The notes under the pieces are model-generated. The model saw nothing but the letters and a program-made list of their open reading frames with translations, did not search any database and was not told where the DNA came from. This document shows, piece by piece, positions 1 through 34,195 of a stretch of DNA of 34,195 bases. Location of the stretch: contig NZ_AOME01000064.1 of the NCBI RefSeq assembly GCF_000336935.1, forward strand, positions 1 to 34,195. Direction: 5' to 3'. Both the position numbers and the translations under genes were made by a program. Position 1 is the stretch's first letter. Each line of letters starts with the position of its first letter. This DNA comes from Halococcus salifodinae DSM 8989. Lineage in GTDB: Archaea; Halobacteriota; Halobacteria; Halobacteriales; Halococcaceae.

Positions 1-193
1 GCGACTCCCATAATCGACTTCTCGACCTCGTTTCCTCAAACTCATTACGGAGTAATCCCGTCGCCGTCGTCCATTTTCAATAGAGCAGATTTCGGGGCAA
101 GCGGCTACCTTGGTTCAAAACCGACATCATGTCTACGATGTGGTCGATCTCGCCGAAGAGTATGCAGGTCAGGCTCCCTCTGCCGGTCCCTGA
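1..193 (+). pseudogene. Possible 3' tail of an upstream gene
   Basis: Just before the TGA at 191-193 one frame reads like a real protein tail (VQNRHHVYDVVDLAEEYAG, then QAPSAGP). The same frame is closed by a stop near position 50. A different frame between 3 and 81 also looks tail-like and ends at a stop at 79-81. This fits the end of a gene that enters from the left and carries a frameshift, or a degraded gene. No family is recognised, and the fragment is too short to be sure that it is coding. Confidence 0.3.
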
Positions 194-276
194 GTCTTTG
201 CGTGGCTGTCCCATCACTCTGGAAAACAACGCCAGTTGGTGGGAACGAATTTGGTCATGGCTGCTCAAACGGCTGT

Positions 277-1983
277 ATGGATGGGAACAACCCTCCATCG
301 GACGAACAGTACCAAGCCTCACTCGATCGGATCGACCGACTCGTGTCGGCATTTGCCGACGGTCAGCAGTTCGAACGCCTCACAAACCACCAGCAACGTG
401 AAGCAGAGTTTGCTATCGAAATGTTTCACGAGTTGTTGTATGGCTACGAGTACGTCCCACTCGATGATCCCGACGAGCACAGCCTCGAAGCGGTGTGTCG
501 AGAGCTCTACCCCGCAAAGATCAGTGCCGAAGCTGACCACTTCGAAACGGTCGCACCGGTGATCGGGGCTTTTCTCCGATTTCTCGATGCTCGCGGTGCT
601 ATCGAGAACGGAGATCGGTTGGCGACGCACGTCGAATCGCTTGACGATGCCATCGTCGATGCCGCAGCTGATCCCGCCAACTGGGGAATGGCGAAGTCGA
701 TGGTCATGAGTGGCGACCTCGATGACGCCACGCAGCTCGATATCGCCGCTGATGTCGCGGCGTCATCCGAACTCCCCGAAGCGCCACTCGATCCGCCGGA
801 GTGGGAACCGACTGAGAGTCTCGACCCGGACAAAGGCCTGCCATCGGCAGAAGTCGACCGACTCGAAGAGATCATCAACTCGTTGTCGCCGGAGTCCGAT
901 GCCGTCCTCGCTTCACTCGCAGCGGCGACCGACGACGTACAGGGCGATGTCGATCCTGATGTCGCACTCGAACGTGCCGGTGTTGCCCCCGAAGAGTACG
1001 ATGCTGTCGTCGAAGAGATCGTCACAAGAATGGACGAAGAAGGGAGCGAGCTGATCCCGAGCCCGGGTGACACGGCCGATTCGGCGGTTCTCGACCCGGA
1101 CACTGCACGAGAGTTTCTCGAACTGGAGGGACAGCTGCTCCTGTACGCCAACGACCGCTTCGATGTGGTGCCGGGCATCGACAGCTACGAGGCGTTCAAG
1201 CGACTGTCGACCGACGAGATACAGCCGATTCATGACACGCTCTATCGGGAAGAAAACGCGGTCGAGGTGATCGAAGAGTTCGGCAGAGAGAACCCCGCCG
1301 GCCTCTCACCGGCCCACCTCGAAACGATCGACTCATGGCTGAACTACGAGGCGGGGCAGTTTTTCATCGTCGAGCATCTCGACGACGGAACTGTGTTTCT
1401 CGACCCGGACGAACCGCGAGCGTACAAGGTCACGGGCGTCTACGACAGCTATGCGGCGGTGCTACCCGAAGAGGCGCTTCCGGTGGCGGTGACATCGGTC
1501 GTGTTGCTCCCGTACGACGGACGGATCGTGACAAACGGCATGGAAGAGTTCGATATGCTTGCGGGGATGGCGATGCAGATGATCAAAGACGATCCGGAAA
1601 CCGCCTATGAAGAAGCAAAACACCGGTTCGGGATCGCCGAAACGCTCCCGCCGGCGGACGAACCAACCCGGAGTGACGCCGAACGCCTCCGCTTCTATAC
1701 GAAAAACCAGGACAACCGCGAGCGCTTCGCCGACGAAATCGAGACTCTCAAGGATGAAACCGATGAGCTGGCGCGGGTCTACCACGAGCAGCTCGGCAAG
1801 GCGAACGCTCGACGATTGGGCCGGGAGTTTCGCGACCTCGGGCTCGAAGAAGCATACGTGGCTATCTACGATGGGCAGGTCGTCACAACGGCACCGACCG
1901 AACCACAGCTCGAAGAGACCCTCTCGGAGATCATGCCCGACGAAACGGTCGATCATCCCTACGTCTATCACTATGATCCGTAA
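277..1983 (+). CDS. Acidic 568-aa protein, unknown function, DUF5678-like C-terminus
   Basis: I do not recognise the full-length family. The frame is open to the left edge of the window, but the translation before 277 is Cys/Ser/Arg-rich and unlike the rest. The ATG at 277 (MDGNNPPSDEQYQ) is therefore the preferred start, and the ATG at 202 is less likely. The protein is strongly acidic throughout, with a helical N-terminal half and no membrane segment. The last ~50 residues (YVAIYDGQVVTTAPTEPQL and onward, ending VYVYHYDP-like) resemble the short DUF5678-type module seen at the end of many haloarchaeal proteins; this is from memory. A diverged copy of codons 92-109 lies at 3444-3495, so the gene belongs to a family duplicated locally. 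It stands alone, with a 61-bp gap to the next gene. Confidence 0.75.
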   Translation: MDGNNPPSDEQYQASLDRIDRLVSAFADGQQFERLTNHQQREAEFAIEMFHELLYGYEYVPLDDPDEHSLEAVCRELYPAKISAEADHFETVAPVIGAFLRFLDARGAIENGDRLATHVESLDDAIVDAAADPANWGMAKSMVMSGDLDDATQLDIAADVAASSELPEAPLDPPEWEPTESLDPDKGLPSAEVDRLEEIINSLSPESDAVLASLAAATDDVQGDVDPDVALERAGVAPEEYDAVVEEIVTRMDEEGSELIPSPGDTADSAVLDPDTAREFLELEGQLLLYANDRFDVVPGIDSYEAFKRLSTDEIQPIHDTLYREENAVEVIEEFGRENPAGLSPAHLETIDSWLNYEAGQFFIVEHLDDGTVFLDPDEPRAYKVTGVYDSYAAVLPEEALPVAVTSVVLLPYDGRIVTNGMEEFDMLAGMAMQMIKDDPETAYEEAKHRFGIAETLPPADEPTRSDAERLRFYTKNQDNRERFADEIETLKDETDELARVYHEQLGKANARRLGREFRDLGLEEAYVAIYDGQVVTTAPTEPQLEETLSEIMPDETVDHPYVYHYDP

Positions 1984-2011
1984 TCACTCGCTCAGAATGA
2001 CAGTGGAAAAC

Positions 2012-2020
2012 AAATAAAGC
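2012..2020 (+). promoter_or_regulatory. TATA-like box for the gene at 2045
   Basis: An A-rich stretch (aaataaagc) centred about 28 nt before the ATG at 2045 is where an archaeal TATA box would sit for a leaderless transcript. No Shine-Dalgarno sequence precedes that start. Confidence 0.4.
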
Positions 2021-2044
2021 ACCCCCAGCACGAACATATACGGC

Positions 2045-2308
2045 ATGTCTGACAATTACCTTGTCGAACTCAAAGACTCGGTATTCCGTGAGACACCACT
2101 TACCGAGGACGAATTCGATGACGATCTCCGTATTGAGTTCCCTTCGGAGGACCACGCAGAAGCGTGGCTGTCCGAGCAGAACAGCTTGCACTCAAAGATG
2201 GGAGCCCTAACGCTCCACACAGCTCACCCAAACGACAACTCCAACGTGGACTCGTACGTGGTGTTCCAGCCCGTACACAAGGTATGGGTGCCGGACTCGG
2301 ACGCATAA
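2045..2308 (+). CDS. Small acidic hypothetical protein (87 aa)
   Basis: This is a complete 87-aa ORF beginning MSDNYLVELKDSVF. It has a start at a leaderless spacing behind a TATA-like box and GC-rich third positions. It contains no Cys, no membrane segment and no motif that I recognise. The predicted pattern is short beta-strands around one helix (DHAEAWLSEQNSL). It is convergent with the regulator gene at 2341-2748, with a gap of only 32 bp. It is probably a real gene of unknown function. Confidence 0.6.
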   Translation: MSDNYLVELKDSVFRETPLTEDEFDDDLRIEFPSEDHAEAWLSEQNSLHSKMGALTLHTAHPNDNSNVDSYVVFQPVHKVWVPDSDA

Positions 2309-2340
2309 CGACTATACAAGCAGGCCTCCGGCAGCTATCG

Positions 2341-2748
2341 TCAGCGAGGCCGGGGCGCATTTTCGTACTTGATCATCTTCTCGGGCTTGTCAGAGATCGT
2401 CTCGTAGATGCGTTGGAGAGTCTCCTCGGCCTCCAGTAGGTTGTGTTCGTCGAGGAATTCCCGACCGTCATCGCTCACGCCATAGAATTTCCAGGGATAG
2501 CCCTGCCGGCGTTCATTGTCCGGCAGCGCCGCCTCCTCAACGATGCCAGCGTCGATCAGTTTCTGGATGTGCTTGTAGACGGTGGCGTCGCTGATGCTCG
2601 GGTTCAACTGCTCGAGTTCGTACATCGACGGCAGTTGGTCGGGGTGCTGGAGGATGTTGTTGAGCAGCGTGAATCGCGTCTGTTGGGTGACGAAGTGGAC
2701 GAGTTCACGCGCCTCCGTGCCTTCAGCAGCCCCCACGTCGGTACTCAT
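2341..2748 (-). CDS. Winged-helix transcriptional regulator (135 aa)
   Basis: The protein is a DNA-binding regulator. A winged-HTH covers about residues 15-90: FVTQQTRFTLLNNILQH, then MYELEQLNPSISDATVYKHI as the recognition region, IQKLIDAGIVEEAAL, and a wing with KFYGVSDDGREFLDE. The last ~40 residues (LLEAEETLQRIYETISDKPEKM) form a helix that could mediate dimerisation. The start was taken at MSTDVGAAEG; upstream codons in the same frame look noncoding. It is divergent from the gene at 2877, and a near-perfect palindrome lies 37-58 bp in front of its start. It probably represses or activates that neighbour and itself. ArsR-, PadR- and phage-repressor-type haloarchaeal regulators are all possible relatives. 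Confidence 0.8.
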   Translation of the reverse strand: MSTDVGAAEGTEARELVHFVTQQTRFTLLNNILQHPDQLPSMYELEQLNPSISDATVYKHIQKLIDAGIVEEAALPDNERRQGYPWKFYGVSDDGREFLDEHNLLEAEETLQRIYETISDKPEKMIKYENAPRPR

Positions 2749-2784
2749 ACGAGCATCTACGCGCCGGCACGGGAAGTAATTTAC

Positions 2785-2806
2785 CTTTGAGTGAATCACT
2801 CCAAAG
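2785..2806. promoter_or_regulatory. Palindromic operator candidate
   Basis: GAGTGA (2789-2794) and TCACTC (2796-2801) form a perfect inverted repeat around one central base. CTTTG on the left and CAAAG on the right extend it to about 22 bp with one offset base. It lies between the divergent genes at 2748 (-) and 2877 (+), which is the expected place for a site bound by the regulator. Confidence 0.5.
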
Positions 2807-2876
2807 TGAAACACAGTATGATTGACTCAGTAGTTTATGTAGTAAACCATATTCCTCCGCGTAGAGTAGGTGTGAT

Positions 2877-3425
2877 ATGTCCGACGAGGAGTCGCCGGTT
2901 CCCGACGAGATCCTCACGAGCGCCAAAAAGCAGATCGATCAAGAGGAACTCTCGCTGGCGGACAACGAGGAAATTCTACACGCGCTGAGCGAACTCACCC
3001 CGATCTACGAAAACGACCGGTCGTATTTCGTCCTCGGGAACTACGACCGGGAGCCGATTCGGCGACTGAATCTGGTCGTCGACCGCCTCAACCGTCGCCA
3101 GGATGCCTACGCATTCCGGATGGTGGACATCCGCGGCGAGTGGGACAACAGCATCCAGAAGTTCTGTCTGATCGCCGACCTCGTCACGTATCTCGTCGGC
3201 GTCGCCGAGAAAGACCCCAGCGACTTCCTCGTCGAGCAAGGCCTGCTCGTCGGGACGGTCGAGTACTTCTCGAAGAGCCACGTCTTCAAACGGATCTACG
3301 AGGACGAAGAGCATCCGTTTGGCTGGATGCAGGATGGCGTCTTCGACCTGTTCGAGGATGAAGGCCGGCTCTATCGATGGCGAACTGAAGAAACCCTCGT
3401 CGAAGTCACCGAGGAGCTCCCGTAG
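2877..3425 (+). CDS. Conserved-looking hypothetical protein (182 aa)
   Basis: This complete ORF begins MSDEESPVPDEILTSAKKQ. It is acidic and soluble, and no transmembrane segment or catalytic signature is evident. The middle (YFVLGNYDREPIRRLNLVVD and FRMVDIRGEWDNSIQKFCL) looks like an alpha/beta domain, followed by DLVTYLVGVAEKDPSDFLVEQG and an aromatic C-terminal stretch (GWMQDGVFDLFEDEGRLYRW). The gene is divergent from the winged-helix regulator at 2341-2748 with the palindrome between them, so the two probably form a regulator-target unit. TATA-like sequence (gtttatgta) lies near 2831-2839. I cannot assign a function. Confidence 0.7.
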   Translation: MSDEESPVPDEILTSAKKQIDQEELSLADNEEILHALSELTPIYENDRSYFVLGNYDREPIRRLNLVVDRLNRRQDAYAFRMVDIRGEWDNSIQKFCLIADLVTYLVGVAEKDPSDFLVEQGLLVGTVEYFSKSHVFKRIYEDEEHPFGWMQDGVFDLFEDEGRLYRWRTEETLVEVTEELP

Positions 3426-3443
3426 AGTCCGGGCGGTAGTCGA

Positions 3444-3495
3444 TCACACCGGTGATCGGAGCGGTTCTCCGATTTCGCGATACTCGCGGTGCTAT
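3444..3495 (+). pseudogene. Degraded partial copy of the 277-1983 gene
   Basis: These 52 bases align without gaps to 551-602 with six mismatches by my count. The translation is PVIGAVLRFRDTRGAI against PVIGAFLRFLDARGAI in the first gene. Similarity stops on both sides, so only a small internal piece survives. It shows that a paralogue once stood here and was deleted or replaced. Confidence 0.65.
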
Positions 3496-3516
3496 TGTGA
3501 TCCCTGAATTGTCCGT

Positions 3517-3900
3517 TCAATGCCCGAAAAGATGGCCGAGTGGCCGGAGGGCGCTCCGATCGACAACGAGCGGGTCGTCGGCATCGGTGGCAACCCGATC
3601 GCCCGGAGCGTCCGGAACCTGTCTATCCCATTGTTCACAGGCAGTCACCACTTCAGGAGCCAGATCAGCTGTAATGTAGGCGATTTCGGTGAGCTCGGAT
3701 TCGGTGGCAGTCCCGACGGCCTCGAGAGTGCCGTATTCCTCGGCAAGATTGCCGATTCCTTCCGGACCGAGACCGTGAATCCCAGACAGCGCACTCCACA
3801 GCCGATTCCACGTGTCGACTTCGGATTCGACCTGCGGGATCGTTTCGCTCAACCAATCGATGGCACCGTCAACCAGATCGGTAGCGCGGAGTCCCCTTCC
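3517..3900 (-). pseudogene. Helix-hairpin-helix protein, 5'-truncated
   Basis: The reverse strand is open from a stop at 3901-3903 to the TGA at 3517-3519 and has no ATG at its beginning. The first methionine-like codon is a TTG at 3852. The translation before it (DLVDGAIDWLSETIPQVES) reads naturally into the domain, so the N-terminus is probably missing rather than beginning at the TTG. Residues LSGIHGLGPEGIGNLAEEYG followed by TLEAVGTATESELTEIAYI form a classic helix-hairpin-helix DNA-binding unit. It abuts the degraded duplicate at 3444-3495. It could still be a short functional protein from a TTG start. Confidence 0.5.
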
Positions 3901-3980
3901 TCAAGGAGCGGCGGAGTTCCGACAACAGTCAGAACGGAGCCGCGAGTAGGGAGGGGAGGAGCGCGTTTGTGGTGCGGACC

Positions 3981-3995
3981 GAAACCGCTATATCC
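3981..3995 (+). promoter_or_regulatory. Possible promoter of the structured region
   Basis: The sequence gaaaccgctatatcc resembles an archaeal BRE plus TATA arrangement. It would place a transcription start near 4015-4020, immediately before the first predicted stem at 4027. The support is positional only. Confidence 0.35.
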
Positions 3996-4015
3996 GCCGA
4001 AAACGTATGATAGAA

Positions 4016-4230
4016 CACTCACAGATGGGCAACAGACAGTCCCGAAAGGGGTGCCCGGCCACGCTTCCGAGCGGCCAAGGACGGGTTATCTCGTCGGTGA
4101 GGGGCATCGGTCACCATGCCCAGCGACCCGGAACGTTCCGGGACGCGAAGGACGGGCCATTGACGGTGAACGCGACGCCACGCGCCTCTCCGTCCCCCAC
4201 TTTGGGGGTAGAACCCGAGGTCACGTCCAA
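4016..4230 (+). ncRNA. Candidate structured RNA of unknown type
   Basis: No convincing protein gene lies between 3901 and 4538. Several stems follow each other here. GGGCA 4027-4031 pairs with TGCCC 4052-4056 around CCC-GAAA-GGG (4041-4050), a GNRA-type tetraloop. GGCC 4057-4060 pairs with GGCC 4073-4076. GGGCAT 4102-4107 pairs with ATGCCC 4116-4121. CCCGGA and TCCGGG pair in the palindrome 4127-4142. CCCCCA 4194-4199 pairs with TGGGGG 4203-4208. A promoter-like sequence sits just upstream. I compared it by memory with RNase P and SRP RNA and saw no match. It might instead be the left flank of the transposon. Confidence 0.4.
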
Positions 4231-4310
4231 TTAAATTGCCGCTGCCGGCCGACCGCACCGGCAAACAAGGGCGAAGGACGCCACAAAACCTCCAACGTCC
4301 GCCACGCAAG

Positions 4311-4350
4311 CCCCGGCCTCCTCGCGCTGACGCGCTCGTTGAGGCCGGGG
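4311..4350. repeat. 10-bp perfect inverted repeat
   Basis: CCCCGGCCTC at 4311-4320 is the exact reverse complement of GAGGCCGGGG at 4341-4350, with a 20-nt spacer that itself contains a gcgc/gcgc pair. It could be a terminator for the upstream structured region or part of the flank of the transposon. Confidence 0.55.
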
Positions 4351-4407
4351 TCGGTGACCGGACGCCACTCGATACTGCTCAGTCTGTGATACAAACCGTT
4401 AGCGCAT

Positions 4408-4429
4408 ACCCGCGTCTTCAGGCGCGGGT
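4408..4429 (+). repeat. Left-end hairpin of the IS200/IS605 element
   Basis: ACCCGCG (4408-4414) and CGCGGGT (4423-4429) form a 7-bp stem with the loop tcttcagg. In this family TnpA recognises such subterminal hairpins in single-stranded DNA. The hairpin lies about 110 bp before tnpA, as expected for a left end. Confidence 0.65.
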
Positions 4430-4538
4430 TGAGCGATAGGCCGTTTCTGTGTCTGTACAACCGCTTTTCGTTGGCGATCGGCGAGTTGGATTTCCACCAT
4501 AACGCTTAGTAGCGTTCGGGTACATAGTGTGCATACGG

Positions 4539-4925
4539 ATGAAGACCACACGGCACGCGACTTACAACCTCAAATACCACATAGTGTGGTTGCCGAAGTA
4601 CCGCCGTTCGGTACTGACGGGGACGGTTGCGCGCCACGTCGAAGAAATCATCCAAGAGATAGCGGGAGACAAAGGGCAGGAGGTTATCGACCTCACCGTC
4701 CAGCCCGACCACATCCACCTGTTCGTGAGTAGCCCACCGAAGCATGCGCCTTCGCTTCTCGCCAACTGGTTCAAGGGCATCTCGTCGCGGAAGTACAACC
4801 ACCGCTACGCGAGTTCCGACGACCAGAAAATCAAGTGGGCGCGCGGCTACTACGCTGGAACAGCGGGTGAGGTCTCCAGCGAGACGGTTCAAGACTACAT
4901 CCAGCGCCAAGAGGCCGAAGCATGA
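4539..4925 (+). CDS. tnpA: IS200/IS605 TnpA, Y1 HUH transposase (128 aa)
   Basis: This single-strand DNA transposase excises and inserts the element through a 5'-phosphotyrosine intermediate. The HUH metal-binding motif is at H58-I-H60 within QPDHIHLFVSSPP. The catalytic tyrosine is Y120 in ETVQDYIQRQ. The N-terminus MKTTRHATYNLKYHIVWLPKYR is typical of the family, so the ATG at 4539 was chosen over the in-frame GTG at 4527. The length is within the family's usual range, and no frameshift or missing residue is visible. The TGA overlaps the tnpB start codon as ATGA, implying translational coupling. Confidence 0.92.
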   Translation: MKTTRHATYNLKYHIVWLPKYRRSVLTGTVARHVEEIIQEIAGDKGQEVIDLTVQPDHIHLFVSSPPKHAPSLLANWFKGISSRKYNHRYASSDDQKIKWARGYYAGTAGEVSSETVQDYIQRQEAEA

Positions 4926-6163
4926 GCGAGGTCACGAAAACGCTGGAGCTGAAACTCGTCTCACCAAACACTCACAAGCGTCGGAAGCTCCGCGAAACGA
5001 CTGACGCCTACCGTGCGGCGCTCCACGCCGCGTTCGATGCTGGTTGCTCCACACAATCAGCGGCGAACGATGTGGTAGTCGAGTATAATTTGAGCGGCTA
5101 CGCGAAAAACGCCCTCAAGAAGTACGTCCCGCAACTCTGTGGCGGGAGCTACCACGCTGACGAGCTTCACGACGAGCACCCTGTTCGATTCACGAACGAG
5201 GGCGTCAAGCTCGACCACAAGCCACAGAACACCGTCGAGTGGTACGTGAAAGTCCCGCACCACGACGACTACCACCTGTGGGTTCCAGCACAACCGAACC
5301 CCGAACAGCGCCCGTGGGTCGAAGCCGTCTTCGCGGGAGACGCCAACATGGGAGAATGTCGGCTGTTCGACCGCGACGGCGAGTGGTATCTGCACATAGT
5401 GACTACGCGGGAGGTCGAAGAACGGTCAACCGATTCGGTGTCCGACGAGACGCCGATTGGTGTGGACATCGGGGACTCTGCATTGCTCACGGTGTGTCAC
5501 CGTGACGAGCGCGGAACCCCGACTGCACCAACACTCTGGAACGACGAGGGCAAAGACGTTCGACGCCTTCGGAAGACGTATTTCACCACCACGAGGCGGC
5601 TTCAGGAACGCGGAAGCGAGCGCATCGCCGAGTCGTTCGGCGACCAACTCTGGCGGCAGATAGACCACATCCTCCACTCCGTAACGGATGCGGTGGTCGA
5701 ACACGCCGCGTCGGTCGAAAATCCCGTCCTCGTACTGGAAGACCTCACGTACATCCGCGAGAGCATGGACTACGGCGCGTACATGAACCGTCGCCTTCAC
5801 GGATGGGGCTTCGCCAAGATGCACGCTCAGCTGTGCTACAAAGCCGCCGAACGCGGTATCCCCGTTGAGACCGTGAATCCCGCGTACACGTCCAAATCGT
5901 GCCATGTCTGTGGCGAGACGGGATACCGCCCCGAGCAGGCGGAGTTTCGCTGTACGAACGAGGAGTGTTGGCTCACATCCTATCAAGCGGACGTGAACGC
6001 CGCGCTGAACATAGCAGACCGCTACTCCAGCGGAGAGAGCCGTTCAAGAGAACACACGGACGGCGATGACTCGGCTGGAGATGGGGCGCGTTTGACCGCG
6101 CCACAAGACAGCCAAGCCGATGGTGAAACCCACCAGCAGACGCCTGGAACGTATGCGTCTTGA
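4922..6163 (+). CDS. tnpB: TnpB, RNA-guided RuvC nuclease of IS605 type (413 aa)
   Basis: TnpB proteins cut DNA guided by an omegaRNA made from the element's right end, and so help retain the transposon. The RuvC triad is visible: D182 in IGVDIGDSA, E273 in VLVLEDLTYI, and D357 in QADVNAALNIA. The zinc ribbon has C327/C330 (CHVCGETG) and C344/C349 (CTNEEC). The conserved HGWGFAKM segment lies before the ribbon. An N-terminal helical region (TDAYRAALHAAFDAG) is present. The last ~45 residues are hydrophilic and their DNA may overlap the start of the guide RNA. The gene is full length with no broken motif, so it is probably active. Confidence 0.92.
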   Translation: MSEVTKTLELKLVSPNTHKRRKLRETTDAYRAALHAAFDAGCSTQSAANDVVVEYNLSGYAKNALKKYVPQLCGGSYHADELHDEHPVRFTNEGVKLDHKPQNTVEWYVKVPHHDDYHLWVPAQPNPEQRPWVEAVFAGDANMGECRLFDRDGEWYLHIVTTREVEERSTDSVSDETPIGVDIGDSALLTVCHRDERGTPTAPTLWNDEGKDVRRLRKTYFTTTRRLQERGSERIAESFGDQLWRQIDHILHSVTDAVVEHAASVENPVLVLEDLTYIRESMDYGAYMNRRLHGWGFAKMHAQLCYKAAERGIPVETVNPAYTSKSCHVCGETGYRPEQAEFRCTNEECWLTSYQADVNAALNIADRYSSGESRSREHTDGDDSAGDGARLTAPQDSQADGETHQQTPGTYAS

Positions 6164-6164
6164 A

Positions 6165-6260
6165 ACCGACGGTAGCCGCGACGGCTACTGAAATCCGATG
6201 GTCGGATTCCACGTCGTTTTACGGCGTGGAGGAGGTCAATGTACAACAAACTGCTCCATC
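6165..6260 (+). ncRNA. Probable omegaRNA 3' scaffold and guide of TnpB
   Basis: Three perfect or near-perfect stem-loops follow without gaps: GTAGCCG/CGGCTAC (6172-6188), AATCCGA/TCGGATT (6192-6208), and CCACGTCG/CGGCGTGG (6209-6229, one G-U pair). The element then ends at TCAA (6239). In known TnpB systems the omegaRNA scaffold covers the right end and the guide is the flanking DNA just outside it, here from 6240 on. The 5' end probably lies inside the 3' part of tnpB and is not defined here. Halobacterium is known to make sense-overlapping transcripts from such genes. Confidence 0.6.
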
Positions 6261-6535
6261 GACGGAAAGTAGCCAACAGTGATACGCCGCTCAGATCGCA
6301 TCGGACGCTCTGTATTGGGTTCGTACCCGCGCAGATACACGAAGAGGAGTTGTGTCGCGATCGGCTCTGCTGGGAGTTCAGGTGCAAGCTCGCGCGCGAA
6401 CTGACGATCTATCGGGGTTGGGTCGCCAGAGACCGCTTGGAGCGGATGCTGAATGAGACCACGCACCCATCCTGATGACAGCTCCAACGAGAGTAGTGGG
6501 TCAAGTGCTTCGGTATACTCGATGGGATCGGTCAT
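6236..6535 (-). pseudogene. Gene fragment ended by the transposon insertion
   Basis: The reading frame starts at the ATG at 6535 (MTDPIEYTEALDPLLSLEL) and reads like a soluble acidic protein: WVRGLIQHPLQAVSGD, then ELPAEPIATQLLFVYLRGYE. It stops at a TGA at 6236-6238 that lies inside the IS right end, so the natural C-terminus is missing. Two in-frame codons just outside the element are the last native ones. The continuation should lie left of the IS, but I could not recognise it there. I do not know the family. Confidence 0.5.
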
Positions 6536-6550
6536 CTGGCTCTGGACCAC

Positions 6551-6721
6551 TGGCTAACAGTCGGGGGTAGGAGTATGTACGGTTGCCAGAGACTCATCAC
6601 AGCCACACGGTCGCTGACCGACGGAGCTGGTATCTCGGAGCCGACGATCGCTGACACCCACCCCTCAGCATTCGTCCTCGGGACAGATTCTCTCGCTGAA
6701 TTAAAATAGGCGCAGGCTCCA
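6551..6721. other. Spacer without a recognisable gene
   Basis: Short reverse-strand frames exist, but none has a recognisable product or a good start. Nothing else stands out between the interrupted fragment and the toxin gene. Confidence 0.4.
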
Positions 6722-7078
6722 TCAATCGAGATCGAGTTCGAGTTGTAGCGCACTATCGATCTCACGCATGACGGAGGCCGGAAGCCGCCCAGCGACGAAC
6801 TCGATTCGTTCGGAGATATCGACCGTCCGAAGCTGGTCGAGACGTACCGACGAATCCTCGTTGAAATCGCTCTCGTCAGCGTTCACCAGTACCTCAAAGG
6901 GGTAGCCACGATGGGTGGTTGTTGCAGGGGCGACGACCGTGGTGTGGGAATTTCGGTTGCCGACATCGTTCTGAACAACGACACTCGGGCGTGTCTTGCG
7001 GATTTCGTGACCTCGTGTCGGATCCAGTTCGACGATGACGATATCACCACGCCGCACCGCCGGCACATCGTCACTCAT
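6722..7078 (-). CDS. mazF: MazF/PemK-family toxin (118 aa)
   Basis: MazF toxins are endoribonucleases that cleave mRNA at short sequences. The family N-terminus is clear: VRRGDIVIVELDPTRGHEI followed by RKTRPSVVVQND, which contains the substrate-loop and conserved Arg region. TTVVAPATTTHRGYPFEV and SSVRLDQLRTVDISER then form the remaining strands. The C-terminal helix is LPASVMREIDSALQLELDLD. The start was set at MSDDVPAVRRGD because that ATG overlaps the stop of the upstream antitoxin gene (ATGAGTGA, 8 nt), the normal toxin-antitoxin arrangement. The upstream in-frame extension is a Ser/Arg-rich noncoding-like stretch. The length is normal for the family and no key segment is missing. Confidence 0.88.
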   Translation of the reverse strand: MSDDVPAVRRGDIVIVELDPTRGHEIRKTRPSVVVQNDVGNRNSHTTVVAPATTTHRGYPFEVLVNADESDFNEDSSVRLDQLRTVDISERIEFVAGRLPASVMREIDSALQLELDLD

Positions 7079-7346
7079 GGGTGTCGGGATCGTAGCCTTC
7101 GACACCAGGAGCCGGTCCGAGCGAGTCCCACGCTTCATCGGACGCATGCTCCCAGTCGCGGGTAATGTCGCCGGCAGACTCGCTCGCGTCGCGGTAGGCC
7201 GCTGCAAGCGTCTCTTCGTCCGGCCGATCGGTTTCGACCGCAACGACGGCAACCGTGACGCGCTTGTTTGCATACTCGGTGCCGAGATACAGCCGGCCTC
7301 GGTCGTCGGCTTCTTTGGTGCGAATATCGTCTGATTCGACGTTCAT
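7071..7346 (-). CDS. Antitoxin partner of the MazF-type toxin (91 aa)
   Basis: The gene immediately precedes and overlaps the toxin gene, which is the classic position for the antitoxin. The N-terminal segment ADDRGRLYLGTEYANKRVTV resembles the strand pattern of AbrB/MazE-like DNA-binding domains, though it is short. The C-terminal half is acidic (DRPDEETLAAAYRDASES, then WEHASDEAWDSLGPA), as expected for a flexible toxin-binding tail. Repeated motifs immediately in front of its start codon suggest autoregulation. The antitoxin family assignment rests mainly on context. Confidence 0.75.
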   Translation of the reverse strand: MNVESDDIRTKEADDRGRLYLGTEYANKRVTVAVVAVETDRPDEETLAAAYRDASESAGDITRDWEHASDEAWDSLGPAPGVEGYDPDTHE

Positions 7347-7352
7347 TCCTAC

Positions 7353-7402
7353 TGCCCACTATTGCCCACAGAGAGTTAACTCCATCCCACTATTGCCCAC
7401 AG
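7353..7402. promoter_or_regulatory. Repeated operator motif of the toxin-antitoxin operon
   Basis: A 17-bp sequence, cccactattgcccacag, occurs twice, at 7355-7371 and 7386-7402, 31 bp apart (about three helical turns). The shorter unit tgcccac appears three times in the block. The block begins only 7 bp before the antitoxin start codon, which is where an autorepressor would block transcription. Confidence 0.6.
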
Positions 7403-7412
7403 TCACACTTCG

Positions 7413-7437
7413 TACAGTTCCTTGACATCCTCCCACG
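7413..7437. repeat. Relic resembling an IS200/IS605 end
   Basis: ttgacatcctcccacg at about 7421-7436 closely resembles the reverse complement of the right end of the intact element (ttgacctcctccacg). The stem-loop that should follow is absent. It may be one half of an end whose other half lies at 8146-8164. Confidence 0.4.
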
Positions 7438-7511
7438 CTCACGACATTGGTTCGGTTGCCGCGTAACAGCTTGAGGGAGCATATTTACGCGAGTACGTTA
7501 TATTATTGTAT

Positions 7512-8045
7512 ATGGGCGAACGCGATACAGAGTCAGCTGGCGGTATTCCAGCGAACGGAGTGCCGTCAGACGAGGCTGTTCGCCAGGAGCGCGAACAGTG
7601 GGACGAGGGAAAGACGGTCAAAGAACGCATCTACGAGACCGCACTCACGCTGCGCGAACCCACTCCCGTTTCCGTCGTTGCCGACCGAGCCGAGTGCACA
7701 CCCGAATCCGCTCGACGTCACCTTCTCTGGTTTGCCGAGATCGGTATCGTCGAGCCAGTCGGTGAGGGACAGCCCGCACAGTTTCAGCGCAATCCCGCGT
7801 ACTTTCGTTGGAAACGCGCCAACGAAGCCAGACGCACCCATTCGGGCGATGAACTCGCGACCCAGCTCGAAACGCTGCTTGAGCGCGACCGTGCCTACCA
7901 GGACAAATACGACGTGCCCGAGCCGGCGCAGGTGAGTGCGTTCGATATCGCCGATCCGGATGACCACGACGCGCTTGAAGCCATCTGGACCGACGTCAAC
8001 GACTGGCTGACCGTCCGAGAGGAGCAGCGCGTGCCCACGGACTAA
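7512..8045 (+). CDS. DUF7342-like winged-helix protein (177 aa)
   Basis: This is a probable DNA-binding protein. After a disordered N-terminus (to ~30) comes WDEGKTVKERIYETALTLRE, then an HTH (TPVSVVADRAECTPESARRH and LLWFAEIGIVEPVG) and a wing with PAQFQRNPAYFRWKRANEA. A charged helix (LATQLETLLERDRAYQDKYD) and an acidic tail follow. The order matches the haloarchaeal DUF7342 family as I remember it. The start at the ATG at 7512 is supported by a TATA-like catatttacg about 27 nt upstream. Relatives are often followed by a second small gene, but here only IS-end-like sequence follows. The whole gene lies between two IS-end relics. Confidence 0.75.
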   Translation: MGERDTESAGGIPANGVPSDEAVRQEREQWDEGKTVKERIYETALTLREPTPVSVVADRAECTPESARRHLLWFAEIGIVEPVGEGQPAQFQRNPAYFRWKRANEARRTHSGDELATQLETLLERDRAYQDKYDVPEPAQVSAFDIADPDDHDALEAIWTDVNDWLTVREEQRVPTD

Positions 8046-8081
8046 CGTGGCGCGGGATGCTTATTCTCGCCGCAAATGAGC

Positions 8082-8576
8082 TTAGTGGCGATTGAGACCC
8101 GGTATAGCAATAGCCGGTTGTTTGCTTCCGATTCGTCCGCTTGAACCCAGGCTGAAGCCGTGGGCTTCCGCTCGATTACGTGTCAGCGCGACCATGGGGA
8201 CGCCCGCGGCTGTGGGGTGATCGATAGTAGCCGGTTTTGTAGCGACGTCTGTCGCAGGCACCGTCGCGTACTCCGCGTAGGCGTTGCCGGCATCCGGAAA
8301 GCGGGCCAGAGCGTAGACGTCGTCGTCAATCTCGAAGTCGGTTACTGCGTCGCCAACGGCGGCGACGGTGCCCGAAAGATCCCAGCCAGGGATCCACGGC
8401 AGTGGATACTCGATCTGGCCGTACCGGCCGGCAGTGTCGACTGGGTTTAGGCCGGCTCCGCGAACGCGAACGAGGAGTTCGTCGGCGGTGGGTTCGGGCC
8501 GCTCGACGGATTCGTAGCGAAGCACGCTTGGGTCGCCATACTCGTGGACACGGATCGCCTGCATTGCTTCGGACAT
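8082..8576 (-). pseudogene. Truncated MDR quinone oxidoreductase-like gene
   Basis: Residues 1-131 are a clear GroES-like N-terminal domain of the medium-chain dehydrogenase/reductase family: MQAIRVHEYGDPSVLRYESV, LLVRVRGAGLNPVDTAGRYG, and PGWDLSGTVAAVGDAVTDFE. No zinc-ligand pattern is seen, as in quinone reductases. Family proteins are ~320-340 aa and continue after AAGVPMVALT with a Rossmann NADPH-binding domain. Here the frame changes to unrelated sequence (RNRAEAHGFSLGSSGR) that reads through an IS-end hairpin and stops at 8082. The cofactor domain is missing, so the product cannot be an active reductase. Confidence 0.8.
8146..8164. repeat. Hairpin resembling an IS200/IS605 terminal stem-loop
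   Basis: CCCA-GGCT-GA-AGCC-G-TGGG forms a stem with one bulged base. The same hairpin core (cccacggctgaagccgtggg) is familiar from the ends of haloarchaeal tnpB-type elements. It lies just beyond the point where the oxidoreductase gene loses similarity to its family, so an insertion or deletion involving such an element probably truncated that gene. Confidence 0.5.
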
Positions 8577-8769
8577 GTGTTTCGGTGGGCGATACAGTTC
8601 GCCTCCTGATATTTCTATTGGGGAGTGTTGTGTTTCCTACGGTTGGTGAGTCGAAGTAGGGATTCTGATTCATCTTGATGGATCGAAATCAGTGTTCACT
8701 CGCTGTCGTGATGGCTGCTCATGCTCCGAATGGGATCTCGCTATCAGCACTCACCGACAAGTGTGAAAA
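8577..8769. other. Spacer without a recognisable gene
   Basis: This lies between the truncated oxidoreductase and the tRNA. I see no gene or strong repeat. The end next to the tRNA reads as a T-run on the tRNA strand and probably acts as its terminator. Confidence 0.4.
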
Positions 8770-8844
8770 AGCCGAGAGAGGGATTCGAACCCCCGACGTG
8801 CTCCTTACGAGGGAGCTGCTCTGGCCAGCCTGAGCTATCACGGC
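8770..8844 (-). tRNA. tRNA-Thr (anticodon CGU)
   Basis: Read on the reverse strand, the gene folds as a cloverleaf. The D-stem is GCTC/GAGC. The anticodon stem is GCTCC/GGAGC around CTCGTAA, so the anticodon is CGT, reading ACG (Thr). The T-stem is GGGGG/CCCTC with loop TTCGAAT. The acceptor strands are GCCGTGA and TCTCGGC, which pair except for a U-U at position 5:68. The discriminator base is U, usual for archaeal tRNA-Thr. CCA is not encoded. A run of T follows the 3' end. No intron is visible. Confidence 0.93.
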
Positions 8845-8864
8845 CCACTCTCTATGGGTGATTG

Positions 8865-8898
8865 TCGAAGATAGTTGCCACCATGAGATTATCTTCGA
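8865..8898. repeat. 9-bp perfect inverted repeat upstream of the tRNA
   Basis: TCGAAGATA (8865-8873) and TATCTTCGA (8890-8898) are exact reverse complements separated by 16 nt. They lie 21 bp from the tRNA 5' end and about 60 bp from the antitoxin start codon. The repeat could be a regulator binding site in this divergent region. Confidence 0.5.
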
Positions 8899-8958
8899 TG
8901 GACCATGAACAGTCTTATTTCCTGAGCTATTGCTTCGTCATGAAGATGGTGATTGGCA

Positions 8959-9261
8959 ATGAGTGAATCTACACACGTCCAGACCGAACTTTCGGATGAA
9001 GAATACGATCACTTCAAATCGCTTGCCGACGAGCGAGGACTCTCACTCACTGCCGCACTCCGAGAAGCGGCCGAAGTATGGATAAAGCAACAACAGATCG
9101 ATCCGGATGATCCGCTGTTCGATATTCTCGACCAGCTCGATCAAGAACCAGTTCCGGAGAAACCACGCACGAATGCCGCCACAGAAGATGATTTGGTCGA
9201 TGACTGGGATGGGGCAACAGCCGGGATTCGGTGCAGTGAAAATTCCGGCCGCGAGGAGTAA
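8959..9261 (+). CDS. VapB-like ribbon-helix-helix antitoxin (100 aa)
   Basis: The N-terminal half has a ribbon-helix-helix pattern: VQTELSDEEYDHFKSLADER then GLSLTAALREAAEVWIKQQQ. The acidic tail contains DPDDPLFDILDQLDQ and EDDLVDDWDGA, which is the arrangement I remember from haloarchaeal VapB antitoxins paired with PIN toxins. The ATG at 8959 was preferred to the in-frame TTG at 8953. The stop codon TAA is directly followed by the ATG of a 23-codon remnant (9262-9333) that begins like a PIN domain. The antitoxin is therefore orphaned or pairs with a distant toxin. Confidence 0.75.
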   Translation: MSESTHVQTELSDEEYDHFKSLADERGLSLTAALREAAEVWIKQQQIDPDDPLFDILDQLDQEPVPEKPRTNAATEDDLVDDWDGATAGIRCSENSGREE

Positions 9262-9333
9262 ATGGTTCGTTCGATCGATACTGAAGTTATATTATTGAGG
9301 GTTCGACCGATGCGGGGCTCTGAAGGAGCGTGA
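9262..9333 (+). pseudogene. Remnant of a VapC/PIN toxin start (23 codons)
   Basis: The 23-residue reading frame starts immediately after the antitoxin stop codon and begins MVRSIDTEVILL. PIN toxins typically begin with a hydrophobic strand and DTNV, so IDTEVILL is a plausible diverged copy of that first active-site strand. It then runs into unrelated sequence and stops. The rest of the toxin (~110 residues) is absent. Confidence 0.4.
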
Positions 9334-9394
9334 GCGGCCCTAGCGGAAAGAAGAGCAACCCACTACACCGTTAAGTCATGAGAGATCATCGAAA

Positions 9395-11290
9395 TCACCC
9401 ATCGGTTTCGTTGGCCGGTTCGACACGGTAGAGATCGAACTGGCCGTTCGCGTAGGGGTTGGCGATCCCGGGCGTCCTGTTGAGGTAGGCGAAATCACCC
9501 TGTGAGAACTCGACACCACCGTACAGTTGCGTACTCGACTGGCGGTCGACAGCCGTCACTGGAAGGTAGAACGGGTCGTCAGACTGTGTGCGGAGTGCTT
9601 GATCGGCGAAATGGTAGGGGACACGCAAGTAGCGACCGCTGCCGCGTGGATCATCGAGCGATGCTTGTGGAATGTTCGATGCGTTCGAGCCGGCGATGCC
9701 GTCGCGATAACGTTGGATCGGCGATCCGACGCTAGCAAATCCAGTATCGCTCGCGCCGTGTGCGAACGCGAATTCGTAGCCGTCCATCTGCCCCCCGGGG
9801 ACATGATCGGTCTCTTGTGCCACGTATGGCGAACGAAACATCGTGAATGAGGAGGCGATGAGCAATACGACGAAGCCGATGGCAAGAACACTGCGAACGG
9901 GCACCGACGGGAGCCATGTTTCGGCGGCAGCGCGTGCCTCCCAAAGGAATACACCTCCGAAAATTGTTACAAAAACAAGGATGAAGCCGAGATAGCGGAA
10001 ATATTGAATCGGAAGCCCGGCGAGAACGTACAGCCCGGTGAGGATCGAAACGGGCACGAGTCCACAGAGCAGCGAGAGTACGACTGAATATCGGATGTGG
10101 CGTCGCTTCGCTAGTTTCGAAAGGATGGGGACGAAGAGCGCAAGCACGGCGAAGATCCCGTAGACGATCTCAGCAGCGAACGTGCGACGATAGATCGTAC
10201 GGACGGATACGCCGAGCATCTCTAGCGTATTACTACGTGGGATGATTGGCTGTGATGGGTTGTCAAGCAGTTCGGCGACGATGGCGTCGAACGAGTGTGT
10301 CGAAAGAAACGTTCGGAGCTGGGCCGTGGTCTCGACGTCGAACAGCGTCGGGCCGATTTGGGAAACGCCGCGGCCGAACAGCGATTGGGTGCTGAGCCAG
10401 CCCCAGACGACGGCGAGACCGACACCGGCGAGCACGACGAACTGGACGAACAGGCGCGCGATCGCTGTCGGCCCTGAGACTGTCCGCGTCAGCGGCTGGG
10501 CGAAAAACTGTGTGACCAGTACGATCCCGAGCAAGGCTCCGAAAACGAGGCCGTGTTGGGGGTGGAGGACGACGAGAAAAGCGAGGGCAACCACGAGCAG
10601 CGTGCCGAAAGCGAGTCGGCGGTGTCGTCGCGTGTACGCAAGTAACACGAAGGTCACGGTGGGTATGAAAAGGATAGCTTCGCTGGTCGGGATCGGCTGG
10701 AGCACCGGGAGATAGATGACGGCAATCGGGAGCAAGAGAAGCGCTGAGACGACGGCGATCGGGTCGATATGTGTGCGGGCGACGATCAGGCGCACACAGA
10801 GGGGCACGAACAGGACGAAGAGTGCAACGAAGGTCGGGACAGTAACTAAGAGTGACCACGTGAACGGTCTCGTGGTGAGTATGCCCAGAAGGGCAGCGAG
10901 GGTATGCATCCCCGGATAGATGGTGGTGGTGAGATCGACGATTCCGTGAGCGAGATCTTTCGTCGTCCCCAGATGGGACAGTGCATCCTCCGGGCCGAAG
11001 TAATAATAGCCCCGTATGAGCGGCAACGCGGCGAACGCGACGATCGCAAGGCCGGCAAGCCACAGCGCCGTAACGCGGATCGATCGTCGGTCGCTGGCAA
11101 AGGCGAGGACGACCGCGATCGCCAGCGCGACGAACAGCCCGATCCAGAACGCACTCGGCGTGGCCCGATAGATCGAGAGCTCGTAGCCCGTCGCCGGCGT
11201 GAAGTGTGCGGCGAGGGTGGCGATAGCGAGTGCGATCGCTCCCGCCGCAAGCGTACCCTTCGAGAGTCGCAATCGAGTGGTGGCGTTCAT
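9395..11290 (-). CDS. Polytopic membrane protein with outer C-terminal domain, GT-C-like
   Basis: A 631-aa protein with about a dozen hydrophobic segments between residues ~15 and ~520 (for example GTLAAGAIALAIATLAAHF and FWIGLFVALAIAVVLAFA). A soluble C-terminal ~110 residues end PYANGQFDLYRVEP. The loop GYYYFGPEDALSHLGTTKDL after an early membrane segment is acidic and could be the catalytic loop of GT-C-type enzymes that use lipid-linked sugars; this is inference. The ATG at 11290 (MNATTRLRLSKG) was chosen over an upstream GTG-type start because the first membrane segment follows it closely. A related protein lies at 18634-20352. It is divergent from the GT2 gene at 11661. It may be a glycosyltransferase or a polymerase-like protein. 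Confidence 0.7.
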   Translation of the reverse strand: MNATTRLRLSKGTLAAGAIALAIATLAAHFTPATGYELSIYRATPSAFWIGLFVALAIAVVLAFASDRRSIRVTALWLAGLAIVAFAALPLIRGYYYFGPEDALSHLGTTKDLAHGIVDLTTTIYPGMHTLAALLGILTTRPFTWSLLVTVPTFVALFVLFVPLCVRLIVARTHIDPIAVVSALLLLPIAVIYLPVLQPIPTSEAILFIPTVTFVLLAYTRRHRRLAFGTLLVVALAFLVVLHPQHGLVFGALLGIVLVTQFFAQPLTRTVSGPTAIARLFVQFVVLAGVGLAVVWGWLSTQSLFGRGVSQIGPTLFDVETTAQLRTFLSTHSFDAIVAELLDNPSQPIIPRSNTLEMLGVSVRTIYRRTFAAEIVYGIFAVLALFVPILSKLAKRRHIRYSVVLSLLCGLVPVSILTGLYVLAGLPIQYFRYLGFILVFVTIFGGVFLWEARAAAETWLPSVPVRSVLAIGFVVLLIASSFTMFRSPYVAQETDHVPGGQMDGYEFAFAHGASDTGFASVGSPIQRYRDGIAGSNASNIPQASLDDPRGSGRYLRVPYHFADQALRTQSDDPFYLPVTAVDRQSSTQLYGGVEFSQGDFAYLNRTPGIANPYANGQFDLYRVEPANETDG

Positions 11291-11407
11291 TTGTGGATCG
11301 TCGCCGTACCGTTGGTGGGTGGACAACTGTATGCGGTTTAAAAGGTGTGAAATGCTGTCCGTCATATCGATTCGGTAATTTGGGAGTATCTTTGGTGAAT
11401 TGATTTG

Positions 11408-11432
11408 GATTTATATCTCACCATTATAAATC
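11408..11432. promoter_or_regulatory. AT-rich inverted repeat in a divergent promoter region
   Basis: GATTTATA (11408-11415) and TATAAATC (11425-11432) are exact reverse complements around a 9-nt spacer. Each arm looks like a TATA box. The site lies in the 370-bp gap between the divergent genes starting at 11290 and 11661. Nothing else in that gap stands out. Confidence 0.45.
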
Positions 11433-11660
11433 AAAAGACATCTCAAGACGAGTAGTGCAAAAGATCTTGATGGCTATGCAAAAGACTAAGTAATACTGCG
11501 AAGACATTTCATGTAATACATGCCACGCAGACATGTTCTCGATCACATTTCCGGTAAAAGAACCCGGGTAGCAAGGGCAAGCAATTGATATACGCTTCGA
11601 ATCTGGAGATGAGGCACATCTGTCCACAATTGGCCATTAGATCTGCCAGGGACCATTGAA

Positions 11661-12896
11661 ATGGAAACGGAAAAAGGGATTTCAGCCACATTCAAGAACG
11701 TATCCCAGCCGGTAGAGCCCCAGGAAACAGCCACGACTGAGCCATGCGAGTACCTACTCGAATACGATAGTGACGAGCAGCCGGTCGTGAGCGTCGTCAT
11801 GCCGACCTTGAACGAAGAACGCGGCGTTGCCGAGTGTATCGGTCGTATCAAGACTGCTCTTGACGATCTCGGCGTCACCGGCGAGATCATCATTAGCGAT
11901 AGTTCGACCGATCGCACCCCGGAGATCGCCGCCGCGAACGGAGCGCATGTCGTGACACCCGATAAGGATGGTTACGGCTACGCCTACCAGTATGCCTTCG
12001 AGCGCGCTCGTGGGGAGTACATCGCCATCGGCGACGCCGACACCACCTACGACTTCGAGGAGCTGCCGAAGCTCTACGAGTTGGTGGCGTCAGGCGAGGC
12101 CGATATGGCGATGGGGTCACGGCTCGATGGGGAGATCAAGGCCGGGTCGATGCCCGCGCTCCATCAGTACGTCGGCAACCCACTGCTGACGCGATTCCTG
12201 AACGCGTTCTACGATGCCGGCGTCAGCGACGCCCACAGCGGGATGCGCGTGATCAGTCGTGAGGCACTCGACGCACTCGACTGTGAGACGACCGGCATGG
12301 AGTTCGCCAGCGAGATGATCATGGAGGCCGGGGCGTCAGGGCTGACGATCGCTGAGGAGCCGATCACCTACCACGAACGCGAGGGTGAGGCGACGCTGAG
12401 TAGCTTCCGGGACGGCTGGCGTCACGTCCGATTCATGCTCGTGAATGCACCGGGCTATCTATTCTCGCTGCCCGGCGTTGTACTCGGTGTGCTGGGAGTG
12501 GCGATGATGGGATTGGTCGCGGGGAACGTGCAGGTGAACGGCGTGTTCTTGGGTGTTCACTCGATGGTGCTCGGGAGCCTCCTGACGATCGTTGGCTACC
12601 AGGTCACGACGCTCGGGGTGTTCGCGACGGTCGCCTCCGATCCGGTCAGCGCTGCGGACGATTACGTCTCGGGCTGGATTCGGCGACATCTCCGATTGGG
12701 TCGCGGTGCGACCGCCGGGCTGGTGTTGGTCGCCGCCGGAACAGTGTACGGACTGTCGCTGCTGGGCAAGTGGGCCGCGACAGGGTTCACGGAGTTGCCG
12801 TTCGTCATCGAGGACATGATCGCGTTCACGGCCGTGGTGCTCGGCTTGCAGACGCTGTTTTCGGCGTTCTTCATGAGTACGATTGCCGAATCCTGA
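11661..12896 (+). CDS. GT2 glycosyltransferase with membrane tail, dolichol-P-sugar synthase-like
   Basis: The GT2 catalytic domain covers about residues 40-250. VVSVVMPTLNEERGVAEC is the nucleotide-sugar binding start, IIISDSSTDRTPEIAA follows, and GDADTTYDFEEL carries the DxD metal site. GSRLDGEIKAGSMP and DAHSGMRVISREAL are typical of dolichol-phosphate glucose or mannose synthases. Four hydrophobic segments follow (~265-410), for example FSLPGVVLGVLGVAMMGLVA. The usual role is to transfer a sugar to a polyprenyl phosphate at the cytoplasmic face, and AglJ is a distant relative. The first ~35 residues are extra and hydrophilic. The ATG at 11661 is the only good start. No frameshift is visible. 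Confidence 0.85.
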   Translation: METEKGISATFKNVSQPVEPQETATTEPCEYLLEYDSDEQPVVSVVMPTLNEERGVAECIGRIKTALDDLGVTGEIIISDSSTDRTPEIAAANGAHVVTPDKDGYGYAYQYAFERARGEYIAIGDADTTYDFEELPKLYELVASGEADMAMGSRLDGEIKAGSMPALHQYVGNPLLTRFLNAFYDAGVSDAHSGMRVISREALDALDCETTGMEFASEMIMEAGASGLTIAEEPITYHEREGEATLSSFRDGWRHVRFMLVNAPGYLFSLPGVVLGVLGVAMMGLVAGNVQVNGVFLGVHSMVLGSLLTIVGYQVTTLGVFATVASDPVSAADDYVSGWIRRHLRLGRGATAGLVLVAAGTVYGLSLLGKWAATGFTELPFVIEDMIAFTAVVLGLQTLFSAFFMSTIAES

Positions 12897-12915
12897 GCGA
12901 AGGACCGACGCGCGA

Positions 12916-13194
12916 TCAGGATTCACTGCGAATGAGTGTCGTGAACCACGAGAGATCGATATCGAACCGTGCTTCGAACTGCTCGACAAGCTGGAGATCC
13001 GTCTCGGTGAAACTTCGGATCAAGATCATCGAGACGAGCTGAGCGACATACAGCAACACACCGATGCCGGCGATTGCGAATAGTCCGAGTGTCCGCTGGG
13101 AGGCAAGCGCGAGGATGCCGATGCCGACGAGGGTCGTCGGGACGAGTGGTTTGAGCGCGGCCGCCGAGAACGGGTAGCTCCCGGCCGCTCGTTA
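12916..13194 (-). pseudogene. C-terminal relic of a flippase-like membrane protein
   Basis: The reverse strand encodes 90-odd residues. Two hydrophobic helices (LVPTTLVGIGILALASQ and LGLFAIAGIGVLLYVAQLV) are followed by SFTETDLQLVEQFEARFDID and a stop at 12916-12918. A stop closes the frame at about 13195-13197 with no start codon. The layout of two helices plus a charged tail matches the end of the intact flippase at 13433-14869 (VVVLALGEFSRAELRQI), so a second Wzx/AglR-type flippase probably stood here and was lost. It is convergent with the GT2 gene, 19 bp away. Confidence 0.6.
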
Positions 13195-13432
13195 ACTTAC
13201 GTGGTTTCTGTCATATTGATTTAGAAATAAAGTTAGCAATCAGGGCTAATGAGGACTGATGATTACATGAGTAGTGAATAATTCCCCGCTGCGTTCTCTG
13301 GGGCGGATTTCCGAAGCCACATGGATCTGCCTCTTTATTCTACAGCGATAAGCCGAGCGCTACATCGCAGTCTAGGGGTTATACAAAGCAAGTCACTTAA
13401 CACCTCGATGAAGATGATGAGATAATCTCTGG
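13195..13432. other. Spacer with no gene
   Basis: This stretch lies between the flippase relic and the intact flippase gene and is less GC-rich than its surroundings. No ORF of note and no strong repeat was seen. Its left edge is where the relic was cut, so it may contain the scar of that event. Confidence 0.4.
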
Positions 13433-14869
13433 ATGTCGTATCGCTCGAAACTCTCGACAGACATCATCGTTAGTACGGCAGCGACGCTCTCGATCCGGCT
13501 TCGCGGGTTGATCTTCATCCCGCTGATTAGCGGCGGCCTGAGTGTCACCGCCTTCGGTGCGTACACGCAAGTGTTGGCTGTCGCCCGATTGCTCGAAGTG
13601 CTCGCTGGCGTGCGACTCTACGACGTACTGGTCCGTTACGGACAAGAACGAGACCAAGATGCCAGTGAACTGTTCTACACTCTTTTTACGGTAGTCGTTG
13701 TGAGCAGTGCGTTCGTCGCTGCTTTCATGTTCTCAATCGCACAGCTTCTGTCGCAGTATACCCTGAGTACTGGGGAGTACGCGGCTGCCTATCAGGCGGG
13801 TGCCGTACTAGTGTTGTTACGGGCGGTGTTCCGCATCCAGGTCAGTTATTTCAAAATGAACGGTCGGATCAAGTTCTATTCGATTATCGAAACAGCGAAC
13901 ACTTACGCCATCGTCAGCGGTGTTGCCGCCGCTATTCTCATCTTTTCGAGCGACCTCGCCGGCGTCTTCGATGCCATCATCCTCGGTGATGCACTGACGG
14001 TCGTACTCCTCCAAGGTTTGATCGTCCGAGAGATAGGTGTCGCCACACCTTCCTTCGAGCGAATCGGAGAATACCTCCGATACTCGGTCCCACTAACTAC
14101 CTCGACACTCGCCTCGACGGTTTCCTCCCGCGTCGACCGGTTTCTCATCGGAGCGTTCCTCGGCGCGCAGGCAGTCGGAGTCTATTCCATCGCATATCAG
14201 ATCGCCACAGCCATAATGATATACGTAAAGCCCATCCGGATCACGTTCTTCCCGGAGTTCAGTCAACTCCTCGAGAACGGTAAACTGGATCGATGTTCTC
14301 GCTACCTTCGTCAGGGCGTACGGTACTTCCTGCTCATCTCTTTGCCGACCGTCGGTGGGATGTACCTCATCGGGCCGGACGTGATCGGTATCATCGCGGG
14401 TGAGGGCGCAAACCCTTCCGGTATACTCGTTGCGACCATCGCGCTCGGGGTCGTTGGGCTGGGAGTAGACAACATTTACTGGGTCGTACTGACTGCCGAC
14501 AAGCGGACGCTTCGGGCGACGATCATCCGATGGGTCGGGGCGGTCGCGAACCTCGGCTTGAGTATTCCGCTAGTGTTGGAATTCGGGATCATCGGCGCGG
14601 CAGTCGCTACGCTTGGAACGTACGCGTTGACGGCCGGGTTAATGTACTACTCCTCGGGGAAAGTCTTCGAAACGACATTCGTTACTGGAACCCTGATACG
14701 GACGGCGCTTGCGACGGTGGCGATGGTGGTGCTCACCGGCCTCGTAACGAACTCGCTCGTCTACAGCGTGGTCGTCGGCGCTCTCTCGTATGGAGTCGTC
14801 GTCCTTGCGCTCGGGGAGTTCTCACGGGCGGAACTGCGACAGATCCAGTCATCACTCCCGATGCTTTAG
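13433..14869 (+). CDS. Oligosaccharide flippase, Wzx/AglR type (478 aa)
   Basis: Proteins of this MOP-superfamily group move lipid-linked oligosaccharides across the membrane. The sequence has about 12-14 hydrophobic segments over its full length. The N-terminus, STAATLSIRLRGLIFIPLIS followed by VTAFGAYTQVLAVARLLEV, is typical of the family. The repeat of the fold begins near residue 215 with LRYSVPLTTSTLASTVSSRV then DRFLIGAFLGAQAVGVYSIA, a hallmark of polysaccharide exporters. The length of 478 aa is normal and no break is visible. Its stop codon overlaps the stop codon of the convergent pyruvyl-transferase gene. It is probably the exporter for the glycan made by this cluster. Confidence 0.88.
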   Translation: MSYRSKLSTDIIVSTAATLSIRLRGLIFIPLISGGLSVTAFGAYTQVLAVARLLEVLAGVRLYDVLVRYGQERDQDASELFYTLFTVVVVSSAFVAAFMFSIAQLLSQYTLSTGEYAAAYQAGAVLVLLRAVFRIQVSYFKMNGRIKFYSIIETANTYAIVSGVAAAILIFSSDLAGVFDAIILGDALTVVLLQGLIVREIGVATPSFERIGEYLRYSVPLTTSTLASTVSSRVDRFLIGAFLGAQAVGVYSIAYQIATAIMIYVKPIRITFFPEFSQLLENGKLDRCSRYLRQGVRYFLLISLPTVGGMYLIGPDVIGIIAGEGANPSGILVATIALGVVGLGVDNIYWVVLTADKRTLRATIIRWVGAVANLGLSIPLVLEFGIIGAAVATLGTYALTAGLMYYSSGKVFETTFVTGTLIRTALATVAMVVLTGLVTNSLVYSVVVGALSYGVVVLALGEFSRAELRQIQSSLPML

Positions 14870-15885
14870 ATGTCGGACATCGCCGTCGTTTCGACCATCT
14901 CCTGGAACGCCTTGACCTGCTGGGTTTTCAGACCGTCGAGAGTGTCCTGATCGATGGAGACTGGGTGACGGTAGATCGTCGATGGATCATCAAGCACTTT
15001 CTCGAAGAGCGCCGCTCGCGGGGTCTCGAACCAGAACTGAGTCTCATTTCCGTAGACTAGCGTTGGGACACACGCGTGGATTCGATCCGAGTGGGTGACC
15101 GCCGCGTTCGCGTAGAAGAACAGGTAATCCGTCAGTAGGTCCGAAACCATAGTTCGGTCTTGCTGGAAGAATTTAAGTTGTAGGAGTCGTCGTTTCGTGT
15201 TCTGTCGAAGCGTCGCGTGCGGATGTTCGAATGGGAAGTGGTCCGTTCGGACGACGTTCTCACTGCCTTGGAGCGGTAGTTCCGGTTCATCAATCTTGTC
15301 AAACGTCAGCATCTCGAACTCGCGGTCGGCGCGCACTGGCTGGTGCCAGTCGTCGATCCAGAACGCACAGTCGAGACCGTCGTAGGCATACCCGACGTTC
15401 TCGTTGTAACACTCGTAGGCGTCGCTATCGCGGGTGATGAGGCCCCGAATATTGGTTTCCCGAAGAATTCGGTTAACGAGTCGTTGTGTCTCGGGTCCGT
15501 AGTCACCACCGCCAGCACCGAGAAAGTATATCGGGACGCCGCGCTCCGAGAGCGAGTGCAGGAGGGGTTCGTATGGATCAAGCCCGGTGTCGTTGAGTAC
15601 ACACCCTGGGAGGACGGCGATGTCGGCATCAACAAAGTCGGCGACGCTCACCGCCCGATCCTGATAGCTGCCGCCAGCACTCGTATCGATGGCTTGATCA
15701 GGGAGGTACTTTGCAACACGATTCAACAGGAGGTCTGACTGCTGGATCGCAGTGTTTTGGGAGTGCCCACTCGATTCCACGATCTCGGCGTCGGGAAATG
15801 CCTGTTCGATGAGCGCGCGTGCTCCTTTATCGATGAATCCGTTGCCGATGTTCGTGAGCCACGTGCGAAGCAGTAGTATTCTCAT
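14866..15885 (-). CDS. Polysaccharide pyruvyl transferase family protein (339 aa)
   Basis: Members add pyruvyl ketals from phosphoenolpyruvate to sugars, giving them negative charge (CsaB, WcaK types). The start MRILLLRTWLTNIGNGFIDKG has the family's N-terminal strand and an N-G-turn like that of GNxGD motifs. ADIAVLPGCVLNDTGLDPYE, PIYFLGAGGGDYGPETQ and RGLITRDSDAYECYNENVG follow in the expected order. A His-rich middle (TDHFPFEHPHATLR) precedes AAVTHSDRIHACVPTLVYGN, which corresponds to the family's SxRlH motif. The length is usual for the family. The gene runs head-on into the flippase gene, sharing three stop-codon bases. The substrate cannot be read from the sequence. Confidence 0.75.
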   Translation of the reverse strand: MRILLLRTWLTNIGNGFIDKGARALIEQAFPDAEIVESSGHSQNTAIQQSDLLLNRVAKYLPDQAIDTSAGGSYQDRAVSVADFVDADIAVLPGCVLNDTGLDPYEPLLHSLSERGVPIYFLGAGGGDYGPETQRLVNRILRETNIRGLITRDSDAYECYNENVGYAYDGLDCAFWIDDWHQPVRADREFEMLTFDKIDEPELPLQGSENVVRTDHFPFEHPHATLRQNTKRRLLQLKFFQQDRTMVSDLLTDYLFFYANAAVTHSDRIHACVPTLVYGNETQFWFETPRAALFEKVLDDPSTIYRHPVSIDQDTLDGLKTQQVKAFQEMVETTAMSDI

Positions 15886-15889
15886 ATAC

Positions 15890-15904
15890 GGGTTATCTTA
15901 ACCC
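15890..15904. promoter_or_regulatory. Small palindrome before the pyruvyl-transferase gene
   Basis: GGGTTA and TAACCC flank three bases, 5 bp upstream of the start codon at 15885. It could be an operator or a short hairpin at the beginning of the transcript. Confidence 0.35.
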
Positions 15905-16050
15905 AAAGTGATATACCTTGAGGAATGGCCTTGTTGATACTGACGGCTAAAATTCATAGAGCTTGAAAGATCGTCCGAAATTCACAAAGCGTGATACCGT
16001 AGCAAGTGCTACCGATGGCTTCAAACTCTTGTGACCAGAACTAGTGGAAA

Positions 16051-17109
16051 ATGCTGCCGTCGCTCTGTCTCTTTCTCGGTGGGGCGGACTCATTCAATGT
16101 TCGCCAAGATACACAGAACATCATCCGGCTGTTGTCCGATCGCTTTGACATTCATCTGGTGACGACGGAACCGGACGCCTTCGATGCTAGCGTACTCGCC
16201 GCTGTCAAGCTCTTTGGTACGAGTGCGCCATCGACGAGAATCGGTGAGATCTCCGCGCTCTCGAACTATCTTCGGAAGAACGACCCCGCGGTAGCAATCC
16301 ACATCAGCGAACCGCCATTCCACGGAACGTTCGTGACGGTGCTGGCTCGTCGTCACGATGTCCCCTCGGTGTACCGATACGCCGGTGATCGGTTTTACGA
16401 ATACCGTGTGAGTCGTGGGAGAAAGAGACTCCTTCGTTTCGGCCTTAATAACGTATTTGGACGAATCCCACTGTCCCTCGCGGATGCCTGTATCACGCTC
16501 GGTCCGGCAGGGAAATCACGCCTCACCGACCGGGGAGTTGATTCCGATCGGATCGGTCTTCTTCCGCCACCAATCGATCAGTCGCGTTTCGATAGTAGCG
16601 GCGAGATTCCATCCCCACTATCCGACATCCCTGATGAACGCTCCGTGGCGCTGTTTGTCGGCCGTCGGTCATATATGAAGGGGTTCGACACGTTCGATGC
16701 CACGATTCCACGAATCCTCAACCGACGCAACGATCTCCAGTTCGTGTTCGTCGGCAGTGGTGAGCGTGTTCCACAGATTCCTGAACAGTACGCTGACCAC
16801 GTCACGGTCGTTGGTCGTGTGACACCCGAATCGATAGCGAGCTACTTCCAACACGCCGACGTGCTCGCACATCCCTCGCTCACTGAAGGACTGAGTCGAT
16901 CGGTCGTCGAAGCGCTCATGTGCGACACACCAGTGATCGTGCGTGATGTCGGGGAGCTTGCGTCGGTCACTTCGAATCTATTCACGACCGATGCCGAGTT
17001 CGTGGATTTAGTCTGTGGGTTCGAGGACCTGCCGCTGGACGATCCAGAGCCGTTCTCGATGACGGCGCTGAAGGAGCAGTACGTCTCCTTTTTCACGCAG
17101 TTCGTGTGA
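16051..17109 (+). CDS. GT4-family glycosyltransferase (352 aa)
   Basis: Retaining GT-B glycosyltransferases of family 4 use nucleotide sugars in the cytoplasm. The C-terminal domain is clear: SVALFVGRRSYMKGFDTF as the hinge strand, LQFVFVGSGERVPQIP, and TVVGRVTPESIASYFQHADV. HPSLTEGLSRSVVEALMCDT then supplies the E-x7-E motif that binds the donor. The N-terminal domain is degenerate but contains the expected acceptor-side segment HISEPPFHGTFVTVLARRH. The length is at the short end for GT4, and the protein ends FFTQFV soon after the last motif. The ATG at 16051 begins MLPSLCLFLGGADS. Donor and acceptor are unknown. It is convergent with the gene at 17161. Confidence 0.85.
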   Translation: MLPSLCLFLGGADSFNVRQDTQNIIRLLSDRFDIHLVTTEPDAFDASVLAAVKLFGTSAPSTRIGEISALSNYLRKNDPAVAIHISEPPFHGTFVTVLARRHDVPSVYRYAGDRFYEYRVSRGRKRLLRFGLNNVFGRIPLSLADACITLGPAGKSRLTDRGVDSDRIGLLPPPIDQSRFDSSGEIPSPLSDIPDERSVALFVGRRSYMKGFDTFDATIPRILNRRNDLQFVFVGSGERVPQIPEQYADHVTVVGRVTPESIASYFQHADVLAHPSLTEGLSRSVVEALMCDTPVIVRDVGELASVTSNLFTTDAEFVDLVCGFEDLPLDDPEPFSMTALKEQYVSFFTQFV

Positions 17110-17160
17110 AAACAGTCCGACGTGCTCGGCGCTCACCCGTTATACCTTTCGTGCCGTATA

Positions 17161-18594
17161 CTACTCGACATAGCCGAGGTCCTGCAATCGCTCCCTCGCC
17201 TGAGTATCGAGTTCGCCATCGAGTGACGGAATTTCCGCCGGTTCAATTTGTACGTCCGTTGCGAGATCTCGCAACTCCTGTGGACTTTCGGTTGCATCAA
17301 GGGGGAGATGTTCGGTGGGGTCCGCGCTGAGGTCGTAGGTAGTGCCGTCGCCGTTGAATGGTTCGACCGAGAGTTGGAAATCACGATACAGCGGTTCGCC
17401 AAAATGTCTGGTATGCTTATAGTCGGCGGTCCGTGCCGCAACCGTATGCCCACGGTGGCTCACCGAATCCGAGAGGACGACCGCCTGTTCGTCATCGTCG
17501 AGATGTGACGACCGACCGCTCGTCGACGCGAGCGGCCCACGATCGATGTCCGCGAGATCGGCGAGTAGCTCGTGGAGCCATGCGAGAGAGAACGGTGTCT
17601 CGAAACGCTCGGCCGTTCCCTCTGGCGTGTGGACGAGCAACGGCACGTGGAGCAGTTCGTCGAACATATTGTGGTACTGGTGCCCGTAGACACCGCGTTC
17701 GAACAGCGCCTCGCCGTGATCCGCAGTGATGACGAGAATCGTCTCGTCCCAGATCCCCTTCCGTTGCAGATACGATACGACACGGCCGATCTGCTCGTCG
17801 ACGTAGCGCAACGCACTGTCGTACATCGTCTCGTAAGCTGGCGTATGACGATGTGCCATGCGGCCGGCATCTGCGAATAGATGCCGTGCAGTCCCGTCAC
17901 TCCATGCTAGTCCACCAGAGCGAATCGAATCCGGATGAAGCGGTGCGTGAAGGTCCATGAGGTGTGACCACGCGAAGAACGGCCGATCATCGTCTCTCGA
18001 ATCAAGACTCTGCAGCAAACCATTGATGACGCGCTCGCCTCGAATTGTTGGCCAGTCATTCAGAAATTGCCGATATCGATAGAGCATGTACAGCCCGAGG
18101 GCAGGGCTGATACTATCGACCGACTGCGTTCGCTCACGGAGCGACCGAAGCAGGGAGTTTAGCCGCCCTCGGAGGGGACCCGCCGAATCCGGTGATTTGC
18201 CGACCTGTGAGTGTGTATTTTCGGTACGGAGATTGCGAAACGTATCAAATCCCGTATCGAAGTTGCGCTCGGTCGTGAGCTGTGGGTTTGTTATCGTTGC
18301 GGTGGTTTCCCAGCCGGAGTCACGCAGGTATGATGCGACCGTTTCAGCGTTGTTCGGGATTGCTGTCCAGTCTACTTCCGAGTAGTAGGCGCTGTTGTAG
18401 CCGTGCAACCCAGCGAGAAAGCCAGGAACTGCTTCAGGGGTGTACGGTCCGGTCGAGATGGCGTTATCGAAGACGAACGACGACTGGGCTAGTTCGGTGA
18501 GCGTAGGTGTGGTCGGTCTCGTATATCCGTTGAAGCTACACCGGTCATACCGAAAGCAATCGACGGTCAGCAACACGATATTTGGTTTTGACAT
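17161..18594 (-). CDS. Sulfatase-like alkaline phosphatase superfamily enzyme (477 aa)
   Basis: The fold is clear from MSKPNIVLLTVDCFRYDRCS, with the first metal ligand at D12. VITADHGEALFERGVYGHQYH gives ligands D292, H293 and H305. H216 in HLMDLHAPLHP is a further conserved site. The nucleophile position is T52 in YTPEAVPGFLAG. Sulfatases have C or S in CxPxR, and neither is present, so this is more likely a phosphodiesterase, phosphatase or group transferase. No signal peptide or membrane segment is seen, so it probably acts in the cytoplasm. The C-terminus RLQDLGYVE recurs in three other proteins of this window. It lies 39 bp downstream of the membrane-protein gene at 18634-20352 on the same strand, so they may be cotranscribed. 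Confidence 0.85.
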   Translation of the reverse strand: MSKPNIVLLTVDCFRYDRCSFNGYTRPTTPTLTELAQSSFVFDNAISTGPYTPEAVPGFLAGLHGYNSAYYSEVDWTAIPNNAETVASYLRDSGWETTATITNPQLTTERNFDTGFDTFRNLRTENTHSQVGKSPDSAGPLRGRLNSLLRSLRERTQSVDSISPALGLYMLYRYRQFLNDWPTIRGERVINGLLQSLDSRDDDRPFFAWSHLMDLHAPLHPDSIRSGGLAWSDGTARHLFADAGRMAHRHTPAYETMYDSALRYVDEQIGRVVSYLQRKGIWDETILVITADHGEALFERGVYGHQYHNMFDELLHVPLLVHTPEGTAERFETPFSLAWLHELLADLADIDRGPLASTSGRSSHLDDDEQAVVLSDSVSHRGHTVAARTADYKHTRHFGEPLYRDFQLSVEPFNGDGTTYDLSADPTEHLPLDATESPQELRDLATDVQIEPAEIPSLDGELDTQARERLQDLGYVE

Positions 18595-18633
18595 GGATGG
18601 TCCGGCGAGTGAGCGAGTGATGAGGATGTCGAT

Positions 18634-20352
18634 TTAAGTTGAAGATTCAGTGTTGTTGTCGAACCCAACAACGGGACCGTTGTCAAAGACACGGTTATAG
18701 CGGTCGTGGTTGGAGAATACTCGGATTGGATCCCACGTCAATCGATATCTCCCGCCACCAAGTATCATATTTCCTGCATCCCGTAACAATATATTGCTGT
18801 ATGATTTATTTATAAGGGTTGCGTTTAAAAGTTCGGTATTCAATTCGATTGCTCCGGGAGTCTTGTGGCCGCGTCCCGTTTTCTGCGTAGCCGAAGGATC
18901 GTCTAGATCAACCTGTTCATCAGCGTAGTAGAAATCCATGGCAACAGGTTCGGGAGAGTGATCAAGCGTGAAGGTTTTGGCAGTGACTTCCTCACTCGTG
19001 AGATACTTTCGTGGCTCGTCCGGATAGTTAGGAGCGAGCATCGCCGAACCGGCTTGCGCTCCAACCACAATGAGTACAACGAGACAGATTGCAAGAAGTT
19101 GTGGTGTGGATTGTAGATCAACGATTCGTTTAGCAGCGATCCCAAGGACGGCAGCAAATATCGGAATTCCGAATAAAATGGCACGCTGAGGAGATGCAAT
19201 CCCTACACCCACAACGGATATTCCCACAATCAGTGCTGATATCAGCGTTGCACCGAGAAGGAGGCACATTGACCACGTTCTCTCTTGGATCCAGAGCACG
19301 AACGAAGCGATAGCTGTTATTGGGAGTAACACTAAGAAGTCACCACGTCGTTCGAGAATTCCTACAATACCCGGATTTGCTGGTACTGCCGCAAGTGCTT
19401 CACCGCCACTCGGAGCAATTTCGAAACCGCCAGTTAGAAGTGGAATGGCTTTTGCAATGATAACAGTTCGCACGAAGATAGTCAGTATCATCCACTGAAT
19501 CCCCAGTCCGAGGACCAACAACAGCCAGACGATCCATGGCCGTCTAGTTTGAATCTCTCCATCATCCATGATCGGTTGGTGGCCAAGTAATGCATCTATC
19601 CGTACGTATCGAATAGTCAGTGCCGCTCCAATAGCACCGGTTAATATGAACATCGATAGTTTGTGCGCGAAAGCCGTTGCCAGCACAAGGACTGAAATCA
19701 TCACGAAATCACGCCCATCGTCCGCGGAAAAGAATCGACTGAGGCCGATGATTACAGGGCACCACAACAGCACAGCGATCGTCTGAACAATGGGCCAGTA
19801 TCCAAATAGAACACCGATGGTTGCGATCGCCGCAATCGTCCCGGACAAGCCGATGGCAATCGGTGAGCGGGTATGATGAGAGGTGAGCGCTACAGCGGTG
19901 AGTGGAAATACTATGCCAATCAGAATCGGAATAGCGACGAGTACGTTCCTTCCATCAAACCCAGACACGAGCGCGACCTGAGAATTAAGCAGATGAAATG
20001 CGGAGAGGATTCCATGCGCTGAAAACGCTTGCTTAAGCTCGACGAGACTGCCGGTCTGGATGATTCGAATAACCCCGACGGCATATTTGTCTGGATCCAT
20101 ACCGATCATCGATGCTGGCCACTCGAAAATGAAAATACGCAATGCAACCCCGATTCCGGTTGCAAGCACAGTGCTTGAGACAGCCGAAAGACGGCCAAAG
20201 AAGGCTCCAACGACCAGTGCCATCGCCGAAATGAAGGCGAACCCGTGAACCCACGGGAACAGCTGCCTTGTCTCGTGTGCGCCGAGGACCATCGCGGCGA
20301 AACTGAAAGTACAGACTGTGGCACAGAGTTTCGCCGTTCGCATATTCGTCAC
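18634..20352 (-). CDS. Polytopic membrane protein, related to 9395-11290
   Basis: A 572-aa protein with roughly a dozen hydrophobic segments from residue ~10 to ~435 and a soluble C-terminal domain of ~130 residues. An acidic loop (GMDPDKYAVGVIRIIQTGS) follows the early helices, as in GT-C-like proteins. The C-terminus NRVFDNGPVVGFDNN matches the pattern NPYANGQFDLYRV at the end of the 9395-11290 product, so the two are related. The start is either the GTG at 20352 or the ATG at 20343. The DNA is markedly more AT-rich than the neighbouring genes (for example around 18770-18840), which suggests recent transfer. Its function is unknown; lipid-linked sugar transfer or polymerisation is an inference. 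Confidence 0.7.
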   Translation of the reverse strand: MTNMRTAKLCATVCTFSFAAMVLGAHETRQLFPWVHGFAFISAMALVVGAFFGRLSAVSSTVLATGIGVALRIFIFEWPASMIGMDPDKYAVGVIRIIQTGSLVELKQAFSAHGILSAFHLLNSQVALVSGFDGRNVLVAIPILIGIVFPLTAVALTSHHTRSPIAIGLSGTIAAIATIGVLFGYWPIVQTIAVLLWCPVIIGLSRFFSADDGRDFVMISVLVLATAFAHKLSMFILTGAIGAALTIRYVRIDALLGHQPIMDDGEIQTRRPWIVWLLLVLGLGIQWMILTIFVRTVIIAKAIPLLTGGFEIAPSGGEALAAVPANPGIVGILERRGDFLVLLPITAIASFVLWIQERTWSMCLLLGATLISALIVGISVVGVGIASPQRAILFGIPIFAAVLGIAAKRIVDLQSTPQLLAICLVVLIVVGAQAGSAMLAPNYPDEPRKYLTSEEVTAKTFTLDHSPEPVAMDFYYADEQVDLDDPSATQKTGRGHKTPGAIELNTELLNATLINKSYSNILLRDAGNMILGGGRYRLTWDPIRVFSNHDRYNRVFDNGPVVGFDNNTESST

Positions 20353-20569
20353 TCATGTGCCGATGGAATGAATGCTTCGGTCACGCATGGATCCTGTCTC
20401 GATTGAATCCGTGATGCTGACCGAGACATTGACAACAAGTACCACTAATCTACGAAGAAGTGTCGAACGCACTACCCAGTGAAAATGACGATAGAAGCGA
20501 AATTGTTACCAGCCACCCGTCCAGCCATATCGACACATAGAGGCAAGTGGGATACATGGGATATTACCG
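20353..20569. promoter_or_regulatory. Divergent intergenic region
   Basis: These 217 bp separate the genes starting at 20352 (-) and 20570 (+), so promoters for both should be here. I see no repeat or strongly matching TATA box that would fix their positions. Confidence 0.35.
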
Positions 20570-22027
20570 ATGAGCCGTCCTAACATCGTCGTATTGGTGA
20601 TGGATACGGCGCGGGCGACAACCGTGTTCGATGGTATTGAAGAAGGGGTCCTCCCGAATCTCGGCGCTCTAGCTGCGGACGGAACGACGTTCACCAACTG
20701 TATGACAACGGCTCCGTGGACGCTCCCCTCACACGCATCGATGTTCACGGGTCAGTACACCTCGGAGCATCTGGCCCACACGGGAACGAAGCGATTTGAT
20801 CCGGATGTCGAGCCACTTCCAAAAAGGCTCAGCACACAGGGATATCGAACGGTTGCATACTCGAACAACACGTGGATCAGTCCGGATTTCGGTTTCGATG
20901 CCGGATTCGACGACTTCTATGTACGGTGGCAGCTGCTCGAACGCGGCCAGGACCTCGCTGCGATCGCAAAATCGGACGACATCCGTGATGCGCTCGGAAA
21001 GTTGTGGAGAGCGATGGATGCCGATGCACCGTATACGCTCGTGAACAGTCTCTGGGGTCTCTATCTCGATCTGTTTTCGCACGACGACGACGGAGCAAAA
21101 CGAACGACGGATCGGCTAACAACGTGGCTCGACCACCACAATGCTGACCAGCCCTTTTTCATGTTTGCCAATTACGTCGAGCCGCACTTGCGCTATGATC
21201 CACCGGAACCGTATCGGACGCAGTATCTGTCTGGTGGCACACCAACTGCTGAAGACGTAAATCAAGACCCATGGAAGTATATCACCGGCGAAGTTTCGAT
21301 GTCTGAGGCGGATTTCGACGTTCTCAAAGAGCTCTATGCCGCAGAACTCGCGTATCTCGACACACAACTCGGCGCGCTGTTCGACCATCTGCGTGAAATC
21401 GGTGAATACGAACGAACGGTCGTGGTCGTCGTCGGCGATCACGGCGAAAACATCGGCGAGCACGATCTCATGGATCACCAGTACTGCCTCTACGACACGT
21501 TGCTTCGAGTGCCGCTGTTCATCCACGACCCGGGCCAACGTATGACCGCTGAAAGCGTCGATTCACTCGTAGAACTACGTGATATATTCCCGACTATTCT
21601 CGATTTCGCCGGAGTGGAACGTCCCGAGAACGGGACGATTTCCTCGAATAGCCTGCTCGACACCGATCAACGTGAACGCGACTATATTGTCGCGGAATAT
21701 CTCGAACCCCAACCCTCTATGTCCGCGCTCCGCAAACAACTCGACGATCCAGTCGAACCCGAACAGTACGACCGGGCACTGCGGTGTATCCGAACAAACG
21801 ACTGGAAGTTCATCGAAGGAACAGATGGAAAGCACGAGCTATACGATCTCGGCCATGACGAGGGTGAACGACGAAACGTCATTCACGACCACCAGGACAA
21901 GGCGGACGCTCTCCATGATCGCCTCCAATCCGAGCATGGTGAGTTTCGACGAAAACAAGCCCGGAACGCCGCGGAGATGGACGCCAGCACCGAACAGCGA
22001 CTTGAGGACCTCGGATATATTCAATAA
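20570..22027 (+). CDS. Sulfatase-like alkaline phosphatase superfamily enzyme (485 aa)
   Basis: The start MSRPNIVVLVMDTARATTVF places the first metal ligand at D12. The nucleophile motif is TAPWTLPSHASMFTGQY with T51 where sulfatases have Cys or Ser. The T-x-P-S-H form is typical of phospho-transferring relatives. VVVVGDHGENIGEHDLMDH gives D290, H291, H298 and H303. H206 lies in YVEPHLRYDPPEPY. A late domain (NDWKFIEGTDGKHELYDLGH) is the usual C-terminal sulfatase-fold sheet. No signal peptide is visible. The tail RLEDLGYIQ is shared with three other enzymes here. The next gene begins 73 bp downstream on the same strand behind its own TATA box. Confidence 0.85.
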   Translation: MSRPNIVVLVMDTARATTVFDGIEEGVLPNLGALAADGTTFTNCMTTAPWTLPSHASMFTGQYTSEHLAHTGTKRFDPDVEPLPKRLSTQGYRTVAYSNNTWISPDFGFDAGFDDFYVRWQLLERGQDLAAIAKSDDIRDALGKLWRAMDADAPYTLVNSLWGLYLDLFSHDDDGAKRTTDRLTTWLDHHNADQPFFMFANYVEPHLRYDPPEPYRTQYLSGGTPTAEDVNQDPWKYITGEVSMSEADFDVLKELYAAELAYLDTQLGALFDHLREIGEYERTVVVVVGDHGENIGEHDLMDHQYCLYDTLLRVPLFIHDPGQRMTAESVDSLVELRDIFPTILDFAGVERPENGTISSNSLLDTDQRERDYIVAEYLEPQPSMSALRKQLDDPVEPEQYDRALRCIRTNDWKFIEGTDGKHELYDLGHDEGERRNVIHDHQDKADALHDRLQSEHGEFRRKQARNAAEMDASTEQRLEDLGYIQ

Positions 22028-22065
22028 CAAATGATTACTGTAGTCCACGTCACATAGACAATGGC

Positions 22066-22077
22066 AAATTTTTTTAT
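22066..22077 (+). promoter_or_regulatory. TATA box for the leaderless gene at 22101
   Basis: An AT-only block (aattttttta) centred about 27 nt upstream of the ATG at 22101 sets the transcription start at or next to the start codon. This supports 22101 rather than 22080 as the start. Confidence 0.55.
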
Positions 22078-22100
22078 GTATGTGGCGCGGCCTCGATAAT

Positions 22101-23705
22101 ATGTCTGATGACCGTACACTCCTTATTGGTTTGGATGGGCTTGATTGGTCAGAAATTGATCCATGGATTAGTGATGGATCTTTATCAAATATAAGCCAAA
22201 TCGAGAATATAGGAAGTGCGAGAAATCTTGCCAGCACTCACCCACCATGGACGCCCTGCGCCTGGCCATCGCTCCTCAGCGGCCAAAACCCCGGCAAGCA
22301 CGGCGTGTTCGACTTCTTCACCCGAGATGGCTACGACAAGCGCCTCATCGAACGTCCCGATGTCGATGCACCATATCTGTTCGAGGCAGCGGACGCCCAC
22401 GATCGCACATCACTCGTGGTCAACTATCCGGTGACACACCCCGCTTCACGACTCGACAACGGCGCGGTAGTGCCCGGCTATCTCGCCCGCGAAGACGCCT
22501 CCTTCTACCCAGAACATCTCCGAGAGGAGTACGAAAACGAACACGGCGAGTATCGGATCTACCCCGATTATGGAACGGATGACGATGCGGTAGCGGAGTA
22601 CGTCGATGTCGCCCGATGCCGTCGTGATATGGCGCGTTTTCTCGATGAGCGCTACGACTGGGATCTGATGGCTGTTCAGTTTCAGGTGACGGACTCCGTC
22701 TTCCATGATCTCGATGACCGCGACGAAATCCGACGTGTTCTCGAAAACATCGACGAATTCGTCGGCGATATTATCGATCTCGGTGATGACGATGCCACCG
22801 TTTTGATCGCGTCCGATCACGGCATGGGCGACTACGACTGGACGTTCTATGCGAATTCGTGGCTGGCGGAAAACGGCTACTGTGAGACAACGACAGGAGA
22901 CACCCAGTATTTCCGCCAAGCAAAAGACGGTCTGAAAGGGACGGACAAAGACTCGACAGAAGGTAGCGTCCTCGAAACAGCTATCGAAACTGCTGCCTCG
23001 ACCGCCTCGGCAGCAGGACTCTCACCACAACGAATCCACCACGGTCTCTCTAGAGTCGGACTTGCGGATGTCGTTGAGCGTCTTCTGCCGGAAGATGCTC
23101 TCGTCGCCGCTCAGAACCAAGTCGTCGACTATCCGAACTCGACAGCGTTCCAACTCTATTTCAACAGCCTCGGCATCCACCTGAACGTCGAGGACCGCGA
23201 TCCCGCGGGGACGATACCACAGGAAGAATACGAGGAGGTGCGGGCGGGACTTATCGAGAAGCTCGAACATGTACGTGATCCGAACGGAGAATTGGTCTTC
23301 GATGCAGTACGTCCTCGGGAAAATGTATACGAAGGCGAACATCTCGAAGATGCACCCGACATCGCGCTGTTCCCGCGGGACTATCGGTACGATGTCAGTG
23401 GGTCGATTCTCGATATGTTCAGACGGTACCCCCACAAGAATCACAAACCAGAAGGGATTCTCCTCTCGAATAGGCCACTCAATGTCGATGGACAGGCCGA
23501 GATCTACGATATCGCACCGACTGTTGCAGCAGCGCTGGGCATCCCGGTAGATGCTAACACCGATGGCGAGGTCCTTCTCGATAAAAAAGAAATAGTTGAG
23601 CGAGAGAACTGGGACGAGAGGTGTGATGAGTACGCCAACGAACAATCTGGTGAAGATTCATCCAGTGTCGAAGATCGGCTTTCGGATCTCGGTTACATGG
23701 AGTAA
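22101..23705 (+). CDS. Type I phosphodiesterase/nucleotide pyrophosphatase-like enzyme (534 aa)
   Basis: This alkaline phosphatase superfamily member belongs to a branch different from the other three here. LLIGLDGLDWSEID holds D12. HPPWTPCAWPSLLSGQNPGK holds nucleophile T51. FQVTDSVFHDLDD gives D198 and H202. VLIASDHGMGDYDW gives D239 and H240. The set matches nucleotide pyrophosphatase/phosphodiesterases and related phosphotransferases. The protein is soluble and acidic. Despite the different branch it ends RLSDLGYME, as do the other three. The first ~44 codons are AT-rich at third positions and the rest is GC-rich, so the gene may be a recombinant. It is convergent with the gene at 23718, 12 bp away. 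Confidence 0.82.
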   Translation: MSDDRTLLIGLDGLDWSEIDPWISDGSLSNISQIENIGSARNLASTHPPWTPCAWPSLLSGQNPGKHGVFDFFTRDGYDKRLIERPDVDAPYLFEAADAHDRTSLVVNYPVTHPASRLDNGAVVPGYLAREDASFYPEHLREEYENEHGEYRIYPDYGTDDDAVAEYVDVARCRRDMARFLDERYDWDLMAVQFQVTDSVFHDLDDRDEIRRVLENIDEFVGDIIDLGDDDATVLIASDHGMGDYDWTFYANSWLAENGYCETTTGDTQYFRQAKDGLKGTDKDSTEGSVLETAIETAASTASAAGLSPQRIHHGLSRVGLADVVERLLPEDALVAAQNQVVDYPNSTAFQLYFNSLGIHLNVEDRDPAGTIPQEEYEEVRAGLIEKLEHVRDPNGELVFDAVRPRENVYEGEHLEDAPDIALFPRDYRYDVSGSILDMFRRYPHKNHKPEGILLSNRPLNVDGQAEIYDIAPTVAAALGIPVDANTDGEVLLDKKEIVERENWDERCDEYANEQSGEDSSSVEDRLSDLGYME

Positions 23706-23717
23706 GTGCTCCCGCGG

Positions 23718-24860
23718 CTACCCGTCCGACGAACCAAAGATGATTTGCTCGTAGATTCGATTAGTGCGTTCTGCGACACCTTCCCAAGAGTAATCCCTCT
23801 CAACGAGGTCGTGAGCATTTGTCGCCCACTGTTCTGCGGTGGCGGGATTCGAGAGGGCGTATCGAAGACCGTCCGCGAGTTCGTCCGGAGATTTGGATGG
23901 AACGAGATGGCCCGTCTCTCCATGCTCGACGAACTCCGTGATGCCTTCGACATCACTCGCCACCACTGGCGTTTCGGCTGCCCACGCCTCCAACAACGTC
24001 AGTGGATGCCCCTCCCAGACTGATGGCAGGACGAACAGTCGTGCCCAGCGATAGTAGCGAGGTATCGCCTCGTCCGATACGCGTCCCTCGAAACGAACGC
24101 GGTCACTGACCCCAAGTGTTTCAACGAGGTCATCCAATTCGCTTCGCTTCGGTCCGGAGCCGACGATTACGAGATCTGTTTCCGGGAACTCGTCGCTCAC
24201 TTGCTCGTACGCTTCGATGAGATCACTGACTCGCTTTTTGGGTGCGAGACGACCGAGGAAGAGAATTTCGTCGCGTTGTTCGGTCTCGACATCGAACCGG
24301 TCGATATCAACGCCGTTCGGGACACACGACACATCTGTGTGATGCTCGTTCAACAAACCGATATGCTCAGTGTTGACCGAGATGACGTTGTCGTAATCGA
24401 ATCCGAGCACGAACTGCCGTTCGATTTGGCGTTTGATTGGAGCAAGTGCTGACTCATCACGACCAGTCCCGGAGGTGAGCGCAGTCCCATGAACCGTAAA
24501 GACGGTCGCGGCGTCAGTGAGTGCGCCCGCCGCTCTTGTCGGAACCGCCGGGAGAAACGTATGTCCGTGGACGATATCGAAATCCTCCGAGAGAAGATGC
24601 GGAATCGGCGCTCCCATCGATGCAATGCGACCTCTGGCGTTCCAATATTCCGTTGAGGGTTTAAGACGGTGAAGTCGAACAGCACCGTCTGCAAATGTTT
24701 GTATACCCGTATGAGAGACCCCATCCTTGACTAACGCCCGCGTGTAGATGTCGATAGAGTGATCGAACTCCTCCGCGAGTGTGATCGAGAGTTCCTTGAC
24801 GTGGACTGGTCCACCGCCCGTCCGCGGCCACCAGTCGTCTTGGAGCATGGCGATCCGCAT
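23718..24860 (-). CDS. GT4-family glycosyltransferase (380 aa)
   Basis: A complete GT-B enzyme. MRIAMLQDDWWPRTGGGPVH is the glycine-rich N-terminal start, and FDIVHGHTFLPAVPTRAAGA with TVFTVHGTALTSG covers the acceptor side. VSCVPNGVDIDRF is the linker typical of GT4. EILFLGRLAPKKRVSDLIEA and LVIVGSGPKRSELDDL lead to SVWEGHPLTLLEAWAAETPV with the E-x7-E motif. The C-terminus (YSWEGVAERTNRIYEQII) is usual. It starts 3 nt after the stop of the phosphatase-like gene at 24864-26126 on the same strand, so the two form one operon and probably act on the same glycan. Confidence 0.9.
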   Translation of the reverse strand: MRIAMLQDDWWPRTGGGPVHVKELSITLAEEFDHSIDIYTRALVKDGVSHTGIQTFADGAVRLHRLKPSTEYWNARGRIASMGAPIPHLLSEDFDIVHGHTFLPAVPTRAAGALTDAATVFTVHGTALTSGTGRDESALAPIKRQIERQFVLGFDYDNVISVNTEHIGLLNEHHTDVSCVPNGVDIDRFDVETEQRDEILFLGRLAPKKRVSDLIEAYEQVSDEFPETDLVIVGSGPKRSELDDLVETLGVSDRVRFEGRVSDEAIPRYYRWARLFVLPSVWEGHPLTLLEAWAAETPVVASDVEGITEFVEHGETGHLVPSKSPDELADGLRYALSNPATAEQWATNAHDLVERDYSWEGVAERTNRIYEQIIFGSSDG

Positions 24861-24863
24861 CGG

Positions 24864-26126
24864 CTACTCCTTATACCCTAATGCACTCAGTCGCCGTTCG
24901 ATCTCGTCGTCGGCCGTTGCACTCGCTTCGCTCTGTGTCCCGTTCTCGCGTCGAATCCGACGTTCGACGTGCGAATCGAGTGCGCTGCGCAGCGAGCGCT
25001 CGGTTGCCCCGACAAACTCAACCGCATCGGTTTGTCGGTCCCGCTCGCAGAAACAGCTCCCCGTCTCGGCCCGGAGGGCGTACCGTCGCAGATGAGCATC
25101 CTCGTCCTCCCTACGCGCCTGCTGGAACACCGACCGCTCGCCAGCGGGCGGATCGAGCAACGATGCCCGCTCCGACGGTATCTCCATCTCCAGTTCGTCC
25201 TCGATCGTTGCCACGATGTCGAGCGTGCTCACCGGCGTCGACACCACCTCACCGGTTCCGCCGGGCGGGCGCACCAACAGTGGCACGTGCGTCAACTCTT
25301 CGTGGAGGTAGCGTGGATGTTCGTAGTAGCCGTGCTCGCCGAAAGCGTCGCCGTGGTCGGCCGTCACGATCACCAGCGAGCGCTCCAGCACATCGCGCTC
25401 GCGGAGCGCATCGAGAAACGCCCCGATCTGCGCGTCATTGTACCGAATCTCGGCGTCGTAGAGGTCGATCAACTGCTCGCGCTCGTCGTCGGTGATCGAG
25501 TCCGGGTCCGCTATCGCCCGCTGGTAGAGCGACTGTGCATCCTTATCGGACACCGGCCGATCGAGATACGTCCGGGCGTACTCGGCGGGTGGCTCGTACG
25601 GACCGTGAGTGTCCATATAGTGGTTCCACAGGAAGAACGGCTGGCCCTCCGCAAGCGAGTCGATCCAGTCGAGCGACCGCTCGTTGATCTCCGTGGCACG
25701 AGCGTAGTGGCGATTCCGGAGCTTGTCGAGCGCCCGCTGGGCGAGTGCCACGAGCCGGTGCTGGCCGAGGTGGAGGTCGTCGTCGAACGTATCGAACCCG
25801 CGATCGAAACCGTACGCCCGGGAGACGAACGGGTTCGAATGGAACCCTCCGGTCGCAAACCCTTCCTCCGAAAGCGTCGTCGCGACTGTCTCGGTGGCGA
25901 GCCGATAGTTTTCGTCGACGGCGACATCCGGATACTCGCCGGTGAGTAGCGCCGGTACTGCCTCGCGCGTGTGCGAACTCGCGCTGTAGGCGCGGGTGAA
26001 TCGAAGCGACTCCGCCGCGAGGTCGTCAAGTACGGGCGAGGTCGTCCGCTGGTAGCCATAGCAGGAGAGATGATCCGCACGCAGCGCGTCGGCCGACAAC
26101 AGAATCACGTGCTCCCACTCACTCAT
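24864..26126 (-). CDS. Sulfatase-like alkaline phosphatase superfamily enzyme (420 aa)
   Basis: MSEWEHVILLSADALRADHL carries metal ligand D13. SSHTREAVPALLTGEYPD has T53 at the nucleophile position, close to the motif in the 17161-18594 product. HYMDTHGPYEPP gives H174. VIVTADHGDAFGEHGYYEHP gives D257, H258, H265 and H270. The C-terminal part is shorter than usual but keeps a basic helix before the shared tail RLSALGYKE. No signal peptide is visible. It is the first gene of a two-gene operon with the GT4 at 23718-24860 and is divergent from the GT4 at 26550. Sulfate-ester hydrolysis is unlikely without Cys or Ser; transfer or hydrolysis of a phospho group is an inference. Confidence 0.85.
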   Translation of the reverse strand: MSEWEHVILLSADALRADHLSCYGYQRTTSPVLDDLAAESLRFTRAYSASSHTREAVPALLTGEYPDVAVDENYRLATETVATTLSEEGFATGGFHSNPFVSRAYGFDRGFDTFDDDLHLGQHRLVALAQRALDKLRNRHYARATEINERSLDWIDSLAEGQPFFLWNHYMDTHGPYEPPAEYARTYLDRPVSDKDAQSLYQRAIADPDSITDDEREQLIDLYDAEIRYNDAQIGAFLDALRERDVLERSLVIVTADHGDAFGEHGYYEHPRYLHEELTHVPLLVRPPGGTGEVVSTPVSTLDIVATIEDELEMEIPSERASLLDPPAGERSVFQQARREDEDAHLRRYALRAETGSCFCERDRQTDAVEFVGATERSLRSALDSHVERRIRRENGTQSEASATADDEIERRLSALGYKE

Positions 26127-26225
26127 TACCGAACGAACTCCGGAGGGCGTCTTAGTGTCTTTGTTTCACGGTCGTCAGGAAGATATCCGCGTTCACCGTC
26201 CAAGGGAAGGTGCAGCGCATACGTA

Positions 26226-26549
26226 TGCCCTACGGGAATACGATGGCGATCGGAGACAACGCATTGAGGCGATCAAACGTGAGTCGTACATCGAATCAAT
26301 TCATCCGAGGTGTGGATTCACAGCAGAACGCGATCGTCGACGCCCAGCTCGTTGCCGCCCAGAACGCGAACACCTCGGCCGCCCACCAACAGCGCGTCCG
26401 CGACGTCGCGGCGGCGATCATCGAAGACCGTGACGCCGACGCGATCGGTCCGACTGAATCGGACGCGATCCGACATCCGACACTCGTTTCTGACACGCTG
26501 TACGGGCCGGATCGAAAAACGATTACCGCTGTCCTGCGGATACAGCCGC
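26226..26549 (+). pseudogene. Possible coding remnant before the GT4 gene
   Basis: The frame from the ATG at 26226 reads DAQLVAAQNANTSAAHQQRV then RDVAAAIIEDRDADAIGPTE and has GC-rich third positions like a real gene. It is not stopped at the GT4 start but continues to 26707 in a frame that there becomes an Arg-rich shadow of the GT4 gene. A gene that lost its natural end, perhaps by a frameshift, would explain this. I do not recognise the product. Confidence 0.3.
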
Positions 26550-27704
26550 GTGAGAATCGCGTTCGTCTCGAACGTCGTGCATCCGTTCGTCAAAGGCGGT
26601 GCGCAAAAGCGCATCCACGAGATCGGCACCCGACTCGCTGCCGACGGCCACGAGGTCACCGTCTACGGTCGCCAGTTCTGGGACGGTCCCGACGAAATCA
26701 CCCATGAGGGTCTTACCCTCCGTGCGGTCGCGCCCGCGGCCGACCTCTACACCGACGATCGGCGCTCGATCACCGAGGCGATCGACTTCGCCGCCCGACT
26801 CGCGCGCCCGCTCCACCAACGGCTCGCCGCAAACGACCACGATCTCGTGGTCGCCTCCGTCTTTCCGTACTTCCCGGTGCTCGCTTCAAAGCTCGCGGCG
26901 CTCGGCACCAACACACCGCTGGTGACGACGTGGCACGAGGTCTGGCGCGATTACTGGGAGTCGTACCTCGGCGGCGCGGCTCCCTTCGGCAAGGCGATCG
27001 AATACGTCACTGCCCGCCTCCCCCAGCAACCGATCGCCGTCTCGGGGATCACCGCTGACCGCCTCGCCGAGATCGGTCCCTCGCGAGAGTCCATCGATGT
27101 GGTTCCAAACGGGATCGACATTGAGCGCATCCAGTCCGCACCGCTGCCCGAAGCTCACGGCTACGCTTCCTACGATATCCTGTTCGCCGGCCGGTTGATC
27201 GAAGACAAAAACGTCGCGCTACTGCTCGATGCGTTCGATGCGGTGGCCGATCGCACCGACGCAACGCTTGGGATCATCGGTGACGGACCGGAAGCCGAGC
27301 GGCTCCAGCAGCAGGCCCAACGGCTGGATCATGCGGACCGGATCGACTTTCTCGGGTTCTTGGACGAATACGATCACGTTCTCGGATATATGCGTGGAGC
27401 ACGCGTGTTCGCCTCGCCGTCGACTCGCGAGGGCTTCGGGATCACCTGTGCCGAGGCAATGGCCGCCGACTGTACTGTGATCGCCGCCGACCACCCCGAA
27501 TCCGCCGCGAGCGAAGTCCTCGGCGATGCTGGAATGCTGGTCCAGCCCGAGAGAGCCGCGCTTGCCACGGCGCTTGGAGAAGCACTCGCTGGCGAGCGGC
27601 CGATCTCAAACCCACAAGAGCGTGCAGCCGAGTACGACTGGGAATCAGTCGCCATCCGGGCCGAGACAACCTATGAGAAAGCACTGCAACAGCACACTGA
27701 TTGA
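26550..27704 (+). CDS. GT4-family glycosyltransferase (384 aa)
   Basis: The protein begins at a GTG (26550) as MRIAFVSNVVHPFVKGGAQKRIHEIG, the canonical glycine-rich start of GT4 enzymes. An upstream ATG-initiated reading of the same frame adds an unlikely Arg/Ser-rich stretch. THEVWRDYWESYLGGAAPFG, IDVVPNGIDIERI, YDILFAGRLIEDKNVALLLD and LGIIGDGPEAERLQ follow in order. STREGFGITCAEAMAADCTV supplies the E-x7-E donor motif. The length is normal. It stands alone at the end of the glycan island, divergent from the phosphatase-like gene at 24864-26126 and convergent with the small regulator gene at 27730-27984. Confidence 0.88.
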   Translation: MRIAFVSNVVHPFVKGGAQKRIHEIGTRLAADGHEVTVYGRQFWDGPDEITHEGLTLRAVAPAADLYTDDRRSITEAIDFAARLARPLHQRLAANDHDLVVASVFPYFPVLASKLAALGTNTPLVTTWHEVWRDYWESYLGGAAPFGKAIEYVTARLPQQPIAVSGITADRLAEIGPSRESIDVVPNGIDIERIQSAPLPEAHGYASYDILFAGRLIEDKNVALLLDAFDAVADRTDATLGIIGDGPEAERLQQQAQRLDHADRIDFLGFLDEYDHVLGYMRGARVFASPSTREGFGITCAEAMAADCTVIAADHPESAASEVLGDAGMLVQPERAALATALGEALAGERPISNPQERAAEYDWESVAIRAETTYEKALQQHTD

Positions 27705-27729
27705 AACAGTACAAATCTGAGTCCGCGTT

Positions 27730-27984
27730 TCAGCTGTGGGTCGTGGAGTGATCGGTCACTTCATTCTGGCCTTTTTGCGTTATCTCGTACAAGGCAGTCC
27801 CATCATGTATTTTCTCTATATATTCGCCCATATGAAGCGCTTCGAGTCGGCGCTGGATTTGACTGCGCGTGTGCGGTGTTGCGTCAATCAGATACCCTTG
27901 GGTGGCGCGTCCTTCAGCGAGCATTTGTAGGATGGCACGATCAATCCGATTCAGTTCGGCCACGTCTGTTGTACTCGTTGCCAT
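27730..27984 (-). CDS. Small winged-helix regulator (84 aa)
   Basis: A single winged-helix domain fills the protein: LNRIDRAILQMLAEGRATQG, YLIDATPHTRSQIQRRLEAL as the recognition helix region, and YIEKIHDGTALYEITQKGQ as the wing. Such short proteins are common repressors in haloarchaeal viruses and plasmids. The ATG at 27984 has a TATA-like tattaat on the plus strand at 28012-28018, about 30 nt upstream, so it is probably leaderless. The gene is divergent from the operon beginning at 28164 and is the best candidate for its regulator. The 9-nt palindrome-like repeats at 28029-28054 lie between them. Confidence 0.78.
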   Translation of the reverse strand: MATSTTDVAELNRIDRAILQMLAEGRATQGYLIDATPHTRSQIQRRLEALHMGEYIEKIHDGTALYEITQKGQNEVTDHSTTHS

Positions 27985-28028
27985 TCTATTGGCAAATAGG
28001 TGACGCGGTCGTATTAATGTTCATCATT

Positions 28029-28054
28029 GCGTGCAGTATAGCGTGCATAATGCA
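28029..28054. promoter_or_regulatory. Repeat and palindrome in the divergent control region
   Basis: gcgtgca occurs twice (from 28029 and from 28041 with one-base offset in the surrounding sequence), and TGCAT-A-ATGCA (28044-28054) is a perfect 11-nt palindrome. They sit between the winged-helix gene and the rightward operon and could be the binding site of the regulator. Confidence 0.4.
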
Positions 28055-28089
28055 TACATTGAAGTGAGCGGAGAGTATAGACGCAGCTA

Positions 28090-28151
28090 AGAAGCGCGGA
28101 TCGCCTGAAGAAAGTCTTCGGGCCAGCGCTAGGACGCTGACCCGCGCTTCT
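28090..28151 (+). ncRNA. Predicted three-way-junction RNA in the operon leader
   Basis: The outer stem is a perfect 10-bp pairing: AGAAGCGCGG (28090-28099) with CCGCGCTTCT (28142-28151). It encloses two hairpins. CCTGAAG (28104-28110) pairs with CTTCGGG (28116-28122) around a 5-nt loop with one G-U pair. CAGCG (28124-28128) pairs with CGCTG (28135-28139) around a 6-nt loop. The junction strands are 4, 1 and 2 nt. The structure ends 12 nt before the ATG at 28164, right at the ribosome binding site, so it could control translation. The family is unknown; hammerhead core sequences are absent. Confidence 0.55.
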
Positions 28152-28152
28152 C

Positions 28153-28157
28153 AGGAG
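28153..28157 (+). promoter_or_regulatory. Strong Shine-Dalgarno sequence (AGGAG)
   Basis: AGGAG ends 6 nt before the ATG at 28164. Many genes in this window look leaderless, so a good SD here points to a transcript with a 5' leader, consistent with the structured element immediately upstream. Confidence 0.55.
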
Positions 28158-28163
28158 AGAAGC

Positions 28164-28280
28164 ATGTCACAATGCGAACCCGCCGCTATTGAATCCAGCG
28201 GCAGCGACCGACGTATCGATACAATCTCAAACGACGGACTGGCGCTCCAGACGCCATCCAGTCGGAGGGGCAGCCAGTGA
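28164..28280 (+). CDS. Very small ORF (38 aa), first gene of the operon
   Basis: The ORF begins MSQCEPAAIESSGSDRRIDT and ends PSSRRGSQ. It is supported by the SD sequence 6 nt upstream and by its stop codon overlapping the next start codon (GTGA at 28277-28280). The protein is hydrophilic with one Cys and has no recognisable domain. It may be a leader peptide that couples translation of the downstream genes to the RNA structure, or a short protein in its own right. Confidence 0.5.
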   Translation: MSQCEPAAIESSGSDRRIDTISNDGLALQTPSSRRGSQ

Positions 28281-28441
28281 CCCTGCAGTACCACTGCGAT
28301 ACCTACGATCTCACGATCACGAGCCAGTCCTCCGGCGATAGCAGTGCGTTCGAGGCCGACGAGTACCAATGCTGTGAGCGTACCGACCCACTCGTCCACG
28401 AGGAGACGACGGGCACGACGCTGTCGGGGTGTCTACGATGA
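28277..28441 (+). CDS. Small Cys-containing ORF (54 aa)
   Basis: Starting at a GTG that overlaps the previous stop, the ORF reads MTLQYHCDTYDLTITSQSSG and ends LSGCLR. It has four Cys residues, including an adjacent CC (EYQCCERTD), so metal binding is possible but unproven. Its stop overlaps the next start as ATGA. The overlap on both sides supports the ORF being translated. No family is recognised. Confidence 0.5.
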   Translation: MTLQYHCDTYDLTITSQSSGDSSAFEADEYQCCERTDPLVHEETTGTTLSGCLR

Positions 28442-28821
28442 CGGCCCGCAACGCCGACCACGTCATCACGACCATCTCGACCACCCCACAGCAGGCACTG
28501 TCGGGCACGGCGATCGGCACCGGCTCATTCGCGCAGTGTGCATCGTGTCAGTGCTCGACCGGCGAGGGAAGCACCGTCGCACTGCGGGCCCATCGCTTCA
28601 CCGACGAGGCCCGCTGGACCACCACCACGATCCACTGTTCGCGCTGTCTGTCCGAGCACGGCACGATCACTACGCCCACCACGGGTGCATACGAGATCGT
28701 CGTCGCCGGCCGACTGACACTGCGGGGTGACGCCGCGACCCAGAGCCACCGCCTCGTCTTCACCGCCGACGAGGGCCCCGCGGCCGTACTCGATTACAGC
28801 GGCCCCGACGACGGCCGCTGA
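28438..28821 (+). CDS. Small zinc-ribbon-like protein (127 aa)
   Basis: The ATG at 28438 overlaps the previous stop by 4 nt. Two Cys clusters 44 residues apart, FAQCASCQCSTGEG and TTIHCSRCLSEHG, look like the halves of a zinc-binding ribbon. The rest is beta-rich (AYEIVVAGRLTLRGDAATQ and RLVFTADEGPAAVLDYSG). Such small zinc-finger genes are common on haloarchaeal plasmids, where their roles are mostly unknown. The next gene starts 3 nt after its stop, so it belongs to the same operon. Confidence 0.65.
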   Translation: MTARNADHVITTISTTPQQALSGTAIGTGSFAQCASCQCSTGEGSTVALRAHRFTDEARWTTTTIHCSRCLSEHGTITTPTTGAYEIVVAGRLTLRGDAATQSHRLVFTADEGPAAVLDYSGPDDGR

Positions 28822-28824
28822 CCG

Positions 28825-31806
28825 GTGGGCGTCTCGCTCGTCGCGCCCGGCAGGAGCCCCAGCCACCGCTCATCAGCACCGCCCACCGTCCGTTCGGTGG
28901 GACCACGCGCCAGCGAGTGGCTGCCCGACCTGCAGGAGGCGTTGCTCCCGACGGCCGTCCGGACGGTCCGCGAGCTCGCACACGCCTACGATCCACGAAT
29001 CCTGCGCGACGAGCGCCCACGACTGTTCGCCCGCGAAGTACTCCACCAGCAGTACGACGTCGGGACATGGCGCAGTAGCTACCCCGAAGCGATCACGCGA
29101 TACACGCTGCGCTACAGTGACCACGATCCCAACAGGCTCAACGAGCACGAACAGAAAAAGTACGATGCGCTCAAAACCGACCTTACCACCGTCGGCACCG
29201 GCCGGGATGCGGTGAACTCCGGGCTCGACATGGTGGAGGAGACAGTCGTCCCCCTTCTTCAACAAGCCCGTCCCCAGCCCACGGTCGTACTCGTCCTCGA
29301 CGGGCCAGCGTGGACGGCCGTCGCCGATGAGCGCACCGCCGCCCGCGCACTCGATACGATCGCACTATTCAGCGAGGTCTGTGAACTGCACCTCGTCTGT
29401 TCGCCACGCCTCAGACAGCATCTCGACCGCCATCATCCCGAGTGGTGTGACGAGCATCTCGATCTTACTCGCTCACGGGATGGGTGGGGGCAAACAGTCC
29501 CCGGTGCGACGAGCGAACGGACACGCAACGAGGCATGGGCAACGGTCTCTCAGTTCGATCCCGACGGCGGTCGACTCACGATCCTCGAAGCACTGTCGTC
29601 CGACAGCGATCGCACAGTCCGCGAGCTCAAAGCCGACCCGGAACTCGCACTTGCAGACGGCACGATCGATCGGTACGTCCGCGAACTCGCCGACGACCAC
29701 AACCTCGTCGCGATCGACAGCCGGCCGACGTCAAACCACGTCACACTCACCGAAACCGGCACAGCGGCCACAGCGCTGCTCGGGCCTGACGGACGGCCCC
29801 ACCATCCCGATCAATCCCGGTTCGCAAGCGATCGTACGCGCACCCATCACGACCCAACAAGTGTAGTGTGTCGTGCCGACCGTGACGAGGAGTCCCCCAC
29901 CACGACCGACGACAGCACCGCCGCCGACCACACCGACGACACAGCCCCGGCCACTCCTTCCCACTCGTCGTCGGCGTCGGCGGTCCCTGAGAGCGCACCC
30001 ACCGCCGAAGAGTGGCTCGCAGACACCGACAGAGCCGACGAGAACGGCTACGTGCAGTGGCTCGACGGGCCCGACAATCGTCTCGACGCGTGGACCATGC
30101 ACGAACGCCTCCGTGCCGGACAACGCTGTGCGGGCGTCACGGTCGTCGACGATCCGACCCAGCCGTTCGACGACGGCGAAGTGAGCTACATCAGCTGTTT
30201 CGACGATCACGCCCAGGTCGTCGTCCAGTGGGGTGGGGCCCTCCCCACCCTGGTACGGATCACGAGCGCCTTACTCAGCGAGCGGATGTTCGAGACGGTA
30301 CTCACACCAGCCACCGTCGGCGATGATCTCGACGCGCTGTACGATGGCACACTCGACAGTGCAATCGACGACGTCCTTCGCCTCGGCGCACAGGTCGGCT
30401 GGTTCAGCGAGGACGAACACGACTACGAGGGCCTGCGCGAGCGTTACGGTGCGGTCCGTCGCCGGCTCCTCGCACGGCTGAGTACCCTCGATCGCGACGA
30501 CACCGACGCCTGGAACGAACTCTGTCGGGACGCCCACGGCCTGCTCGCATCGGCGACCCAGCTCTACCATGCCAGCGATATCGATCTCACGATCCACATC
30601 CGTGTCCCCGACACCGCCACGCTCCGAGCGGGCACACAGCGCCATCAAGAGTTCTGTGACTTCTTCAAACATACCGTGCCGAAAAACGCCGTCTACGGCG
30701 TCCATTCTGCCTATCGACTGCTGTACGAACAGCGCGTCGATAAGCTCAAACACCGTCTGAGCTACGCGTTCGACGACGACCCGACGGCCGAACTCACCGC
30801 CTCATGGGTGGTCTCCGGGCCGACCGCGACCACGTTCCGTGAGGATATCGAGTCAGCCATCGCAACGAACGCAAGCGACGTTCGCGAGGTCATCCAAAAG
30901 GGCACCAGACGCGGTGTCGGCTTCGAGATTCCGGTCGTCGAGGGCAACAGCTACGCCGCCCTCCGAGGAGTACTCGACCGACAAGCGGATCGGAAGGGGT
31001 TCACCCTCAAACCCGCTGCCCGGCGCAACATCATCCGCCTAGCCACGGCAACACTCGGGACGGAACCGGGGCGCTGTTCGCCGTATGCACTCGCCGAAGC
31101 GTTGCTCGCGATGGCGCGTGCCCACCCGACGGCGACACTTGCGCCCACAGACGTCGCGTATGGGCTCACGCAGCTGCCCGCCGAGCGACTCGTCCCCTCG
31201 CTGCCGCCGACGATGCAGTCGGTCCTCAAGACGCTGCTCGTCGCCGACGACCCGCTCGGGCGGTCGACGATCGCCGCCCGCGCAGGCATCTCTACAGCGT
31301 CCTATGACCGCAACATCGACGAACTGGCGGCACTCGAGATGGTTGAGGCCACGGGCAACGGCGGCCACAGAAAATGGCAGGCGTGGGCCATTCCGTGGTG
31401 GTCGCCGATATCCGAGAGCGACACGCCACGAACGGCCGAAAGTGACGACAACGCGGTCGCCCGGCCGACTCGCTGGGACGATACAATCTATCGAATCGTA
31501 TGCGCCCTCGATTGTGACTACGACGATGAGCTGTTCACCCAGCCGATCGATGTCGACGAGGTGTTTGCGACACTGCCGCGACTGGACCGGTGGCGCGGGT
31601 TCATCGAGGCCCACTACGGCCGAGGCGCAGCCAGCCCGATCGCTGAGACAGACAGCGACAGCAATAGCGATCGCCAGTCAGCAGACGGGCCGATTGACAC
31701 CAATCGCACCGTCGAGATCGGAGCGCGCCCTGAAACGAACAGCCCCAACGGGACACAGCTCACGATCACACACTCCGACGATCCAGGGTCAGTTTCTCCG
31801 CCCTAG
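28825..31806 (+). CDS. Large two-HTH protein of plasmid type (993 aa)
   Basis: The protein starts with a GTG 3 nt after the preceding stop. Residues ~135-220 look like an alpha/beta domain (PTVVLVLDGPAWTAVADER, CELHLVCSPRLRQHLDRHHP). A winged HTH follows at ~245-315 (LTILEALSSDSDRTVREL, then ADGTIDRYVRELADDHNL). A low-complexity Thr/Asp/Ser linker spans ~340-395. The middle (~395-680) has no recognised motif. KGFTLKPAARRNIIRLATAT then looks like an AAA-lid-type helical bundle. A second winged HTH lies at ~790-860 (STIAARAGISTASYDRNIDE). The C-terminus is disordered. It probably binds DNA for a plasmid or integrative element. The function is unknown. No catalytic signature was seen. Confidence 0.75.
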   Translation: MGVSLVAPGRSPSHRSSAPPTVRSVGPRASEWLPDLQEALLPTAVRTVRELAHAYDPRILRDERPRLFAREVLHQQYDVGTWRSSYPEAITRYTLRYSDHDPNRLNEHEQKKYDALKTDLTTVGTGRDAVNSGLDMVEETVVPLLQQARPQPTVVLVLDGPAWTAVADERTAARALDTIALFSEVCELHLVCSPRLRQHLDRHHPEWCDEHLDLTRSRDGWGQTVPGATSERTRNEAWATVSQFDPDGGRLTILEALSSDSDRTVRELKADPELALADGTIDRYVRELADDHNLVAIDSRPTSNHVTLTETGTAATALLGPDGRPHHPDQSRFASDRTRTHHDPTSVVCRADRDEESPTTTDDSTAADHTDDTAPATPSHSSSASAVPESAPTAEEWLADTDRADENGYVQWLDGPDNRLDAWTMHERLRAGQRCAGVTVVDDPTQPFDDGEVSYISCFDDHAQVVVQWGGALPTLVRITSALLSERMFETVLTPATVGDDLDALYDGTLDSAIDDVLRLGAQVGWFSEDEHDYEGLRERYGAVRRRLLARLSTLDRDDTDAWNELCRDAHGLLASATQLYHASDIDLTIHIRVPDTATLRAGTQRHQEFCDFFKHTVPKNAVYGVHSAYRLLYEQRVDKLKHRLSYAFDDDPTAELTASWVVSGPTATTFREDIESAIATNASDVREVIQKGTRRGVGFEIPVVEGNSYAALRGVLDRQADRKGFTLKPAARRNIIRLATATLGTEPGRCSPYALAEALLAMARAHPTATLAPTDVAYGLTQLPAERLVPSLPPTMQSVLKTLLVADDPLGRSTIAARAGISTASYDRNIDELAALEMVEATGNGGHRKWQAWAIPWWSPISESDTPRTAESDDNAVARPTRWDDTIYRIVCALDCDYDDELFTQPIDVDEVFATLPRLDRWRGFIEAHYGRGAASPIAETDSDSNSDRQSADGPIDTNRTVEIGARPETNSPNGTQLTITHSDDPGSVSPP

Positions 31807-31807
31807 G

Positions 31808-32116
31808 ATGGAGCTTGCAGGGGAACTCCCGCTCTGCCCGTCGCGGCTGTCGCCGGAGGCAGATGAAGGTGTACCCGACGATCCCGCGCTACGACCATCC
31901 GGCCGTCCCGATGTCCGCCGGCGATCCCTGAGATCGCACCGCCGACTCGATACGGCTCGGACGCTCGTCAGTCACCCCAAACCGCCTCATTGCAGTCGGT
32001 GTGGCGGCGACCCATGGACCGTCGGCTGGCGGTTCGCAACGAACCGGACGCCGACACAGCTGTGTTCAATGATATACATTTCCAACTTCTTCAATTTAGT
32101 TAAAATAGAGTTATAA
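31808..32116 (+). CDS. Small Cys-rich protein, possibly 3'-damaged (102 aa)
   Basis: The ATG follows the stop of the large gene by 1 nt, as in the rest of this operon. The frame begins MELAGELPLCPSRLSPEADE and contains HCSRCGGDPWTVGWRFATN followed by RTPTQLCS. A zinc ribbon would need one more Cys after LCS, but there the composition becomes AT-rich and the translation changes to MIYISNFFNLVKIEL. The natural end may have been replaced. It is a plausible gene, but its C-terminus is doubtful. Confidence 0.45.
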   Translation: MELAGELPLCPSRLSPEADEGVPDDPALRPSGRPDVRRRSLRSHRRLDTARTLVSHPKPPHCSRCGGDPWTVGWRFATNRTPTQLCSMIYISNFFNLVKIEL

Positions 32117-32170
32117 TTGTCTAATTTATATAATAAACTTTATATATTCACATAATGTAGTAAATGTGTA
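32060..32170. promoter_or_regulatory. AT-rich promoter region
   Basis: About 110 bp are strongly AT-rich in otherwise GC-rich DNA. ctttatatattc (32134-32145) is a good TATA box and would start transcripts near 32165-32176. The remaining AT-rich tract (32085-32130) could be a DNA-unwinding or regulator-binding segment. It covers the 3' end of the small Cys-rich gene. Confidence 0.55.
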
Positions 32171-32175
32171 GGGCG

Positions 32176-32217
32176 ATGAACCGACCGACCCGAACCCACG
32201 ACCGTCGAAACCGATGA
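32176..32217 (+). CDS. Possible 13-codon leader ORF
   Basis: ATG at 32176 begins MNRPTRTHDRRNR and stops at 32215-32217, overlapping the start codon of the ATPase gene as ATGA. The TATA box at 32134-32145 would place a leaderless start close to 32176, so this mini-ORF rather than the ATPase ATG may be the first start on the transcript. Translation could then pass to the ATPase by coupling. A chance ORF is also possible. Confidence 0.3.
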   Translation: MNRPTRTHDRRNR

Positions 32218-34195
32218 CCGAATCAGAACACGCCAGCAACGAGTTCGATGAAGGTATCGCCACCGACACCAGCAGTACTGCCGATCAACCACGGCAGTAC
32301 ATCAGAGTTTACCCGAGCGAGGACGGCCTCGACAGGACCGCCGTCGAAAGTCAACTGCGGCACTTGCATGAGGTGCTCCAGGTGCCGTCGGATGACACGG
32401 GCGCTGCAACCATCGAATGTCTCCTCGTCTCGAGGGGCAGTCCCGTAACGAGGGTGGAGTACTATTTCGGCATCGAAAACGGCGATCTCGGCACGCTCAA
32501 ACGGGAGCTTCGGGGTGTCTTTCCCGATACCTACGAACTCAGAATCGAGTCGCTATCGCTCGCCGAGATCGGCGATCCGGACGGGATCCGGGCGACCAGC
32601 GACGAGTCGTTCACGCGGCGAGACGAGCCTCATATCGCCGGTGTCGAGTATCACGCACGCGCCGAGCGACGCAACGACTGGCAGGTGGGATTGGACACGC
32701 CTGACCCAGCGGACGGGGGAACGAAAGACGACGGCGGCGACGATAGCTTCGCCTATCTGCCGCTCGCAGGGGTCCTCGAGACGATGGCGTCGACGTCCGC
32801 AACGGTCGTCTATCAATCCTTGCTCGAACCGAAAGACGACTGGACCGGACAGGCCGACCGACGACAGGAGAACCTGAAACGGGGTCGTGACACCTTCTTC
32901 GACCGAGCGATCGCCGATATCACGTCCGACGACGGGACCGATCACGAGATGACCGAGGCCGAACAACGACGATCGACTGCAGTCGGCGAGCGCGAATCCC
33001 ACCGTTCGTTCGAGACCACCACCCGTGCAGCAGTGATCACGCCATCGGACGACACCGAAACGGCTCGCCGAGTCGCCGAAGAGCTCGCCTCGGCGTTCGG
33101 CTCGATCAAGAGTCGATCCTACGCGATCGAGGGGAGCGTGTTCGTCGATAACGATCGATTCCTCTCGCCGCATCTCAAAAGTACGATATTTAGCTATCGA
33201 GCAGGCAGCCGTGTGTTCGAGGCGATGCGTAATCGGAGTGTGCATCCGCCGGACACCGATCGCACACTGACGCTGGATCCCTGGACGGAAAACAGGAGTC
33301 TGGGGACCGTGGCCGACGCCCGAGAGGTGCCGTATTTCTGCTTGCTTGGCGGCGAGACCGTGACCGCCGAAGGCAATCGCGCCCTCGATATGACGCCCGG
33401 TGAGCGGACCGTCTTGCCGCTCCCGCCCGACGACCGACTCGCCATCTATCGAACACCCGGATTCACCCTTGGACGGCCAGTAACCCAGGACGGCGTCGTC
33501 ACCGAGACGCCGATCGCTGTTCCGCCATCGGTCCAAACCCAACACATTCTCATGAGTGGTATCACCGGTGCCGGGAAATCGACTGCCCTCGTTACCGGAG
33601 CTCTCGACAACCACGAGGCGACTGATGGTCTCGATATCCTCATCGATCCGAAAGACGGCGGCACGGTCGACAAGTACTTGTTGGCCCACTTCATCCGTCA
33701 CGGCGATCTCGATGATGTGTATTACTTCGATTGCGCGGAGATCTTACCTGCGTTTTCCTTTTTCGACATTCGTCCCGCCCTCGATGCGGGTATCCCGCGA
33801 CAGACAGCCGTCGACAACACCATCGATCACTACCTCGATATCGTCAGACAGGTTATGAAGGGCGACAACTTCGCCCGAGCCGCGCGCTCGCCCGACGTGA
33901 TCCGATATCTCCTCAAAGCATTGTTCGACCCGGTACACGGCAACGAATCGTTCTCTCACCGCGACCTGTACAAGGCCGCCAGACGAGTGAGTGAACACCG
34001 GACCGCACCCGCGGTCAGCGACGAGAAACTCGAAGACTCGCTCGAGAGGATCGTGGCGGATTCGTCGGATGGATCCGAAAACGTCATGTCAGGTGTGTTT
34101 ACCCGTATCGGGAAGATCACCGTCGACGATCGGCTTGCACGAATTTTCGGTCATTCGCCGGACGATCGCGACGACGCGTTCGATCTCCGTGAGTA
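32214..34195 (+). CDS. VirD4/TraG-like DNA translocase ATPase, right end missing
   Basis: About 660 codons are present and the frame runs off the window. Residues ~1-430 are a variable N-terminal region starting MTESEHASNEFDEG. The P-loop GITGAGKSTAL is at ~450, followed by DGLDILIDPKDGGTVDKYLL, the DPKGD-like strand typical of conjugation coupling proteins. DLDDVYYFDCAEILPAFSFF is the matching VYYFD segment. Similar proteins pump DNA through type IV secretion or act as HerA/FtsK-like translocases. No N-terminal membrane segment is seen, unlike bacterial VirD4. Walker B and the C-terminus lie outside the window. It indicates that the right part of the window belongs to a mobile element. Confidence 0.75.
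   Translation, partial: MTESEHASNEFDEGIATDTSSTADQPRQYIRVYPSEDGLDRTAVESQLRHLHEVLQVPSDDTGAATIECLLVSRGSPVTRVEYYFGIENGDLGTLKRELRGVFPDTYELRIESLSLAEIGDPDGIRATSDESFTRRDEPHIAGVEYHARAERRNDWQVGLDTPDPADGGTKDDGGDDSFAYLPLAGVLETMASTSATVVYQSLLEPKDDWTGQADRRQENLKRGRDTFFDRAIADITSDDGTDHEMTEAEQRRSTAVGERESHRSFETTTRAAVITPSDDTETARRVAEELASAFGSIKSRSYAIEGSVFVDNDRFLSPHLKSTIFSYRAGSRVFEAMRNRSVHPPDTDRTLTLDPWTENRSLGTVADAREVPYFCLLGGETVTAEGNRALDMTPGERTVLPLPPDDRLAIYRTPGFTLGRPVTQDGVVTETPIAVPPSVQTQHILMSGITGAGKSTALVTGALDNHEATDGLDILIDPKDGGTVDKYLLAHFIRHGDLDDVYYFDCAEILPAFSFFDIRPALDAGIPRQTAVDNTIDHYLDIVRQVMKGDNFARAARSPDVIRYLLKALFDPVHGNESFSHRDLYKAARRVSEHRTAPAVSDEKLEDSLERIVADSSDGSENVMSGVFTRIGKITVDDRLARIFGHSPDDRDDAFDLRE

Follow-up and report, generated by a model that had tools for sequence, protein, structure and literature searches.

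An apparently bistable leader RNA with a predicted antisense partner on haloarchaeal plasmids and viruses

What is a tightly folded RNA doing in front of a run of tiny genes? Haloarchaeal transcripts are mostly leaderless, and scarcely any natural example of a structured regulatory leader is known from these organisms. The question is raised by the window studied here (the whole stretch of DNA analyzed, 34,195 nucleotides from Halococcus salifodinae), in which an initial annotation, made from the letters alone, suspected a riboswitch-like or protein-binding control element. That was right in kind, for the element is a conserved, structured 5′UTR; the evidence, however, favors a bistable leader with a predicted antisense RNA, set in a module resembling the repressor and replication region of halovirus PhiH.

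A three-way junction in front of a start codon

The MFE fold of positions 28090 to 28151 (plus strand) is the compact 62-nt three-way junction that had been seen by eye, with stems P1, P2, and P3 of 10, 9, and 5 bp; only P2 had been miscounted, at 7 bp. The 5′ strand of P1, AGAAGCGCGG, occupies 28090 to 28099, the P2 hairpin 28103 to 28123, the P3 hairpin 28124 to 28139, and the 3′ strand of P1, CCGCGCUUCU, 28142 to 28151. As also first described, the junction ends 12 nt before the ATG at 28164, with the Shine–Dalgarno-like word AGGAG (28153 to 28157) in between. The fold has an energy of −37.3 kcal/mol (z = −3.05), and two of 200 shuffled sequences were equally stable. By itself, the fold is only moderately beyond chance, and we therefore tested the junction by comparison. 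It is this comparative evidence, and not folding alone, that we regard as decisive for the junction being real and conserved.

A family of leaders

A DNA search of 60 related genomes returned three relatives of the leader, one of which (L004, from another family) keeps the architecture while diverging in sequence. Scanning for the pattern GCGCGG-N30..60-CCGCGCTTC-N3..14-GAAGC(ATG) gave matches in about 54 Halobacteria genomes, eight viral contigs, and 57 GTDB contigs, the credible ones among the last being mostly haloarchaeal; the reversed pattern also matches some Halobacteria genomes by chance. Bacterial matches of the degenerate pattern (L048, L055, and L058, for example) have none of the family features and were set aside as chance. 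From 14 of these relatives, the window excluded, we built a covariance model, which finds the junction at 28090 to 28166 with an E-value of 1.4e-9; many seeds came from the pattern, which fixes P1 and GAAGC. At E ≤ 0.01, 109 of 292 haloarchaeal genomes, more than a third of those sampled, hold a relative, and 44 of 77 genera are represented. The model gave no match outside Halobacteria in a 120-genome sample of the phylum, and the Rfam 15 covariance models, followed down to their E-value thresholds, gave no relevant match to the leader. The window’s own genome holds one clear copy. A weak second match there (G000:C13:171042-171113; 22.5 bits, E 0.47) is possibly a diverged copy.

Across 105 aligned hits (103 distinct relatives), pairing is kept in 97.1% of cells, and two-sided changes occur at 14 of the 19 family pairs, in an alignment that leans to the covariance model used to make it. 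Cells with two-sided changes number 191; shuffles give 38.5, and controls with slid partners no more than 27. The covariance search that the initial annotation had proposed thus finds compensatory changes in all three stems, including all five modeled pairs of P2, while 99.8% of family cells in P3 are paired. P2 and P3 vary widely among members yet still pair, G–U pairs are tolerated in P1 and P2, and the P2 and P3 loop sequences are conserved across the family. RNAalifold, run on the raw MAFFT alignment, recovered only the upper part of P1 and a further hairpin, P4, because P2 and P3 vary in length; a hand-set structure was used instead.

The leaders stand before operons of plasmids, viruses, and proviruses. 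Members lie on Halobacterium salinarum plasmids pNRC200 (219,770 to 219,860 in strain NRC-1) and pHS3, on Natrinema pNATPE01, and on the virus Humcor1. Plasmids of Haladaptatus pallidirubidus carry at least four copies (L046, L049, L061, and L089), each followed by a nearly identical 23-aa ORF beginning MTSNT(L/P)(S/A)VEKRIDYQ. The leader apparently belongs to an undescribed RNA family: we found no description of it, or of structure in the PhiH T4 leader, in a literature search that mostly missed subscription papers, among them the original PhiH work, which may remark on T4 structure.

Where the transcript probably begins

When family members are aligned on P1, the DNA upstream carries AA at −35/−34, TATA at −31 to −27, and WW at −12/−11, which reads as a textbook archaeal promoter. 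The window’s predicted copy (28055 to 28079, plus strand) has its BRE/TATA around 28055 to 28065, with a weak TATA (TTGAAGT), and its WW element at 28078 to 28079. A promoter matrix built without the window places the window’s best start within 5 kb at 28090, the first base of P1, and therefore the leader (28090 to 28163) is probably the entire 5′UTR, with the 5′ strand of P1 as the first bases of the mRNA. Two observations had been named in advance as fatal to the original reading, stems without compensatory change among homologues and a transcript starting downstream of 28151; given the compensatory changes and the predicted start at 28090, neither holds. A wider scan (27990 to 28400) shows a stronger minus-strand site at 28009, which probably serves a divergent gene encoding a winged-helix protein. 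We also looked for a universal operator palindrome upstream of the TATA; there is a weak excess at fixed centers, and we make no claim for it.

A second hairpin that competes with the first

What the initial annotation missed is a repeat. The 3′ strand of P1 ends in GCUUC, and a second copy of GAAGC ends 0 to 1 nt before the AUG, where it can pair with that strand to form P4. In the window, P4 spans 28146 to 28163 (GCUUCUC-AGGA-GAGAAGC), abuts the AUG, shares the GCUUCU of P1, and excludes lower P1; in full length, P1 and P4 are mutually exclusive. A P4 of at least 5 bp can form in 101 of 103 relatives; among shuffled leaders, 17% allow one. Covariation also reaches the pairs of P4 outside the shared GCUUC: the first extension pair is standard in 94% of cases (43% expected) and occurs as GC, UA, CG, and AU. 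For the window, the junction and P4 folds come out at −37.3 and −36.6 kcal/mol, a gap of 0.7, and the family mean difference is −0.6 to −1.7 kcal/mol (two runs with different leader boundaries), all computed for 37 °C and 1 M salt rather than 4 M KCl. Of 101 leaders, 47 carry a Shine–Dalgarno-like word within their final 22 nt, where 25 would be expected to; it mostly sits in the P4 loop, as does most of the window’s own. The layout of P1 and P4, as read from sequence, is what one expects of a bistable translational switch.

A signal inside the first gene

Conservation continues beyond the AUG. A nucleotide motif at +25 to +36, in codons 9 to 13 of the first ORF, has its full score in 76 of 101 members, though the proteins differ. 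We dropped a peptide reading because third codon positions are among the most constrained sites, and a long-range helix with the leader because each motif is as complementary to a swapped leader as to its own. Read from the opposite strand, the motif resembles a BRE/TATA. The sense-promoter matrix, run over 130 antisense positions, gives a unique peak at −2/−3 (z 4.4 and 4.2; the next is 2.1), which is the best antisense site in 56% of sequences against 1.5% expected. The peak moves from −2 to −3 when the spacing between hairpin and AUG is one base longer (37 of 45 and 15 of 19 sequences, respectively). These scores mark a relative peak, with a family mean near zero. In the window, the predicted antisense promoter (28162 to 28200, minus strand) has its BRE/TATA in codons 9 to 13 (28189 to 28200) and its start at 28162, the best site in the 130-nt scan, with a value of its own of 1.2 bits. 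RNA begun there, at the edge of P4 and the AUG, is predicted to cover the leader. Codon bias contributes to the motif too, since its C35 and G36 stay at a fixed distance from the AUG in both spacing classes. Codons 2 to 8 of the family’s first ORFs are A/C-rich and nearly free of G at several positions, as if selected to be unstructured.

Neighbors and cargo

The operon behind the window’s leader opens with a micro-ORF of 38 aa (MSQCEPAAIESSGSDRRIDT..., 28164 to 28280, plus strand, as are all its genes), conserved also in two congeneric relatives. ORF 2 (54 aa, 28277 to 28441) starts at the GTG at 28277 in a GTGA overlap, and ORF 3 (127 aa, 28438 to 28821) at the ATG at 28438 in an ATGA overlap. 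These overlaps are real, as first described; what had not been connected to them is the large ORF that follows, a RepH-type plasmid replication protein of 993 aa (28825 to 31806, start GTG at 28825), identified by homology: 55% identity over 97% to the annotated RepH of Halococcus dombrowskii, with matches to phrog_17376 (E 3e-43) and PhiH RepH (E 4e-28). On the other side, the divergent winged-helix protein (84 aa, 27730 to 27984, minus strand) belongs to phrog_2440, like the PhiH repressor RepR, and gives Pfam hits of the HVO_A0261_N/MarR type.

Across the family, a divergent winged-helix gene accompanies 48 of 103 relatives and another small, Pfam-less protein 38, never both, about 100 nt upstream. 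The second group consists of minus-strand proteins of 65 to 95 aa (..ALLTDRERELI..RYQAISRVRRRI..DVEILREHHPDLYEELREVVC), again about 100 nt away (for example, L134, L158, and L052). Downstream, there is no such regularity. RepH was rejected as the general cargo, standing behind only four of 103 leaders within the flanking DNA examined; other leaders precede HNH, SWIM-type, zinc-ribbon, methylase, and RAMP-like genes, and these genes share no common pathway. The idea that the leader is special to tiny ORFs falls, since many different operons stand behind its relatives.

The RAMP-like genes form a three-gene module (287, 246, and 302 aa) behind at least 18 leaders (L182:2676-5178 on the plus strand, L144, L145, L164, L173, L179, L074, and others). 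The module may encode a Cas7/Cas5-like complex, to judge from weak PADLOC matches to Csm3/Cmr3 and from RAMP-like loops rich in glycine; we noticed no Cas10 or Cas6 adjoining the module. Homologues of its first gene, present in 75 of 292 haloarchaeal genomes, form two clades; the leader is found only with the clade of at least 69% identity (about 22 of 40, against 0). AlphaFold models of two of these cargo proteins reached pLDDT values of 41 and 48.

Lessons from PhiH and PhiCh1

Halovirus PhiH, whose transcript starts have been mapped, gave us an untrained check of the promoter matrix. The record places T4 at 9557 (locus position), T1 at 13583, and T(ant) at 13733; the matrix returns 9557/9558 (second to 9476 in that stretch), 13583/13584, and 13732. 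The T4 leader folds from its first base into a family-like junction (−45.1 kcal/mol, z −5.5 by mononucleotide shuffle), and the equivalent leader of PhiCh1 does likewise, with a compensatory A–U to U–A change in P1. The covariance model scores them weakly (PhiH 12.4 bits, E 0.11; PhiCh1 17.8 bits, E 0.0089), each as the best match in its region. Both have the same kind of P2 (..GAAA) and P3 (CUGGUA) loops as the family, and, as predicted in the window, the mapped PhiH start falls on the first base of P1. They differ in having a P1 of 15 to 16 bp and in placing the AUG at a greater distance, beyond additional hairpins. With a divergent winged-helix gene of phrog_2440 on one side and RepH at the end of the operon on the other, the window repeats the arrangement of PhiH repR-T4-RepH.

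In a second PhiH leader, that of T1, the sense start maps to the opening bases of a P1-like stem, and these bases (AGAGCA) recur directly before the AUG; T(ant) is mapped to one base before the AUG, and the family matrix agrees within one base. The T1 leader is longer (151 nt) and has other internal stems, and it is only there that an antisense RNA has been demonstrated. According to reviews (PMC4284463, PMC8707807), the divergent Rep represses T4, and T(ant) renders T1 cleavable, with loss of the ribosome site.

How the leader may work

Sequence comparison supports the family, both folds, their exclusivity, and the promoter signals. We favor, with fair rather than high confidence, the view that the leader is a bistable 5′UTR of an early or replication operon on a plasmid- or virus-like element, controlled together with an antisense RNA; that an overlapping antisense RNA controls it is probable. 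Transcription would start on the first base of P1. In the junction fold, P1-P2-P3, the Shine–Dalgarno and AUG would be accessible, while base pairing would hold the 5′ end of the message; in the P4 fold, the AUG-adjacent GAAGC would capture the 3′ strand of P1, closing the initiation region and freeing the 5′ end. The junction would be the translated, 5′-protected state and P4 the closed one. The second promoter, in codons 9 to 13, would make an antisense RNA from the P4/AUG edge, complementary to the leader, which would pair with it and either shut off the mRNA or mark it for cleavage, as is reported of PhiH T(ant) and T1. The divergent winged-helix protein would control the sense promoter, and a ligand or protein on the conserved P2 and P3 loops could bias the switch. 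In the window, leader and antisense RNA would together set RepH synthesis and hence replication. Counting against this model are Shine–Dalgarno motifs in only about half of the members, RepH behind only four of the 103 leaders in the flanking DNA examined, an antisense score of only 1.2 bits in the window, and the conservation of the loops across the family, which would be expected of a shared ligand or protein more than of antisense RNAs each specific to its own leader.

The leader might instead be an autoregulatory site at which a protein encoded by the operon, or by the divergent gene, traps one fold. A divergent small regulator does accompany it in 86 of 103 loci, and the RAMP-like proteins behind at least 18 leaders are putatively RNA-binding; no protein family is constant, however, and with two unrelated divergent families and many operons around one RNA, we consider this doubtful. 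A true riboswitch, in which a small molecule or ion on the P2 and P3 loops decides whether P1 forms and leaves the AUG open or P4 forms and closes it, and any antisense RNA is absent or incidental, is also unlikely. The anatomy is classic: junction and loops are conserved, and an expression hairpin competes with the junction. As in translational riboswitches with a Shine–Dalgarno-sequestering hairpin, an aptamer-like P1 excludes a hairpin close to the AUG. Unlike those systems, this one has no known ligand, no coherent regulon, and no counterpart in Rfam: RepH, HNH, SWIM-type, zinc-ribbon, methylase, and RAMP-like genes belong to no common pathway, the leader tracks mobile modules with divergent regulators rather than a metabolism, and the signal in codons 9 to 13 is left unexplained.

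Quite improbable as the whole story is a 5′-end stabilizer or processing signal, in which P1 would protect the first bases of the message from 5′ exonuclease and leaderless mRNA would result from P4 or from RNase cleavage at the AUG. The start on the first base of P1 (predicted in the family, mapped in PhiH T4) suits it, but it does not require a near-balanced competing hairpin, covarying extensions, or a Shine–Dalgarno in the loop, and it is compatible with the bistable, antisense-controlled leader as a second effect. A role as DNA, in the form of a cruciform or an iteron serving replication or recombination, is very improbable despite strong inverted repeats on mobile elements and the RepH gene in the window, given promoter spacing locked to the first paired base, G–U pairs in P1 and P2, a P4 anchored to the start codon, and mostly RepH-free downstream regions.

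Bacterial plasmid R1, with CopA/CopT and tap-repA, has an antisense-controlled rep leader of its own. The likeness lies in a structured leader, an overlapping antisense RNA (predicted here), and a short coupled ORF before the replication gene. There is no known homology, the promoters here are archaeal, most operons of the family are not rep operons, and the AUG-proximal repeat makes the haloarchaeal leader itself bistable, unlike that of R1. We are evenly divided over a broader proposal, a general archaeal control cassette in which face-to-face promoters bracket a bistable leader, sense and antisense RNAs start at the two GAAGC repeats, and the whole is shuffled among haloarchaeal plasmids and viruses to stand before cargo as unrelated as replication, nuclease, and RAMP-like modules, an archaeal counterpart of antisense copy-number and immunity control.

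The bistable, antisense-controlled leader would offer a testable mechanism for the control of haloarchaeal plasmid replication, and since members lie on pNRC200 and pHS3 of H. salinarum, a model strain is available for immediate tests. It would also give a structural frame to the PhiH lysis–lysogeny and antisense observations of the 1990s, and the leader could serve as a tag for locating the early operons of haloarchaeal mobile elements. In the PhiCh1 record, an ATG followed by the codon 9 to 13 motif lies at about 34210 (L201:1211), upstream of the annotated start of ORF49 (34480), and the first gene of the T4-equivalent transcript may therefore be missing or misannotated.
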